A DNA stretch of 64,000 bases from Silvibacterium dinghuense (GTDB taxonomy: Bacteria; Acidobacteriota; Terriglobia; Terriglobales; Acidobacteriaceae): positions 1,074,784 to 1,138,783 of the forward strand of contig NZ_SDMK01000002.1 in NCBI RefSeq assembly GCF_004123295.1. The letters are read 5' to 3'. Under the pieces are notes generated by a model that made no database searches, was not told the DNA's origin, and saw only the letters and a list, made by a program, of their open reading frames with translations. This document shows, one piece after another, positions 1 through 64,000 of this stretch. The position numbers and the translations under genes were made by a program. Positions within the stretch are counted from its first letter, which is position 1, and each line of letters starts with the position of its first letter.

Positions 1-243
1 CTGGCGCAGAGTAAAGCGCACGTCGGCGATAAGGCTTTCTGCGGTGGGCCACTGCCAGGCCTCACGGCTGCGCTCTTCGAGCAGCGCCACATTGCCGAAG
101 GCGCGGCGGGCTGCCAGCTCAGCCTCTTCACGGCTCAGGCCTTCGTCCATCAACTCGTCGATCTTCTCTTCGAGGTGCTCGCGGATGGAAACGGAGAGAT
201 CGTCATAACGGCGTCGACGAAAGAACGGACGAAGGATGCGCAT
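1..243 (-). CDS. ADOP-type ABC permease, N-terminal fragment (cut by window edge)
   Basis: Only the first 81 codons are present; the gene continues past base 1. It begins with ATG at 243, 12 bases after the stop of the upstream permease, and the Shine-Dalgarno AGGAG overlaps that stop codon. The fragment is the cytoplasmic prefix domain (heavily charged helices with the DELMDEGLSREEAE segment) that precedes the first MacB/FtsX-like half in acidobacterial duplicated orphan permeases. By eye 72 of 81 residues match the neighbouring permease, so this is a recent tandem duplicate. The family is thought to move macrolide-like or other amphiphilic substrates, but no substrate is inferable here. Confidence 0.85.
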   Translation of the reverse strand, partial: MRILRPFFRRRRYDDLSVSIREHLEEKIDELMDEGLSREEAELAARRAFGNVALLEERSREAWQWPTAESLIADVRFTLRQ

Positions 244-255
244 GACAGGGATCTC

Positions 256-3009
256 CTATTCCGAACGCAGGGCCTGCATGGGATCGACAGCAGAGGCACG
301 AAACGCCGGCTGAAGGCTGGCCAGAAATGCAACAGCCAGCAGCATGACGGCGGCAGCAGCAAGGCTTGCCGGGTCCCAGGCAGCAACGCCATAGAGCTGG
401 TCGCGAACCAGGGGTGCGAGCGCCGCGGAGGCTGCGGCACCGAGCAGAAGACCGCATGCAGTATCACGCAGAGCAGACCTGGAAATACCGGCAATCACCT
501 GCCCCCGCCGAGCGCCAAAGGCCATGCGCAGGCCGATTTCCCGCGTGCGCTGGGCAACCTGGTAAGACGCCATCCCGTAGAGGCCGACAGCCGTGAGGGT
601 AAGCGCCAGAAGGCCGAAGAGCATGGCCATGCGCGCCAGCAGGCGATCCTGCGTGAAGCTCGCTCCCACCTGCTCGCTCATGGTGCGAAAGCCGCCTGAG
701 GGAAGATTTGGGTCGATCGTGTCGATTTCCGAGCGCACACGCCGCTCAAGCTCGGCGGCAGAGCCGGTGTAGTCCATCACGATGACGGAGATGGCATGGG
801 TCTGCGCCTCAAGATTCACGAAGATGGGATCGGTAAGATGATTCTGCCACTGGGCAAGCGGCTCGAAGACCATCGGCCTCGAACCGGAGCGCAGATCACC
901 ATAGAGAGCATCGCCGACAACTCCGACGACCTGGTAAGCTCCGACATCCTCGTGTTCATAGAGACCGAAACGGCGCCCGATGGGATTACCACTTCCAAGA
1001 AACTTCCGGACAAAAGCCTCATTGACAACAGCAACCAGCGGTGAACCCGGGCCATCCGAAGCCTGAATGCCGCGACCGAGCAGCACCGGCTGGCCGATGG
1101 TCTCGAGGAACCCGGGAGAGACACGATTGAAAAGAACCTGATTATTCTCTTCAGACGCATCGGAGATATGACCCGGCAGATATGCTCCGAAGACCCAGGG
1201 ATCGTCATCGAACGGCGCATACAGGCTGAGGCCCACCCTGTGCATGCCGGGCAACACCTTGAGCCGCTCCTCGAGAGCGCGATAGAGACCCGCCAGATCG
1301 GCTGAGCCGTACCCCGCGGCCTGCGGATCGATATCCAGGACATAGCGATGCTCGGTGCGGAAGCCGAAGTGCTCGTGCTCGCTGTTGTAGAGGCTGTGCG
1401 TGAAGAGACCGGCAGCAACCAGCAGCACAAGCGAGAGCGCCGCCTGGAAGACGACCAGGCCACGCTGTGTCAGAACTGCCTCGCCTCCGAGCACCCGGCT
1501 GTTGCCGCGCAGCGCCTCGGCAGGTTCGCGGCGCACGGCGACAGAGGCAGGAAAGATGCCGAAGAAAATCCCGGTGAACAGCGAAAGACCCAATGCAAAG
1601 CCGAGCACCGGTAGAGAAGGCATAGCGTGGATCGTGCTGTGTGAAGCGCCCGGAAAGGCCAGCGCAAGGATCACGTGCGTTCCGCCATACGCAACGATCA
1701 GCCCGGCCGCTCCGCCTATCACGCCCAGCAGGATGCTTTCGGTGATCAGCTGCCGGGCCAGACGCATGCGGGCCGAACCGAGCGCCAGGCGCACCGACAT
1801 CTCCAGGCGGCGGCGCAGGCCGCGTACCAGCATAAGATTCGCCACATTGGCACAGGCTGTCACCAGCAATAGCGCGGAGATGGCCTGCAGGAAACGCAGC
1901 TTCCGGCCTGTCTCCTGTTGCAGCCTCTGGATACCGGCGCCGCCGGGAGCAAGCACGACGCGGGCGCGCTCAACACGCGGCCGCAGCCCGTGTGCGCGAT
2001 ATTCGGTCTGGGTCAGCATCCAGTGGCGCAGCTCGGCAGACACCTGCTGTTCAAGGATCGCCGGCGAGACACCCGGACGCACACGGCCGATGAGGAAGAG
2101 CCAGCTGGCGATGGGCTGGTGCAGCACGGAGCTCGATTGCTCGAGCAGCGGTTCGGCAGAGAGTGGAATCCACAGGGATGGAGGCGCCTCGCTGACGCGA
2201 TCCCCGAAGAACGCAGGAGCGGCCACTCCGACAATGGTGACCGGCTGGCCTTCCATCCGGAATACCGAACCAATGACCGCAGCATCGCCTCCATAGGAGG
2301 ACTGCCATGCCTCATAACTCAACACTGCGACAGCCGGAGCTCCCGGCTGATCGTCTCCGTCGGTCAGCAGCCGTCCAACTGCCGCCTGCACGCCGAAGGT
2401 CTGAAAGTAATTGCCGGAGACGAACTCACGCGTCATCGACGCTACGTGTCCACCCGGGCGCCGCACACTCATACGGCGGATACCCGCCTGCATGGCAGCG
2501 AGTTGTTCAAAGCCCGGAGCCGAGGCACGAAGATGCCGGTAGAACTCCCACGAGAAGATGTCGACGCGCCCGTCTGCGTTCTCGAGACCATTGGTGAAGC
2601 AGCAGTCGTCGTAAGAATCGCCTAGCCGATAGAGCTGTGCCGGATCGCTCACCGGCAACCGGCGCATGAGAATCTCATGCACGAGCGTGAAGATGGCCGT
2701 ATTCGCACCAATGCCAAGCGCCATGGTGAGGATCACAACCACCGCGTAGCCCGGCGAGCGGCGCAGCTGGCGAACGGCATAACGGATATCCGCGAAAATA
2801 CTTTCGGCCGTGGGCCACTGCCAGGCCTCGCGGCTGCGCTCCTCCAGTAACGCCACATTGCCGAAAGCGCGACGGGCAGCCTGCTCGGCCTCTTCACGAC
2901 TCAGGCCTTCGTCCATCAGCTCATCGATCTTTTCCTCGAGATGCTCGCGAATGGAGACGGAGAGATCGTCATACCGGCGAAGGCGGAAGATGGGACGAAG
3001 AATGCGCAT
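256..3009 (-). CDS. ADOP-family ABC transporter permease (MacB/FtsX-like)
   Basis: A 917-residue integral membrane protein with the layout of acidobacterial duplicated orphan permeases: a charged prefix domain (1-80), a transmembrane helix near 88-112, a MacB-type periplasmic core (about 120-350), three FtsX-type helices (about 375-490), then a second periplasmic core and a last helix set (about 780-900). Duplicating the MacB permease gives one long chain; no ATPase gene lies beside it, hence 'orphan'. It is 12 bases downstream of padR and 12 upstream of a near-identical paralogue, so the three genes form one minus-strand operon, probably repressed by PadR. The substrate is unknown. Confidence 0.93.
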   Translation of the reverse strand: MRILRPIFRLRRYDDLSVSIREHLEEKIDELMDEGLSREEAEQAARRAFGNVALLEERSREAWQWPTAESIFADIRYAVRQLRRSPGYAVVVILTMALGIGANTAIFTLVHEILMRRLPVSDPAQLYRLGDSYDDCCFTNGLENADGRVDIFSWEFYRHLRASAPGFEQLAAMQAGIRRMSVRRPGGHVASMTREFVSGNYFQTFGVQAAVGRLLTDGDDQPGAPAVAVLSYEAWQSSYGGDAAVIGSVFRMEGQPVTIVGVAAPAFFGDRVSEAPPSLWIPLSAEPLLEQSSSVLHQPIASWLFLIGRVRPGVSPAILEQQVSAELRHWMLTQTEYRAHGLRPRVERARVVLAPGGAGIQRLQQETGRKLRFLQAISALLLVTACANVANLMLVRGLRRRLEMSVRLALGSARMRLARQLITESILLGVIGGAAGLIVAYGGTHVILALAFPGASHSTIHAMPSLPVLGFALGLSLFTGIFFGIFPASVAVRREPAEALRGNSRVLGGEAVLTQRGLVVFQAALSLVLLVAAGLFTHSLYNSEHEHFGFRTEHRYVLDIDPQAAGYGSADLAGLYRALEERLKVLPGMHRVGLSLYAPFDDDPWVFGAYLPGHISDASEENNQVLFNRVSPGFLETIGQPVLLGRGIQASDGPGSPLVAVVNEAFVRKFLGSGNPIGRRFGLYEHEDVGAYQVVGVVGDALYGDLRSGSRPMVFEPLAQWQNHLTDPIFVNLEAQTHAISVIVMDYTGSAAELERRVRSEIDTIDPNLPSGGFRTMSEQVGASFTQDRLLARMAMLFGLLALTLTAVGLYGMASYQVAQRTREIGLRMAFGARRGQVIAGISRSALRDTACGLLLGAAASAALAPLVRDQLYGVAAWDPASLAAAAVMLLAVAFLASLQPAFRASAVDPMQALRSE

Positions 3010-3021
3010 GGGCTGAGTTCC

Positions 3022-3366
3022 TCAGGCTTGCGAGATGGCGAGAACGCGGGTAATACCGGCGAACATGCGCTCGAAGCTGGAGATTTCCTGCTCGAGATGA
3101 CGAAGACCGGTGTCTGTCAGGCGATAGATGCGGGTAGGGCGGTTCTTGGCGGAGATGCCGGTCTCACACTCAAGCCAGCCCTCGCGGAGCATGCGCTGCA
3201 GCGCGGGATAGAGCGAGCCTTCCTCGATTTGCAGCAAGTCGTCGGAGACCTGCTGGATGTGCTTCACGAGCGCATAACCGTGCATCGGGCGCTGGCGGAG
3301 CGACTGGAGGATCATCATTTCGAGCGCGCCGGGAAAAAGATCGCGAGAGGCGGAGTTTCTGGGCAT
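3022..3366 (-). CDS. PadR-family transcriptional repressor
   Basis: A 114-residue PadR regulator: a winged helix at about 8-85 with the family signature GALEMMILQSL and HGYALVKHI near the start and EGSLYPALQRM in the recognition region, then a short C-terminal dimerisation helix. PadR proteins repress neighbouring transport or detoxification genes and release DNA on binding small aromatic or drug-like molecules. It is first in the operon with two ADOP permeases, the usual acidobacterial arrangement. A nearly perfect 27-base palindrome lies 19-45 bases upstream of its ATG and is a good candidate for its own operator. Confidence 0.92.
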   Translation of the reverse strand: MPRNSASRDLFPGALEMMILQSLRQRPMHGYALVKHIQQVSDDLLQIEEGSLYPALQRMLREGWLECETGISAKNRPTRIYRLTDTGLRHLEQEISSFERMFAGITRVLAISQA

Positions 3367-3384
3367 GGAAGAAATAGTAGGGAC

Positions 3385-3411
3385 AAATACCTATTTTGAA
3401 AATAGTTATTT
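3385..3411. promoter_or_regulatory. Palindromic operator candidate upstream of padR
   Basis: An AT-rich inverted repeat centred on base 3398. The inner half-site is CTATTTT and its exact complement AAAATAG around one central G. The arms extend to AAATA at 3385-3389 and TATTT at 3407-3411 with only one mismatched pair (3390/3406). It stands out from the GC-rich surroundings, sits where an autoregulated promoter would be, and has the size expected for a dimeric PadR site. PadR binding is inferred from position, not shown. Confidence 0.6.
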
Positions 3412-3542
3412 TTAGAGCCAGACCTGAATCTTCAAAACCACGAAAGACAGACGTGATGTATTCAATAGTGGTGACGAAAGGCCTAAGTCGCGTATGCTGA
3501 ACGATTAGTAGCTCCACGAAACCAGTCATTTTCCGGGGAAGA

Positions 3543-4316
3543 ATGCGAGAGAAGGCAGGCAGCTCAGCCAGCGTGAAGGCGGGATCCAAAGGTAAGAAGG
3601 GCGGAACAGCGAAGGCATCGAAGGCAGAGCATGGAACCAGCCTGCTGACCGCGTTCCAACAGATTCGCGAGCTGATTGTGCACGGAAAACTGGCTCCGGG
3701 AACATGGATTGTGGAAGGCGACCTGGCCGACCGTCTGGGTATGAGCCGTACGCCGGTGCGCGGCGCCCTGCACTGGCTGCAACGCGAAGGCTATGTACTG
3801 GAGCAGAAGAGTGCGAGCAAGACGCGCATGTTCGTGGCTCCGCTGACCAAGGATGACGCGCGTGAGCTGTATGCGATCATCGGCCGCGTGGAAGGTATGG
3901 CAGGACGCCAGACGGCCAAGCTACCCGAGTCCGAACGCAAAGAGATCGCAAAGACGCTGCGGGGGATCAACCAGCAGCTGGACGACATCGTCAAAGATGG
4001 GCGGCCTTCGGCTGCCGGAGGAATCTTCGACCTGGACCGGCAGTTCCATCGCACGATTGTCGCCTCGAGCGCGGGACCACGCCTGACGGTGCTGCACAAC
4101 GCCATCGAGCCGCAAACCGAGCGCTACTGGCGGCTCTATGCAAGCTCGATCATCAATGACCTGCACATCTCGCTCGAGGAGCATGAGGAGATCATCCGTG
4201 CCATTGAGGTCGGCGACGCGAATCGTGTGGAGAAGGCGCTGATGGCGAACTGGGGCAACGGCTGCGAGCGGCTGGAACACGTGATCGAGATGTTCGGCGA
4301 ACGCGGGAGCTGGTAG
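3543..4316 (+). CDS. GntR-family regulator, FadR/FCD subfamily
   Basis: A 257-residue one-component regulator. Residues 1-30 are a low-complexity Lys/Ser/Ala tail. Residues 35-105 are the GntR winged helix (IRELIVHGKLAPG, then LADRLGMSRTPVRGAL, then LQREGYV). The rest is an all-helical FCD ligand domain with the metal-binding style motif DLDRQFHRTI and a later LEEHEEIIRAI. FCD regulators usually sense carboxylic acids or sugar acids. The gene stands alone, is divergent from padR and is followed by a strong hairpin, so its target cannot be read from neighbours. The last helix has WGNGCERLEHV where many members carry a further metal-ligand His, so metal binding may differ. Confidence 0.9.
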   Translation: MREKAGSSASVKAGSKGKKGGTAKASKAEHGTSLLTAFQQIRELIVHGKLAPGTWIVEGDLADRLGMSRTPVRGALHWLQREGYVLEQKSASKTRMFVAPLTKDDARELYAIIGRVEGMAGRQTAKLPESERKEIAKTLRGINQQLDDIVKDGRPSAAGGIFDLDRQFHRTIVASSAGPRLTVLHNAIEPQTERYWRLYASSIINDLHISLEEHEEIIRAIEVGDANRVEKALMANWGNGCERLEHVIEMFGERGSW

Positions 4317-4340
4317 CACCAGCCTCTACGCATCAAGACC

Positions 4341-4367
4341 AAAAGGGCTGCATCCGCAGCCCTTTTT
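4341..4367. terminator. Bidirectional intrinsic terminator
   Basis: AAAGGGCTGC (4342-4351) pairs with GCAGCCCTTT (4356-4365) over a four-base loop. It has T residues on the plus-strand side and A residues on the other side, between the convergent GntR regulator and ion-channel genes, so it can serve both. Confidence 0.85.
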
Positions 4368-4394
4368 CTCTGCCCAATTCCCTTCTTCCACACA

Positions 4395-5561
4395 TTAGAA
4401 GATGTGGTGCTCTTCGTCGGTGACGACGATCTGTGCGGCCGCGTTTTCGATGCCTGCCGACTCGGCCGCGGCGCGGACACGGGCGACGGAGAGCCAGTTG
4501 TCCTTGTGCGGATGATTGGCCACCCAGGGCGGCAGCGGCATACAGAGATAATGGCTGAGCGCTTCGGCATACCCCTCGTAAAGAGCGCGCATGGCTGCGA
4601 GACGGGCCATGGAGTCTCCGTCACGGCAGACGCGGATACCTGACTCACAGAGAAGGCCGTAGAGTGCGTCAAAGCGCTCGGGCGGGAGACGGTTTTCGGA
4701 CTGCTGTGCGGGTGGGAGCGAGAAGATCTGCGCGATATCGACGAGAGCGTGGCGAGCAATGGCGAAGGTAAGCTGCGCCTGGCGGGCAGCGTGATCCTGC
4801 ACGCCGGCGATCATGAGCGCGCAAACGTCGAGGATCGCCGTGAGCGCGGAGAGCCAGCTCTGGTTGGAGTGCTGGGAACGGAAGTAGCAGAGCAGCGGAT
4901 AGGAGATGTGGCTTTCGAGCAGCTCCGCCGACCAGCGCTCCCACTCGATGAGCAAGATGTTGAGCGCCTCGCTGCCGCCGGGAAACGCGTGGCGGCGCAT
5001 GAGCTCGGCAGCAGTGGGCGGTGAACCGGCACGGGCATCGAGCAAAGAGATATTGACCTCGCGGCGCGAAAAAGCCCCATAGAGCACCGGGAAATAGCCG
5101 ATGACAAGGGCAAGAAAACCGAGGCCGATACCGGATTCAATCACGACGCAGGCACGAGCCGAGGGGGAATGCGGCGTGAGATCGCCAAGGCCAAGAGTGA
5201 AGATGGTGGTACCGCTGAGGTAGAGATCGGACCAGAAGCCGGCATGCGGGGCCAGCGGGTCGTGGATCGGCGTATTCAGCGCGGCATAGAGCAATGCAAA
5301 GCCGAAAAGCAGCGCCGCAGCCCAGATAAAGATGAGCAGGAGAAGCGAAAGTGGACCGTAATAGCTGAGCATGGTCTCGCGCTGGCGCGCGTCGCGGATA
5401 AGGCCGGCCATGGTGGACCATGGGCGCCAGGTAAGCGCGTAATGCACGTTCGTGATGCGGAAGCGGCCGACGGCACGGCGCGGCACGATGACCGTTTGAA
5501 AGGCGTCAAAGAGCGCAGCGACGAGGCACGTAATTCCGGCAAAGAAGAAAAGAATATGCAA
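4395..5561 (-). CDS. Two-TM ion channel family membrane protein with GLGD filter
   Basis: A 388-residue membrane protein. It has an N-terminal hydrophobic helix (1-25), a helix at about 67-95, a re-entrant pore loop with TTIFTLGLGDLTP (about 117-129), and another helix at about 137-163. These are followed by about 220 mostly helical cytoplasmic residues. The helix-pore-helix layout and the T-x-G-x-GD filter match the ion-channel (KcsA-like) family, with Leu in the place of the usual Tyr. The C-terminal part has no RCK signature that I recognise. It converges on the GntR gene and diverges from the DUF2905 gene. Cation transport is inferred; ion choice is uncertain. Confidence 0.8.
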   Translation of the reverse strand: MHILFFFAGITCLVAALFDAFQTVIVPRRAVGRFRITNVHYALTWRPWSTMAGLIRDARQRETMLSYYGPLSLLLLIFIWAAALLFGFALLYAALNTPIHDPLAPHAGFWSDLYLSGTTIFTLGLGDLTPHSPSARACVVIESGIGLGFLALVIGYFPVLYGAFSRREVNISLLDARAGSPPTAAELMRRHAFPGGSEALNILLIEWERWSAELLESHISYPLLCYFRSQHSNQSWLSALTAILDVCALMIAGVQDHAARQAQLTFAIARHALVDIAQIFSLPPAQQSENRLPPERFDALYGLLCESGIRVCRDGDSMARLAAMRALYEGYAEALSHYLCMPLPPWVANHPHKDNWLSVARVRAAAESAGIENAAAQIVVTDEEHHIF

Positions 5562-5651
5562 GGGAAGGATCTCCGCCAGAGCAGGTTGGCGCTGGGCCAG
5601 TGTACGTCATCGCGGTGCGGAAAGGATGAGTCTGAACCCGGAGCATATGCG

Positions 5652-5876
5652 ATGAACGGGCTGGCACGGCTGCTGGTGAAAATGGGAGTGCTGCTGATCG
5701 TAGCCGGCGGCTTAGTGTATCTGTTGGATCGCGTGGGGATGCGGCCAGGACATATCCCGGGTGACCTGGCGTGGCGGAAAAGGAATGTTGCCGTCTACTT
5801 TCCGCTCGGCACGTCGATTCTGTTGAGTGTGCTGTTGTCACTGGTCTTCTACCTGCTGTCACGCTTCCGGCGATAA
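5652..5876 (+). CDS. DUF2905 small membrane protein
   Basis: A 74-residue protein starting at ATG 5652. Two hydrophobic helices (about 6-25 and 50-70) flank a central segment RPGHIPGDLAWRKRN, which is the hallmark of the DUF2905 family. Function is unknown. It lies just upstream of xseA, and I infer co-transcription from the 53-base gap and same strand. Confidence 0.85.
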   Translation: MNGLARLLVKMGVLLIVAGGLVYLLDRVGMRPGHIPGDLAWRKRNVAVYFPLGTSILLSVLLSLVFYLLSRFRR

Positions 5877-5929
5877 CGCCGCTGTGCGCTGTGTTTTACG
5901 CATGGGGAGCGCATGTAGACTGGGAAGTC

Positions 5930-7345
5930 GTGGGAGTACCGGAACAGCAGAGCCGCCGCAGAGCGCAGCTCGGATTCAGCTTCGAAGAGGCTCAGGCGCC
6001 ACAACGGCGAGTCTGGCAGGTAAGCAGCCTGACCGCCCAGTTGCGCGCCGAAGTGGAGCGCAGCTTCCAGGACCTGTGGGTGGAGGGTGAAATCTCCGAT
6101 CTGCGGATCGCCGCTTCCGGCCATATCTATTTCAACCTGAAAGATGACGGCGCACAGTTGGCGGTGGTCATGTTCCGCCGACAGGCCGGGCTGCTGCGCT
6201 TCCGGCCGGAAGATGGGCTGCAGGTGCTGCTGCGCGGGCGGCTGACGGTGTATGAGCAGCGCGGATCGGTGCAAATTGTGGCCGAGCATCTTGAGCCTAT
6301 GGGCGCGGGCTCGCTGCAGATGGCCTTCGAGCAGGTGAAAGCACAGCTGCAGCGCGAGGGGCTCTTCGATCAAGAGCGGAAGAAGCCACTGCCGGCATTT
6401 CCGCACTGTGTGGGTATTATCACCTCGCCCACGGGCGCAGTGATCCGCGACTTTCTCAACGTGGCCGGTAGACGGCATGGGGCGCTGAAGGTGTTGCTGT
6501 ATCCGGCGCTGGTGCAGGGCGACAGCGCGGCGGCGGAAGTCGCCGCTGGAATTCGCTATTTCAACCAGTCGCGCGAGGTGGATGTAATCGTCATCGCGCG
6601 CGGCGGCGGATCGCTCGAAGACCTGATGGCCTTCAACTCCGAGGCTCTCGCACGTGTGATCGCGGCATCCGAACTGCCAGTGGTTTCAGCCGTCGGGCAT
6701 GAGACAGACTTCACCATTGCCGATTTTGTCGCCGACCTGCGCGCGCCAACTCCTTCGGCCGCGGCGGAGTTGATCACTGTGGCGCAGCATCGGATCGAAG
6801 AACAGGTGGAGGAGCTTTCGCTGCGCCTGCAGCGGGCGGCCCGTTACGCGCTGATGCGTGCGCGCGACCGGCTCTCGCGTATCGCTGCACCTGCAGCACT
6901 GGCACGATTTGAGGATGCACTGCAGCGCCGCCAGCAGCGCATCGACGAGCTGATGCTGCGCCTGCAGACGCACATGGGGCGCAGACTACAGCACGAGGCA
7001 ATGCGCTGGCAGCAGATGACCGAGAGCCTGATGCGACACGATGTACGGCATCGTCTACGCCTGACAGCCGGACAGCTGGACGCGCTGGGTGGACGACTCA
7101 TGCAGGCACAACAAGCCGAGCTGCAGCGCAGGCGGGCGAGGGTAGAAGCGCTCGAACGCATGCTGCATTCACTCTCACCGCTCGGTGTGCTGGAGCGTGG
7201 CTATGCGCTGGTATATGACGATCAGGGAAGGTTGCTGCGCTCCTCGAGCGAAGCACAGCCGGGACAGACGTTGCGCACACGGCTGGCGCAGGGCACGGTG
7301 GAAAGCCGTGTGATTACGACTTCAGAGGACACGACGAAGGAATGA
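5930..7345 (+). CDS. xseA: Exodeoxyribonuclease VII large subunit
   Basis: XseA forms the catalytic subunit of exonuclease VII, which degrades single-stranded DNA to oligonucleotides in repair. The N-terminal OB-fold runs from about RRVWQVSSLTAQLR through FNLKDDGAQLAVVMFR. The catalytic core follows (GIITSPTGAVIRDFLN; VIARGGGSLEDLMAFN; SAVGHETDFTIADFVADLRAPTPSAAAE), then a long helical region for XseB binding. I place the start at GTG 5930 (471 aa, close to the usual 450-470). The frame is open back to GTG 5771, but that would run through the DUF2905 gene. No xseB is visible nearby. The stop overlaps the glmM start (ATGA). Confidence 0.93.
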   Translation: MGVPEQQSRRRAQLGFSFEEAQAPQRRVWQVSSLTAQLRAEVERSFQDLWVEGEISDLRIAASGHIYFNLKDDGAQLAVVMFRRQAGLLRFRPEDGLQVLLRGRLTVYEQRGSVQIVAEHLEPMGAGSLQMAFEQVKAQLQREGLFDQERKKPLPAFPHCVGIITSPTGAVIRDFLNVAGRRHGALKVLLYPALVQGDSAAAEVAAGIRYFNQSREVDVIVIARGGGSLEDLMAFNSEALARVIAASELPVVSAVGHETDFTIADFVADLRAPTPSAAAELITVAQHRIEEQVEELSLRLQRAARYALMRARDRLSRIAAPAALARFEDALQRRQQRIDELMLRLQTHMGRRLQHEAMRWQQMTESLMRHDVRHRLRLTAGQLDALGGRLMQAQQAELQRRRARVEALERMLHSLSPLGVLERGYALVYDDQGRLLRSSSEAQPGQTLRTRLAQGTVESRVITTSEDTTKE

Positions 7346-8691
7346 GAAAGCTTTTTGGTACGGATGGAATTCGCGCAGTAGCGGGTGAGGCTCCGCTCGA
7401 TGCACGCACGATCTTCGCCGTGGGTGTGGCACTGGCGCATCAGCTGAAGCCGGTGGCCGATCGTCCAACGGTAATCCTCGGCATGGACACGCGCGAGTCG
7501 AGCGAGTGGATCGCGGCGACACTGACGGCAGGGCTGCTCCAGGGGGGCGCGCATGTCGAGAGCGCGGGAGTAATCACGACGCCGGCAGTCGCCTTCCTTG
7601 CGCGCAAGCATGGATTCGCGGCAGGTGTGGTGATTTCGGCTTCGCATAATCCGTGGCATGACAACGGCATCAAGGTTTTTGGCGGTGATGGTTACAAATT
7701 AGCGGACGAGGTGGAGCTACGCATCGAAGACGAGATCTTCCGCCAGCTGGAGTCGGTTACGGCTCCGCATGTTGCAGCGCTGAAGGCTCCAGCTGTGAAA
7801 GCAGAGTATCGCAAAGAGTATGAAGATTTTCTGCTCTCCTCCGTGCCGGGGCTTGCGCTCGGTGAGATGAAGATCGTGCTGGATTGCGCGAATGGCGCAG
7901 CTTCGGCACTGGCGCCGGAGTTGTTTGCGCGGCTGGGTGGCAAAGCTGTGCTGACGCACGCACAACCCGATGGCCGGAACATCAATGACGATTGCGGCGC
8001 GCTGCATCCAAAGACGGTTGCCGCAGAAACGAAGGCCCAGGGAGCGGACCTCGGTGTGACCTTTGACGGCGATGCGGATCGCGCACTCTTCGCCGATGCA
8101 AATGGCAACGTGGTGAATGGCGATGGGGTACTGCTGCTGGCGGCGCGGGATCTGAAGGCACGCGGCCTGCTGCAGAAGGACACGGTCGTCGCCACGACAA
8201 TGTCGAACATGGGGCTCGAAGCTGCGCTACGGCGGGATGCGATTGCGATGCTGCGTGCTCCGGTGGGCGACAAGTATGTGCTCGAGCGGATGCAGAACGT
8301 GGGCGCATCACTCGGCGGCGAGCAGTCGGGGCACATCCTCTTCCCTCACCTGGCGACAACGGGCGACGGCCTGCTGACCGCGCTGGTGGTGCTCGATGTC
8401 GTGCGCAGGAGCGGCAAGCCGCTGCACGAGCTGATCGGCGACCTGAAGGTTTTCCCGCAGGTGATTCTCAACGTGAAGGTGCGTGAGAAGAAGCCGCTGC
8501 TCGAAATTACAAGCGTGGCCACAGCCATTGCCGCAGCGGAAACAGAGCTCGACGGCAATGGCCGCGTCGTAATCCGCTACTCCGGCACGGAGCCGCTGGC
8601 GCGAGTGATGATCGAGGCTGAGTCGGAAGAGGCAATGCGTCGTCACGCCGAAGCGATTGCAGGGGCAATCCGCACAGAACTGGGCGCATAA
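7342..8691 (+). CDS. glmM: Phosphoglucosamine mutase
   Basis: GlmM (449 aa, the usual length) converts glucosamine-6-phosphate to glucosamine-1-phosphate for UDP-GlcNAc, feeding peptidoglycan and lipopolysaccharide synthesis. All four functional loops are visible: the catalytic phosphoserine in ISASHNPWHDNG (Ser101), the metal loop FDGDADR (about 240), the sugar-binding GEQSGH (about 325) and the phosphate-binding RYSGTEPLARVM (about 413). The ATG overlaps the xseA stop by four bases, implying translational coupling, and a strong terminator follows. Confidence 0.97.
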   Translation: MRKLFGTDGIRAVAGEAPLDARTIFAVGVALAHQLKPVADRPTVILGMDTRESSEWIAATLTAGLLQGGAHVESAGVITTPAVAFLARKHGFAAGVVISASHNPWHDNGIKVFGGDGYKLADEVELRIEDEIFRQLESVTAPHVAALKAPAVKAEYRKEYEDFLLSSVPGLALGEMKIVLDCANGAASALAPELFARLGGKAVLTHAQPDGRNINDDCGALHPKTVAAETKAQGADLGVTFDGDADRALFADANGNVVNGDGVLLLAARDLKARGLLQKDTVVATTMSNMGLEAALRRDAIAMLRAPVGDKYVLERMQNVGASLGGEQSGHILFPHLATTGDGLLTALVVLDVVRRSGKPLHELIGDLKVFPQVILNVKVREKKPLLEITSVATAIAAAETELDGNGRVVIRYSGTEPLARVMIEAESEEAMRRHAEAIAGAIRTELGA

Positions 8692-8703
8692 CGTTTGAGG
8701 AAG

Positions 8704-8744
8704 AAAAGCGGCCGCTGGATTCAACTCCGGCGGCCGCTTTATTT
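8704..8744. terminator. Bidirectional intrinsic terminator
   Basis: An 11-bp GC-rich perfect stem (AAAGCGGCCGC at 8705-8715 with GCGGCCGCTTT at 8730-8740) has a 14-base loop. It is followed by TTTATTT on the plus strand and preceded by an A-rich tract, so it also works for the minus strand. It lies between convergent glmM and polA. Confidence 0.88.
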
Positions 8745-8761
8745 GTCACTGCAACGGTAAC

Positions 8762-11524
8762 CTATTTCAGATCCCGCCAGTTCGCACCGATGCCGACTTC
8801 GGCGACAAGCGGCACGCTGAGCTCGATGACGTGCTCCATCTGGTGTTTGACGAGCTGCGCCACCTCGGCGACTTCGGCTTCGGGTACGTCGAAGAGCAGT
8901 TCATCGTGAACCTGAAGGATCATGCGCGTCCCGAGCTTGCGCTTTGTGAGCTCGGCGTCGATGCGAATCATGGCGAGTTTAATGAGATCGGCTGCAGTGC
9001 CTTGCAGCGGTGTGTTCACCGCGGTACGCTCGGCGAAGCCACGCAGATTCGCATTGCGGCTTTGAATATCGGGAATAGGACGGATGCGGCCGAAGAGCGT
9101 GCGGACGCGTTGTTCAGCGCGCGTGGTCTCCAGCAGTGAATCGATGAACGCTCGCACGCCCTTATAGCGCTCGAAGTAGGTCTCGATGTAGAGACGAGCT
9201 TCGTTCTGCTCGATACCGAGCTGCGCGGCAAGGCCAAAGGGCGAGATACCGTAGACGATGCCGAAGTTCACAGCCTTGGCGCGGTTGCGCGTCTCCTTGC
9301 TCATGTTCTCGGCAGGGACACCGAAGACCTCGGAAGCAGTGAGGGTGTGAATGTCCTTACCGGTACGATAGGCTTCGACAAGTAGCGGATCGGCGGAGAA
9401 GTGCGCCATGAGGCGCAGCTCGATCTGCGAGTAGTCGGCAGAAATCAGGCGATTGCCGGGCGCAGCGATGAAGGCAGCGCGAATCTCGCGTCCAAGCTCG
9501 GTGCGGACAGGAATGTTCTGCAGATTTGGATTCGTCGAAGAAAGACGGCCCGTAGCGGTGCCGACCTGGTTGAAGGTGGTGTGGACACGGCCTTCGGAGT
9601 CGGCAAGCAGCGGGAGCGAATCGACGTAGTTCGACTTGAGCTTGGCGAGCTGACGATACTCGAGCACGAGACGCGGTACAGCGTTGTGCTCTGCGAGCTC
9701 TTCGAGAACATCCTGCGCCGTGGAGACGACCTTACCCTTGCCATACTTGAGCGGCTTGGGCAGATTCATCTTGTTGAAGAGCACGTCACCGAGCTGCTTG
9801 GGTGAGTTGATGTTGAAGCGATGGCCGGACTGCGTGAAGATCTCTTCCCCGACGCGCTGCATCTCGGTGGAAAGCGTCTCCCCCATGCGGTTCAGCAGCG
9901 CGGAGTCGATGCGGACACCTGCTTTTTCCATCTCAAAGAGAATGGGGACGAGTGGCAGATCGATAGTTTCGTAGAGTCGCCGTTCTTCCAGCGCATCCAC
10001 ATCCTCGCGCAGCGTCGGTGTGAGCGCGTGGATGGCGTGGGCAGCCTCAGTCAGCTCGCGTTCCCCTGTCTCCCGCAGCGGCGTGGTGCTGAAGCGCGCG
10101 GCCACATCGCTGAGGCGATGCGTAGTGTGGGTCGGGTTAACGAGATAGGAGTAGAGCATCAGATCATCCTGTGCTCCGCGCAGCGTAACACCATGAGCTT
10201 CGAGAGCACGCAGTGATCCCTTGAGATCGTGCACGCGCTTGGGAATGCTTTCATCTTCCAGCAAAGAGCGGATAGCATCGAGTTCGACGAGCAGGGCTGC
10301 ATCGGCTTCAGCTGCAACAGCAACCTTGTGCTTTGCTGGCCGAGGATCTACGTCTTTCTGCGCTGCCTTTTCGACGAGATCGAGCAACGACATGGTCTTG
10401 TACACCGGCTCGCGTTCTTCGATGCCTTCCGATTCCTGCTCGGAGACCTGCCCCGAGGCGGACTCGAGAGCGGAAGCTCCGACGGCGATGGCGAAGCCGC
10501 TCTCACGCGCCGCCTTCTCAAAAGCAGCGAACTGCTCCAGCGTGGGCTCAAGGAGATGTTCGTAGGCTTGCGTCACTTCGGCTGGCGCGAGTTCCTTGAG
10601 CATCGTGGTGAATTCGAGCTCGGTAAAGAGTGCGCGACAGGCGGCGATGTCCGGCGCGGTGGTGCGCATTTTTTCGAGATCGAGCTCGATGGGCACAGAG
10701 CAATGGATGGTGACGAGTTCCTTGCTGAGCAGCACGGTATCGCGATTGTTCTCGAGAGACTCGCGGTAGGTCTTGCGCTTGACCTCGGAGGCGCGATCGA
10801 GCGCGGCTTCGACAGAGCCGAACTGCTGAATGAGCTCGATGGAGCCCTTGTCGCCGATGCCAGGCGCGCCCGGGATGTTATCGATGGAATCGCCGCGCAG
10901 CGCCATCACGTCGATGACCTGTTCGGGTGGCACGCCAAGGGTTTCTACAACCTTGTCGCGATCGAGGACGAGATTGTCCTTGGCGGGGTTGAGGATCTTT
11001 ACGCTGTCGGTGACAAGCTGCAGCATATCCTTGTCATTCGAGACAACGTAGACGGGATGACCAGCTTCGGCAGCCTTGCGCGAGAGTGTGCCGATGACAT
11101 CATCCGCCTCGAAACCCTCCGCCGAAACAATGGGAATATGGAAAGCCTCAAGAGCACGCCGGATATAAGGGAGTTGCTGCGCGAGATCGGCTGGCATCTC
11201 GGCACGATTGGCCTTGTAGCCGCCGTATTCGACTTCGTCGAACTGCTGCGTCTTGATATTGAACTTGCGCACGGTGGTCATGGTCTTCGCGCGCTCATCA
11301 CGGAAGACAGGGCCACTGAGATCGAAGACGGCGGCGAAATACTCCGGGCCGAAATCCTTGCGCAGCTTGTTGATCATGTTCACGAAGACATACGTCGCGG
11401 CGGTGGGAACGCCGGTGCGCGTGGACATGGGCCGCTGCCTCTGCATCGCGTGATAGGCACGGAAGATGAAAGACATGGAGTCGAGCAGATAGACGGGCGC
11501 GGCAGTGCTGGCTACGTTAGACAT
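8762..11524 (-). CDS. polA: DNA polymerase I
   Basis: A 920-residue family A polymerase for Okazaki-fragment processing and repair. Residues 9-300 are the 5' nuclease (EGFEADDVIGTLS, SNDKDMLQL, helix-hairpin-helix PGAPGIGDKGS). The C-terminal half carries polymerase motif A (ADYSQIELRLMAHFS), motif B (RNRAKAVNFGIVYG) and motif C (LQVHDELLFD). The middle domain (about 330-545) should hold the 3'-5' proofreading site, but the region aligned with the ExoI D-x-E motif reads FAIAVGASALESAS, lacking the acidic pair. Proofreading is therefore probably lost, as in Taq polymerase. An acidic insertion of about 60 residues with many Glu lies in this domain. Minus strand, downstream of queA. Confidence 0.96.
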   Translation of the reverse strand: MSNVASTAAPVYLLDSMSFIFRAYHAMQRQRPMSTRTGVPTAATYVFVNMINKLRKDFGPEYFAAVFDLSGPVFRDERAKTMTTVRKFNIKTQQFDEVEYGGYKANRAEMPADLAQQLPYIRRALEAFHIPIVSAEGFEADDVIGTLSRKAAEAGHPVYVVSNDKDMLQLVTDSVKILNPAKDNLVLDRDKVVETLGVPPEQVIDVMALRGDSIDNIPGAPGIGDKGSIELIQQFGSVEAALDRASEVKRKTYRESLENNRDTVLLSKELVTIHCSVPIELDLEKMRTTAPDIAACRALFTELEFTTMLKELAPAEVTQAYEHLLEPTLEQFAAFEKAARESGFAIAVGASALESASGQVSEQESEGIEEREPVYKTMSLLDLVEKAAQKDVDPRPAKHKVAVAAEADAALLVELDAIRSLLEDESIPKRVHDLKGSLRALEAHGVTLRGAQDDLMLYSYLVNPTHTTHRLSDVAARFSTTPLRETGERELTEAAHAIHALTPTLREDVDALEERRLYETIDLPLVPILFEMEKAGVRIDSALLNRMGETLSTEMQRVGEEIFTQSGHRFNINSPKQLGDVLFNKMNLPKPLKYGKGKVVSTAQDVLEELAEHNAVPRLVLEYRQLAKLKSNYVDSLPLLADSEGRVHTTFNQVGTATGRLSSTNPNLQNIPVRTELGREIRAAFIAAPGNRLISADYSQIELRLMAHFSADPLLVEAYRTGKDIHTLTASEVFGVPAENMSKETRNRAKAVNFGIVYGISPFGLAAQLGIEQNEARLYIETYFERYKGVRAFIDSLLETTRAEQRVRTLFGRIRPIPDIQSRNANLRGFAERTAVNTPLQGTAADLIKLAMIRIDAELTKRKLGTRMILQVHDELLFDVPEAEVAEVAQLVKHQMEHVIELSVPLVAEVGIGANWRDLK

Positions 11525-11581
11525 CCTGTTGAGTCTACCGCTTCAGGGCGAGGAATTCCCGGGCGTGGAGTCGTGCTTTCC

Positions 11582-11612
11582 CCCACTCAAGCCGACTGCG
11601 GGCTTGAATGGG
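11582..11612. repeat. REP-like hairpin between queA and polA
   Basis: CCCACTCAAGCC (11582-11593) pairs with GGCTTGAATGGG (11601-11612) with one mismatch and a seven-base loop. There is no T tract on either strand, so it is not a standard terminator. The word GCTTGAATGGG recurs in another hairpin near 50,830, which suggests a dispersed palindromic element. Confidence 0.45.
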
Positions 11613-11630
11613 CCACCCGAGGTATGCAGC

Positions 11631-12686
11631 TCAGGAGAGGAACATGCAGTCGCCGTAGGAGAAGAAGCGGTAGCGTTCTGCAACGGCATGGCGATAGGCG
11701 GCGAGCACGTGATCCTGGCCTGCAAAGGCACTCACCAGCATGAGGAGGGTGGATTGTGGGAGGTGGAAGTTGGTGAGCAACGCGTTAACCGCTCGGAATC
11801 GGAAGCCGGGCGAGATGAAGATGTTTGTACTCCCGGCATGCGGCGTGAACTCTTCACCCAGTAGCGCGCAGTGCTCGAGAGTACGCACGGTGGTCGTACC
11901 GGCAGCAACGATGCGGCGGCCTTCGCGGCGCGCGGCATTCAGCGCTGTAGCGGTAGCCTCCGGCAACGTATAGCGCTCGGTGTGCAAATGGATATCCTCG
12001 AGTCGCTCGACACGCACCGGCTGGAAGGTCCCGAGGCCGACATGCAAGGTGACATAAGCAACCTCGACGCCACGCTGACGAATGCGGTCGAGGATCTCCG
12101 GGGTGAAGTGCAGGCCGGCGGTGGGCGCGGCAACGGAACCGCGGTCCTCGGCAAAAACAGTCTGATAGCGCTCGCGATCGGAGTCTGCGTCTTTTTCGCC
12201 GCGATGGATGTAGGGCGGCAACGGGATGCGGCCCAGGGCCTCAAGCGCCGCGAAAAAATCGGGAACCGGTTGGAAGCGCAATGTACGCTCGCCGAATTCA
12301 CCGCGGTCCAACACTTCGGCGTGGAGGTCTCCAGCGCCGAACACAAGCTGCGTGCCGGGCTGCACCTTGCGGCCAGGCTTGACGAGCACTTCCCACTCCC
12401 ATTCACTGCGCTGGGTCGTGAGAAAAACTTCGATGCGGCCGGTGTGCTCGATGCCGGAAGCAGTATCGACCCGACGGCCATAGAGGCGCGCGGGGATGAC
12501 GCGGCTGTTGTTGAGAACGAGCAGATCACCTTCGCGCAGCTGCTCGGGAAGATGCTGGAAGGCGCTGTCCTGCCAGTGCCCGGTGTTGCGATCAACGAGC
12601 AGCATACGGGCGCCTGAGCGCTCGGAGGGCGGCTGCTGGGCGATGAGCTCTTCAGGGAGTTCGTAGTCGAAATCGGTAACGAGCAC
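11631..12686 (-). CDS. queA: tRNA preQ1(34) S-adenosylmethionine ribosyltransferase-isomerase
   Basis: QueA (351 aa) transfers the ribosyl group of SAM to preQ1 at the wobble base of GUN-anticodon tRNAs, giving epoxyqueuosine. The family is evident from [14 protein letters not shown] at the start, the ARMLLVDR and [18 protein letters not shown] segments, [12 protein letters not shown] in the middle, and [19 protein letters not shown] near the end. The start codon is GTG. It lies 48 bases downstream of a mscS gene, separated by a 12-bp hairpin, and upstream of polA on the same strand. Confidence 0.95.
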
Positions 12687-12702
12687 TGCTTTGATTTTAT
12701 CG

Positions 12703-12731
12703 GGAACGCGCAGGGCAGGCCTGCGCGTTCC
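12703..12731. terminator. Intergenic hairpin between mscS and queA
   Basis: A perfect 12-bp stem (GGAACGCGCAGG at 12703-12714 and its complement at 12720-12731) with a five-base loop, directly after the mscS stop. No T tract follows on the minus strand, so it may be an attenuating or RNA-stabilising hairpin rather than a full terminator. Confidence 0.5.
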
Positions 12732-12734
12732 GGC

Positions 12735-13751
12735 TTATAGCCCTTCGCCGGTAAAGGGGTTGATCTCGTTCGGCTTGGCAGATGTGGGATCGATTTTCTT
12801 GGCTGGAGGCGCTAACGCGTGGCCGGCAGCGGCTCCAACCGGGATATCGCCTGGATTGGCGGAGAAGACGCGAAGCGGATCACCAGGAAGCATACCGTGC
12901 TCGGCCAAGGCGATACGGATGCGGCGCTGGGTTTCGCGCATCGGGACCCACTGCTGGTTGGCTTTGGTACGCAACTGGACGGGATAGATCACCTGCGACC
13001 CCTTGATGGCGTCGACGCCGAGGAGAGTAGGATCGGCCAGATAAACATCTTTATACGCAGGATCGTTGCGCACGCCCATGGCTACCTCCTTGAGCAGCTT
13101 CATCACATCGTCAGGATTGGCGGAGTAATCGACCGAAACATTGATAGTCGCCACAGAGAAGTCGCGGGTCTGGTTGGCCACGATGGTGATCTGCGAGTTC
13201 GGTACGACATAGAGCGTGCCGTCGCTATCGCGGAGCATGGTTTTACGCAGAGACATGGCCTCCACCGTCCCGGAGACCCCAGCGATGCGAACGATATCCC
13301 CGATACCATACTGATTTTCAAGAAGAATGAGGATACCGTTCAGACCGTCCTTGACGATCGTCTGTGCCGCCAGACCGATGGCGACGCCGGCGACACCGGC
13401 CGAGGCAAGGATTGGCTGCAGATTGAAGCCGAGCAGAGGCAGAATTTCGAGCGCGGCGATGAAGGTGATAATACCGACACCGGTAGCACGGATGACCGAG
13501 GTGAGTGTTTTGACCTGGGCCACATTGCCTGTGCCTTGCGCTGCATGCAATTCAGCCAGCTTTGCCACGCGGTTGGTGACGGTCCGGAGCACCCTGGTAA
13601 GAATCCAGGCCCCGAGGGCGGTCACCAGAACCTTCGGCAACACGCTGTGCAGGAACTCCTGCAGGTCGCCAAGCCACTCCGTGTTCAGCGAATCAAAGAA
13701 TCCGCGCGGAGAGGACGCAAGTGCGGAAAGTGGTTGAGTAAAGGGATGCAT
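12735..13751 (-). CDS. Small-conductance mechanosensitive channel, MscS family
   Basis: A 338-residue MscS-type channel that releases solutes on hypo-osmotic shock. Membrane helices lie at about 35-56, 88-108 and 115-145. The last is the Gly/Ala-rich pore helix ASAGVAGVAIGLAAQTIVKD followed by NGILILLENQYGIGDIVRI, the conserved MscS core. The beta domain continues with GTVEAMSLRKTMLRDSDGTLYVVPN. The C-terminal tail is Pro/Ala-rich. It is the first gene of a minus-strand run with queA and polA and is divergent from a small secreted protein. Confidence 0.93.
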   Translation of the reverse strand: MHPFTQPLSALASSPRGFFDSLNTEWLGDLQEFLHSVLPKVLVTALGAWILTRVLRTVTNRVAKLAELHAAQGTGNVAQVKTLTSVIRATGVGIITFIAALEILPLLGFNLQPILASAGVAGVAIGLAAQTIVKDGLNGILILLENQYGIGDIVRIAGVSGTVEAMSLRKTMLRDSDGTLYVVPNSQITIVANQTRDFSVATINVSVDYSANPDDVMKLLKEVAMGVRNDPAYKDVYLADPTLLGVDAIKGSQVIYPVQLRTKANQQWVPMRETQRRIRIALAEHGMLPGDPLRVFSANPGDIPVGAAAGHALAPPAKKIDPTSAKPNEINPFTGEGL

Positions 13752-13826
13752 TACAAATTCCTATTCCTATAATGAACGCAACTTCGAATCGCCACGACAC
13801 AAATCACCATCAGTCTGGAGGCGGGG

Positions 13827-14207
13827 ATGCGAGCCAAACTGTTCGATGCAATAGGATGCTGGGCAGTCGTCTTCCTTGTGGCAGCGGGAACGGCCGGCGG
13901 GCAGCAACAGGATCAGACCACACCGCCTATCTCCTCCACTTCGACCGTGCACATGGGGAGCAGCTCGAATACCGACAGCAGCATGATCGAGCAGGAGATG
14001 GCAGAAAAGCTGGCGAAACGGCGGAATTCCGAACGCCAGCAGCGCATTGTAGATGACACGACACAGCTGCTGGCTCTTGCCCAGGAGCTCAAAGCAGAGG
14101 TCGACAAGAGCAACAAGGACCAGCTCTCGATCGATGTGGTGAAAAAGGCGGAAGAGATCGAAAAACTGGCCAAAGCGGTCAAGGAGAAGATGCGTGACGG
14201 CCAGTAA
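13827..14207 (+). CDS. Secreted coiled-coil hypothetical protein
   Basis: A 126-residue protein with a good Shine-Dalgarno (GGAGG) seven bases before ATG. Residues 1-25 are a signal peptide (hydrophobic core VVFLVAAGTAGG). Residues 30-55 are Ser/Thr-rich and flexible. Residues 55-126 are a charged helix rich in Lys, Glu and Gln that should form a coiled coil. I recognise no domain. A periplasmic structural or adaptor role is only a guess. It converges on the FUSC gene. Confidence 0.75.
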   Translation: MRAKLFDAIGCWAVVFLVAAGTAGGQQQDQTTPPISSTSTVHMGSSSNTDSSMIEQEMAEKLAKRRNSERQQRIVDDTTQLLALAQELKAEVDKSNKDQLSIDVVKKAEEIEKLAKAVKEKMRDGQ

Positions 14208-14234
14208 GCTTCGGCTCCGAGCCTGCTACCCGGC

Positions 14235-15395
14235 TCAGGCCTGAGTATTCGCAGGCTCCTGGCTGACATGGAGCGAGAAAAACCGCTTCCGGCGATAGAG
14301 CACGATCAGCCGGACGGAAAGTGCGAGCGCTCCGCCGATCGCGGTACAAAGAGCCCGGCGATGCGCGATCACGTCACTCGGCGTAGAGGCCAGCGAGAGC
14401 AGGAAGACGATGTATCCGGTGATACAGACGGTGAAAAGTGCATAGTTGATGTTCATGGTTGCGTAAGCAAGCCACGCAAACAGGATGCAGCAGACCACGA
14501 TCCATGTCAGGGATGGCTGCCACCAGCCAATAGCGACAGACAACAGGTAAGCGCCGGCAATGGTGCCGACGGTGCGCGCGATGGCGCGGCTGGCTGTATC
14601 CGCAAGCCCCGGCTTCAGTACCAGCATGGCGGTCATCGGAATCCAGTAGCCGCTGGAGAAATGCAGCCGGCGGTAGATTTCCGTGCTTACGCCGAGCGTA
14701 ACCATCAGCCGCAGGGCATACGGGACCACGGAATTGGTGATCCGCCCCGTTCTGAGGTGTGCAGAGAGCTCGACGACCATGGTGCGCAAGGCCTCACGCT
14801 CGGCGCGAACATAATGCCCCATCCGGACCAGGTCCTGGCGCAGCTGGCTCCATAGCTGGAGCAAAAGGGTGGAGCACAGCACCTGAACGCTGCCACCAGC
14901 CAGCAGCAGCAGGGCACGGATCAACGCAGCATGCGCGGTAAACGGAAAAGCGGAACCGACAAGCAGAGTGGTGACACACTGCTGTCCAACCCATCCATAG
15001 CCGCCTTCGCGGCTGGTCAGCATGCCGTAACCGAATCCCCAGAGCGCCGCAAGCGGCACGAGGATGCTGTTCTCGTGACCGGCAATCATGCCGATGAAGC
15101 TCGAAAAGGCGATGCCGAATGAGGCAAGGATCATGGGCAGCAGGCGTGATTGATCGATCTGCTGCTTGGAGCCAAATCCTACCGTCGCCGCGCCACCACC
15201 GGCGATCAAAGCCGCGCCCGGATGTCCTGCCAGCATGCCGATCACCAGGCACAGCGCAACCGGGACGACAAAAATGAGATCGGCAGCGAAGGTCTGCTTC
15301 TTCCAGTCAAATACCAGGACATCCTGCATATAAGCAGGGACAGAATGCGTCTGCGTCTCAGGATTGATGGAATTGCTGACTGGAGTCGAGGACAT
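14235..15395 (-). CDS. FUSC-family inner-membrane protein
   Basis: A 386-residue polytopic protein resembling FUSC/YccS-type aromatic-acid exporters. The first hydrophobic cluster (about 35-150) includes LIFVVPVALCLVIGMLAGHPG. A charged cytoplasmic stretch follows (about 195-245: LRQDLVRMGHYVRAEREALR), then the conserved FUSC half-repeat with YWIPMTAMLVLKPGLADTASRAIARTVGTIAGA. I chose ATG 15395, which has a purine-rich GAAGAGAAG just upstream, over an upstream codon at 15452 giving 19 extra residues. It is shorter than YccS. Substrate unknown. Confidence 0.82.
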   Translation of the reverse strand: MSSTPVSNSINPETQTHSVPAYMQDVLVFDWKKQTFAADLIFVVPVALCLVIGMLAGHPGAALIAGGGAATVGFGSKQQIDQSRLLPMILASFGIAFSSFIGMIAGHENSILVPLAALWGFGYGMLTSREGGYGWVGQQCVTTLLVGSAFPFTAHAALIRALLLLAGGSVQVLCSTLLLQLWSQLRQDLVRMGHYVRAEREALRTMVVELSAHLRTGRITNSVVPYALRLMVTLGVSTEIYRRLHFSSGYWIPMTAMLVLKPGLADTASRAIARTVGTIAGAYLLSVAIGWWQPSLTWIVVCCILFAWLAYATMNINYALFTVCITGYIVFLLSLASTPSDVIAHRRALCTAIGGALALSVRLIVLYRRKRFFSLHVSQEPANTQA

Positions 15396-15527
15396 CTTCT
15401 CTTCTAGGATGGCACGAAGCCCGGCAGCCGGACACCCCACTGAACCCGCCACGGTGCCATCCGCATCTTACTTAATAGATGCAAAAGACGGGCGAATCCG
15501 CGGATTCGCCGGAAGAAAAGAGAGAGT

Positions 15528-15971
15528 ATGCCCATCATCGAAACGTGCGGACAGTGTGGTGCAAAAAACAGAATTCCGGTTGAGCATCTGGCGGACACAG
15601 GGCGCTGCGGAAGCTGTAAAGCTCCGCTGCCGCCCACACGCCAGGCTATTGCCGCCGACATAACGCTGTTCGATGAAGTGGTAAACAAGGCGCGCGTCCC
15701 GGTGCTGGTCGATTTCTGGGCAGAATGGTGCGGCCCATGCCGCATGGCGGCTCCGCATGTGGCGGAAACAGCCAGGCAGATGGCCGGTCAAGCCATAGTG
15801 CTCAAAGTGGATACCGAAGCGCATCCTCAGCTGGCAGCACGCTATAACGTCCGCGGTATCCCCAATTTCGCGGTCTTTGCCGAAGGCCGACTTGTGCACC
15901 AGCAGGCCGGGCTGGTCGGCGCTGATCAGATGACCCACTGGCTGCGTGACGCTGCTGCCGCTGTCCGCTAA
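15528..15971 (+). CDS. trxC: Thioredoxin 2 (zinc-containing)
   Basis: A 147-residue thioredoxin with an N-terminal zinc-binding domain (Cys7, Cys10, Cys27, Cys30) and the thioredoxin fold from about residue 45 with active site WAEWCGPC (Cys68/Cys71) and the cis-Pro segment VRGIPNFAVF. This is the TrxC layout, and TrxC-type thioredoxins reduce cytoplasmic disulfides under oxidative stress. A purine-rich ribosome site precedes ATG. It diverges from the FUSC gene and is followed about 107 bases later by the MoaDE fusion. Confidence 0.93.
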   Translation: MPIIETCGQCGAKNRIPVEHLADTGRCGSCKAPLPPTRQAIAADITLFDEVVNKARVPVLVDFWAEWCGPCRMAAPHVAETARQMAGQAIVLKVDTEAHPQLAARYNVRGIPNFAVFAEGRLVHQQAGLVGADQMTHWLRDAAAAVR

Positions 15972-16078
15972 AAAAGCCCGGATCGAGCAGCAAAATACCC
16001 GTCGAGGGATCGATTGTTACAACTGCCTGGACAGAGAGAGGAGAATGCGCGTCTATCTATGAGTATCCTGAAACCTGC

Positions 16079-16792
16079 ATGCGTGTCCGCCTCCTCCTCT
16101 TCGGTGTTCTGAAAGACCTCTTTCCTCATAGCAGCGGCGAGCTGGAGATTGCAGCGGGCAGCACGGTAGCGGATCTTCTTGCCCGCTGGAGCATGCTCCC
16201 CGGATCGGCACAGATTCTGCCCTCGCTCGCCGTCGCGGTGAATCAGGAATATACCGGAGCGGAGCACATCCTTGAGGATGGCGATGAGGTTGCATTGCTG
16301 CCTCCGGTCAGCGGCGGCAGCGAGCCCGGCGACGTGATTCTGCTGACCCGTGACCGCATCGATGCCCAGTCTTTGATCTCCGGATTGAAGTCCGGAGCCG
16401 ACGGTGCGATTACCGTCTTCGACGGCATTGTGCGCAACCATACCCGTGGACGCCAGACGCTCTACCTCGATTACGAAGCCTACGAAGAGATGGCTCTGAG
16501 CCAGATGCGCGCTCTTGCAGCCGAAGCGCGGTCACGCTTTGGCGTCCGCCAGGTTGCCCTTGTGCATCGCCTGGGCCGTTTGGCGATTGGGGAAACCAGC
16601 GTCCTCATCGTAGCGGCTTCTGCCCATCGGGCAGCGGCTTTCGATGCCTGCCGCTGGCTGATCGATACCTTGAAAAAGACAGTACCGATCTGGAAGAAGG
16701 AGTACTTCACGGACGGTGCGGTCTGGGCGGATGGCGATCCTTTCCCCGAAGGTATCGCTCTGCATTCCACTCCTCCGGCAGGACAGTCATGA
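16079..16792 (+). CDS. Molybdopterin synthase MoaD-MoaE fusion
   Basis: One 237-residue chain joins both subunits of molybdopterin synthase, which inserts two sulfurs into cyclic pyranopterin monophosphate. Residues 1-80 are MoaD with a ubiquitin fold ending in PPVSGG (Gly79-Gly80). Residues about 85-230 are MoaE with FDGIVRNHTRGR, YEAYEEMA, HRLGRLAIGE, ASAHRAAAF and the catalytic lysines in VPIWKKEYF. Because MoaD must carry a thiocarboxylate on a free terminal glycine, the internal GG implies cleavage after Gly80, as described for mycobacterial MoaX. The stop overlaps the start of the VWFA gene (ATGA). A five-codon open frame with a strong ribosome site lies at 16045-16062 in the leader. 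Confidence 0.93.
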   Translation: MRVRLLLFGVLKDLFPHSSGELEIAAGSTVADLLARWSMLPGSAQILPSLAVAVNQEYTGAEHILEDGDEVALLPPVSGGSEPGDVILLTRDRIDAQSLISGLKSGADGAITVFDGIVRNHTRGRQTLYLDYEAYEEMALSQMRALAAEARSRFGVRQVALVHRLGRLAIGETSVLIVAASAHRAAAFDACRWLIDTLKKTVPIWKKEYFTDGAVWADGDPFPEGIALHSTPPAGQS

Positions 16793-17751
16793 GGTGTCCG
16801 GCGCTCCACTTGACCCGAAGCTGCGCCGCAGTGCTGGCATGCGTGCTGGGCACGGTCTATGCGCTGGCCCAGGCTGTCCCCGAGGTCTCTGCCCCGCCGC
16901 AGAGTTCCCCTCTGCCTCCTATCCAGGTGAATGTCCGGCTGGTGAATGTGTTTGTCACCGTCACAGATACCAACGGAGCGCCGGTACCGGGCCTCGAAAA
17001 AACAGATTTTGCGCTTACGGAGGATGGGCATCCGCAGAAAATCGCGTACTTCGAGCGGGATACAGAGATGCCGCTGTCTATCGTGCTGGCAATCGATACC
17101 AGTGGTAGCGTGCACAAGGATCTCGATATAGAAAAGACCGCTGCTCACCATTTTGTGCGCGCACTGCTGCGGCCTGTCGATCAGCTGGACCTGATCGATT
17201 TCAATTCCGATGTGCGCGAAGTCGTGCCCTTCACCAATAACCTGCACCGCATCGATAACGGGCTCGATAACCTGTCCACGGGACCGGCAACAGCGCTTTA
17301 CAACGCGGTCTATCTTGCCTCACAAAGCCTGGCGAACCGCCACGGACGGAAGGTGCTGGTGCTGATCTCCGACGGCGGCAACACGGTAAAAGGCACAGAT
17401 TATGCACAGGCGCTGGAAGAGGCGCTGCGCGGCGAGGTCATGGTCTACAGCATTATCGATCTGCCGATCCTGGCCGATGCCGGACGAGACACGGCTGGTG
17501 AGCACGCCATGATCACCCTCTCCGAACAGACAGGCGGCAAGTATTACTACGCCCAGGAAGGGGATCTGGAAGCAATCTTCCAGAAGGTCTCAGAAGACCT
17601 GAGAACACAATATCTGCTGGGCTACTATCCTACGCGGCGTATTGCCGACGGGCAGTTTCGCGCGATCAATGTCACGCTGACCAAGCCGCCCGCGCAGAGC
17701 AGCCCGTACGTCGTGCGTAACCGTACGGGCTATTACGCTGCGAATCAGTAG
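16789..17751 (+). CDS. Secreted VWFA-related acidobacterial domain protein
   Basis: A 320-residue protein with a signal peptide (1-28) and a VWA fold. The N-terminal part (about 45-92) carries VNVFVTVTDTNGAPVPGLEK, typical of the VWFA-related acidobacterial family. The MIDAS motif D-T-S-G-S lies at 103-107 (DTSGSV), followed by SDGGNT at about 196. It may bind a metal-dependent protein ligand outside the inner membrane; the partner is unknown. It is translationally coupled to the MoaDE fusion (4-base overlap), although no functional link is obvious. Its 3' end overlaps the convergent barrel gene by 7 bases. Confidence 0.88.
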   Translation: MRCPALHLTRSCAAVLACVLGTVYALAQAVPEVSAPPQSSPLPPIQVNVRLVNVFVTVTDTNGAPVPGLEKTDFALTEDGHPQKIAYFERDTEMPLSIVLAIDTSGSVHKDLDIEKTAAHHFVRALLRPVDQLDLIDFNSDVREVVPFTNNLHRIDNGLDNLSTGPATALYNAVYLASQSLANRHGRKVLVLISDGGNTVKGTDYAQALEEALRGEVMVYSIIDLPILADAGRDTAGEHAMITLSEQTGGKYYYAQEGDLEAIFQKVSEDLRTQYLLGYYPTRRIADGQFRAINVTLTKPPAQSSPYVVRNRTGYYAANQ

Positions 17752-18440
17752 CTGGCCCGCTTCCGGGTAATCGTATGAAAACGATAGACCACACCGGCCG
17801 ACGCACCGAAGTGCACAGCCATGCCGCCGGTATTGTCCGAGTGGGTGAAATCGTCCAGCACCGCTTCGGGCTCCAGGCGAATCGCCCAGTGGTTGGTCAC
17901 GGCAAAGTCAGCGGCTCCACCAAACGAGCTGACGAATGCAGGCTCATCCTTGTAAAGCCCTACGAGCTCTGGATCGATGTACTCGCCGGATTTGAGCCTC
18001 AGACTTCCATTGATCTGGTTATAGCCCGCGCCGAAAAAGGCATGCAGCGAGAGATTCAGGTGCTCGTTGCGCGCATAGCGGTATTCAGGACCACCCATGT
18101 ACATGTATTCCGTAACAGGCGGCTTGGTAAAGCCATAAGAGTTCGGATCGGGGTGAGCCGTGCCATAGACGCCGCGGCCGGTCGCTGCAATCGCCCAGTG
18201 CTCATTAAAGAAGCGCGCCGCCTCGCCGTTGAAACCCCACATGGTTGACGTGTGGCCATCTCCCGGGCCCGCCTGAAAAGGCTTATAGGCAATACCGCCA
18301 TACACCTCCCAACGATGGTTGGAGAGTGGATTCTTGATGGGAGAGGTGGGGGTGTAATCGGGAAGGGGTTCTTCCGCGCGGAGAGCGGGAACAAGCGTAA
18401 GTACCGTACCAAGAACAGAAAACAGAACGAACCTTTTCAC
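17745..18440 (-). CDS. Outer-membrane beta-barrel protein (OmpA/OmpX-like size)
   Basis: About 231 residues from GTG 18440, preceded by GAGG at suitable spacing; an upstream ATG at 18470 would add ten residues before the signal peptide. The signal peptide FVLFSVLGTVLTLVPALRAEE is followed by alternating polar/aromatic strands (RWEVYGGIAYKPF, HWAIAATGRGVYG, NLSLHAFFGAGYNQ, HWAIRLEPEAVL, VHFGASAGVVYRF), consistent with an eight-stranded barrel. Function not assigned; such proteins often support adhesion or envelope stability. Confidence 0.75.
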   Translation of the reverse strand: MKRFVLFSVLGTVLTLVPALRAEEPLPDYTPTSPIKNPLSNHRWEVYGGIAYKPFQAGPGDGHTSTMWGFNGEAARFFNEHWAIAATGRGVYGTAHPDPNSYGFTKPPVTEYMYMGGPEYRYARNEHLNLSLHAFFGAGYNQINGSLRLKSGEYIDPELVGLYKDEPAFVSSFGGAADFAVTNHWAIRLEPEAVLDDFTHSDNTGGMAVHFGASAGVVYRFHTITRKRASY

Positions 18441-18629
18441 TTCAAGACCTCGCAAGGCCCAGCCGCACAACTTGACAGCGGTCGGCTACAACAAATTATT
18501 TACATCCTCGCTCACGGTACTTGAAACCGCTTCCCCACGCGTCCCCCGTTGGTATGCGCGTAACAGAGTAGTTAGTCATCAAGGTTTATTGAATTGGTAT
18601 TACTTTTCTGGGAGGTGACCCGCAATCAG

Positions 18630-18652
18630 GGACTTACATGAGAAGTAAGTCC
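18630..18652. other. Hairpin downstream of the PBP1B-like gene
   Basis: GGACTTAC (18630-18637) pairs exactly with GTAAGTCC (18645-18652) over a seven-base loop. It lies 13 bases past the minus-strand stop at 18665. There is no T tract, so terminator function is doubtful. The rest of 18441-18629 shows no gene. Confidence 0.4.
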
Positions 18653-18664
18653 GGACCGCAGCCA

Positions 18665-21301
18665 TTACTGAGGTGTAGATGGCTGGGCCGGCTGGTTGCT
18701 CTGATCGTCATTATCCTTTTTCCCTCCGCCAAAGAGGCGGCGGAAGAAACCAGGCTTCTTTTTCGGCTTGTCATCGACAGCAGGAACCGGAGCCTGCGCT
18801 GCCGGCTGAGGCTGCCCGGCAGGAACCGGAGTGGCCGGCTGAGAGGCCACAGGCTGTGCCCCGGGCGTACTGGGAGGCGCAGCCGGTTTCTCTCCAAGAC
18901 CAAAAATGCGCTGGAAGATATTCCGCTGATCGCCGTTTGCGTGGTCGCAGGTGTCTGTCGGCTGGGTGCCATCGAGAAAGTACGCCGTATAGTCCGCTTC
19001 CGAGCAGCTCGCATCGGCGATCAGGTTGGTTGCCTTGTCGAGCGTAACCTGCGTAACCCCTGAAGGCGGAACGAAATCCTTGGTATCGGAGTATTCGGGC
19101 AAAGCGATGGCGCGCTTCATGAAGTCAGCCCAGATAGGGGCTGCAGCATGCGCGCCTTCGATCTTGATATCCGAATAATCATCATTCCCAACCCAAACAA
19201 TGGTGAGCAGATTCGAGGTGAAACCTGCGAACCAGGCGTCATGCGAGGTACCGGTCTTGCCTGCAGCCGGAGCCCGGAAACCCTGTAAGCGGACACCCGC
19301 CGCAGTGCCGTGGTTGATGACGTCTTCCATCAGGGCGGTGGTCAGGAAAGCCGAACGGGGATCGAGGATCGGCTTGGTCGTCGGCGTGTAATCGGCGACC
19401 GGATCACCGTTGGGATTCCGCACTGAAGCGACCATCCAGGGATCGATCTTGACGCCGCCGTTGGCGAAGACCGTGTAGGCACCGGCCATCTCGAGGGGCG
19501 TGGCGTCATAGGCGCCAATCGCCATGGCTGGTGTGCCGCGAGCGGACTTGATGCCGGCATCGCGCGCCAGCGAGGCAACATTGTTGTAGCCCACCATCTC
19601 TGCCAGAGAGATGGTCGCATTATTCAATGAAAACTCGAGTGCCGTGCGTGCCGTCACCTCACCCATGTATTTGCCTTCGAAATCCTTGGGCGTGTAGGTC
19701 TGGTTGCCGGCAAAGGTAAAGGTGGTCTGCTCATCGTTGAGCGTAGTCACCGGCGTGAAGGTTGCACTCACTCCGTCCGAGTTCGTAAGCTGCGCTCCAG
19801 CCAGGCTGGTATTGAAGGCCGCGGCAAAGACAAACGGCTTGAAGATGGAGCCTGTTGGACGATGAGCCACGGCATGGTTGTACTGGCTGGAGCCGTAATT
19901 GCGGCCCCCGACAAGAGCCAAAATCTGGCCGGTGTGAGGATTGAGTGCAATCAACGCCACCTGCGGATAAACGATGGGCGATTCATCCCCCGCCTTGACG
20001 CGGCGCTCATGGAGGCGCTCCACCTGCTCATCGACATTCTTCATCTCCTCGTTCACGGCCTCGGTGGCCGCACGCTGGAGATCGGGATCGAGCGAGGTGT
20101 AAATACGCAATCCCTGCTGGTTGTAATCCGCATCGTTGAGCCGCTGAGAGAGCTGATCGCGGACAAGATCTACAAAATACGGGGCTTCGCCGGCATCCAC
20201 GGCACCAGGAACAAGGTGCAAGGGTGTGGCTTTGGCCTCTTCGGCCTGCGTCTTGGTGATCGCGCCGGTCTCGACCATTGCGTCGAGAACCACATTGCGC
20301 CGGGAGATCGCCCGCTCGGCATGGCGGTAAGGATTGAGGCGGCTCGGACTCTGGATGAGTCCGGCAAGCAGCGCGCACTCGGGGAGTGTCAGCTGGCGGA
20401 CATCCTTGCCGAAGTAAGCCTGCGCGGCTTCGCCAAAACCGTTGATCGAAAAGCTGCCGCGCTGTCCCAGGGGAACCTGGTTGGCGTAGATCTCGAAGAT
20501 CTTCTGCTTTGAGTAATGGTTCTCCAGCTGGAAGGTGATGAGCACCTGGCGGAACTTGCGCGAAAAAGTGCGTTCCGGGGAGAGAAACATAATCTTCGCC
20601 AGCTGCATGGTCAGCGTGGAGGCGCCGCCGGCATAGCGCCGGTCGCCGCGAAGATCGTGCCAGGTCCATCCGAGGATGCTGTAGTAATCGACGCCGCCAT
20701 GCTCGAAGAAGCGGCGGTCCTCGATTGAGGTGACCGCATGCACCAGTGTCTGGGGAAGCTCGTCGTAGGTCACCAGGCGCCGCTTGGCGCGATTCTGGTC
20801 AGAAAGATCTGTTACGAGCAGCGGCTCGAGCTCATAGGCGGCGAGCTGCTGGCCGTTGCTGCCGGTGATCTGGCTGATCGCTCCGCTGTCAAAGGTGACC
20901 GTGGCCGAGTCCGGCGCATGAAACGACTGCGGACCCGGGTGGATGGTGATGCTTTCCGCACCGGCGGTGAAGGTGCCCATCGGCGAGGCCGAGCCTTCGC
21001 CGTCTATCGAATAGCCGGCGCTGCGCAGCTGCTGCTCGATGTACTGCACGGTGTACTTCTGGCCCGGACGCAGTTCGGTGGGCGCAGCATAGATCTTCGC
21101 CGTGTTGGCAAAGAGCGGCTTAGCCAGCCGGTCATCCACAATGTGCTGATATTTATGGTAGTAAAAAGCAAAGACGACGCCGAAGAAGACGATACAAATG
21201 GCGGCGACTGCTCCCACAACAAGAAGAATTCTGCGCGTCAACCAGGACTTCCCTATTCCGGATTGCGCCCCAGGCGCAGCGAATTTGATTTTTACTGCCA
21301 A
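18665..21301 (-). CDS. Class A penicillin-binding protein, PBP1B-like
   Basis: An 878-residue bifunctional peptidoglycan synthase. It has a cytoplasmic tail (1-22), one membrane anchor (about 23-48), and a UB2H-like domain (about 68-125, IYAAPTELRPG and VQYIEQQLRSAGY) that binds LpoB-type activators in PBP1B. The GT51 glycosyltransferase carries SIEDRRFFEHGG (Glu194) and GASTLTMQLAK. The transpeptidase carries SIFK (Ser485-Lys488), SLN (558-560) and KTGTS (682-686). The tail from about 790 is Pro/Ala/Gln-rich and ends with basic PKKKPGFFRRLFGGGKK. Residues 110-155 between UB2H and GT domains contain repeated Ser/Thr strands. Monocistronic, divergent from a histidine kinase. Confidence 0.94.
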   Translation of the reverse strand: MAVKIKFAAPGAQSGIGKSWLTRRILLVVGAVAAICIVFFGVVFAFYYHKYQHIVDDRLAKPLFANTAKIYAAPTELRPGQKYTVQYIEQQLRSAGYSIDGEGSASPMGTFTAGAESITIHPGPQSFHAPDSATVTFDSGAISQITGSNGQQLAAYELEPLLVTDLSDQNRAKRRLVTYDELPQTLVHAVTSIEDRRFFEHGGVDYYSILGWTWHDLRGDRRYAGGASTLTMQLAKIMFLSPERTFSRKFRQVLITFQLENHYSKQKIFEIYANQVPLGQRGSFSINGFGEAAQAYFGKDVRQLTLPECALLAGLIQSPSRLNPYRHAERAISRRNVVLDAMVETGAITKTQAEEAKATPLHLVPGAVDAGEAPYFVDLVRDQLSQRLNDADYNQQGLRIYTSLDPDLQRAATEAVNEEMKNVDEQVERLHERRVKAGDESPIVYPQVALIALNPHTGQILALVGGRNYGSSQYNHAVAHRPTGSIFKPFVFAAAFNTSLAGAQLTNSDGVSATFTPVTTLNDEQTTFTFAGNQTYTPKDFEGKYMGEVTARTALEFSLNNATISLAEMVGYNNVASLARDAGIKSARGTPAMAIGAYDATPLEMAGAYTVFANGGVKIDPWMVASVRNPNGDPVADYTPTTKPILDPRSAFLTTALMEDVINHGTAAGVRLQGFRAPAAGKTGTSHDAWFAGFTSNLLTIVWVGNDDYSDIKIEGAHAAAPIWADFMKRAIALPEYSDTKDFVPPSGVTQVTLDKATNLIADASCSEADYTAYFLDGTQPTDTCDHANGDQRNIFQRIFGLGEKPAAPPSTPGAQPVASQPATPVPAGQPQPAAQAPVPAVDDKPKKKPGFFRRLFGGGKKDNDDQSNQPAQPSTPQ

Positions 21302-21818
21302 GCGATGTTCTCTCTCTGCATTCTATCGATTCCCACCGGCTTCGTGGACAGAAGGGGAAATGTACCCGGATTCGGACCGCTTTGGGCCGAGATTTCCATG
21401 CCTGCACCTGGAATCTCTGACGGTTCGGATGCAAAAAAGAGAGGATACGTGCGCGCTCAGCAAAAGGTTCGCGCAAGGGTGTGCTCACTTCTGCAACGGC
21501 AGCGGTTGGGTTTTACCCTTCGGGCACCGTGAAAGATTACGAAGACTCCAGCAGCCATGCAGGCAACGATGCGCACGAGAAAACTCGCCCGTGGAGCGCT
21601 AAAGCAAGCGCTCACTAGCGAAAATCTCTGCTCCTCTCGAAGTACTCCGGGGATGTTACATCTGCCTGTAAGTTCATCCCATTATGGGATATATCTGCGG
21701 AATGTATCTGAGGATAGAAGGGCGGATAAAAGATCGGGCACTCTGGTGTACTCTGTTCTCGCAGGCAGCGCTCGGAAGCTTCGATCCCACGTCCTTATCA
21801 GAGATAGCCCCGGGCCTG
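21302..21818. other. Long divergent intergenic region
   Basis: About 517 bases between the PBP gene and the ethylene-receptor-like kinase. The kinase frame is open back to ATG 21684, but the extra 45 residues do not look like protein of that family. I see no RNA gene, riboswitch or convincing small gene; it presumably holds both divergent promoters. Confidence 0.4.
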
Positions 21819-23129
21819 GTGAACATATTGAAGAAATTTCTTGCCGCTGTCTTGGCCGGTCTTTGTGCAGCCGCGATCGTCATCCGCTCCGGAGCGGTTC
21901 CCGCGCTCTTTTCTGCACGCTATGTTCCACACCGGTTCTGCTACCTGGCCAGCCCCGGCCTGGTATGGACCAATACGATAAGCGACGGCCTTATCGGCGC
22001 CTCATACGCCATTATTTTTGCTGGACTGTTCTGGGTCGCCTTTCGGCTCAGGCAGGTTACGGCCATCCGTAGCTACCTCTGGATCTTCTTCTCCTTCGGC
22101 ACTTTCATCGTCGCCTGCGGAGCGACCCACATCATGGAGATCGTGACCGTCTGGGTGCCGGTATATCCGCTCTCCGCCACGGTAAAAGTCATCTGTGCGG
22201 TGGCTTCGGTGCCCACAGCGATTCTCTTTACGATCACGGCTCCACGGCTCGCAGAGAGTATTCGCCAATTCCTGAAAGTACTCCTGACGACACAACGAGA
22301 GCGGGAACAGGCTCTGACCACCCTGGTGGCTTCAGAAAAACTTGCCGTGGCCGGACGCCTGACCGCCGCAATCAGCCATGAGATCCGTAACCCGCTAGAG
22401 ACAGCGGCCAACCTCAACTACCTGGCGGCAACCGACCCGCGTTTGCCGGCCGATTTGGCGGCGATATTGCAGACAGCGCGCGCAGAACTGGAACGGGCAA
22501 ATGGCATTGCCGGAAACATGCTGTCGCTCTTTCGTCCCGACCCCTCTCCCAACCCCAGCGATGTTTACCTCGAAGAACTGGCCAGCACCGTATTGGAGCT
22601 ACAGCGAACCGATCTGGCGATGCGAGGGATTCAGTTGCATACGCGGCTACGCCGCGGCATGCCGATCCAAGGCTATGCAGCCGATATACGCCAAATCCTG
22701 ATCAATCTGGTGCAAAATGCAGCCGCAGCTCTCGGTCATGGTGGGACCGTATACGTGCGGACGCAGCCACGCCATCTTCATATGTCGGGAGATACGTCCA
22801 GGAGCACACGCACCGGAAGCAGCCGCAGTATGGCTGGATATTCGATTACCATCGCCGACACCGGTCCCGGCATTGCTCCGTCTCACCGTTCACGGCTCTT
22901 CACGCTGTTTTTCACAACAAAGGGCCCGGAAGGTACGGGAGTGGGATTATGGCTGGTTCGCTCGATGGTCGAGCGGCATGGGGGATGCATCCTGGTCCGC
23001 TCGCGCACCGCGGGAGAGTCTCACCTGCATGGAACAGTCTTCAATATCTGGATTCCCTTCTCCCCGGTCGAGCGGGAGACGCTCGCCAAGCCTGAGCCCA
23101 TGATTGCCGAGGCGGTCAGAGCTTCGTAA
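21819..23129 (+). CDS. Histidine kinase with ethylene-receptor-like membrane domain
   Basis: About 436 residues from GTG 21819 (TTG 21828 is also possible). An N-terminal helix is followed by three helices matching the plant ETR1 sensor domain: [45 protein letters not shown]. The ETR1 ethylene/copper residues are conserved in register: Asp56, Tyr63 seven residues later, Cys100 and His104 (C-G-A-T-H). The kinase core follows: H-box [10 protein letters not shown] (His187), N-box [14 protein letters not shown] and GTGVGL. There is no receiver or GAF domain, and no regulator gene is adjacent. I infer ethylene or another small olefin as signal, probably with Cu(I); function untested. Confidence 0.85.
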
Positions 23130-23250
23130 GGGCTCCGCACTGCCCGCGATCCAGCCGGGCAGCTACAATAAAGGCTCCAACCAGACTCTACGATTCGTTT
23201 TGCTGCGAGAGGATTTTCCTCGCAGCGGCGGGAAAGATAGCTGTTCGTTC

Positions 23251-25002
23251 ATGCATCGCTGGTCCAAGCTTTTTGTACCGACTCTTCGTGAGGCTCCGGC
23301 GGACGCCGAAGTCGCCAGCCATAAGTTTCTGCTGCGTGCCGGCTATGTGCGGCAGCTGGGCGCGGGCATCTACTCCTACCTGTTCTTCGGGAACCGGTCG
23401 ATCCAGAAGATCATCGGGATCGTGCGGGAGGAGATGAACGCCATCGGGCAGGAGTTCCTGCTCCCCGGCATCATGCCCTCGGACGTGTGGGAGCAGAGCG
23501 GGCGCTGGACAACGATGGGGCAGAATATGTTTCGCCTGCAGGACCGCAAGGGTGCATGGCTCTGCCTGGGCATGACGCATGAAGAGGTGATGACGGACAT
23601 CGCCCGCAAAGAGCTGCGCAGCTACAAGCAGCTGCCCCAGATCTGGTACCAGATTCAGACCAAGTTCCGTGACGAGCCCAGGCCAAAGTCAGGCCTTTTG
23701 CGCGTGCGCCAGTTCATTATGAAGGACAGCTACTCCTTCGACATCGACGCAGCCGGGCTCGACAAGAGCTTCGATTTGCATGATGCGGTGTATCGCAAGA
23801 TCTTCTCGCGCTGTGGACTGTCTTTCGTCGCGGTCGAGGCGGACTCGGGCGCAATGGGCGGCTCGCAGTCGCAGGAGTTCATGGTCTACACCGATGCCGG
23901 TGAGGACCTGATCGCCAGCTGCCCGAACTGCCACTACGCGGCCAACATGGAGAAGGCAACCTCGAAACTGGGCGCTGTGACCGAGATGGAGCCGACCGGG
24001 GACGGCACGCCTGAGCTGGTGCACACGCCGGGCAAGGCTGCTATTGCTGACGTTGCCGAGTTCTTCCAGATCGATCCAGCCTCGGACATCAAGACAGTCG
24101 CCTACATGGCCGAGATTCGCGAGGGCAAGGAGACAAAGTGGGTACCGCTCGTGGCCTTCCTGCGCGGCGATCACTTCGTCAACGAAACCAAGCTAACCGG
24201 CGTCGCCGGGGCCAGCGAGCTGCGTACCATGAACGCCGAGGAACTGGAGACATACTTCTCCGGGCCCGCGGGTTATCTTGGACCGATTGGGCTGAAGGTC
24301 GCGAAGACCCTGCATGATGGCGGCGTGAACGTGATCGTCGATCTCGGCCTCGAGAACCGCAAGAACCTGGTCGGTGGCGCGAACAAGCTCGACTATCACT
24401 TCCGCAATATCACGCCGGGGCGCGACTTCACATGGACCGTGCTTGCCGACATTCGCAACGTGGCCGAGGGCGAAGGCTGCCCGCAATGCGGCACGCCGCT
24501 CAAGGTCGCGAAGGCGGTCGAGATCGGACACATCTTCAAGCTCGGCTACAAGTACTCCGAGAGCATGGGCGCGCGCGTGCTCGACCCGAACGGCAAGGAA
24601 GTCACGCCGATCATGGGCAGCTACGGCATCGGCATCGAGCGCATCCTCACCTCGTCGATTGAACAGAACAACGATGAGAACGGCTTCTGGCTGCCGCCGT
24701 CCATCGCCCCGTTCGAGGTGGTGGTGACGGTGACCAACATCAAGGACGAAGCGGTGATGGATGCCGGCACCAAGATCGCTGCGGAGCTTGAGGCCGCGGG
24801 CTTCGACGTGCTGCTCGACGATCGCGATGAACGCGCTGGCGTGAAATTCAAGGACGCTGACCTGGTCGGTATCCCCTATCGCGTGACTGTTGGCAAGAAG
24901 ATTGCCGAGGGCACGGTGGAACTGGTGACGCGCGCAAAGGCTACCAGCGAGGAAGTGGCTGTCGCCGATGTAGTAGCGACACTCAAGACGCTGATTTCGT
25001 AA
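23251..25002 (+). CDS. proS: Prolyl-tRNA synthetase (bacterial type)
   Basis: A 583-residue class II synthetase charging tRNA-Pro. I start at ATG 23251 ([19 protein letters not shown]), the usual bacterial N-terminus; the frame is open to 23104 but those codons overlap the kinase gene. Motif 1 region [21 protein letters not shown], motif 2 [21 protein letters not shown], an inserted YbaK-like editing domain (about 225-400), the motif 3 [10 protein letters not shown], and the C-terminal anticodon domain are all present. Full length. Followed by a very strong terminator. Confidence 0.97.
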
Positions 25003-25024
25003 CCGCCACGATTTCTTATTTTCA

Positions 25025-25072
25025 TAAAAGCACGAAGGGCGCCGCAGATTTGCGGCGCCCTTCGTGCTTTTA
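25025..25072. terminator. Strong bidirectional terminator after proS
   Basis: A perfect 22-bp stem with a four-base GATT loop (25047-25050). The stem starts with AAAAGCACGAAGGGCG and ends in TTTTA, giving U tails in both directions between convergent proS and the efflux OMF gene. Confidence 0.92.
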
Positions 25073-25084
25073 TTGCTGCTGCGG

Positions 25085-26677
25085 CTACTTTTCGCGTACG
25101 TAATCGGTCTTGGCAGGCTTCGCACTGAGCTGGTTCGGCGTGGGAAGCTGCGATACATCCCAACCACCGCCGAGAGCCTGAATCAGCTCGATCGAAGCGA
25201 CCGATTCATCGACCTGGAGCGTTGCCAGTGTCTGCTGATCGGAGAGCAGCGTGGTCTGGGCTGTGGTCACGTCGATATAGGGATCAAGGCCGTTCTGGTA
25301 ACGGCTCAGTTCGAGATCGAGATACTTCTGCTCGGCATCGACGGCTTCTTGCTGACGAATAACCTGCTGCGACAGAATACGGGTCGCGGCGAGATAATCC
25401 TCCACCTGCTGGAAGGCGGTAAGCACCGTCTGCCGATAGGTGGCGACGTCACCGTTATAGATCGCGGTATATTGCTGGAGCGCGGCGCGATACTCTCCGC
25501 CGTTGAACAGAGTCTCGGAGAGCGACGGCCCAATCGACCAGAAGCGGCTCGGCCAATCGAACCAGTGCTGGAACTGCGAGGCTTCGAAACCGCCTTCCGC
25601 CGAGAGTGTCACATCCGGGAAAAATGCCCCGTAGCCAATGCCGATTGTGGCATTCGCTTCGGCCAGCGTGCGCTCCGCAGCAGCGATGTCAGGACGCCGC
25701 TGAAGGAGCTGCGAGGGCAGACCGATCGGAATCGGCGGAGGCGCAGCCAGCAGCCCCTTTACCGGCATGGCAAAGTCCGTAGCCGGTTTGCCGATGAGCA
25801 TCGCGATCGCGTGCTCGTACTGCGCGCGCGCCACACCGAGGTTCAACTGGGAAGACTGCGCTGCCTTGAGCGTAGCCTCGGCGGTGACCACAGTCGAATA
25901 ATCGTCGATCCCAGTCTCGTAGAGATGGCGGGTCAGATCGAGCGCCTTCTGATCCGCGACGACGGTATCATCCAGCACCTTCTGCAGCGCATCCTGTCCG
26001 CGCAGCTCGAAGTAGTACTCAGCGAGGCTGGCCTCTTCGACGAGCTTTTCATTTTCGAGATCGGCCGCCGAAACCTGCGCGGCATATTGCTCCTCGCGTA
26101 CCTGGCTGCGAATCTTGCCAAAGAAGTCGGGGGTCCAGGAGACATCGAGCGGCATGGCCCAGGTAGAAGAGGTGCTGCCCGCATTCGCAGTGGACGACTT
26201 GCCGAGGTTTCCTGAGCTCTTGGCACGGCTCCACGAAGGGCCAACAGTGACAGTCGGCCAGTATTGAGCCTTGGTCTCGCGGATCAGCGCCCGCGCTGCC
26301 ATCAGGTTCTCAAAATACTCTTTGATCGTCTGATTATTGATATTCAGCTGCTCTTCGAGCGCATTTAACTCGGGCTGCTGATAGATCTCCCACCATTTGC
26401 CCTTCAGCATGGCGTCTTCCGGGCGAGCCACCTTCCAGCCGTCCGCATCCTGGAAGTTTGCCGACGACTCCTTGTAGGCCGGCGCGGTAGCGGCAGGCGC
26501 GGTGGGACGCTGGTACTTCGGACCGGGCATACAACCGGAGAGCAGGAGCGAAAGTGTGGCGGCAACAGCCGCTGTCGTTCGGGCAGCCGGGCGACAAACC
26601 CGGGCTAGGCCCGCCAACAGGGAGCCGGCGGCATCATTGCGATTCATGCTGGGTCTCATTTTGCGGGGCGATGTCAT
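25085..26677 (-). CDS. Efflux outer-membrane lipoprotein (OprM/NodT family)
   Basis: A 530-residue TolC-like trimeric channel. The signal peptide ends in a lipobox LLSGC (Cys49), so it is anchored by a lipid. Two OEP repeats follow, with typical NWWEIYQQPEL-like and LASARAYEH-type helices (KWWEIYQQPELNALEE; ARAQYEHAIAMLIGKP; LPSQLLQRRPDIAAAERTLAEANA). The ATG overlaps the stop of the upstream RND gene by four bases, so I keep this start despite later Met codons at 7 and 11. It is the last gene of the efflux operon and gives the pump its exit duct. Confidence 0.95.
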   Translation of the reverse strand: MTSPRKMRPSMNRNDAAGSLLAGLARVCRPAARTTAAVAATLSLLLSGCMPGPKYQRPTAPAATAPAYKESSANFQDADGWKVARPEDAMLKGKWWEIYQQPELNALEEQLNINNQTIKEYFENLMAARALIRETKAQYWPTVTVGPSWSRAKSSGNLGKSSTANAGSTSSTWAMPLDVSWTPDFFGKIRSQVREEQYAAQVSAADLENEKLVEEASLAEYYFELRGQDALQKVLDDTVVADQKALDLTRHLYETGIDDYSTVVTAEATLKAAQSSQLNLGVARAQYEHAIAMLIGKPATDFAMPVKGLLAAPPPIPIGLPSQLLQRRPDIAAAERTLAEANATIGIGYGAFFPDVTLSAEGGFEASQFQHWFDWPSRFWSIGPSLSETLFNGGEYRAALQQYTAIYNGDVATYRQTVLTAFQQVEDYLAATRILSQQVIRQQEAVDAEQKYLDLELSRYQNGLDPYIDVTTAQTTLLSDQQTLATLQVDESVASIELIQALGGGWDVSQLPTPNQLSAKPAKTDYVREK

Positions 26678-29600
26678 AAGGCGACTTCTCCCTCGGGATT
26701 GAAGGTGTCATGGCTCTTTCCGAGCACGCGAAGCCGGGCACGGTCGAGGAACAGGTAGACCACCGGAGTGGTGTAGAGCGTCAGCAGCTGGCTCATGATC
26801 AGACCGCCGACAATCGTAATGCCAAGAGGACGGCGCAGCTCCGAACCAGTACCGGTTCCAAATGCCAGCGGAAGCGCGCCGAAGAGCGCGGCCATCGTGG
26901 TCATCAGAATCGGCCGGAAGCGCAGCATGCAGGCCTCGAAGATCGCATCTTCGGTCTTCATGCCCTGCTCCCGCTCGGCCTGCAACGCAAAGTCGATCAT
27001 CATGATGGCATTCTTCTTCACGATACCGATCAGCAGGATGATACCGATAATCGAAATCACATCCAGTTCGGAGCCGAAGAGCATCAGCGCGAGCACCGCG
27101 CCGATACTGGCCGAGGGCAGCGTGGAGAGAATCGTCAACGGATGGATGAGGCTCTCATAGAGGATGCCAAGGACGATGTAGACGGCCAGGATCGCGGTGA
27201 TGATGAGCATCGGCTCACTCGACAGGGACGCCTGAAATGCCTGCAGCGATCCGGAGAAGAAACCGCGAATCGTCGCCGGCATACCCAGCCTGTCCTGCAG
27301 TGCGGTCACCTCCTCCGTTGCCTGCCCCATCGAGATACCGGGAGCAAGATTGAAGGAGATCGTGGCCGACGGAAACACGCCTGTATGTGCCACGGATATC
27401 GGCGTCGTTTGCGTATTCGCATGCACCATCGCAGAGATGGGCGTCATGCCTTCGCCGGTGTAAATATACGTCTTGTTGAGAGCCGCAGGCGACTGCCAGT
27501 ATTGCGGAGCAACTTCGAGGACGACGTAGTACTGGTTCAGCTGCGTGTAGATGAGCGAGACCAGCTGCTGACCGTAAGCCGCATACAGATCGTTATCGAG
27601 CGATGAAGCGCTGGCGCCAAGGCGGGCAGCAGTCGCGCGGTCATAGGTCAGATACTCGGACAGGCCTGCATTCTGATAGTCCGTATTTACATCCTGCAAG
27701 CCCGGCAGCTTGGCGATCTCTTCCTTGAGCTTCGGCGCCCACTTCTTAAGATCGTCGAGACTGTCCGCCTGCAGCGTGTACTGGTAGAGCGCATTCGAGC
27801 TGCGTCCGCCGATGCGCAAATCCTGCGCAGCCTGCAGAAACATCGATGCGACGGGCAGACGATTCAACTTGGGGCGCAGACGATCGATCACCTGCTCAGC
27901 GCTGACCTTACGCTCGTCGAGCGGCTTGAGAGCAACGTAGATGAAGCCTCCGTTGCCGCTGCCAACATAGCCGATGACATTGTTCACGGCAGGATCGGCC
28001 TTGATGGTCTTCACCAGCGCTTTCACGGAGTTGTCCATCACCGGGAACGAAGCATCCTGCGGTCCCTGGACGCCACCGACGAGCGCGCCGGTATCCTGCT
28101 GCGGGAAGAAGCCCTTGGGCACCTTGATCAGGGTGACGACATTCAGGCCCACGACCATGATGAGGATAACCAGCACCAGGCCGGGATTCCGAAGCACCCA
28201 GCGCAGGCTGCCACGGTAGCCGTGCAGAATGCCATCAAAGACGCTTTCGCTGAAGCGATAGAGGCGGCCGTGTTCCTTCTCTCCATGCGCCCTGAGTAGA
28301 TGCGCGCACATGGCCGGTGTGGTGGTGATCGAAATGATCATCGACACCAGGATGGCCGTCGAGAGCGTAACTGCAAATTCGCGGAAGAGCCGGCCGACGA
28401 TGCCCCCCATCAACAAAATGGGGATAAAGACCGCGACCAGCGACATGCTGATGGAGAAGACCGTGAAGCTGATCTCCTTTGCACCTTTGAGTGCCGCCTC
28501 AAATGGCTCCATGCCATCTTCGAGATGGCGGGTGATGTTCTCCATCACCACAATGGCGTCATCGACGACGAAGCCGGTCGAGATGGTGAGGGCCATCAGC
28601 GAGAGATTGTCGAGTGAGTAGCCGAAGAGGTACATCACCGCGAAGGTTCCGATGAGCGAAACCGGCACAGCCACCGAGGGAATCAGCGTGGCGCGGGGGC
28701 TGCGCAGGAAGACAAAGACCACCACGACAACCAGGATGATCGAAAGGATCAGGCTGCGCTCAACATCATTCACTGAAGCGCGGATGGTCGTCGTGCGGTC
28801 CATCACCACCGTCATGTCGACGCCAGCCGGAATAGTCGCCTTCAGAAACGGCAGCTGCGTGCGAATGCGGTCGACTGTCTGGATGATGTTTGCGCCCGGC
28901 TGGCGGAAGATGATGAGCGGGATGGCCAGCTTGCCGTTGAGGTAGCCGGCATTGCGGATATTCTCGGTCGAGTCGACAACCTCGGCGACATCTGACAGAT
29001 GAACGGCAGCGCCATTCTTATAGCCGACAATCAGCGGCTTGTAGTCCGAGGCATGGCCGATCTGGCCATTGACGGTGATATCGGCCGTGTTCGCGGCGTT
29101 GATGATCTGCCCGCGTGCCAGCTGTGAGTTTTCCGTGCTCAGGGTGCTCTGTATCTGCGTCAGCGTGATGCCATAGCTGTTGAGCAGGGTGGGATTGGCC
29201 TCGACACGCACCGAGGGCAGCGCGCCGCCACCTACCACTACCTGCCCCACGCCCTGAATCTGCGAGAGCTTCTGCATCATGACTGTCGAAGCTTCGTCGT
29301 AGAGCTTCGAGCGGTCATACACATCAGAGGTAAGACCGATGATCATGATCGGAGCATCGGCGGGGTTGACCTTGCGATAAGTCGGATTGCCGGGCAGATT
29401 AGCGGGCAAATAGGTGCGCGCGGCGTTGATCGCCGCCTGCACATCGCGTGCGGCGCCATCAATATCGCGCGTAAGGTCAAACTGGAGAACCAGACTCGTC
29501 GAGCCCAGAGAGCTGGACGACGTCATCTCGGTAATGCCGGCGATATGCCCGAACTGACGCTCTAGCGGCGTGGCCACGGAAGACGCCATGATCGCGGCAC

Positions 29601-29763
29601 TGCCTCCGGAAAGCGAGGCCTGCACCTGGATTGTGGGGAAATCCACCTGCGGCAGCGGCGAAACCGGTAGAACCGTGAAGCCGATGATTCCAGCGATGGC
29701 CACCGCAATGGTCAGCAGCGTGGTGGCCACGGGGCGCCGGATAAATGGCGCAGAGATATTCAT
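26674..29763 (-). CDS. RND multidrug efflux permease, MdtC-like
   Basis: A 1029-residue HAE1-family proton/drug antiporter with 12 membrane helices and two large periplasmic loops. The N-terminus ISAPFIRRPVATTLLTIAV and TM4 GFVVDDAIVVMENITRH (paired Asp for proton relay) are diagnostic; the second half has the LLIGIVKKNAIMMIDFAL motif. It follows a second, longer RND gene by two bases, as in MdtB/MdtC and MuxB/MuxC systems where two permeases form a mixed trimer. Length is normal. Confidence 0.95.
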   Translation of the reverse strand: MNISAPFIRRPVATTLLTIAVAIAGIIGFTVLPVSPLPQVDFPTIQVQASLSGGSAAIMASSVATPLERQFGHIAGITEMTSSSSLGSTSLVLQFDLTRDIDGAARDVQAAINAARTYLPANLPGNPTYRKVNPADAPIMIIGLTSDVYDRSKLYDEASTVMMQKLSQIQGVGQVVVGGGALPSVRVEANPTLLNSYGITLTQIQSTLSTENSQLARGQIINAANTADITVNGQIGHASDYKPLIVGYKNGAAVHLSDVAEVVDSTENIRNAGYLNGKLAIPLIIFRQPGANIIQTVDRIRTQLPFLKATIPAGVDMTVVMDRTTTIRASVNDVERSLILSIILVVVVVFVFLRSPRATLIPSVAVPVSLIGTFAVMYLFGYSLDNLSLMALTISTGFVVDDAIVVMENITRHLEDGMEPFEAALKGAKEISFTVFSISMSLVAVFIPILLMGGIVGRLFREFAVTLSTAILVSMIISITTTPAMCAHLLRAHGEKEHGRLYRFSESVFDGILHGYRGSLRWVLRNPGLVLVILIMVVGLNVVTLIKVPKGFFPQQDTGALVGGVQGPQDASFPVMDNSVKALVKTIKADPAVNNVIGYVGSGNGGFIYVALKPLDERKVSAEQVIDRLRPKLNRLPVASMFLQAAQDLRIGGRSSNALYQYTLQADSLDDLKKWAPKLKEEIAKLPGLQDVNTDYQNAGLSEYLTYDRATAARLGASASSLDNDLYAAYGQQLVSLIYTQLNQYYVVLEVAPQYWQSPAALNKTYIYTGEGMTPISAMVHANTQTTPISVAHTGVFPSATISFNLAPGISMGQATEEVTALQDRLGMPATIRGFFSGSLQAFQASLSSEPMLIITAILAVYIVLGILYESLIHPLTILSTLPSASIGAVLALMLFGSELDVISIIGIILLIGIVKKNAIMMIDFALQAEREQGMKTEDAIFEACMLRFRPILMTTMAALFGALPLAFGTGTGSELRRPLGITIVGGLIMSQLLTLYTTPVVYLFLDRARLRVLGKSHDTFNPEGEVAL

Positions 29764-29765
29764 GG

Positions 29766-32700
29766 CTAGGCCTGCGCCTCACCCGCGGCCGGCGGCTGCA
29801 TGGCGCCGGCGTGCTCGCTCTTCTTCGCCCGCTTGCCGCTCAGCTTCTGCGCGAGGCGATCGAAGAAGATATAGATGACCGGCGTGGTGTAAAGCGTGAG
29901 AACCTGGCTGAGCAGCAGGCCGCCCACCATCGAAATGCCGAGCGGACGGCGCAGCTCGGAACCGATACCGGTACCGAAAGCCAGCGGGATGCCGCCGAGC
30001 AATGCCGCCATGGTGGTCATCATGATCGGACGGAAGCGCAGCAGGCTGGCCTGATAAATCGCCTCGGTCGAATCGAGCCCGTGTTCACGCTCAGCCTCAA
30101 GCGCGAAATCGACGATCATGATGCCGTTCTTCTTCACAATGCCGATGAGCAGGATGATGCCGATGATAGCAACGACGCTCAGGTCCTGGTGGAAGAGCAT
30201 GAGCGAGAGAAGAGCTCCGACACCAGCCGAGGGCAGGGTGGAGAGAATCGTGACCGGATGGATGAAGCTCTCATAGAGCACTCCGAGCACGATGTACACC
30301 ACGACCAGGGCAGCAATGATCAACAGCGCCTCATTCGAGAGCGAGTTGCGGAACGATGCCGCAGTGCCCTGGAAGTCAGCCTGCAGGCTCGCCGGGAAAT
30401 GCATGTCGGCAGCGACCTTGTCGATCTCCGTGATCGCCGTGCCAAGAGAGGCGCCCGGCGCGAGGTTGAAAGAAACTGTCACCGCCGGGAACTGCCCCTG
30501 GTGATTGATCGAGAGCGCTTCCGTAGCCTGCGAAACATGCGTGAAAACACTTAACGGCACGGCATTCGGAGCCGTGGACGATGTCGATGTGTTGGTCGTC
30601 GTCGTAGGCGTCATGATGCTGGTCGGAGGCGTAAGCACGTTGCTCGACGGCGTATAAGCGATCGACGTGGTAGTAGAGTTCGATCCTGCCGACGAAGACG
30701 CGGACGAGGAATACGAGGTGGAAGCACCCGCACCGGAGGTACCGGAAGAGGCGTCGGACTGAATGTAGAGCTTGTTCAGCTGCGACGGATCCTGCTGAAA
30801 CTGCGGCATCGCCTCGAGAATGACATGGTACTGGTTCAGCTGCGTGTACATCGTGCTGATCTGTCGCTGACCATAGGCGTCGTACAACGTGTTGTCGATG
30901 GTGCTGGGCGCGATGCCGAGGCGCGATGCGGTGACACGATCGATCATCAGAGAAACGGCGCTGGCACCGGTCTGCTGATCGGTCGCCACATCTTCGAGAT
31001 CCGGCAATTGCTTGAGCTTATCGACAAAGCGATTGGTCCAGGTGTTCAGCTCGGTACTGTTTGGGTCTTCGAGCGTGTACTGGTACTGGGTACGCGTGAC
31101 ACGGTCATCGACCGTGATGTTCTGTACCGGCTGCATGTACAGCTTGATATTGTGCACATCCGCCAGCCGCTTCTGCAGACGGCGAATCACATCGGAGGCG
31201 CTCAGGTCGCGCTGATCGAGTGGCTTGAGGTTGATGGAGAAACGGCCACTGTTGAGCGTGGTGTTGGTTCCATCCGCACCGATGAAAGAGGACAGGCTCT
31301 CCACTGCGGGATCTTCGAGGATGATCCGGCCCAGTTCCTTCTGCGCCTTGGCCATCGCGTCAAAGGAGATGGACTGCGGCGCCTGCGAGATGCCCTGAAT
31401 CACGCCGGTATCCTGCACCGGGAAGAAGCCCTTGGGGATGTAGATGTAGAGGACGACGGTGAGAACGAGCGTACAGACGGCCACCAGCAGCGTGAGCGTC
31501 TGGTAGCGGAGCACCACCTTCAGCGTGCGTCCATAGAAGGCGATCATGTTCTCGAAGACACGCTCTGAAGCCTGATAGAAACGGCCCTCCTGCGCCTTGG
31601 GATCATGGCGCAGGATACGCGAGCACATCATCGGCGTGAGCGTCAGCGAGACTACCGCCGAGATCACGATGGTGACCGCCAGCGTGACCGCAAATTCGCG
31701 GAAGAGCCGGCCTACGACATCGCCCATGAAGAGCAGCGGGATCAGCACGGCAATCAGCGAGACCGTCAGCGAGAGGATGGTAAAGCCGATCTGTCCGGCG
31801 CCCTTGAGCGCGGCCTGCATCGGAGAGTCTCCCTCTTCGAGATAGCGGGAGATGTTCTCGATCATCACGATCGCGTCGTCGACGACGAAGCCCGTCGAGA
31901 TGGTGAGCGCCATCAGCGAGAGGTTGTCGAGCGAGTAGCCGAGCATGTACATCACCGCGAAGGTGCCGACGAGCGAGAGCGGCACGGCAACAGACGGAAT
32001 GATGGTGGCGTACAGATTCCGCAGGAAGAGGAAGATGACCATCACCACCAGCCCGATGGTCAGCATCATCTCGAACTCGACGTCATCGACCGATGCCTGG
32101 ATGGCGGTCGTAAGGTCGGTGAGCGTCGTGACCTGAATGCCCGCGGGCAGATTCGCCTGCAGCTGCGGCATCAGCTTCTTGATGCTCTTTACGACATTGA
32201 TGGTGTTTGCGCCCGGCTGACGCTGGATATTGAGCACAACAGCCGGAGTCTGGTTCATCCAGGCAGCCTGCTTGCTGTTCTCTACCCCGTTCACGACGTT
32301 CGCGACATTCTTGAGGAAAATCGGGCCGCCGTTACGGTAGGCGATGACTACCCCCTTGTAGTCATCCGCTGTCTCCAGCTGGTCGTTCGAATCAATTTCG
32401 TAGTCTTTATTCGGGCCGTCGAAGTTGCCCTTGGCCGCGTTAACGCTGGCCTCAGACAGCGCCGTGCGCACGTCCTCCATATTCAGGCCATACGAGTTGA
32501 GCTGCGTCGGATTGACCTGAATACGCACTGCGGGCTTCTGTCCGCCGCTGATCGAAACCAGGCCGACACCACTGAGCTGCGAGAGCTTGGGCGCCATGCG
32601 CGTATCCACCAGATCCTCTACCTGCGAAAGCGGCATGGAATCCGAGGTGATGGCCATGGTCAGCACCGGCGCATCGGCAGGGTTGGTCTTGCTATAGACC

Positions 32701-33080
32701 GGCGGCGCGGGCAGCAGTGAGGGCAGAAGGCTCTGCGCGGCATTGATCGCGGCCTGCACTTCTTCTTCTGCGACGTCGATATTCAACGACAGGCTGAACT
32801 GCAGCACCACCACCGAGACGCCCCCCGAACTGGTCGAGGTCATCTGGCTAAGGCCCTGCATTTCACCGAACTGGCGCTCGAGCGGAGCGGTGACGGTCGT
32901 AGCCATCACATCCGGGCTCGCACCAGGATAAAAGGTCAGCACCTGGATGGTCGGATAGTCGACCTCCGGCAGCGCCGACATCGGCAACTGCGTAAAGGCA
33001 ACCAGACCAGCCAGCAGGATTGCGGCCATCAGCAAGGACGTTGCCACCGGCCGCAGGATGAATGGGCGGGAAGGACTCAC
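29766..33080 (-). CDS. RND multidrug efflux permease, MdtB-like, with Ser/Thr-rich insert
   Basis: A 1104-residue HAE1 permease with the same core as its neighbour (SPSRPFILRPVATSLLMAAI start; TM4 GFVVDDAIVMIENISRY; LLIGIVKKNGIMIVDFAL). It is about 75 residues longer because of a Ser/Thr/Ala insert at about 773-838 (encoded near 30,565-30,760) in the second periplasmic loop, just before the funnel/docking segment. The insert has low complexity (STSYSSSASSSAGSNSTTTS and TPTTTTNTSTSS). Its start overlaps the adaptor stop (ATGA). It probably trimerises with the MdtC-like product. Confidence 0.95.
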   Translation of the reverse strand: MSPSRPFILRPVATSLLMAAILLAGLVAFTQLPMSALPEVDYPTIQVLTFYPGASPDVMATTVTAPLERQFGEMQGLSQMTSTSSGGVSVVVLQFSLSLNIDVAEEEVQAAINAAQSLLPSLLPAPPVYSKTNPADAPVLTMAITSDSMPLSQVEDLVDTRMAPKLSQLSGVGLVSISGGQKPAVRIQVNPTQLNSYGLNMEDVRTALSEASVNAAKGNFDGPNKDYEIDSNDQLETADDYKGVVIAYRNGGPIFLKNVANVVNGVENSKQAAWMNQTPAVVLNIQRQPGANTINVVKSIKKLMPQLQANLPAGIQVTTLTDLTTAIQASVDDVEFEMMLTIGLVVMVIFLFLRNLYATIIPSVAVPLSLVGTFAVMYMLGYSLDNLSLMALTISTGFVVDDAIVMIENISRYLEEGDSPMQAALKGAGQIGFTILSLTVSLIAVLIPLLFMGDVVGRLFREFAVTLAVTIVISAVVSLTLTPMMCSRILRHDPKAQEGRFYQASERVFENMIAFYGRTLKVVLRYQTLTLLVAVCTLVLTVVLYIYIPKGFFPVQDTGVIQGISQAPQSISFDAMAKAQKELGRIILEDPAVESLSSFIGADGTNTTLNSGRFSINLKPLDQRDLSASDVIRRLQKRLADVHNIKLYMQPVQNITVDDRVTRTQYQYTLEDPNSTELNTWTNRFVDKLKQLPDLEDVATDQQTGASAVSLMIDRVTASRLGIAPSTIDNTLYDAYGQRQISTMYTQLNQYHVILEAMPQFQQDPSQLNKLYIQSDASSGTSGAGASTSYSSSASSSAGSNSTTTSIAYTPSSNVLTPPTSIMTPTTTTNTSTSSTAPNAVPLSVFTHVSQATEALSINHQGQFPAVTVSFNLAPGASLGTAITEIDKVAADMHFPASLQADFQGTAASFRNSLSNEALLIIAALVVVYIVLGVLYESFIHPVTILSTLPSAGVGALLSLMLFHQDLSVVAIIGIILLIGIVKKNGIMIVDFALEAEREHGLDSTEAIYQASLLRFRPIMMTTMAALLGGIPLAFGTGIGSELRRPLGISMVGGLLLSQVLTLYTTPVIYIFFDRLAQKLSGKRAKKSEHAGAMQPPAAGEAQA

Positions 33081-34483
33081 GGGGTTATGCTCTCGGTGGT
33101 GTCCTGGGGAATAGCCTTCTTGCTAAGGATGACCTTGGAGCCCGGCTGCAGCTTTTCAAAGCTGCTGGTGGCTACCATGTCTCCCGGGTTAATGCCCTGG
33201 ACAGCGGTCACGCCATTGTCCGAGATACCAACCTTGACGTCCTGCTTGCGTGCGGTAAAGCCGGGCTTCTGGCTACCGGTCTTTCCACCGGCGCTGCCGC
33301 CCTGGGACGAGGCGCTCTCGGTTGAGGCTGCCGGAGCCTGCTGCTCATTGTTCCCCGCGGTATCCTTGTCCGAAGCCGTGATCGGCGCGAGCACGTAAAC
33401 AAAGGCTTCGTCACCGTTGTGCTGGATTGCCGCGTCCGGGATCAGCGTCTGGTCATGCTGCGTCGTCACCAGTAGCCGCGTATTCACAAAGAGGTTCGGG
33501 AACAGCTCATTGTCGCGGTTGTCGAACTGCGCGCGGAGTTTCACCGTGCCGGTGGTAGTGTCGATCTGGTTATCGATCGCCATCAGCGTGCCGGTAGCCA
33601 GCTTCTGGCTGGAATCACGATTGTAGGCATCGACGGTGAGCTTGCCGCCGGCGCTTCCGGCCTTGTTGCCGGTGTGAGTGAGGATTTCGGGAAGGCTGTC
33701 CTGGGCGACAGTGAAAACTACAGTGATGGGCTGAAGCTGGGTGACAACCGCCAGCTCCGTGCTGCTGCTGGCCTGTACCAGATTCCCGGGGTCGACCAGG
33801 CGGAGGCCAACGCGTCCGGTGAAGGGCGCCACGATATGACAATAGGCGACCTGAACCTTGTCGTAATCCAGAGTCCCCTGATCGGCTTTGACCGTGCCTT
33901 GATCCTGGAGGACAAGCTTTTCCTGGTCGTCGAGGGTCTGCTTGGCAATGGCGTTGGCGGCCCAGGCTTTCTGGTAACGCTCCAGGTCCATCTGCGCCTG
34001 TGCAAGCACACCCTGATCCTTGGCCAGGGTACCCTCGGCGGTCTCGACATTGGCCCGGTACTGGCGGTCATCGATATCGACGAGGGGATCGCCCTTATGC
34101 ACCATCTGGCCTTCGCGGTAGTGGACCGCGGTGATCACCCCGGCTACCTGGTTATAGATGGTCGCGGTGTAGACCGGCGTAACCGTGCCGATGGCATCAA
34201 GGTAAACCCCGATATCCCCCTGCTTCGCAGGAGCGCCTGTCGCCGTTACCGGACCGCTGAAGCCATGGCGGCCTCCACCGGAGGCCTGCTTCTTGGTGTC
34301 GTCCTTGTGACGCAGGACGAGAAAAAGAATACCGGCAAAAACCAGCAGAAGAATGACCCATAACCACTGCCGGCTCTTCTTGGGCGCAGACGGCGCTGGG
34401 TGGGAATTCGTGGTTTTCGGCAGCTGGTGATCAGGAGGAATCGGCGGCTCAGGCGGTCTCTGTTCCATCGTAATTTCGTGCAC
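33077..34483 (-). CDS. RND periplasmic adaptor (MdtA/HlyD family)
   Basis: A 468-residue membrane-fusion protein that bridges RND pump and outer-membrane channel. A proline-rich cytoplasmic tail (1-38) leads to one membrane anchor (WLWVILLLVFAGILFLVL). Then come the lipoyl half (GTVTPVYTATIYNQVAGVI), an alpha hairpin (about 135-205), the second lipoyl half (IVAPFTGRVGLRLVDPGNLV), a beta barrel and a membrane-proximal domain. A Gln/Ala/Gly/Ser-rich insert sits at about 392-420. GTG 34483 opens the frame, with ATG 34468 as a possible alternative. First gene of the four-gene operon; no regulator gene is adjacent. Confidence 0.93.
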   Translation of the reverse strand: MHEITMEQRPPEPPIPPDHQLPKTTNSHPAPSAPKKSRQWLWVILLLVFAGILFLVLRHKDDTKKQASGGGRHGFSGPVTATGAPAKQGDIGVYLDAIGTVTPVYTATIYNQVAGVITAVHYREGQMVHKGDPLVDIDDRQYRANVETAEGTLAKDQGVLAQAQMDLERYQKAWAANAIAKQTLDDQEKLVLQDQGTVKADQGTLDYDKVQVAYCHIVAPFTGRVGLRLVDPGNLVQASSSTELAVVTQLQPITVVFTVAQDSLPEILTHTGNKAGSAGGKLTVDAYNRDSSQKLATGTLMAIDNQIDTTTGTVKLRAQFDNRDNELFPNLFVNTRLLVTTQHDQTLIPDAAIQHNGDEAFVYVLAPITASDKDTAGNNEQQAPAASTESASSQGGSAGGKTGSQKPGFTARKQDVKVGISDNGVTAVQGINPGDMVATSSFEKLQPGSKVILSKKAIPQDTTESITP

Positions 34484-34955
34484 CCTTCGTCAGGCTATGC
34501 GGGTGGAATTCAATCTTGCTGTTGGTGGCGCAGACGGCCGAGGCATCGTCCGCCCGATTCGTCCGGTTTAGGTTTGTAAATTAAGGATGAAAACGGCAGA
34601 GGCCCAGCATCGGCTCGACTGCTACCGAACAATTAACGTCCTTAGTGCTCTACTGCCGAACTATCGCGTGATTTTTATGACGAACCAGGGGGCAAAATTG
34701 TTGCATCCCTTGCGGTTCTACCATGAAACCCACTCTGCCTGCCACGCATTGCGGGCAGAAGAACGGTTACGCTTCCACATCAGGCCCATTCTCTCCCTGA
34801 TCGACTGCCTCATTCCAGGTATTGTTCGCAACCGCCGTTTCAGACGACACAGAGAGCACGTCCCGGACTTGCCACAACTACAGCAGATATGAAACACAGG
34901 TACGCGGAAAAACGGGCCTCTGCAGCAACGATTCTACCGTCCAATCCTTAACTGT
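34484..34955. other. Divergent intergenic region, efflux operon / glp operon
   Basis: About 472 bases carrying both promoters. I see one weak hairpin at 34735-34758 (CTGCCTGC with GCGGGCAG, one wobble) and an AT-rich patch near 34,570. An open frame at 34587-34892 has no recognisable features. No riboswitch or RNA gene is evident. Confidence 0.4.
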
Positions 34956-36446
34956 ATGAACTACATACTTGCTCTCGATCAGGGAACGACCAGCTCACGC
35001 GCCATCCTCTTTACCCGGGATGGCCGTGTCCATGCCCAGGCGCAACACGAATTCGAACAGATTTATCCCAAAAGCGGATGGGTAGAGCATGACCCATACG
35101 CGATTCTGACCTCGCAGCTTACGGCGGCCGTCGAAGTCCTGGGAAAATCCCGGATCCGTCCGCGGGATGTTGCGGCGATGGGCATCACCAACCAGCGCGA
35201 AACGACCATTGTGTGGAACCGCCACACGGGCAAGCCTGTTTATAACGCGATTGTCTGGCAGGACCGCAGAACGGCGGAATTCTGCTCCCAGCTCGCGGCC
35301 CAAGGGGCCTCCGAGATGGTCCGGCAGCGCACCGGCCTGCTGATCGACTCCTACTTTTCCGGGACCAAGATCCGCTGGATCCTCGACCATGTCGAAGGCG
35401 CGCGTGAGCAGGCTGAGCGCGGCGAACTGGCCTTTGGCACAGTGGACAGCTGGCTGATCTGGAATCTCACCAGCGGCAAACAGCATGTCACTGACCGGAC
35501 CAATGCCTCGCGCACGCTGCTCTACAACATTGTCGAGGACCGCTGGGACGCGGAATTGCTGCGCCTGCTCGATATCCCCGAGAGCATGATGCCGCGGGTT
35601 ATATGGTCGAGCGAGCAGGTCGGCGCGGTGAGCACCACCCTGGGGCTGGGAGAAATCGAGATTGCCGGTATCGCCGGAGACCAGCAGTCAGCCCTCTTCG
35701 GCCAGCTCTGCCTCAACCCCGGTGATGCCAAAAACACCTATGGGACGGGCTGCTTTCTGCTTGAAAACATCGGGACAGACTTCGCGCTTTCCCAGAAGCA
35801 GCTGGTCACCACGCTGACCTGCTCGCTCGAGCGCAAGCTGACCTATGCCTACGAGGGCAGTATCTTCATCGGCGGAGCGGTGGTGCAGTGGCTGCGGGAT
35901 AACCTCGGCCTGATCCGCCACTCATCCGATATAGAGGCGCTGGCGCAGACCGTCGAGAGCAGCGAAGACCTGGTGCTGGTGCCGGCGTTCGTCGGACTCG
36001 GCGCTCCACACTGGGATCCGCATGCGGCGGGGCTGCTGATCGGCCTGCGCCGCAACACCCAACCGGGGCACATTGCCCGCGCGGCTCTGGAGAGCATTGC
36101 TTTCCAAGTGGCCGACGTCCTCGAAGCCATGAACCAGGACACCTCCACGGCCTGCAAAGAGCTGCGCGTCGATGGAGGAGCCTCGGCCAACAACCTGCTG
36201 ATGCAGTTCCAGGCAGACCTGCTCGGCATTCCGGTGGTCCGGCCCGAGGTAGTTGAGACCACGGCGCTCGGCGCCGCCTACCTGGCCGGACTGGCCAGCG
36301 GTTTCTGGTCCAGTCCCGAAGAGATATGGAAGCTGCGCGATGCCGGCCATCGCTTCGAACCCCAGCTGGGCACTCAGGATGCCAGGGCTCGCCGAGAACG
36401 CTGGCAAAATGCGGTAGAACGCTCCAAGCGATGGGACGGAGCATAG
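34956..36446 (+). CDS. glpK: Glycerol kinase
   Basis: GlpK (496 aa) phosphorylates glycerol to glycerol-3-phosphate with ATP. FGGY-family features: [17 protein letters not shown] at the N-terminus, [44 protein letters not shown], the adenosine motif [12 protein letters not shown], and [13 protein letters not shown] with [19 protein letters not shown]. Length and motifs are complete. First gene of the glpK-glpD-glpF operon; 84 bases separate it from glpD. Confidence 0.97.
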
Positions 36447-36530
36447 CCGGCTCATTGCGAACCTTGCTGAGAGATTCCGGAATCCAACCTGTAGAGCGGG
36501 CACACGCCCGACCACCATGCCAGGAGACTT

Positions 36531-38111
36531 ATGGATCGCACAAAGATGATGCAAGAGGCGGCGAATCGCACTTCGCCGTGGGATATTGTCGTGATCGGCG
36601 GCGGAGCCACGGGCGCAGGTATCGCAGTCGATGCCGCGACCCGCGGCTTCTCCGTGCTGCTGCTCGAGCGCGAAGACTTCGGCAAAGCTACCTCAAGCCG
36701 CAGCACCAAGCTGGTGCACGGCGGCGTGCGTTACCTCGAGCAGGGCAATATTTCGCTGGTTATGGAGGCGCTTAAGGAACGCGGCATCCTGCGCTTGAAT
36801 GCACCACATCTGGTCCACGATCTGGCCTTTGTCGTGCCCAACTACTCCTGGTGGGAAGCACCCTTTTACGGCATCGGCATGAAGGTGTATGACATGCTGG
36901 CTGGAAAGTATGGTTTCGGCCGCTCAAAGATTCTCTCTCGCGAAGACACGCTGGAAAGGCTGCCCAATATCCAGACGGAAGGCCTGCGCGGCGGCGTGAT
37001 GTACTACGACGGCCAGTTTGACGACTCCCGGCTTCTCATTCACCTGATGATGACAGCAGCCGAGCATGGCGCGACGTTGCTGAACTACGCCGAAGCCATC
37101 TCGCTCAGCCGGGGCTCCGATGGATTTCTGAATGGTGTCACCGTACGCGATCATGAGAGCGGCCACGAGTTTCATGCTGCGGCAAAGGTCGTCATCAATG
37201 CCACCGGCATCTTTACCGACCAGACGCGTCGCCTCGCCGATACCACCGCCGAGACCATGGTTGCGCCAAGCCAGGGGATTCACCTGGTCTTCGACCGCTC
37301 CTTTTTGCGCGGCGATTCGGCGATCATGGTGCCGCATACCTCTGATGGCCGCGTCATGTTCGCAATTCCATGGCATGAGCACACCCTGGTCGGCACCACG
37401 GATACGCCGATCGAATCTCCGTCCTACGATCCCCTTCCCTTCGAGCAGGAGATCGAGTTTATTCTCGAGACCGCATCGCTCTACCTTAGCCATCCGCCAG
37501 ACCGCGAAGACATTCTCAGCGTCTACACCGGCATCCGTCCGCTGGTGAAGGCAGGCTCGGCGGCGGGCAAGACATCGGCGCTTTCACGCGACCATACGAT
37601 TCATGTGGACAGCTCGGGACTGCTCACCATCGTCGGCGGCAAGTGGACGACCTATCGCAAGATGGCAGAAGACGCTGTCGATCATGCCATCACACTGGGC
37701 GACCTTACGGATACTCCCTGCCAGACGCAGAGCCTTCACATCCATGGCTATCTCGAAGGCGTTGATGAACTGAGCAGCCTTGGCGTGTACGGCGCGGATG
37801 CAGCCAAGGTTGAGGCCCTGGCGAAGAGCGATGCGGCTCTGGCCGAGCCCCTGCACCCGGACCTGCCTTATATCGGCGCCGAAGTAATATGGGCAGCGCG
37901 CGAAGAGATGGCACGCACTCTCGACGATGTACTGGCGCGACGCCTGCGTGGATTATTCCTCAACACAAAGGCCACGCTGAACATGGCTCCGACGGCAGCC
38001 AGGCTTATGGCGCAGGAGCTAGGACGCGATGTGGCCTGGGAGCAAAAACAGATAACAGAATTCGAGAAAATTGCACAGGCCTATCTGCCCTCCTCTGCAG
38101 TTGCTGACTGA
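36531..38111 (+). CDS. glpD: Aerobic glycerol-3-phosphate dehydrogenase (FAD)
   Basis: A 526-residue FAD enzyme that oxidises glycerol-3-phosphate to dihydroxyacetone phosphate and passes electrons to quinone at the inner membrane. The dinucleotide motif VVIGGGATGAGIAVDAATRG is at about 20-40. Family segments SSRSTKLVHGGVRYLEQGN, NATGIFTDQTRRLAD, VGTTDTP and VGGKWTTYRKMAEDAVD follow. Complete length. It acts directly after GlpK in the same operon. Confidence 0.96.
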   Translation: MDRTKMMQEAANRTSPWDIVVIGGGATGAGIAVDAATRGFSVLLLEREDFGKATSSRSTKLVHGGVRYLEQGNISLVMEALKERGILRLNAPHLVHDLAFVVPNYSWWEAPFYGIGMKVYDMLAGKYGFGRSKILSREDTLERLPNIQTEGLRGGVMYYDGQFDDSRLLIHLMMTAAEHGATLLNYAEAISLSRGSDGFLNGVTVRDHESGHEFHAAAKVVINATGIFTDQTRRLADTTAETMVAPSQGIHLVFDRSFLRGDSAIMVPHTSDGRVMFAIPWHEHTLVGTTDTPIESPSYDPLPFEQEIEFILETASLYLSHPPDREDILSVYTGIRPLVKAGSAAGKTSALSRDHTIHVDSSGLLTIVGGKWTTYRKMAEDAVDHAITLGDLTDTPCQTQSLHIHGYLEGVDELSSLGVYGADAAKVEALAKSDAALAEPLHPDLPYIGAEVIWAAREEMARTLDDVLARRLRGLFLNTKATLNMAPTAARLMAQELGRDVAWEQKQITEFEKIAQAYLPSSAVAD

Positions 38112-38186
38112 CAATATGCATTTGTAACTGTTTCACATCTATTTTTCCGAAATCCTGATGAAAGAGTATGAAAGCGAGCCCTGGTG

Positions 38187-38915
38187 ATGCGATCTCCATT
38201 TGTGGGTGAGTTTGTAGGAACGCTGGTCATGATCCTGCTGGGAGACGGCGTGGTAGCCGGCGTCCTGCTCAAACGCTCCAAAGCCGAAAACTCCGGATGG
38301 ATCGTCATCACCGCAGGCTGGGCCTTCGCGGTGCTGTGCGGCATCTTCGCCGCCAACCTCTTCGGCAGCACCGATGCCCATCTCAACCCGGCGATTACGC
38401 TTGCCTTCGCATGCAAGACCGGGGATTTCGCCAAGCTCGTGCCATATGCCATTGCGCAGATTGCCGGAGCCTTCTGCGGAGCGCTGCTGGTGTGGCTGCA
38501 CTACCTTCCGCACTGGAAGATCACCGAAGATCCAGCGCTCAAGCTCGGCGTCTTCTGCACCGCGCCTGCCGTGCGCAGCCTGCCTGCGAACCTGCTCAGC
38601 GAGATCATCACCACTGCGACTTTGATCCTCATCGTAGGGGCCATGAGCTCGAAGCTCGTCCTCTCCACCGGCGCGGCTGCCGGGCTCACGCCTTACCTTG
38701 TTGGCTGCCTTGTCTGGGGCCTAGGCCTTTCGCTCGGAGGCACCACCGGTTATGCCATCAATCCTGCGCGTGATTTCGGTCCACGACTGGCACACGCGGT
38801 TCTGCCGATTGCCGGCAAAGGCCGCTCAGACTGGGGTTATGCAGGCATCCCGATCGTAGGGCCTGCAATTGGCGGTGTGATCGCGGGCTTGATCCTTCGC
38901 TGGATCGGTGCATGA
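38187..38915 (+). CDS. glpF: Glycerol uptake facilitator (MIP family)
   Basis: About 242 residues with six membrane helices and both NPA boxes: HLNPAITLAF (first half) and AINPARDFGPR (second half). Asp after the second NPAR and its context are typical of glycerol-conducting aquaglyceroporins rather than water-only channels. ATG 38187 follows an in-frame GTG at 38184. It completes the operon: entry (GlpF), trapping (GlpK), oxidation (GlpD). The stop is one base from the stop of the convergent TonB receptor, so no terminator separates them. Confidence 0.95.
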   Translation: MRSPFVGEFVGTLVMILLGDGVVAGVLLKRSKAENSGWIVITAGWAFAVLCGIFAANLFGSTDAHLNPAITLAFACKTGDFAKLVPYAIAQIAGAFCGALLVWLHYLPHWKITEDPALKLGVFCTAPAVRSLPANLLSEIITTATLILIVGAMSSKLVLSTGAAAGLTPYLVGCLVWGLGLSLGGTTGYAINPARDFGPRLAHAVLPIAGKGRSDWGYAGIPIVGPAIGGVIAGLILRWIGA

Positions 38916-38916
38916 G

Positions 38917-40767
38917 TCAAGGCTTGCGGCGCAGAGAGATCTCGACACCGCCTGCAAAGCTACGGCCCGGCATGGGAACATCGACGATCTCCTGATAGCC
39001 GGTATTGCTGAGGTTCACCGCGCGAAAATAAGGATGAATCCATCCCTTGCTGCGCGCCATTTCCAGATCCCAGACCGGATAGGCTTCCTGCTGATACCGC
39101 TGGGCAACGCGCACGATAGTGCGTACGAAGTACGCATGAGCGAAAGTGTCGGACCACTCAAAACTCGCATTGTTCACCGGATAATTAAAAACATACTGCG
39201 ACTGCAGTCCATGCAGCGCGGACTGCGCTCCGGCAAGGATCGTCCAACCGAGCTGAATCGACTGTGTTGCAGTGGGACGCCAGCCGAGCGAGCTCTCCAC
39301 GCCTGCATATCGAAGCCCGTTGAGGTTTGTTGCCTGCCACTTCTCCGTATCGTTCGCACGCACGTAGTCGATGGCGTCGTGCTGGCGCGAATAGAAAAGC
39401 GTCATCGAAGCCGTGGTGCGGGTATTCGGAAACCAGTCGACACCGGTATCGCCGGACCATGCGGATTCAGGTTTGAGATTCGGATCGCCATTCGTCGTGG
39501 GATCGCTGTAGTAAAGGTCGGTATAGGTGGGCAGACGGAATCCGTAACCGCCGGAGGCACGTATTTTCACCTTCGGCGCGACCCAGAAGCTGCCCGCCAG
39601 GTCGGGACTGGTCACAGAACGCGCACCGCCGCTCAATACCTCTTCCCGCAGGCCGGCGGAGAGACTCCAGCGGCGCGTCGAATGCAGATCGAGATCGGCG
39701 TATCCCGCGCCCTGGTTGCGCGCATGGTGACCCAGGTTATTGCTGTCGATGCTATCCCCTTCGGCGTCGAGACCGTAAAAGAGACCGCCTTCGTGGCCAA
39801 GCGGCTGCTGGCGCCTCACCACCGCCTGCCAGCTGGTATCGATGTGATTGTTGGCATAATAGGCGGGATCGTTGCGCAGCAGGATGAAATTATCTGTATG
39901 CCGCCGATAGCCGAATGCGGCGCTGGTGTTTTCTCCCAGCTGCTGCTGCGCGGAGGCGAACCACCCCTTGGTCCGTTCCCACGAGTTATAAAGCCCGTAG
40001 AAATTGTCGGCGCCAAAGGCGCGATCACTTCCGGCAAGCAGAATATCCGTGGTTCCGAGCGCAGAGCTCCACCTGGACTCATTGCTGGCGTTCTCGTTGC
40101 GATAATCCCGGTCCGGCATGAAGCCGGTCGAGAAGTTACGCGCACCGGTAGCGATCTCACTCCAGCGATGACCGGCCGCAGTGGCAATGGCCGACTCTTC
40201 GTTGCCGCCAAAACTGCCCGCACCTGCTCGCAGCGTCAGGCTGTCTTCAGTAGGAGTAGCGGTGATGAAATTCACCACACCGCCCAGCGCATCGGAGCCA
40301 TAGAGCGTCGAGCCTGCGCCGTGCAGCACTTCCACCGAGCGCATCGCTTCGAGTGGCACAGGAAGATCGAGATTGTGATGCGAACTCTGCGCATCGTCGA
40401 TGCGCAGACCATTCAGAAGCACCAGCGTCTGCTCGAAGGAAGCGCCGCGAATGGTGATATCCGACTGCGCTCCACCTGCGCCGCGCTGTTCGATGAAGGT
40501 CGAGGGATCGGTCCGCAAAGCGTCTTCCGCAGTCTCGAAGCTGAAAGGTTGCTGTCCCACTTCGACAGCCATCACCGAGCGTGGCGATTCTCCCAGCGTG
40601 ATGGCCTCAGGAGAGCCCACCACCACTACGGTCTGCTGCTGTGCAGGTAGTGTGGGTGAGGCGGAAGCGGTGGAAGAAGATTGGTTTTGCTGCGAAAAGG
40701 CGAATCCGCTCTGTGCGACAAGGATGGCAAATGAGGCAATGCGATGACGAACACTCACTCTCAGCAC
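38917..40767 (-). CDS. TonB-dependent outer-membrane receptor (BtuB-like)
   Basis: A 616-residue receptor: signal peptide (about 1-26), a Ser/Gln-rich stretch with a TonB-box-like QTVVVVGSP, the plug domain (about 60-170: EDALRTDPSTFIEQRG, ITIRGASFEQTLVLLNG, LHGAGSTLYGSDALGGVVNFIT) and a 22-stranded barrel. Overall size and plug resemble the cobalamin receptor BtuB, but no cobalamin riboswitch or transport genes are adjacent, so the substrate is open. The C-terminus ends in EISLRRKP rather than an aromatic residue. The first codon is GTG 40767; GTG 40758 is an alternative. Confidence 0.9.
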   Translation of the reverse strand: MLRVSVRHRIASFAILVAQSGFAFSQQNQSSSTASASPTLPAQQQTVVVVGSPEAITLGESPRSVMAVEVGQQPFSFETAEDALRTDPSTFIEQRGAGGAQSDITIRGASFEQTLVLLNGLRIDDAQSSHHNLDLPVPLEAMRSVEVLHGAGSTLYGSDALGGVVNFITATPTEDSLTLRAGAGSFGGNEESAIATAAGHRWSEIATGARNFSTGFMPDRDYRNENASNESRWSSALGTTDILLAGSDRAFGADNFYGLYNSWERTKGWFASAQQQLGENTSAAFGYRRHTDNFILLRNDPAYYANNHIDTSWQAVVRRQQPLGHEGGLFYGLDAEGDSIDSNNLGHHARNQGAGYADLDLHSTRRWSLSAGLREEVLSGGARSVTSPDLAGSFWVAPKVKIRASGGYGFRLPTYTDLYYSDPTTNGDPNLKPESAWSGDTGVDWFPNTRTTASMTLFYSRQHDAIDYVRANDTEKWQATNLNGLRYAGVESSLGWRPTATQSIQLGWTILAGAQSALHGLQSQYVFNYPVNNASFEWSDTFAHAYFVRTIVRVAQRYQQEAYPVWDLEMARSKGWIHPYFRAVNLSNTGYQEIVDVPMPGRSFAGGVEISLRRKP

Positions 40768-40828
40768 ATTAACATGCGCATCTCATGCAGACGCGGCACA
40801 CTTTCCCGGCATAGCAACAAATAAAGGC

Positions 40829-41008
40829 TCAATCTTCGCGAACGAGGATCTCGGCAAGCGTAGGCTTATGCTTTGCCTTGCGGCGTTCCGCGCGCGGCGT
40901 ATCAACGATAACCCGCTCGGCCTTCGGCTGGCCTACGCGTTCGCGAGCATTTGCCTTCACCGCTTTCACCGCAGAGAACGTCTTCTTCTTTGCCTTCTTT
41001 GCGGCCAT
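40829..41008 (-). CDS. Small basic conserved hypothetical protein
   Basis: A 59-residue protein from ATG 41008, preceded by AGAGGAT at correct spacing. It is highly basic: the first nine residues are MAAKKAKKK, and the middle has many Arg/Lys with no hydrophobic segment. It ends PTLAEILVRED. No domain is recognised; the charge suggests nucleic-acid binding, which is only inference. It is upstream of the TonB receptor on the same strand and divergent from a zinc-ribbon protein. Confidence 0.7.
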   Translation of the reverse strand: MAAKKAKKKTFSAVKAVKANARERVGQPKAERVIVDTPRAERRKAKHKPTLAEILVRED

Positions 41009-41139
41009 GGTTTCATCCTCTTGTTTCAGCATATCCGGAATCTGAACTTTGCGAGGCACTTTCCGCGACTCCACATGCTCTCTACAATGTTGAGAGAGAA
41101 AGAGCGCGGTCACGGCCCTGCTCTCACATAGGGGATGCG

Positions 41140-41421
41140 ATGGAAGAACGGGATTTCTTTGACGAGAAGGCTGAGCAGCGCAATCATCAGCTGACGTGTC
41201 CGCACTGCGGCAAAGCGGATGAATACCAACTGGGCTGGCTGGTGCGGCGCAAGAAGAACGGTTTGCCACGTCACGCCGATGAGCGCGACCGCGCCCGTTT
41301 TGCCAAGGCACAGTCGTACATGGTGCGCAAAGACGACATGGTCGCCTGCAAAAACATCCGCTGCCGCAAGCGGTTCGAGGTCGCCGGCATACAGTCCGTC
41401 GCTTTCCTGCAGTCGGCATAG
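41140..41421 (+). CDS. Zinc-ribbon-like hypothetical protein
   Basis: A 93-residue protein from ATG 41140 with AGGGG upstream. It has two cysteine pairs, CPHC at about 20-23 and CKNIRC at about 71-76, a spacing that could form a zinc ribbon. The intervening region is rich in Arg/Lys and Tyr (YQLGWLVRRKKNG, RARFAKAQSYMVRKDD). I know no function. It is divergent from the small basic protein and ends in a good terminator. Confidence 0.72.
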   Translation: MEERDFFDEKAEQRNHQLTCPHCGKADEYQLGWLVRRKKNGLPRHADERDRARFAKAQSYMVRKDDMVACKNIRCRKRFEVAGIQSVAFLQSA

Positions 41422-41448
41422 TGCAGCGTTCATCGATTCATGATCAGG

Positions 41449-41483
41449 CAGAGGGACATGTGCACGCATGCCCCTCTGTTCTT
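41449..41483 (+). terminator. Intrinsic terminator after the zinc-ribbon gene
   Basis: CAGAGGG pairs with CCCTCTG (41449-41455 with 41472-41478), with an inner CATG/CATG stem and six-base loop, then TTCTTTCC on the plus strand. It lies in the convergent gap before the M20 peptidase gene. Confidence 0.6.
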
Positions 41484-41491
41484 TCCTATCA

Positions 41492-42874
41492 TCAGTGTCC
41501 GTGTGCAGACTTTGCCGCCTCGACGAGATCCGCGTTCTGAGCGATACGGCTCAGACGGTACATCAGAATCGCATCGCGCTTGGTGTTGATCGGTTGCGCG
41601 GCAAGATCAATGGTCTCCCCTGGCGCATGTGCACCGTCCCCTGTAGCCCCTACGCCTGCAAGTCCAGGCACCATGTCCGCGACAAAAGCAATGTCACCCG
41701 CACCACGCTTCATCGGATCGAGTTCCGGCATCGCTGTGAATCCGAGGCTGGCATTAGCCTGATTCAGGATGGCGAGCACCGCGCGACTCTCCGAGGTTGC
41801 AGCCATCGCCGGATAACCTTCTCCAAAACTGATCGTTGCTCCTGTCTTTGGCAGATGCTGAGCAACGATGGCCTGCATCTTCTGCTCTACACGCTCAGTC
41901 TGCTCATTCGAAAGCGTCCGGATATCGCCACTGGCGTAGGCCGTCGGCGGAATGATATTGCCTTTTGCCGCTACGGTTGCGTTATCCCCTGCCTTATCCA
42001 CGGTGACAGTCGCGCCACCCAGGATCATGCCAACGTTGTATGTAAGCCCGGCTTCGGGTAACTGCGTACGGAAGGCGTCCAGGATACGAGCCACTTCATA
42101 GATGGCGCCATAGCCTTTTTCTTCGGAGAAGATAGCTGAAGAGTGGCCTGTTTCACCGCTTGCCTTGATTGTCCAGGAGATCGAACTGCGGCGGCTTACG
42201 GACCCGTAATAAATACCGTGAAGCCTGGGCGTTCCCTCAAATTCCAGAGCAACATCACTGTGGCGTGCGGCCTCCACCATGTCGCGCCGGGAAATGCTGA
42301 CCGGTTCACCGTGCGCCTCTTCGTCGCCACTCAGCACCACCGTGATTTCGGCCTGCTTCAACACATCAGCGGTCTGCATGGCCTTGAGCGCGTAAACCAT
42401 GTCCACGAGACCACCCTTCATATCATTTGTGCCGGGACCGGTTGCAATGGTACTTCCGGCAGCCGGCGGGGTATAAGCCTGAAAAGGGCTGTTCTTCTCG
42501 AAGACGGTATCCATGTGGCCGATCAGCAGCATGCGCTTGCCACAATGTCCAGGCTGCGGGCAGGGATGCTCAGCAACAAGCACACCAGCGCGGCCCACCT
42601 GGCTCATATCGACCCATCGCACCTGAAAACCAAGATCCGTAAGTTGTGCGCTGAGAATCCTGCCGACCTCGCGCACACCCTCGAGGTTATGCGTGCCGCT
42701 ATTGATCGAGACCAGCTTTGCAAGCAGATCATTCGCAGCCTGCTCGTTCGCATCGATATAGGCAACCATCGCACGCTCCGGCTCAGTCAGCGGCGGGCTA
42801 TTGGGCGCGGTTGTCTGGGCGACAACCAAATGAGGAAACAGCGCGGCGGCAAGCAGGGCAAGCGGTCGTTTCAT
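41492..42874 (-). CDS. Secreted M20-family carboxypeptidase (CPG2-like)
   Basis: About 460 residues from ATG 42874, which starts a clear signal peptide (KRPLALLAAALFPHLVVAQ); an upstream in-frame codon at 43042 would add unlikely sequence. The M20 metallopeptidase core shows LLIGHMDTVFEKN (metal His/Asp), TGPGTNDMKGGLVDMVYAL (bridging Asp), VLSGDEEAHGEP (catalytic Glu), and a dimerisation domain containing SGETGHSS. C-terminal metal His is in GDGAHAPGETID. This resembles glutamate carboxypeptidase (CPG2). Likely acts in the periplasm on peptides or N-acylated amino acids. Confidence 0.92.
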   Translation of the reverse strand: MKRPLALLAAALFPHLVVAQTTAPNSPPLTEPERAMVAYIDANEQAANDLLAKLVSINSGTHNLEGVREVGRILSAQLTDLGFQVRWVDMSQVGRAGVLVAEHPCPQPGHCGKRMLLIGHMDTVFEKNSPFQAYTPPAAGSTIATGPGTNDMKGGLVDMVYALKAMQTADVLKQAEITVVLSGDEEAHGEPVSISRRDMVEAARHSDVALEFEGTPRLHGIYYGSVSRRSSISWTIKASGETGHSSAIFSEEKGYGAIYEVARILDAFRTQLPEAGLTYNVGMILGGATVTVDKAGDNATVAAKGNIIPPTAYASGDIRTLSNEQTERVEQKMQAIVAQHLPKTGATISFGEGYPAMAATSESRAVLAILNQANASLGFTAMPELDPMKRGAGDIAFVADMVPGLAGVGATGDGAHAPGETIDLAAQPINTKRDAILMYRLSRIAQNADLVEAAKSAHGH

Positions 42875-42993
42875 TTGCGTTGAGCATATCAAGGGAAGGC
42901 TCAAACGCCACCGGAAACAATGCAGCCCACGGCATAGACACCGCCCATCCCGCCTCGATGCGCTTTTTCTTCCTGAATGCTCGGATAAGAGCA

Positions 42994-43021
42994 AGGGCCG
43001 GGGATAGCTATCCCCGGCCCT
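42994..43021 (-). terminator. Perfect palindrome downstream of acs
   Basis: A 28-base self-complementary sequence with a 13-bp GC-rich core centred at 43007/43008 (GGGCCGGGGATAG and its complement). On the minus strand it is followed by TTGCTCTT, so it can end acs transcription; the U tract is weak. Confidence 0.6.
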
Positions 43022-43045
43022 GCATAGTGCTCCTGCTTGCATTCG

Positions 43046-45010
43046 CTACTCGTCCTGCTCGCGGAGCTTGGCCAGCACGCTGAAATCTTCGAGCGTTGTC
43101 GTATCGCCCTTGATCTCTCCGTGTGTTGCCAGTTCACGCAGCAGCCGCCGCATGATTTTGCCTGAGCGCGTTTTTGGCAGCTGTTCGGTGAAGCGCAGGT
43201 CGTCAGGACGCGCCAGCGCGCCGATCTCCTTCGCCACCCACTTGCGCAGCTCCTCGCGCAGCTCTGCTGTCGGCTCATTGCCACTCTCGAGCGTTACGAA
43301 GGCTGCGATTCCCTGCCCTTTCAGCTCGTCCGGACGACCCACGACCGCGGCCTCAGCCACCTTGGGATGTGCCACGAGAGCCGACTCAATTTCCATCGTG
43401 CCCAGCCGGTGGCCGCTCACGTTGATCACATCGTCCACGCGGCCCATCAGCCAGAAGTAGCCGTCTTCATCCTTCCGCGCGCCATCGCCGGTGAAGTATG
43501 AGCCAGGAACTTCCGTCCAATAGGCCTGCTTGTAGCGCTCCGGATCGTTGTAGATGGTTCGCGCCATCGAGGGCCAGGGCCGGCGGATTACCAGCAATCC
43601 GCCGTGGCCGGCCGGAACCGGCTCGCCTTCTTTTGTCACAATCTCAGGCACAATGCCCGGAAAAGGCCGCGTCGCCGATCCAGGCTTGGCCGCAACCGCG
43701 CCGGGCAGCGGACTGATCATGATGGCTCCGGTCTCCGTCTGCCACCACGTATCCACAATCGGGCAGCGCCCCTTGCCGATCACATCGCGGTACCACATCC
43801 AGGCTTCGGGGTTGATCGGCTCTCCTACCGTTCCCAGCAGGCGCAGCGAACTCAGATCGTACCGCAGCGGATACTGGTCGCCCCACTTGATGAAGGCACG
43901 GATCGCAGTTGGAGCGGTGTAAAAAACCGTCACCTTGTGTTGATCGATGATCTTCCAGAAGCGATCGTAGTCCGGGCAGTTGGGTGCGCCTTCGTACATG
44001 AGCACCGTCACGCCATTCTGCAGCGGGCCGTATACGACGTAGGAGTGGCCCGTCACCCAACCGATATCGGCCGAGCACCAGTACACATCGTCATCGCGCA
44101 GATCGAAGACCAGCTTGCTGGTGAGATAGGTGCCTACGGCGTATCCGCCTGTCGTATGCACCAGCCCCTTGGGTTTTCCTGTCGTGCCGGAGGTGTAGAG
44201 GATATACAGCGGATCTTCGGAGTCCAGCTCTTCTGCCGGGCAACGATCCTCAACCTTCTCTGCAAGCTCATGCCACCAGTGGTCGCGCCCTGCCTGCATC
44301 GTCACATCCGCACCGGAACGGCGATAGACCACTACATTCTTCACGCTCGGGCAATGTGGCAGGGCTTCGTCCACGGTGGCCTTCAGCTTTACCTGCGAAC
44401 CACGGCGGAATGACGTATCCTGCGTGATCACCGCGACGCACTGCGCGTCATTCACACGATCCACAATGGCATTTGCTGCAAAGCCGCCAAAGATCACCGA
44501 ATGCACCGCGCCGATGCGCGCACAAGCCAGCAGAGCGACAGCCAGCTCGGGAGCCATGCCCATGTAGATAGCAACCCGATCGCCCTTCCGGATGCCCAGC
44601 GACTTCAGCACATTGGCAAACTTCTCCACCTGCGCCAACAGGTCGCCGTAGGTAAGCTTCCGCACCTCGCCCGGCTCGCCCTCCCACAGGATGGCGACCT
44701 TATCCTTTTTGCCGTTCTCTACATGGCGATCGAGGCAGTTGTACGAAAGATTTGTCTTTCCGCCCACAAACCACTTCGCCCAGGGCAGATCCCACTCGAG
44801 CGTCTTCTCCCACGGCTTGAACCAGTGCAGTTCCTGCGCGACCTCATTCCAGAAGCCATCTGGATCGGACACAGACCTGGCATACAGTGCTTCATATTCG
44901 GCAAGGTTCTTCACGTGCGCCTTCGCCGCAAACTCCTCCGGCGGCGGAAAAACACGATTCTCACGCAGCGAAGAACTCAAAGTGGTGTCGGAACTGGACA
45001 ACGACGTCAT
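43046..45010 (-). CDS. acs: Acetyl-CoA synthetase (AMP-forming)
   Basis: A 654-residue acetate-activating enzyme making acetyl-CoA via acetyl-AMP. The adenylate-forming signature [19 protein letters not shown], the AMP-binding [16 protein letters not shown], and the hinge [16 protein letters not shown] are present. The C-terminal [14 protein letters not shown] holds the catalytic Lys that is typically controlled by acetylation. Length is standard. A possible small cysteine-rich gene lies six bases upstream; its stop overlaps the acs ribosome-binding site (AAGAGG). Confidence 0.97.
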
Positions 45011-45016
45011 ATCCTC

Positions 45017-45205
45017 TTAGGCCTGCCTTGCTTTCCAAAATGCGGACGCGCATTGTTTGTTCACAAACCAGCAACCGATGCGCAGCTTGTTGTTCACACT
45101 AATGGCACGGTTGCAGACCGCGCAAGGCCCGTGCTTTTCCTGATCCCTCAGGCGGTGCGCCGCGCTCTCGATTACACTAGCGTTGACACTGTTGTCTGTT
45201 GCCAT
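45017..45205 (-). CDS. Possible small cysteine-rich protein upstream of acs
   Basis: A 62-residue open frame on the acs strand with ATG 45205, GAGATGGA just upstream, and TAA six bases before acs. It contains four Cys (CAVC, then two more: GCWFVNKQC) suggesting a metal site. No gene occupies the opposite strand over most of it if kdsB starts at 45237. I recognise no family; coupling to acs and the free reading frame are the only support, so this remains a candidate. Confidence 0.35.
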   Translation of the reverse strand: MATDNSVNASVIESAAHRLRDQEKHGPCAVCNRAISVNNKLRIGCWFVNKQCASAFWKARQA

Positions 45206-45236
45206 TCCATCTCGTTCCGTTCAGGGCATACCTGCT

Positions 45237-45986
45237 TTGATACCTCATCAGAATCAACGCGTTCTCGGCGTCATTCCAGCCCGCCTCGGTTCCACGCGAC
45301 TCCCCCGCAAAGTGCTGCGCGAAATCGCAGGACAGCCCATGCTCTCCTGGGTCTATCACGCTGCACGCGCCTGCACGCTGCTCGATCAGGTTCTGATCGC
45401 AACCGACTCGGAGGAAGTGCTCAGCTACGCGCAACAGCACGGCCTGCCTACCGTCTTTACGCCGGCGGACTGCGCCAGCGGCAGTGATCGCGTGCATGCC
45501 GTCGGTGAATCGATCCCCGCCGATATCTACGTCAATATTCAGGGCGACGAGCCTCTTCTCCGGCCGGAACACCTGGATGCGCTGCTGGCCCCCATGAGCG
45601 ATCCGGCCGTGCAGGTCACAACGCTGGCCACAGACTGCACCCCGGCGAATATCGCCAATCCCAATGCGGTGAAGGTCGTCACCTCCGCCAGCGGACGCGC
45701 ATTGTATTTTTCCCGCGCCGGCATTCCCTACGATCGTGACCAGGCCGGCTCTGTTCCCTACCGCAAGCACCTTGGCATCTATGCTTATCGCAAAGAAGCG
45801 CTGAAACGCTTCCCCACGCTTCCGCCAAGCCGACTCGAAGCGATAGAAAAACTGGAACAACTGCGTTTTCTCGAAAACGATATCGATATTTACGTGTCCT
45901 ATACCCCATACGACACCATCGGAGTCGACACGGAAGAGGATCTTCACGCTGTGGAAGCGTTGCTGCTTACACGGCCCCGGCCTTAG
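45237..45986 (+). CDS. kdsB: 3-deoxy-manno-octulosonate cytidylyltransferase
   Basis: KdsB couples KDO to CMP for lipopolysaccharide inner-core synthesis; its presence confirms an outer membrane. Recognised from VLGVIPARLGSTRLPRKVLR at the N-terminus, LIATDSEEVLSYA, NIQGDEPLLRPEHLDALL, SRAGIPYDRD and HLGIYAYRKEAL, followed by LEAIEKLEQLRFLEND. I choose TTG 45237 (249 aa, AGGG ten bases upstream), which matches the usual length; TTG 45183 would add 18 residues and overlap the small Cys-rich frame. Confidence 0.93.
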   Translation: MIPHQNQRVLGVIPARLGSTRLPRKVLREIAGQPMLSWVYHAARACTLLDQVLIATDSEEVLSYAQQHGLPTVFTPADCASGSDRVHAVGESIPADIYVNIQGDEPLLRPEHLDALLAPMSDPAVQVTTLATDCTPANIANPNAVKVVTSASGRALYFSRAGIPYDRDQAGSVPYRKHLGIYAYRKEALKRFPTLPPSRLEAIEKLEQLRFLENDIDIYVSYTPYDTIGVDTEEDLHAVEALLLTRPRP

Positions 45987-46089
45987 GGGTTGAAAGGATT
46001 CTTCTCACTTTCACATGCAGCGCAGGCGACTGTTTTCCATATCTCGTATCTAATTTTCCTGAGGCGGATTTTCGCCACAGGAGAAAAGA

Positions 46090-48069
46090 TTGAATCATTG
46101 GAAGCGGACGCTGCACCTGCAGCCATCCTCCCCGGGCGCCGGAAAAACACGCTCAAGGCATAAGCCTCACCGCGTCCTGGCTACAGCATGCACGCTGACT
46201 GTTGCTACCTTTTCAGGCATTTCCGGCATCATGGCCAACGGCCAGCAGCCTGTGACCGTCGATGTCAAAGCGCGCAGTCAGGATGTGATTGCCCATCTCA
46301 ATGCGGTCCTTCGGTTTTATCGCGCGACCTCTACCCCGATCCAGAAAGTCGGCGAACCGAATGACATCGTGTACCGCGATCAGGCGGTGGCACTTTCCAT
46401 GCAGGCAGCCAACCTTGCGTTTCAGTCAGGAAATGCAGAGGCCGGCCTGCTCACAAGCTATGAACAGCAACATGGCGGCGCGCAGTCTGCGGCCACAGGC
46501 AACTCCCAGGCAGACCGACTGCAGCAGGCGCTTACAAAAGTAGAAGGCCAGCAGGCCACGCTGAAAACAAGCATCGCCGCCCTCGACAAGCAGATGGCCG
46601 CAGGCAGAGTAAAGAATATGGCGGCGCTGCAGGCGCAGCGCAAAGGCCAGCAGGAATCTCTCGACCTGTCTGACGCCATGTATGACGCCCTCAAGAAGAT
46701 CATTAACACCTCGGGCACGGCGGGTGCCTCCCAGCTGACAACAGATATCGGCAACCTGCAGCGATCGGTCCCCGAGCTGACCAGCCAGGCAAAGCCCGTT
46801 GCCGAGCAGCTTACAACCCTCGACGCTTCACGTTCGGCCGGCGTCAGCAGCCAGACCATCACGCTCTTCCAGTTGCTCAGCACCGAGCACTCGCTCGACA
46901 CCCTCATCCAGCAGAACGAGTCCCTGCGGCAACAGGCCATCGCCTTCCGCGCTCCGCTCTCCAGCATCGCTCACAACCTTGTGCTGCGCGGACAGCAGCT
47001 ATCGCAACAGACTCTGCAGACAGCCCCGAATAACACGGGTGCAAGCACCGAACAGGCAACGGACACAGAGCTATTGGCCGTCACGGCGGGTTTCCGGTCG
47101 GTTGCTGCCGCCAGTGTGCCTCTCAGCCAGGAGGTAGTCGTCCTGGAGCAGAGTGAAGCCAATCTCAAGGCCTGGCAGGCTGCGGTCGATCGGGAATACA
47201 AGAGCATCCTGCATTCCCTGCTGCTGCGCCTGCTGGTGATTGCGATTGCGCTGGTTGTTATCTTTCTCGCCGGCGAGCTCTGGACACGAGCGGCCAACAA
47301 GTATGTCCGCGATCGGCGTCGGCGCCGTCAGCTGTTGATGACGCGCCGCGTGGTGGTCGGATTTCTTTCTGCCCTGGTCCTGCTGTTCGGTTTCATTACG
47401 CAGTTCAACTCGCTGGCCACATTCGCCGGTTTCATTACCGCCGGTATCGCAGTCGGACTGCAGACAATCCTGCTGTCTGTCGCCGCCTACTTCTTCATCA
47501 TCGGCAAATATGGCATTAAGGTCGGAGACCGCATCACCATCGCCTCCGTCACCGGCGATGTCATTGACGTCGGCCTGGTCCGCTTTTATGTCATGGAGCT
47601 TGCCGGCAGCGGCACCGAGCTCAAGCCCAGCGGCCGGGTTGCCGTATTTTCAAACTCGGTGCTCTTCCAGGCCGGCACACCACTCTACAAGCAACTTCCG
47701 GGCAGCGATTTTGCCTGGCATGAGTTGCTCGTCAAATTCACCGCAAATGCCGACACCAAGAAAGCCTCCGAGCAACTTCTCAAGGTCATGCATACGGTCT
47801 ACGACGAGTACCGCCATGCCATCGAGCAGGATCACCATGATCTCGAACGCTGGATGCAGGTATCCTCGGCCATGCCGGAGATCGAATCCCGCGTTCAGTT
47901 CCTCGGCGGCGCGGTGCAGCTCTGGGCACGTTTCCCTGTACAGCTTCGCCGTGCGGCGGTGATCGACGAAGAACTTACCTCTGCGCTGCTTGAACTTCTC
48001 ACCACCAATACAGAACTACGCTCGGCGGTCGACGGCCTGCCGATCATCCAACCCTCGGTCAGGGGATAG
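46090..48069 (+). CDS. Large MscS-family mechanosensitive channel
   Basis: A 659-residue channel from TTG 46090 with a strong GGAG site (ACAGGAGAAAAGA) before it. An N-terminal signal/anchor (about 25-55) precedes a 300-residue helical periplasmic domain rich in Gln/Ser/Thr coiled coils (about 55-370). Membrane helices follow at about 375-397, 420-440 and 445-475. The MscS core reads FAGFITAGIAVGLQTILLS, then IGKYGIKVGDRITIASVTGDVIDVGLV. The large periplasmic domain makes it MscK/MscM-like. It probably opens under membrane tension. Convergent with the MFS gene, three bases apart. Confidence 0.88.
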   Translation: MNHWKRTLHLQPSSPGAGKTRSRHKPHRVLATACTLTVATFSGISGIMANGQQPVTVDVKARSQDVIAHLNAVLRFYRATSTPIQKVGEPNDIVYRDQAVALSMQAANLAFQSGNAEAGLLTSYEQQHGGAQSAATGNSQADRLQQALTKVEGQQATLKTSIAALDKQMAAGRVKNMAALQAQRKGQQESLDLSDAMYDALKKIINTSGTAGASQLTTDIGNLQRSVPELTSQAKPVAEQLTTLDASRSAGVSSQTITLFQLLSTEHSLDTLIQQNESLRQQAIAFRAPLSSIAHNLVLRGQQLSQQTLQTAPNNTGASTEQATDTELLAVTAGFRSVAAASVPLSQEVVVLEQSEANLKAWQAAVDREYKSILHSLLLRLLVIAIALVVIFLAGELWTRAANKYVRDRRRRRQLLMTRRVVVGFLSALVLLFGFITQFNSLATFAGFITAGIAVGLQTILLSVAAYFFIIGKYGIKVGDRITIASVTGDVIDVGLVRFYVMELAGSGTELKPSGRVAVFSNSVLFQAGTPLYKQLPGSDFAWHELLVKFTANADTKKASEQLLKVMHTVYDEYRHAIEQDHHDLERWMQVSSAMPEIESRVQFLGGAVQLWARFPVQLRRAAVIDEELTSALLELLTTNTELRSAVDGLPIIQPSVRG

Positions 48070-48072
48070 CCC

Positions 48073-49326
48073 TCAGGCGTTCAGATCCGCGCCTCGAGAC
48101 TCCCGACCAAACGCGGTCACCAGTGCTAAGAATCCAGCGACCAGCAGCACGGTGACCGCCAGCACCTTTCCATATCCACCAAAACGCTCCGCCGCACGAG
48201 CCTGTAGAACAGAGTTGCGCGAAGTAATCAAGTTGCCCAGCTGATAGGCGAGGCCTGGAAAGGTCGCACGCACCGGACCGGGGGAAAGCTCGCTGAGATA
48301 GGCCGGCACCACACCCCACGCGCCCTGCACCATGAACTGCATCAGAAATGCTCCGGCGGCCAGCGTATATAGCGAGTGCGACAGCGCGTAGAGCGGGATC
48401 ATCGGCAGGGAGAGCAATGCAGCCACAATGATGGTCCGCTTGCGCCCAAAGCGTTCCGACAGACCGCCGAAGAAGACGCCGCCGAGCAACGCCCCGATGT
48501 TGTAGACGATCCCGATGGAACCAGTGAGGGCTGCCGAGAAGTGATGATCTTTCTGTAAGAACGTCGGATATAGGTCCTGCGTGCCATGCGAGAAAGCATT
48601 GAAGCAGGTCATCAGCAGAACCAGGAACAGGAACGTCGGTGCGTAGCGCACCAACTCACCGAACGACAGCTTCGGCGCTTTCTCACGCGCGGCTCCAGCA
48701 GCCTGCCTCTCACGCCAAACCGGCGACTCCTCCACCTTCAGGCCGATATACAGCACCAGCAGGGCCGGAGCCGCGCCCACCAGGAACATCCCGCGCCAGC
48801 CGAAGTTGTAACCATGCCAGCTCATATGCACGAAATGAGGAAAAAGCAGCGCGTACGCAGCCGCTGCGGCAAGATAACCGACGGCATATCCTTCCTGCAG
48901 AAGCCCGGAGAAGAAGCCGCGCCCTTCCTTTGGCAGCGTTTCAAAGGCAAGCGCCGCACCCACGCCCCATTCTCCGCCCATGGCAATACCAAAGAGCGCA
49001 CGCAGCCAATAGAGCTCATGCAGCGAGGTGGTGAAAGCGCAGGCGAGCTCAAAGACGGAGTAGCAGGCCACGTTCAGCATCAATGCAGGGCGCCGGCCAT
49101 ACTTATCCGCAAGCCAGCCGAAGAGAAATGCTCCTACGGGGCGGAAGGCCAGCGTAAGAAAGAGCGCCTCGGTGACAGCGGATGTCGTCGCATGGAAATC
49201 TCCAGCGATGGCCGAAACACAAAAGACGAGTATGAAGAAATCGAAGGCATCCAGCGACCAGCCGAGGAAACAGGCAGCAAAAGCATGGCGCTGGTGAGAA
49301 GCAAGACTGCGGAAGGGGCTCGCCAT
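48073..49326 (-). CDS. MFS transporter (MHS/sialate-type symporter)
   Basis: A 417-residue 12-helix transporter from ATG 49326. The frame is open to 49401, but an N-terminus of MASPFRSLASHQRHAFAACF leads directly into the first helix. The loop 2-3 signature GWLADKYGRRPALM and the second copy GGLSERFGRKRTII identify the family. Family resemblance is to metabolite:H+ symporters (carboxylate or sialic-acid type, RALFGIAMGGEWGVGAALAFE). Substrate not inferable. Upstream lies a 21-bp terminator stem of the regulator operon, which also supports the shorter start. Confidence 0.88.
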   Translation of the reverse strand: MASPFRSLASHQRHAFAACFLGWSLDAFDFFILVFCVSAIAGDFHATTSAVTEALFLTLAFRPVGAFLFGWLADKYGRRPALMLNVACYSVFELACAFTTSLHELYWLRALFGIAMGGEWGVGAALAFETLPKEGRGFFSGLLQEGYAVGYLAAAAAYALLFPHFVHMSWHGYNFGWRGMFLVGAAPALLVLYIGLKVEESPVWRERQAAGAAREKAPKLSFGELVRYAPTFLFLVLLMTCFNAFSHGTQDLYPTFLQKDHHFSAALTGSIGIVYNIGALLGGVFFGGLSERFGRKRTIIVAALLSLPMIPLYALSHSLYTLAAGAFLMQFMVQGAWGVVPAYLSELSPGPVRATFPGLAYQLGNLITSRNSVLQARAAERFGGYGKVLAVTVLLVAGFLALVTAFGRESRGADLNA

Positions 49327-49409
49327 ATAAGGGTTCGCGGAGCCCGTCTTACGGCTCCAGTTGAGACTACCAGAGCATCGTCCCGCATATACGCGCGACA
49401 ATTCCCCTC

Positions 49410-49452
49410 AAAACAGTACGGGACCGAGTCAGACTCGGTCCCGTACTGTTTT
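49410..49452 (-). terminator. Strong terminator after the PilZ-regulator operon
   Basis: A perfect 21-bp stem around one unpaired base at 49431 (arms begin AAAACAGTACGGGACC and end CGTACTGTTTT). It is the first structure after the minus-strand response-regulator stop at 49465 and ends in TTTT on that strand. Confidence 0.9.
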
Positions 49453-49464
49453 ATTCCACAAACC

Positions 49465-50241
49465 TCAGGGCTGGTGCGCTCCGCTTCCATTTGCCGTCTT
49501 CACGGCGGCCACGGCTTCCTGCTCCGTCGCCTTCTTATGGATTTGATGATGCAAGCAATAGAGTGCCAGCTCCAGGCGATCGGAAACTCCCAGCTTGTCG
49601 TAGATCTTGCGGAGGTAGTTCTTCACCACCTGCTCTGTCGTTCCCAGCTGGAAGGCGATCTCCTTATTGCGCTTGCCCTGCGTGATGCAGGCAATAATCG
49701 AAAGCTCCTTGGGAGAAAGCCTGGGCTGCGACTTCGGATTGGTGATGGCTGTCGCCTGCGAACGGTAGGCTTCGATGACCCAGTTCACCGATTGATTGTC
49801 GATCCAGGTTTCGCCGCCGGCGATCTTCCGCACGCATTTCACCAGCAGCTCGGGCGCAATCGAACGAGGAATAATCCCGCGCACGCCACGGCGGTAGAGC
49901 TCAACCGTATGCGCCTCGTCAGTACCCACCGTCTGCACGATGATCTTGATCTCCGGAGCAATGCGAACGATCTCCGGGATGGCATCGGTTGTTCCGGCAA
50001 TCAGGTTGCCCTCAAGCAGCAGAACATCGGATGGATGGCGAGTCAGCGCTGCATGAAGATCGTCCATGCGTTCCACCTGGCCCACGACACGGATGTCATC
50101 CTCGAGCGCGAATACCTTACGCATGCCAACGCGGTATATCGCCTGAGAGTCGGCGAGAAGGATACGGATGAGCGGCTTGCCCGCCTGCGCGGTGCTCTCT
50201 CCCTGCTTCGCCTCTTGTTGTTCAGGAGTGAATTCGGCCAT
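49465..50241 (-). CDS. LuxR-type response regulator with degenerate receiver
   Basis: A 258-residue NarL/FixJ-family protein: unstructured N-terminus (1-22), receiver-like domain (24-145) and LuxR helix-turn-helix (about 178-232: LSPKELSIIACITQGKRNKEIAFQLGTT then LRKIYDKLGVSDRLELA). The receiver lacks canonical phosphorylation residues. The acidic pocket is Asp31-Ser32, the phospho-acceptor position is Glu77 (DVLLLEGN instead of DVVLLDxx), and the conserved Lys loop reads RGIIPRS. Glu can mimic phospho-Asp, so it may be constitutively active or controlled by ligand binding. It follows a PilZ gene by 30 bases. Confidence 0.88.
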   Translation of the reverse strand: MAEFTPEQQEAKQGESTAQAGKPLIRILLADSQAIYRVGMRKVFALEDDIRVVGQVERMDDLHAALTRHPSDVLLLEGNLIAGTTDAIPEIVRIAPEIKIIVQTVGTDEAHTVELYRRGVRGIIPRSIAPELLVKCVRKIAGGETWIDNQSVNWVIEAYRSQATAITNPKSQPRLSPKELSIIACITQGKRNKEIAFQLGTTEQVVKNYLRKIYDKLGVSDRLELALYCLHHQIHKKATEQEAVAAVKTANGSGAHQP

Positions 50242-50271
50242 AACGATCTGCCTGCTGCCTCCGATTACGGA

Positions 50272-50676
50272 TTACTGAAAGCTGTAATGGTCAATGACTG
50301 CCGCTGCATATGCGCTGGTCTGTTCGCGATACGATCTCACCACTCGCCCCGCACAGTGCACAGCTGCTGATTGCTTATTTCCGATAATGCCCTCCGGGAT
50401 CTCGACGAAAAACTCCACCGCATCTCCCGGAGACAACAATTCACTTATTTGGAATAGAATCCCGCTCGCCGAAATGTCCTTCGTATACCCTTCGTAACAC
50501 TCCACCCCCACAATGACATGGATGGGAAGACAAATCGGAAAGCGAACCGCTCCGCGGGACCTGAGCTCCTCTGGAACCACACCATTCGCTCCTGCAACGT
50601 CAGCAATCGGATGCTGCAATCCCACACGGAACTCCGGCAAGTACATCAATCTGAAAATCGAATTTCCGGTACACAC
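50272..50676 (-). CDS. PilZ-domain protein
   Basis: A 134-residue protein (ATG 50676; ATG 50646 is also possible). The PilZ c-di-GMP motifs are visible: R-S-R-G-A-V-R at 39-45 (RxxxR) and DISASGILF (D/NxSxxG) about 25 residues later, then a beta barrel with SPGDAVEFFVEIP. Ligand binding is plausible but unproven. It is the first gene before the degenerate regulator, suggesting one c-di-GMP-responsive unit. Confidence 0.85.
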   Translation of the reverse strand: MCTGNSIFRLMYLPEFRVGLQHPIADVAGANGVVPEELRSRGAVRFPICLPIHVIVGVECYEGYTKDISASGILFQISELLSPGDAVEFFVEIPEGIIGNKQSAAVHCAGRVVRSYREQTSAYAAAVIDHYSFQ

Positions 50677-50823
50677 ATACCGACATGCGGCGAATCAATC
50701 CAAAAGGTCCGGAATTACGAAAGTTTACACCTTTGATCCTAAGAAAAGATAGGAAAAAGGTTGCCCTTTGGTTACCTGCGTACCAACATGGCGACGACTC
50801 AGAACTCTATCACAATCAAGAAG

Positions 50824-50843
50824 TTCCCCATTCAAGCGGGGAA
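50824..50843. other. Hairpin spanning a stop codon
   Basis: TTCCCC (50824-50829) and GGGGAA (50838-50843) flank an eight-base loop holding the stop codon of the ATP-grasp-like gene. The loop word GCTTGAATGGGG matches the hairpin near 11,605. Confidence 0.35.
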
Positions 50844-52064
50844 AAACGCGGCTGAAGCCCCGACCCATTCCAGATTCCGGTTATGATCCACCCCCATCAT
50901 CTGCCCACGGCCCAGGCGAACCAGGGAAAACACTGGCTGCAGCTCCCCTCCGTCTGGCCAAAGATAGAGGATGCGGATTTCCGGCTGTGTCCAGCCAAAG
51001 GGAGTATCCACCACGCGCTCAAAGCTCACTCGCTCCTGCAGCAGGTAGTTTTTCCGTTCGGCCACAGGAATCGCTGCCAACTGTTCCTCTGTTGGCGCAA
51101 AGATGATTCCCTTGCCCGCGAAGGAGAAAAGCGGCTTCAGGACCCAGTGTTCCCGCTCCGGAGAGAGCCGGTCAGCGCCCCTGCCGGCAAACCAGTCGTC
51201 GAGAAAAACTGCGGGAGGCACATTCGGATGGTTCAGAAATGGGAGCGAGAACTTGCTCAGATGGAAGTACCAATTGGGATGTCCGGCCCACTCTACATCA
51301 AAGGACTCGCGATAATCGAAGCCCAGCCGGATCTGTTTCTGGATCAGCTCATCTACGATAGTGCGGTTATAGATGCGATGGATCGGAACCAGCCGCTTCC
51401 CTTCCCGGTAGCACAGGCGCGGCAGTTTGCCCGGCCGGTCCTGAGGGACAATTTCGGCAATGTCCACGATGGGAATGCCCAGCCGGTCGGCGGTCACACG
51501 AAAATCCGGCAGAGTTTTCTGTTCCATCGGCTGGATTTCGGCTAAGACGACATTCTCCGGATCATGCCCGTTCAGCACGACGCGCCCCATCAGCTTCCAG
51601 AAGCTGGCCTCGCTGTGCCCTCCGAGAAAAAACGCCAGCTTGCCGAGCTCATCGAGTGCATAGATCGAGCGATACATCTCGTTCAGGACGGACTGGAAGC
51701 CATATACGGATGGAAACCCCTGCAGCTCCACCAGCCGGGGAGAAAACGATCCATCCGCTTCGCGGACCAGACCGAAGTCTACCGTCATAAAGTGAGGATG
51801 CGGCGTCTCATCCGCAGCCCGCCAAGCCTCGGGAATAGCCGCCGCAGAACGCTGGAGATAATGACGATCCCGCACCAGGCGGTGCGTCAGCTCGGCACCT
51901 GTTCCGGCCATCGTTTCGAGCAGGTCTTTCGGAAAAAAGACCGGAGTTTCTGCCACCCGAAAGCCGATATGGGTGCGGGTACACGCGTCCAGAGCACGCA
52001 GCAGTTGCCTGTAGTGCTCCGCCTGGTACCTCTCATTGAAGGCCGCGCGCAGATTCGCAATCAC
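50832..52064 (-). CDS. ATP-grasp-like protein of unknown function
   Basis: A 410-residue protein not closely matched to any enzyme I know. Its C-terminal half looks like an ATP-grasp fold: HWVLKPLFSFAGKGI (Lys and Gly-rich loop for nucleotide) then KNYLLQERVSFE, where LQE would contact adenine, and IRILYLWPDG near the end. Earlier motifs include VELQGFPSVYGFQ, NRTIVDELI, and GHPNWYFHLSKFSLPFLNH. ATP-grasp enzymes ligate a carboxylate to an amine or thiol. No biosynthetic partner gene is adjacent; it stands between PilZ and a small membrane protein. Confidence 0.6.
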   Translation of the reverse strand: MIANLRAAFNERYQAEHYRQLLRALDACTRTHIGFRVAETPVFFPKDLLETMAGTGAELTHRLVRDRHYLQRSAAAIPEAWRAADETPHPHFMTVDFGLVREADGSFSPRLVELQGFPSVYGFQSVLNEMYRSIYALDELGKLAFFLGGHSEASFWKLMGRVVLNGHDPENVVLAEIQPMEQKTLPDFRVTADRLGIPIVDIAEIVPQDRPGKLPRLCYREGKRLVPIHRIYNRTIVDELIQKQIRLGFDYRESFDVEWAGHPNWYFHLSKFSLPFLNHPNVPPAVFLDDWFAGRGADRLSPEREHWVLKPLFSFAGKGIIFAPTEEQLAAIPVAERKNYLLQERVSFERVVDTPFGWTQPEIRILYLWPDGGELQPVFSLVRLGRGQMMGVDHNRNLEWVGASAAFFPA

Positions 52065-52106
52065 GCCCTAAGCCTATACCCGCATTCCTCTACCCGAAAA
52101 GGCGCT

Positions 52107-52526
52107 TTATACAACGCCTGGCCGCCGTTTCACCAGCACGCTGAGCCGTTCAGCATCGATATCGTTCAATCTCCGGCCAATCTCCTGGGCTGCATCGATC
52201 GAACGCTGCGCCCATTCCCTTTGCCTGGTTGCTGAGGACGGCTCCACATTTAAGCCGGCGGACAGGCTCACCACGGTCATCTGATTACGCACGATATCTT
52301 CGACGACCAACCGCATCTCGCGGATCGTAGTCTGCCGAACCAGCCGCTGCCGATGCCGCACCACAAAGAAGATGACACCGTGAATCACCCCAACGCACGC
52401 GGCAGCGATCGCAGCTGCCTCCCAGCGTAACTGCTGCTGGTGGAAAAACAGCAGCGGCACCGCAAGGATGACTACAATTCCGGCCGCACTGAGAATTAAT
52501 TCCAGATATTTCAAGAAGAAGCGCAA
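52107..52526 (-). CDS. Small two-helix membrane protein
   Basis: A 139-residue protein with two membrane helices (about 8-28 and 36-56), a basic loop HRQRLVRQTTIREMR and a charged helical tail (about 60-139) resembling the DHp-like coiled coil of kinases, but no kinase motifs follow. Likely a membrane-anchored coiled coil; function unknown. It is 42 bases upstream of the ATP-grasp-like gene and on the same strand, suggesting an operon. Confidence 0.65.
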   Translation of the reverse strand: MRFFLKYLELILSAAGIVVILAVPLLFFHQQQLRWEAAAIAAACVGVIHGVIFFVVRHRQRLVRQTTIREMRLVVEDIVRNQMTVVSLSAGLNVEPSSATRQREWAQRSIDAAQEIGRRLNDIDAERLSVLVKRRPGVV

Positions 52527-52623
52527 GCAGTCCTCACGTTATACTTTCAATTCCGGAGTGACACTATTCATCCGTGGAAAACTGTCCTCTGTCAACAGGC
52601 GAATGGCCAATATTCCCATGCAC

Positions 52624-52661
52624 TTGCGAAGCATTTGACCCACCTGCCAAATGCTTCGTAA
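52624..52661. repeat. 14-bp inverted repeat upstream of tRNA-Met
   Basis: TTGCGAAGCATTTG (52624-52637) pairs with CAAATGCTTCGTAA (52648-52661) over a ten-base loop; one pair is a G-T wobble. It ends 30 bases before the tRNA. It may be an operator, a processing hairpin, or a terminator-like element in the leader. Confidence 0.6.
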
Positions 52662-52691
52662 AATGAAGTGTCAACACGACATCAGCAGTTT

Positions 52692-52768
52692 GGCGGCGTA
52701 GCTCAGATGGTTAGAGCGACGGACTCATAACCCGTAGGTCGATGGTTCGATTCCATCCGCCGCCACCA
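52692..52768 (+). tRNA. tRNA-Met (CAT anticodon)
   Basis: A 77-base cloverleaf with encoded CCA. The acceptor GGCGGCG pairs with CGCCGCC. D arm GCTC...GAGC, anticodon stem around CTCATAA (anticodon CAT), variable loop and T-loop GGTTCGATTCC are all recognisable. Pairing of the first acceptor base is normal, so it reads as elongator Met (a lysidine-modified Ile tRNA cannot be excluded from sequence alone). A near-perfect inverted copy of its anticodon arm lies about 100 bases downstream. Confidence 0.92.
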
Positions 52769-52841
52769 GTGACTCCTCACCAAAAACTGAAGCATACAAA
52801 GGGCGCACAGCCGCAAGGAGCAGTCCGGCGTGCTGCTGAGT

Positions 52842-52870
52842 TCGACCTACGGGTATGAGCCCGTCGCTCT
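52842..52870 (-). repeat. Inverted near-copy of the tRNA-Met anticodon arm
   Basis: The minus strand here matches 52713-52742 of the tRNA at 28 of 30 positions: one substitution and one missing A in the anticodon loop. On the minus strand the preceding bases (to about 52889) also resemble a tRNA 5' half (GGTGGTGCAGC against GGCGGCGTAGC), so it may be a decayed tRNA gene in opposite orientation. If the tRNA transcript reads through, the two copies could pair into a long duplex. Confidence 0.75.
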
Positions 52871-52953
52871 TTCCCGTTGCTGCACCACCCTCTCTGCGAC
52901 AGGCTGATTCCGTTGGAGTATCATCGGATGCAACGGACCTCTGTATTCAGCCC

Positions 52954-54177
52954 ATGTCGAAAGCATTTAAACGCTCCGTCCTCGCCGTCTCCGTCGCTCT
53001 TGTCGCCATCGTCTTCCTGGGCGGTTTTCTTACAGGAGGCGTAAACGCCGGCTCGCAAGCCGATGGCGTTTATCGCCAGATGGGCGTCTATGAAGAAGTT
53101 CTGCACAAGATCCAGAGCGACTACGTCACGGAGCCTAGCATCAATGACGTGACGACCGGGGCCCTCCATGGCCTTCTGGAATCGCTCGATGCAGACTCCA
53201 GTTATCTGACCCCCGCCGAATACAGCGCCTATAAGGCGCATGCCAACGAAGAAACGGCACAGGTAGGCCTGCTGGTCTCGAAGCGCTACGGATATGCCAC
53301 CGTCGTTGCCGTGATCCCCGGCAGCCCGGCCGATAAGGAAGAGCACATCATGGACGGCGACCTGCTTGAGGCTATCGGCGGCAAGTCTACGAGCGATATG
53401 TCTCTCGCCATGATCCGCCTCAGCCTCGAAGGCAAGCCGGGAACCGATGTGACCTTCTCCATCGTGCGTCCAGGCAAGCCGGAACCGCAGAAGATCACGT
53501 TGACACGCACCAACATCACCGCTCCTCCGCTTGCCGAGCAGCAATACGAGAACTCCTCGATCCTCTATCTCAAGCCGGGAACGCTCAGCAAAGACCGCGT
53601 CAATGAGATCGAAGCGAAGCTGAAGGCCATGCCGAAGAATGGCAACAAGAAAGTGCTGCTCGACCTGCGCGATGTCGTCGAAGGCGATTCCGATCAGGCG
53701 ATCCGGCTGGCAAACGCGTTCCTGAAGTCCGGCAATATCGCCTCCCTCTCTGGCCAGAAGTTCTCGAAGCAGACCTTCAACGCCGATCCGGAAAAGTTCA
53801 TCACCGACGCGCCGCTGGTTATCCTCATCAATCACGGCACCGCCGGCCCGGCCGAGATCGTCGCCGCCGCCATTCTCGATAACAAGCGTGGCGACCTCGT
53901 TGGAGACCGCAGCTTCGGCGAAGGCGCCATCCAGAAGACCATCGAGATACCTGACGGTTCGGCTGTCATTCTCTCGGTAGCCAAATACGATTCGCCCTCG
54001 GGCAAGGCGATTCAGGACACCGCGGTCACGCCGAACATCATCGTGACGGAAAGCATCGATCAGTACCTCGCCGAGGAGAGCCTTGACGAGTCTGAGCAGC
54101 CCACAGAGCGAGTGCAGCCAACCACCGATGACCAGCTCACGCGGGCTCTTGACGTTCTGAAGCAAAAGGCCGCCTAA
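52954..54177 (+). CDS. S41 (CtpA-like) peptidase homologue without catalytic dyad
   Basis: About 407 residues from ATG 52954 (MSKAFKRSVLAVSVAL); the frame is open to 52855, but the upstream part overlaps the tRNA-like repeat. Membrane anchor at about 8-30. N-terminal helices 40-98 include LLESLDADSSYLTPAEY; PDZ domain at about 103-175 (VVAVIPGSPADK...DGDLLEAIGG); the S41 core follows. Where E. coli Prc has the Ser in FSASASEI and the Lys in FGKGTVQ, this protein has Gly298 in HGTAGPAEI and Glu323 in FGEGAIQ; Asp309 is kept. Both catalytic groups are therefore missing. The fold is intact, suggesting a non-proteolytic, perhaps scaffold or regulatory, role. Confidence 0.85.
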   Translation: MSKAFKRSVLAVSVALVAIVFLGGFLTGGVNAGSQADGVYRQMGVYEEVLHKIQSDYVTEPSINDVTTGALHGLLESLDADSSYLTPAEYSAYKAHANEETAQVGLLVSKRYGYATVVAVIPGSPADKEEHIMDGDLLEAIGGKSTSDMSLAMIRLSLEGKPGTDVTFSIVRPGKPEPQKITLTRTNITAPPLAEQQYENSSILYLKPGTLSKDRVNEIEAKLKAMPKNGNKKVLLDLRDVVEGDSDQAIRLANAFLKSGNIASLSGQKFSKQTFNADPEKFITDAPLVILINHGTAGPAEIVAAAILDNKRGDLVGDRSFGEGAIQKTIEIPDGSAVILSVAKYDSPSGKAIQDTAVTPNIIVTESIDQYLAEESLDESEQPTERVQPTTDDQLTRALDVLKQKAA

Positions 54178-54197
54178 CCGCAAGCGCGGCGGCTCTT

Positions 54198-54226
54198 GCG
54201 GTTGCCGGTAGAACTTCGGCAACCGC
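54198..54226 (+). other. Hairpin after the S41 gene
   Basis: GCGGTTGCCG (54198-54207) pairs perfectly with CGGCAACCGC (54217-54226) over a nine-base loop. No T tract follows, so it may slow or stabilise rather than terminate transcription before the PBP gene. Confidence 0.45.
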
Positions 54227-54347
54227 CGCAGCACCACACCTGGATCAGGCTCCGCAACTGGACCATACTTTCTGAGTCATCGTTTCTTGATGTATCCCGG
54301 ACCAGGGCACCCGCTGCGGTTCGGCTAATTCGCTTGCGGGAGAGCTT

Positions 54348-56642
54348 TTGAAATCACGCGGTCCATGGACACCCCCTCCCACCGCCTCTCCAGCCCGGCA
54401 GAAGACGGCTCCCAGCCGTAGCCCCAAAACCACCGCCCAAACCACCTCCAAGACCACTGCCGGCACATCCGCGTCCTTCTGCCGTCCGCAGGCAAAACGC
54501 CGCAAAATCGCGGGTAATGTGGCTCTGGCTCTTATGGCCGTGCTGGCCATTGCCGTCGGCTCTCTCAGCGGCCTGATGCTGGTGTACTCGGTGAACCTGC
54601 CTCAGATTCAGGATCTCGAACGCTATCAGCCTGACACCATCACCGAGCTTTACGACGTGCATGGCCGCCCATTCGGCTCTTTTGCCCTCGAGCGGCGTGT
54701 CGTGGTCGATTACAACAGCTTCTCGCCCCTGTTGCGGCAGGCGGTCATCTCCATCGAGGACAAGAACTTCGAGAGTCATGGAGGCGTGAATGTCTTCCGC
54801 GTTCTCGGTGCTATCTATCACGACATCGCTTCCAAGGGCCGCGCACAGGGTGCATCCACACTGACGATGCAGCTGGCGCGCAACCTCTTTCTTTCCAGTG
54901 AGCGCACCGGCAGCCGCAAGCTGCAGGAAATCTTTCTGTCCCTTCAGATCGAGCACGCCTTCACCAAGGAACAAATCTTCACTCTCTATGCCAACCAGAT
55001 TGCTCTTGGCCATGGCACTTTCGGCTTCGAGGCAGGGGCACGGTACTACTTCTCGAAGCATGCCAAGGATTTGACCCTGCCGGAAGCAGCGCTGCTGGCA
55101 GGATTGCCAAAGGGGCCGAGCGAGTTCTCTCCGATCTCGAACCCGGATCGCGCTTTCCGCCGCCGCAATCAAGTCATCAATGCCATGCTCGAGGACGGCG
55201 CTATCACGGCAGCGCAAGCCGATGCTGCACGCACGGCCCCGCTCGGCCTGCATCTTGAGCCGCCGCCCAACTCCATCGCTCCCTGGTTTGTCGAAGAAGT
55301 ACGCCGCGAATTGGAACGCCAGTTCGGCGCCGATCGCGTTCACGAAGCCGGCCTCAAAGTTGAAACCACCCTGGACCTCGATCTGCAGCAAACGGCCAAC
55401 CGCGCTGTCCTCGATGGACTGGCGGCTTATGAACGCCGCCATGGCTGGAAAGGGCGCCTGCTGAATGTCCCCGCAGGCGGTCTCGACATCCATACCTTCC
55501 GGCATCCGGACTGGGTAGAGACTGCTACTCCCGACATGTACATGCACGGGCTCGTCACCGGCATTCTGCCTTACCAGGCGACGGTAAAGCTTGGGAATCG
55601 CGACATCGTCCTTACTCCGGAGAGCTGGTCATGGACCAGGTTCAAAACCGCTCCTGAATTTCTGCACCTTGGCGACATCGTCTATGTCCATATCACCGGG
55701 CAGTCCGGCAACGAGCTCTCCGGCACGCTCGAGCAGGACAGCGGCGCACAGTCTTCGCTGCTGGCCATGGATAATTCGACCGGCGATGTGCTCGCACTGG
55801 TCGGCGGACGTGACTTCAACCTGTCGCAGTTCGACCGCGCCACGCAGGCCGAGCGCCAGACCGGCTCCTCTTTCAAGCCTTACGTCTATACTGCGGCGGT
55901 AGAAGACGGCGCCACGCCCGGCGAGATGATTCTCGATGCGCCCACGTCCTTCGGCTCCTATACCCCACACAATTACGAAGGCAATTTCCTCGGTGCAATC
56001 ACGCTCGAGCGCGCGTTTGCCGATTCCCGCAATATCCCCGCACTCAAGCTCGCGCAGCGGGTCGGCATACACAAGGTTATCGATGTCACTCACCAGTTCG
56101 GTGTTACCAGCAATATCCCGGCCTTTCTGCCCGTGGCTCTTGGTTCCGTCGAGATCAATCTTCTCGAGCACGTGGCTTCCTACTCTGTCTTTCCGAATGA
56201 CGGCATCCGTGTCGCGCCGCGGCTGATCCGCAAGGTCACGACCTCCGACGGTATCCCACTCACCGAGCCTGCGCCTGAAGTGAAGGAAGTCACCTCCGTC
56301 AAGACAGCCCGCACCATGATGACTCTGCTCAAATCCGTCATTGCTCCGGGGGGCACCGGAGCCGATGCCATGGCGCTTCACCATCCGCTCGGCGGCAAAA
56401 CCGGCACCACCAGCGATTACACGGATGCATGGTTCATGGGTTTCTCGCCCTCGGTCACCTGCGGTGTCTGGGTCGGCTATGACAACCGCCAGTCGCTCGG
56501 CGACAAAGAAACCGGCGCGCACGCTGCGCTGCCGATCTGGATGGACTTCATGCGCGCTGCCATCGCCGATAAACCGGATGAACACTTCCCCGGCGATCTA
56601 TCCGCTCCACTGTTGGCCAACACCCAGCCTGCATCCAGATAA
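54348..56642 (+). CDS. Class A penicillin-binding protein, PBP1A-like
   Basis: A 764-residue bifunctional peptidoglycan synthase. A 50-residue Pro/Thr/Lys-rich cytoplasmic tail leads to one anchor (about 55-80). The glycosyltransferase has SIEDKNFESHGG (Glu137) and GASTLTMQLARN. The transpeptidase has SSFK (Ser507-Lys510), SRN (560-562) and KTGTT (684-688). No UB2H-like insert is evident, unlike the PBP at 18.7 kb. It starts at TTG 54348 with GGGAGAG seven bases upstream. It follows the S41-like protein by 170 bases; a shared role in cell-wall maturation is possible. Confidence 0.94.
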   Translation: MKSRGPWTPPPTASPARQKTAPSRSPKTTAQTTSKTTAGTSASFCRPQAKRRKIAGNVALALMAVLAIAVGSLSGLMLVYSVNLPQIQDLERYQPDTITELYDVHGRPFGSFALERRVVVDYNSFSPLLRQAVISIEDKNFESHGGVNVFRVLGAIYHDIASKGRAQGASTLTMQLARNLFLSSERTGSRKLQEIFLSLQIEHAFTKEQIFTLYANQIALGHGTFGFEAGARYYFSKHAKDLTLPEAALLAGLPKGPSEFSPISNPDRAFRRRNQVINAMLEDGAITAAQADAARTAPLGLHLEPPPNSIAPWFVEEVRRELERQFGADRVHEAGLKVETTLDLDLQQTANRAVLDGLAAYERRHGWKGRLLNVPAGGLDIHTFRHPDWVETATPDMYMHGLVTGILPYQATVKLGNRDIVLTPESWSWTRFKTAPEFLHLGDIVYVHITGQSGNELSGTLEQDSGAQSSLLAMDNSTGDVLALVGGRDFNLSQFDRATQAERQTGSSFKPYVYTAAVEDGATPGEMILDAPTSFGSYTPHNYEGNFLGAITLERAFADSRNIPALKLAQRVGIHKVIDVTHQFGVTSNIPAFLPVALGSVEINLLEHVASYSVFPNDGIRVAPRLIRKVTTSDGIPLTEPAPEVKEVTSVKTARTMMTLLKSVIAPGGTGADAMALHHPLGGKTGTTSDYTDAWFMGFSPSVTCGVWVGYDNRQSLGDKETGAHAALPIWMDFMRAAIADKPDEHFPGDLSAPLLANTQPASR

Positions 56643-56668
56643 AAAGACGCCGGCCATTGCGGCCAGCG
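56643..56668 (-). terminator. Intrinsic terminator of the porin gene
   Basis: An eight-bp stem (CGCTGGCC with GGCCGGCG, one G-U pair in the minus-strand RNA) with a five-base loop, followed on the minus strand by CTTTTT. It lies 24 bases past the porin stop, next to the convergent PBP stop. Confidence 0.78.
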
Positions 56669-56691
56669 CCTTCCTCCTACAGCAACCCAGG

Positions 56692-58266
56692 TTAAAAGTG
56701 CCAGATCAGGTCGCCTGCAAAGGTGAGCTGCGTGGTTTTTGTCGGAGCGCCGTTTGTTGGAGCATCGAAAGCCGGTTTGTCGTACGAGTGATCAAGCCGT
56801 AGTTCCGGCCGGAAGGTCACCGTACTCCCGATCCAGTAATTCATTCCGACCATGTGCTCTGAATAGAGCGTCGCAGTACCCGTCCGTTGCCCCTTCAGAT
56901 CGTTCACAAACTCGTTGCGAATAGTCAGAGAGGTGTGATGGTTGTTCCACTCATGCTCGATGTAGTTCACTGCGGCAAAGTCCGGAGCATAGCAATGGGT
57001 TGCCAGAGGATTGCACTGCGCGCCGTTTGCGCCAGTGATCAGGGAAGGGCCTGTGATTTCACCCGCATTCGCGCCGACGTTCGCATTCGCACCGTAGCTG
57101 ATACAGGGATTAAGCCCATAGCAGAGATTGGGAACATCACGTTCGTACTGATACCAGGCCTCCGTATCGGTGTGCCAGGTCGCATTGAACTTGTGATAGT
57201 AGGTGAGGTAATACGCGGAGATATTGTTGTACGAATACTTCGCCGAATTCAGTGAGTTCGCACAGAAGTAGAGATTGTCTCCGCCTGTATGCCATGTATA
57301 GCCCGCACAGGCATTGCCGGTAAGCTTCGCATATTTCGTCCAGGGCGCGGCTTCGCAACCACCTGAGACACCCCCTTGCACTGTCCAGTGATCGCTCAGC
57401 TTGGTGGTTACGTTCACACCGTGCTGGGTGTAGCAGTCCACCGTATAGAGCAGCGAGTGGCTGTAGGTGTAGTTATTCGGAGCCAGCTGCGCCTCGATAT
57501 CCGGCAGGGAAATATAACGGCCGACACGGATATCCGTACCCTGCCCAATGTGCGGCAGATAGAAATCCAGGTAGTACATCACCGGGTCATAGCCATACGT
57601 GTTGTTGTTCTTGAGCAACTGCTGGCTGAAGACGCCATACGCCGTCGTATAGCGGTAGTCGAGACCATACAGGCTGGTAAGGCGAAAGCCCCAGTCGAAG
57701 TGATCCTTCTGTACCGTATCCGGAAGCCGCTCGAAATACAGCGCCGCCTGATCGAGTTGAATCGAATTCGGAATGACATCGTAAGCTGCCGGCGCATTTG
57801 CAAACTTCCCCTGATTCGAAGTGCTGGCGTTATAGCCAATATCGAACCAGCCATAGGTTTTGATCCGGCTTTTTGCGCCATTGATCGCCGTCATCAGCGG
57901 ATAGGTGTTGTAGTCAGGTGCGCCGATCACCACCGTACCGCCAATTGGCCAGTCGGCACTCGGAAAGGGCGGAGAATTCAGCGGTGCGGGCGTACCGCGG
58001 CGCTCGGGCGCCGGAGCGGCTGGCGCAGTGCTCGAACTGGACGTCCAGTCATCGAGATACGCGTGCCCCAGGCGCGTAAGGAATCCGCGCTGCGGCGCAG
58101 GAGCGTCCGGCGTGGCGCTGCTCGCATCTCCACTCACGGAGCTACCCGCTACCGTGTCGTCACTGGATACCACCGAAACCGCTTGCGCAGAAGCCTGTAC
58201 AGAAAAACAAGCTGCGGACAGGATAAACATCGAAGAATAAAACCGTTGAAACTTTAGGAAGCCCAT
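56692..58266 (-). CDS. Outer-membrane porin (putative beta-barrel porin-2 family)
   Basis: About 524 residues from ATG 58266 with GGAG upstream. Signal peptide (1-28). A Ser/Thr/Ala-rich linker and a Pro/Ala stretch (about 60-95) precede a long barrel of aromatic, alternating strands: GWFDIGYNASTSNQGKF, DWGFRLTSLYGLDYRYTTAYG, YLDFYLPHIGQGTDIRVGR, TVQGGVSGGCEAAPWTK, MVGMNYWIGSTVTFRPELRLDH. This matches the OmpL-like BBP2 family. The C-terminus ends in LIWHF, a normal barrel signal. Substrate unknown; likely a diffusion porin. Confidence 0.88.
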   Translation of the reverse strand: MGFLKFQRFYSSMFILSAACFSVQASAQAVSVVSSDDTVAGSSVSGDASSATPDAPAPQRGFLTRLGHAYLDDWTSSSSTAPAAPAPERRGTPAPLNSPPFPSADWPIGGTVVIGAPDYNTYPLMTAINGAKSRIKTYGWFDIGYNASTSNQGKFANAPAAYDVIPNSIQLDQAALYFERLPDTVQKDHFDWGFRLTSLYGLDYRYTTAYGVFSQQLLKNNNTYGYDPVMYYLDFYLPHIGQGTDIRVGRYISLPDIEAQLAPNNYTYSHSLLYTVDCYTQHGVNVTTKLSDHWTVQGGVSGGCEAAPWTKYAKLTGNACAGYTWHTGGDNLYFCANSLNSAKYSYNNISAYYLTYYHKFNATWHTDTEAWYQYERDVPNLCYGLNPCISYGANANVGANAGEITGPSLITGANGAQCNPLATHCYAPDFAAVNYIEHEWNNHHTSLTIRNEFVNDLKGQRTGTATLYSEHMVGMNYWIGSTVTFRPELRLDHSYDKPAFDAPTNGAPTKTTQLTFAGDLIWHF

Positions 58267-58412
58267 GACTCTCCACGAACGTATGCGCACGCGAATCATT
58301 CGCGCACTTCCTCAATCTACGGAGCAAGCCATAAGCACGCCCTAAATAGGGCATAAAGGCTTCATAAGTAAGCCTGCATGCACCGAGCGCACGCTATTGA
58401 TATCCTTGAAGG

Positions 58413-58640
58413 ATGAAACGCGTTGTTCTCTACAGCCAGCCCGGCTGCCCTCCCTGCTTTGCCGCCAAGCAATTTCTCAAGAGCCGCGGAGTGCCGTTCG
58501 AATACAAGGATGTACAGGCAGATCCTGAAGCACTGCGGGAGCTGGTTGCGCTGAACAGCCGCAGCACCCCCACGATCGTCGTCGAAGAGGAAGTGATGAT
58601 CGGTTTCGATCCCGACCGCCTGAGCATCCTTCTCGGCTAA
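58413..58640 (+). CDS. Glutaredoxin-like protein (NrdH/GrxC-like)
   Basis: A 75-residue redoxin with active site GCPPC (Cys12/Cys15) and the cis-Pro STPTIVV, followed by GFDPDRL. Length matches bacterial NrdH/small glutaredoxins. It likely reduces disulfides using glutathione or thioredoxin reductase. GAAGG precedes ATG. It is divergent from the porin and upstream of the TIR gene. Confidence 0.88.
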   Translation: MKRVVLYSQPGCPPCFAAKQFLKSRGVPFEYKDVQADPEALRELVALNSRSTPTIVVEEEVMIGFDPDRLSILLG

Positions 58641-58836
58641 CCCGCTCCCCGGATACCGGCGCAGGCGCGTTTTCCGAATCACCTCCGTGCCGCTCCATAG
58701 CGGCATCCTTCCCCAGCCCTTCCCTATTCTGCACCCCGTCACTTCTCCGGTTCCTCTTCTACGGCACTCGCCGATTTCGCGATCACTTCGCTAAGATAGC
58801 TCTACTTTTCCAAACACCATTTCTGTACGCCGGAGA

Positions 58837-59586
58837 TTGGCCCTGCGCGCTATCTTCCTCAACTACCGGAGAAATGACTCAGAAGGCGAGGCCGGACGCC
58901 TCTTCGATGAGCTCACCCTGCACTTTCCGCAAAACACAGTCTTTATGGATGTTGCCGCCATCGAACCAGGACGCGATTTCCGCAAGGCCATTGACCAGAG
59001 CATCGTCTCCTGCCAGGTTCTGCTTGCCATCATCGGCCAGACATGGCTCTCTTCTGCCGACGCGGATGGGCATTTGCGTCTGGAAGATCCCGATGATTTT
59101 GTTCGCCTGGAACTGGCCTCGGCTCTGCGCCGGGACATTCCTGTAGTCCCGATACTGGTTCGCGGCGCACGCATGCCCCGCGCGGAGCAACTGCCCTCAG
59201 ACCTGCGGGAACTGGCATACCGGAATGCCGTCGAGCTTACCCATGCACGCTGGAAATCCGATGTACAGGTACTGGTTCACGCTCTGCGTCCTTATGTCGA
59301 AACGCCCATCGGAGCAGCACCGGCGGCTCTTCAGACACAATCCCCCGCTCCGGGAACTGCAGCAGCCACACTGCCCGATCATCCTGCAGCCACGACTTCA
59401 CTCTCCTCCGAAATCGTCGATCACGCCGCCCACCAGCTTGCTTCCTTCATCGGCCCGCTTGCCAGCCATCTGGCGAGGAAAACGGCACGCACCTGCACAT
59501 CCCCGGAAGATCTCTACACACGCCTTGCTCAGGAGATCGAGTCCGAACCTGACCGGGCGCGTTTTTTGCGCGCCTGTCGCGGCTGA
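58837..59586 (+). CDS. TIR-domain protein with a kinase-type C-terminal tail
   Basis: A 249-residue protein. Residues 3-140 are a TIR domain: IFLNYRRNDS (box 1), VFMDVAAIEPG (box 2), and DFVRLELASAL carrying Glu92 at the position of the NADase Glu. Bacterial TIR domains cleave NAD+ in immunity or signalling. A Pro/Ala/Thr linker (about 158-188) joins a 60-residue helical tail (SEIVDHAAHQLASFIGPLA...LYTRLAQEIE) resembling the C-terminal segment of some bacterial Ser/Thr kinases. The start codon is TTG 58837 with a GGAG only one base away; an upstream start was not found. No defence partner gene is adjacent. Confidence 0.8.
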   Translation: MALRAIFLNYRRNDSEGEAGRLFDELTLHFPQNTVFMDVAAIEPGRDFRKAIDQSIVSCQVLLAIIGQTWLSSADADGHLRLEDPDDFVRLELASALRRDIPVVPILVRGARMPRAEQLPSDLRELAYRNAVELTHARWKSDVQVLVHALRPYVETPIGAAPAALQTQSPAPGTAAATLPDHPAATTSLSSEIVDHAAHQLASFIGPLASHLARKTARTCTSPEDLYTRLAQEIESEPDRARFLRACRG

Positions 59587-59593
59587 ATACGGT

Positions 59594-60472
59594 CTATTCG
59601 CCTTCGATCATCCGCAGCGCCTTGGCCAGACTGATCTGCATACGCTGGAAGGAAGCCGCGACTACCGCAATCTCGTCATTGCCCACGATCCGTACAGGCG
59701 GCACATCCTTCTCACCACGGCTTACGCGGTCGGCCGTCTCCGAGACCACACGCAGCGGACGGATGACAAACCAGTAAACCGCCGCGTCCAGTGCCACCAC
59801 TGCCAGCACCAGGGTGATCACCAGAAAGATCAGCAGCCGTTGCCAGGCTTCATTCGCAATCCTGATCGGCACAGACTGCGGCACGGAAATAATCTGAGCC
59901 GCTACGATTTCATCCTTCTTCCAGCCGAATCCGTTGTCCGATCCATAGACGGTCAGCATCGCATGCGGAGCGGCTGATGGTACGCTGTGACATTCCAGGC
60001 ATGGTTGCGCCGCCCGGATAGGCCGTGCCAGATAGAGCGAAGTTCCACTCGGCGTCAACCGGTCGCCGATCACCTCCGTCTGGTCAGGATGATCGCGCAA
60101 GGTGTGCACGATATCCGCCTCCCAGTCCGTTGCCCGATCCTCGGGGTTCGTCGGATTCAGCGTGGCTTCCTTGTAGGTGTAATCCGGATACTGCCGCCGC
60201 AGCTTGTCGAAGGTTGTCGTCGCTCCGAAGGCCGGTACGGTCTCGGCCAAAAAGTGCACCCGGTGACGTGGATTCTGCTGCAGGAGAGGAGAGAGATCGG
60301 CCGATGTATAGTCGCGGACAGCCGTTGCACTGGCCATCATCAGGTGCGCTTCCTCGAGCACTTCCCGACGCGCATTGCCCATCAAAAACGAATAAGCAAA
60401 GTGCGCAATCAACACGCCGCCGATTCCAAAAACCAGGAGCAGAATCAGGTTGAATTTGACCAGAAGCTTCAT
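59594..60472 (-). CDS. Haem-c Tll0287-like sensor with HAMP domain, no output domain
   Basis: A 292-residue membrane protein from ATG 60472. Helix 1 (about 8-30) and helix 2 (212-236) flank a periplasmic sensor domain (Tll0287/DUF3365 type) containing one CxxCH motif (Cys158, Cys161, His162) for covalent haem. A HAMP domain (about 238-290: VIRPLRVVSETADRVSRGE) follows, and the protein ends there. Such proteins sense redox or gas ligands and pass signals to a kinase, cyclase or chemotaxis domain, which is missing here, so a partner protein is expected. Convergent with the TIR gene (stops only eight bases apart). Confidence 0.85.
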   Translation of the reverse strand: MKLLVKFNLILLLVFGIGGVLIAHFAYSFLMGNARREVLEEAHLMMASATAVRDYTSADLSPLLQQNPRHRVHFLAETVPAFGATTTFDKLRRQYPDYTYKEATLNPTNPEDRATDWEADIVHTLRDHPDQTEVIGDRLTPSGTSLYLARPIRAAQPCLECHSVPSAAPHAMLTVYGSDNGFGWKKDEIVAAQIISVPQSVPIRIANEAWQRLLIFLVITLVLAVVALDAAVYWFVIRPLRVVSETADRVSRGEKDVPPVRIVGNDEIAVVAASFQRMQISLAKALRMIEGE

Positions 60473-60692
60473 CGACCACTCTTTCTCTTTCCGTCGAAGC
60501 AACTTTTGTGCTGGGGGAGCGAACCCTTATAGCACGATTCAGCCATAAGTCAGCAGAGGTATCGGGAGATTCGCCTGTCGTTTGATTTGCTCGCTCCCTG
60601 CCCGGAGCGGAGGGAACGATTGCCAAGCGCACGCTCACCAGCTAGGCTAAGGAGGAGCAACAGCCTTTCACAGGCTGGCCTCGCTGCCCGAT

Positions 60693-60777
60693 GCGGGAGT
60701 GGCGAAATTGGCAGACGCACTTGGTTTAGGTCCAAGCGGAGCAATCCGTGGGGGTTCAAGTCCCTTCTCCCGCACCA
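60693..60777 (+). tRNA. tRNA-Leu (TAG anticodon)
   Basis: An 85-base class II tRNA with encoded CCA. Acceptor GCGGGAG pairs with CTCCCGC; the anticodon stem CTTGG/CCAAG encloses TTTAGGT (anticodon TAG). The long variable arm GCGGAGCAATCCGT and T-loop GGTTCAAGTCC are typical of Leu. Confidence 0.93.
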
Positions 60778-60885
60778 GCTTTTCTCAGAACTATTTTGGA
60801 ACTGAGGCTCGACAGGCATGGAGCCTCTGCCAGGATCGGGTTTGTCCGGATTTCCGGCGGTTGCCTGCGATACTCTGAAGGCATC

Positions 60886-61197
60886 ATGCAATCCAATCCG
60901 CCACAACCCAAAATCGAGCTGGCCAAGAGCGAAAAGTATCAGGAGACCTACGCCAACAGCGTGCAGGTCCGTGCCAGCGTGTGGGATTTCTTCCTCGCCT
61001 TCGGCATCGTCCGTCAGGACTCTCCTGAACAGGTCAACATTGAAAACAGCCAGGGCATCTATCTCAGCCCGCAGCAGGCGAAAGCTCTCTGGAACCTGCT
61101 TGGCCAGAATCTCGTTCAGTACGAGCAGGCCTTCGGCACCATTGCGCTTGAGCCGCATACCCAGCCGGTTCCTATCCCGCGCGGCCCTGTTCACTAG
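60886..61197 (+). CDS. DUF3467 protein
   Basis: A 103-residue protein from ATG 60886 with GAAGG upstream; the frame is open upstream through the tRNA, which is an artefact. Features: N-terminal KIELAKSEKYQETYANSV, then VWDFFLAFGIVRQ, and LSPQQAKALWNLLGQNLVQYE, which identify DUF3467. The fold resembles a small regulator-like domain. Function unknown. It follows tRNA-Leu by 108 bases. Confidence 0.8.
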   Translation: MQSNPPQPKIELAKSEKYQETYANSVQVRASVWDFFLAFGIVRQDSPEQVNIENSQGIYLSPQQAKALWNLLGQNLVQYEQAFGTIALEPHTQPVPIPRGPVH

Positions 61198-61376
61198 GTC
61201 GTATCCCCATATAGAAAATGGAGATGTTGTCATCCCACCGCTGCGCGAAACAGTCTTGTCTCGCGCGGCAGTGGGAGCTGCAGTCCTGTTCCGCTCCGCA
61301 ACAATCCAGCTTGCCACAAAAGAAAGCGGAGGCCGAAGGCCTAGACGGCCAGCGCCGTCCTGCGCACAGCAGACGG

Positions 61377-62276
61377 TCAAATGCTATTGAAGAGCGTGCC
61401 CTGTCCGTCGATGGCGGCAATCAGATCCGTGAGCGATGACTGCTGCGTCTCGGCCGAGCTCAGCTCGGTAGCGGCCGTGGCTGTATCCGTTTCAATCAGC
61501 GAGTTCTGCGAGGACTTGAGCTGCACTTCCTGGTCCTCGCTGGCGGTGCTCGCCGCTGTCAGCGCGTCAATGGAGTTGTCGATCACTGCCCGCTGCTGCG
61601 TAACATAGTCGAGCGAGGTCGTGAGAGCCGAGAGGTCGGAGGTGGCAGTCGACGACACCGTACCCGAAGAAAAATCGGCAATTAGCGAATTCAGGGTTCC
61701 GAGCACATCGGCTCCCGAAGCGGTGAAGATCTGGTTCCCTGGCACATTCGTCTGAATCTTCTGCCCATTCGCCGTTTCGACATAGCTGACATCACTATCG
61801 CCGTTGTAGGTAACCGTCGCCGGCGAAGTGCTCGAATCCAGGGTAAAGGGTTCCGTCGTACCCTGGCTGCCGGAAAAGAGATACGTTCCCTGGTAGCTAG
61901 TATTTGCCAGCGAAAGCACCTCGTCGCGAATTCCCGTCAGCTGCGTGGCGATTGTCTCCAGATTGCTGCTGTTCAACGTTCCATCATTGCCTTCCGTGGC
62001 CAGGGAAACCGCCTCATTCAACTGCGACACCACACTGCCAAGCGTGCTGTCGGCCACCTGCAGCATACCCTCAGACGAAGATGCCGTCTGCGAAAAGGTG
62101 TCATCGGTGCTGATACTGCTGGACAGTGTGATATTCAAGGCAAAAGCAGTCGGATTATCGCCAGGCTCGTTCACCGTCACACCGCTTGAGATCTCATTGG
62201 TGATGGCCTCTTCATTGGCTGTTGTCGTATCGAGCGCCGACACGGTGTTGTATATGTAGTGGGGATCTACGCGCAT
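61377..62276 (-). CDS. flgL: Flagellar hook-associated protein 3 (FlgL)
   Basis: A 299-residue flagellin-like junction protein from ATG 62276 with GGAG upstream. It has the flagellin coiled-coil ends: N-terminal MRVDPHYIYNTVSALDTTTAN and C-terminal ATAATELSSAETQQSSLTDLIAAIDG. The middle is Ser/Thr/Asp-rich beta structure (YLFSGSQGTTEPF). It forms the hook-filament junction with FlgK. It follows flgK by 87 bases in the same operon. Confidence 0.9.
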   Translation of the reverse strand: MRVDPHYIYNTVSALDTTTANEEAITNEISSGVTVNEPGDNPTAFALNITLSSSISTDDTFSQTASSSEGMLQVADSTLGSVVSQLNEAVSLATEGNDGTLNSSNLETIATQLTGIRDEVLSLANTSYQGTYLFSGSQGTTEPFTLDSSTSPATVTYNGDSDVSYVETANGQKIQTNVPGNQIFTASGADVLGTLNSLIADFSSGTVSSTATSDLSALTTSLDYVTQQRAVIDNSIDALTAASTASEDQEVQLKSSQNSLIETDTATAATELSSAETQQSSLTDLIAAIDGQGTLFNSI

Positions 62277-62363
62277 GCCTGCTCTCCTCTTTTGCAAAAG
62301 GCTGATCTTGTCGCCACAGGCTGCCGACTGCGTGCGCCTGTCTATGGTTTTCGTTGCCCTGCT

Positions 62364-63797
62364 CTAGCTGCTGTACGCCGTTTCCACACCCAGATTGAGC
62401 GCAGACAGCATGACCGAGTCGAGCGTGCTGAAAAGCTTCGACGCCGCCTCGTAGGACTGCTCGAAAGTCTCGAGCGAGGATGCCTCGTCATTCAGGTTGA
62501 CGGAACTGAGCGAACTGACCTGGGTCTGCAACTGTGTAAGGGAATCCTGCTGCGCCGTATTGTTGACGGTCGCATCGGAGACCATCGTGCCAAGCGTCGA
62601 GATCATCGCCGAATAGTAGTCTGTCGGCGTCGAACCATCGACGATCGTCTGGTTTTGCAGGTTCACCATATCCAGCAGATTGGTGTCGTCAGAGGAACCT
62701 TCGCCGGTAGCCGCGGCTGCAATCTTGTCGGGATCGGTCATGGCGACAGAGATCGTGGATGCGGCGCCCGTCGAGCTGGTAGGCAGCGTGAAGATGGCTG
62801 TGCCTGCATCACCATTCACATCGTCGCCCGCCTCATTAACCGTGTTCACCTCGGTGCCGAAGTCGTAGGCCAAGGTATCGAGCGCGGTGCTGATCTCGGG
62901 AATATCCTGATCGCGCACCTCGAGCAGACCGCCGAGCTGACCGCCACCGGAGGCCAGATCGGTGGTCAGATCATTACCTTCGGAGTCATAAATATGGGTC
63001 ACGCCATCGCTCGAACCGGTGGTCAACGCATAAGAGCTGCCTTCGGAGACCAGCAGAGCGCCGCTCGAGGTCGTAATGGACAGGCCGTTGTCCTCGGTCG
63101 TGACCTGGTGAATGCCGATCAGCGAGGAGAGCTGCTGAATATCTTCTTCGCGCTCGTCCTCGAGTGTTCCAGCATCGCTGTTCGGGCTTGTTGACTGGAT
63201 CTGCTGATTCAACGAGGCAATCGCTCCGGTGAGAGAGTTCACCTGCTGGACAATGCTCACGCTCTCCTGATCGATCGAGCTCTGCTGCGCCGACAGCTGC
63301 GACGCTGCGTTCTGAAAGTCATTGGCCAGGGTATCGGCGCTCGACAGCACGCTCTGTCGCAGCGTGGTGCTGGAAGGGTCTGACTCGAGCGACGAGAGCG
63401 CGTCGAAGAAGGACGTCATATCATCGCCAATTCCGCCGGTCGTGCTACTGCTTGTCGAGGTCGAATCTGAGGTCGAAGTCGTGGTCTGATCGAAGATCTC
63501 CTGCACATCATCGAGCGCCGACAGCCGCGAATCGGTCGCGCTGGCGGCCTGGTTCTGCTGTTGCAGATCCTCCTCGAGCACGGGGTCCCGCTGCGAGACA
63601 CCGCCGGTCATCGTCGTGCCGTCGCCGACCAGCCCCTGCTGGAGCGTGATCGGATCGTTCTCCTCAAAAGTCGCCACCTCGCGGGTGTAGCCGGTAGTAT
63701 TGGCGTTCGAGACATTGTTGGAAACAACTGCCAGCGCCGCCTGATCTGCCTCAAGGGCGCCGCTTGTAATGCTGTAAGCCATATTCAGTGTCGCCAT
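62364..63797 (-). CDS. flgK: Flagellar hook-associated protein 1 (FlgK)
   Basis: A 477-residue protein that caps the hook and starts the junction. The N-terminal hook motif VSNNVSNANTTGYTREVATF and the C-terminal SSLETFEQSYEAASKLFSTLDSVM (written here in part) are diagnostic. Middle parts are Gln/Ser-rich with a rod-like coiled-coil region (about 130-215). ATG 63797. It comes directly before flgL; the upstream flgN-like tail suggests a complete flgN-flgK-flgL cluster. Confidence 0.92.
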   Translation of the reverse strand: MATLNMAYSITSGALEADQAALAVVSNNVSNANTTGYTREVATFEENDPITLQQGLVGDGTTMTGGVSQRDPVLEEDLQQQNQAASATDSRLSALDDVQEIFDQTTTSTSDSTSTSSSTTGGIGDDMTSFFDALSSLESDPSSTTLRQSVLSSADTLANDFQNAASQLSAQQSSIDQESVSIVQQVNSLTGAIASLNQQIQSTSPNSDAGTLEDEREEDIQQLSSLIGIHQVTTEDNGLSITTSSGALLVSEGSSYALTTGSSDGVTHIYDSEGNDLTTDLASGGGQLGGLLEVRDQDIPEISTALDTLAYDFGTEVNTVNEAGDDVNGDAGTAIFTLPTSSTGAASTISVAMTDPDKIAAAATGEGSSDDTNLLDMVNLQNQTIVDGSTPTDYYSAMISTLGTMVSDATVNNTAQQDSLTQLQTQVSSLSSVNLNDEASSLETFEQSYEAASKLFSTLDSVMLSALNLGVETAYSS

Positions 63798-63873
63798 TGC
63801 CGTCTATCCTTCCCCGCCAATCTGTCAGACTGGTACCACCCTGCTATGTACACTCCAGCTATATGCGTTTCAG

Positions 63874-64000
63874 TTATGCGCGCTCCAGGCGGACATGATG
63901 TGCCCGGCGCAACAGCCGCAGATTCCGCGCCGTCTTCTCAAGCAGCGCGCCAAAGATTCGGTGTGCCTGCATGAGCTCGCGGGACGGGACAGTGCGCTGT
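63874..64000 (-). CDS. Probable FlgN-like flagellar chaperone, C-terminal fragment
   Basis: Only the last 41 codons are inside the window; the stop TAA is at 63874-63876. The visible segment is a helical Arg/Leu-rich tail (LLEKTARNLRLLRRAHHVRL) consistent with FlgN-type chaperones. Placement directly upstream of flgK is the main support; sequence alone is too short to prove it. Confidence 0.45.
   Translation of the reverse strand, partial: QRTVPSRELMQAHRIFGALLEKTARNLRLLRRAHHVRLERA

Follow-up and report, generated by a model that had tools for sequence, protein, structure and literature searches.

Why does a tRNA gene have an inverted, nearly perfect copy of its own anticodon arm next to it, and is that copy a working element or a scar? 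The question is raised by a locus of Silvibacterium dinghuense within a stretch of 64,000 nucleotides that was analyzed as a whole (hereafter, the window). A tRNA-Met gene (CAT anticodon, 52692–52768, plus strand), identified with ARAGORN, is followed on the same strand by a gene for an S41 peptidase with a PDZ domain (52954–54177). The latter was assigned on the basis of Pfam matches (Peptidase_S41 and PDZ), open reading frames of relatives and tblastn; its product is presumably CtpA/CtpB-like and its start codon (MSK.FKR) is common to relatives. Each gene is preceded by a promoter-like site on the plus strand, TTGACC-18-TAAAAT at 52635–52664 for the tRNA gene and GCGACA-17-TATCAT at 52896–52924 for the S41 gene, both being products of a consensus scan rather than mapped transcripts. 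A consensus scan of 52530–53000 revealed no terminator-like site. The inverted copy, a hairpin on the minus strand at 52842–52870 that was delineated by alignment and shuffles, lies upstream of the S41 promoter-like site.

The initial annotation of this locus, made from the sequence alone, had reported that 28 of 30 positions agree between the copy and the anticodon arm, the differences being a substitution and a missing base. Alignment bears this out: the 29 bases of 52842–52870 (minus strand) pair with 52713–52742 (plus strand), a source segment also recovered by the inverted-repeat search, in a single 30-column match (93.3% identity, 42.8 bits). None of 2000 dinucleotide shuffles of the 3-kb flank reached that score, the best value on either strand being 28.3 bits. 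The inverted-repeat search splits the same pair into arms of 20 nt (90%) and 13 nt (100%). The source is confined to tRNA positions 22–51, that is, the anticodon arm and its shoulders. Compared with the tRNA, the copy has A32 replaced by G and lacks one A of the AA at 38–39. It forms a hairpin with a perfect 5-bp stem (52849–52853/52860–52864), and it is separated from the tRNA end by 73 nt without any gene and from the source arm by 99 nt. Beyond its ends, the match to the remaining tRNA is at chance level, as 3202 of 5000 shuffles were as good over 25 nt on one side and 4526 of 5000 over 30 nt on the other. The resemblance to a tRNA 5′ half that had also been noted on the minus strand, as far as 52889, is the first of these two matches and is no better than chance. 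The copy itself is a genuine and unusual sequence feature.

The copy has no counterpart among the other tRNAs surveyed in this genome, for which the Rfam model RF00005 gives 46 tRNAs and ARAGORN 47 distinct tRNA sequences in the surrounding loci. We scanned the flanks of these 47 sequences up to 1.5 kb on each side (for ten of them the flank was clearly shorter on at least one side) and found an inverted near-copy outside its own tRNA, at 26 bits or more, for one, the tRNA-Met of the window. Three other inverted matches (17, 17 and 14 nt) turned out to be palindromes inside the tRNAs themselves. The genome has three CAT tRNAs, and the other two (L076 and L082) are clearly different genes from that of the window. 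Judging by the features that separate elongator, initiator and Ile2 tRNAs, we take the window's tRNA-Met to be the elongator and apparently the sole one in the genome. Another CAT tRNA, probably tRNA-Ile2, is host to an island of approximately 21.9 kb (L129:13581–13631 to L130:15463–15502; C1:2303581–2325502). The ends of this island carry the 5′ part (positions 1–39) and the 3′ part (22–73) of the host tRNA, with a complete replacement tRNA just inside. Besides a tyrosine integrase, the island has among its genes matches to Hachiman HamA/HamB, to a type III restriction enzyme and to the PADLOC candidates PDC-M21 and PDC-S05. At yet another locus of the genome (L131, C1:1970984–1974057), the 3′ part of a tRNA-Pro (GGG) together with its trailer is duplicated in tandem downstream (0 of 1000 shuffles), and extra bases interrupt the relic.

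We then looked at relatives. The copy core (24 nt including the missing base, up to two mismatches) was found in 1 of 398 genomes of the family, this one, and thus in one of nine in the genus. Among named relatives, the closest found was Silvibacterium bohemicum S15, the S41 protein of which is 85% identical by tblastn, a comparison that may omit records very near the window's own. An intact tRNA followed by S41 occurs in S. bohemicum and in two further genomes (G005 and G008), so the tRNA–S41 order is older than the copy. In another two (G003 and G006) the tRNA is followed by genes other than S41. Across 22 related loci, a tRNA-Met within 3 kb upstream of S41 was full in six and partial in one, and none was found in 15. 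In G002 (L060:5561–5619, contig C35) the 3′ part of tRNA-Met alone stands upstream of S41, with unrelated DNA, as judged by eye, in place of the 5′ part; over the 18 kb analyzed, ARAGORN detected no tRNA. A 21-nt version of the copy core had no match in viral contigs. Nine viral contigs with the intact-type arm were uninformative, all nine matches being inside a tRNA-Met gene.

We compared 69 distinct tRNA-Met contexts having at least 200 nt downstream each. An inverted copy scoring above all 100 shuffles was present in two of them, the window and G211, and a direct copy in five (G211, S. bohemicum, G113, a complete second tRNA and one marginal case); since the set is not random and genomes with more than one match were chosen into it, no rate can be derived from these counts. 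Likewise, the window and G211 have the sole inverted copies at 30 bits or more among 164 contexts of all tRNA types, a non-random set drawn from the fetched loci with viral ones excluded, which also gives no rate. The direct duplicates take several forms. G113 (L217, C16) has two tandem copies of tRNA-Met positions 26–77 plus trailer with a period of about 157 nt (0 of 1000 shuffles), and G242 (L216, C29:275–571) has two complete, slightly different tRNA-Met genes in tandem, 220 nt apart.

Two further tRNA-Met fragments lie inside protein-coding genes, as seen from Pfam searches of eight chosen open reading frames near tRNA fragments. In G105 (L210:2666–2699, C3), 34 nt in the variable part of an rsmE-like gene are antisense to tRNA-Met positions 16–49 (97% identical to the window's tRNA). 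We rejected the idea that this segment is a clean insertion, because it aligns with a similar, less matching stretch in the gene of the nearest relative. In G136 (L214:2742–2775, C8), 34 nt at the end of a tilS-like gene are antisense to positions 17–50 (91%), and this stretch is absent from the four relatives compared.

The most informative relative is G211 (locus L149), a member of another genus of the family. Here two decayed copies, the first recognized by eye, stand between tRNA-Met and S41 (62% identical). The spacer is tandemly repeated (0 of 1000 shuffles reach the score). The second decayed copy, at +257, is a direct relic of tRNA positions 13–61 in which the anticodon arm is inverted in place: the arm-inverted alignment scores 75 versus 55 for the direct one and runs without a mismatch across positions 28–61. 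Because the arm is itself a palindrome, inverted stretches from as short as 32–40 to as long as 22–49 give equal scores.

At +105 from the intact tRNA, S. bohemicum has a direct copy of positions 38–77 (90%), and just before this copy lies a perfect 7-bp palindrome, CGACGGG-TTTTCT-CCCGTCG. The comparison of this spacer with that of the window depends on how it is made. In local alignment 5 of 2000 and 2 of 1000 shuffles were as good, and in global alignment the score was reached in 43 of 2000; restricted to the stretch that precedes the copy the figure was 422 of 2000, and with the copy masked it was 116 of 2000. The palindrome thus underlies much of the similarity between the two spacers. Among six spacer pairs that include the window, the S. 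bohemicum pair alone stands out, and among 15 pairs without the window two lie at 14 and 30 of 1000 shuffles. The stretch before the direct relic of S. bohemicum matches an inverted tRNA piece at a level reached by 28 of 2000 and 21 of 400 shuffles, which is no more than suggestive. As an ancestral state, the spacer of S. bohemicum, the closest relative, is too diverged from that of the window.

We also searched the window for a direct relic. A stretch at 52887–52910 (plus strand) is a possible, weak candidate for a decayed 3′ half of a direct tRNA copy, found through alignment to the S. bohemicum relic alone; its score was matched in 41 of 2000 shuffles against that relic, 1574 of 2000 against the window's own tRNA and 496 of 2000 against the tRNA of G005. 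A model in which a direct relic flanks the inverted arm was not significant, as 66 of 400 flank shuffles match the arm-inverted model. The parts of such a relic, when tested apart, did no better (926, 3243 and 3482 of 5000 shuffles as good).

Based on these comparisons, we consider it probable that the copy is a mutational relic, produced by a template-switch (quasipalindrome) inversion or duplication of the tRNA arm, perhaps on top of an older relic. On this reading, a strand growing during DNA replication would have jumped to the neighboring tRNA-Met gene, or to a tandem relic of that gene, using the palindromic anticodon stem-loop there as template for some 30 nt of reverse complement before returning. 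The target may have been a tRNA relic, already degenerate, in the spacer that separates the tRNA gene from the S41 promoter; comparable relics remain in S. bohemicum and G211. We infer that the process that acted in G211 also made the copy in the window and, likewise, that a relic or the intact gene was its substrate.

Several properties of the copy are those of a quasipalindrome template switch. It is a short reverse-complement segment near its source, with sharp ends and an inverted loop, and its stem is more complementary than that of the source (5 bp versus 4 bp). Perfected stems are not confined to the window: the S. bohemicum palindrome has seven pairs and the G211 relic nine, versus four in each of three intact tRNA arms, and one further G211 relic stem remains at four. 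In the window it is the sole substitution, A32 to G, that completes the stem. A G at position 32 is also seen in another CAT tRNA of the genome (L082) and in the G136 fragment, and therefore the substitution could come from another source. The locus differs from the known process in having a tRNA arm as the palindrome and in the 99-nt gap between source and copy, which is long for this mechanism. According to one report, template switching between the arms of an imperfect inverted repeat homogenizes the arms and can invert the spacer (PMC8604942), and another describes loop inversion via template switching in bacterial sequences (PMC8794818). The perfected stems and this literature together are the reason that we read the copy as a template-switch product. 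In G113, in G211 and at the tRNA-Pro of the genome under study, the 3′ part of a tRNA and its trailer are duplicated in tandem, and these duplications share with the copy in the window the site just downstream of a tRNA. They have periods of approximately 155–170 nt, whereas the window shows the inverted arm alone and a direct copy is not confidently recognizable.

Of the other explanations, the one that fares best, though still unlikely, is that the copy is an att-like arm left by an integrative element that used the tRNA and was later mostly deleted. Such elements are present in the family. In G052 (L207 and L208, C11) the intact tRNA-Met has a counterpart approximately 40 kb away, a fragment of positions 20–77 that adjoins a Phage_integrase gene, and in the genome under study a different CAT tRNA is split by the integrase-bearing island described above. 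The case of G002, where S41 is preceded by just a 3′ remnant of the tRNA, points in the same direction. The 3′ half at +105 in S. bohemicum is shaped like a displaced attachment half; the tandem test of its spacer gave no signal (604 of 1000 shuffles), and therefore that relic may be such a half rather than a tandem duplicate. As in islands of the Islander type, the window has a tRNA fragment beside a tRNA, and the anticodon arm is among the usual crossover regions. However, published islands are recognized by a terminal tRNA fragment that keeps the orientation of the tRNA and lies at least 2 kb from it, the integrase being located between the two (PMC4383910). The fragment in the window is internal (22–51), inverted and 73 nt away, with neither a gene, an integrase nor other element DNA in between, and its core was seen in no viral contig. 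We therefore prefer template switching to integration as the origin of the copy.

Less probable still is the duplication of an entire second tRNA gene, opposite in orientation and since decayed. The initial annotation had offered a decaying second tRNA gene as one of its two readings, and one part of it holds. Relics of duplicated tRNAs do occur downstream of tRNAs in the family, and the restriction of the copy core to a single genome among 398 favors a decayed duplication over a conserved element, which is how the proposed conservation check came out. The opposite orientation does not hold. Inverted D, T and acceptor arms are not detectable, and a gene decaying along its entire length would not keep one arm 93% identical while everything outside positions 22–51 falls to chance. 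Moreover, the relics in relatives run direct, and the sole inverted arm among them, that of G211, sits in a direct frame.

The second reading of the initial annotation was a functional anti-anticodon element, in which the copy, when transcribed by read-through, base-pairs with the tRNA arm and thereby links downstream expression to tRNA processing. Structure prediction is compatible with the pairing itself. The duplex of arm and copy is predicted at −51.8 kcal/mol. For a transcript extending to 52895, the predicted fold is −94.2 kcal/mol when unconstrained versus −72.4 kcal/mol with the cloverleaf kept (a difference of 21.8 kcal/mol), and in the unconstrained fold 44 tRNA positions pair outside the tRNA. 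The region 52660–52960 folds with z = −5.97, and the scan for terminator-like sites mentioned above would leave room for read-through. Control of S41 is a different matter. The copy had been placed in the leader of the S41-like gene, but it lies upstream of the predicted promoter, and this promoter is not peculiar to the locus: a TAT[CGT]AT hexamer stands 23–54 nt upstream of the S41 start in 20 of 22 related loci (29 nt in the window), including relatives without the copy. In addition, the tRNA is transcribed before the copy, and pairing would disable what appears to be the sole elongator tRNA-Met. With the copy neither conserved nor in the predicted S41 leader, we regard this reading as highly improbable. 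If the copy is transcribed, the predicted pairing is more likely a cost than a means of control, because the tRNA-Met appears to be the only elongator of the genome. A lineage-specific variant, a cis-acting anti-tRNA, is just as improbable: a read-through trailer would capture the anticodon arm, and failed termination or slow 3′ processing would destroy that tRNA molecule, thereby linking the supply of tRNA-Met to S41 transcription.

A search of the literature (titles and abstract openings) returned no bacterial case of a tRNA flanked by an inverted copy of its anticodon arm. Most likely, the feature is best explained by a known mutational process, without sign of a working regulator. The inverted arm occurs at the same tRNA–S41 locus in two lineages of one family, and in one of these it still sits within a direct relic. 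Transfer RNA genes with palindromic anticodon arms and tandem-duplicating trailers may thus seed adjacent inverted repeats. Such scars could pass for regulators or for att sites and, if the copy were expressed, it would constitute a self-targeting antisense to an essential tRNA.
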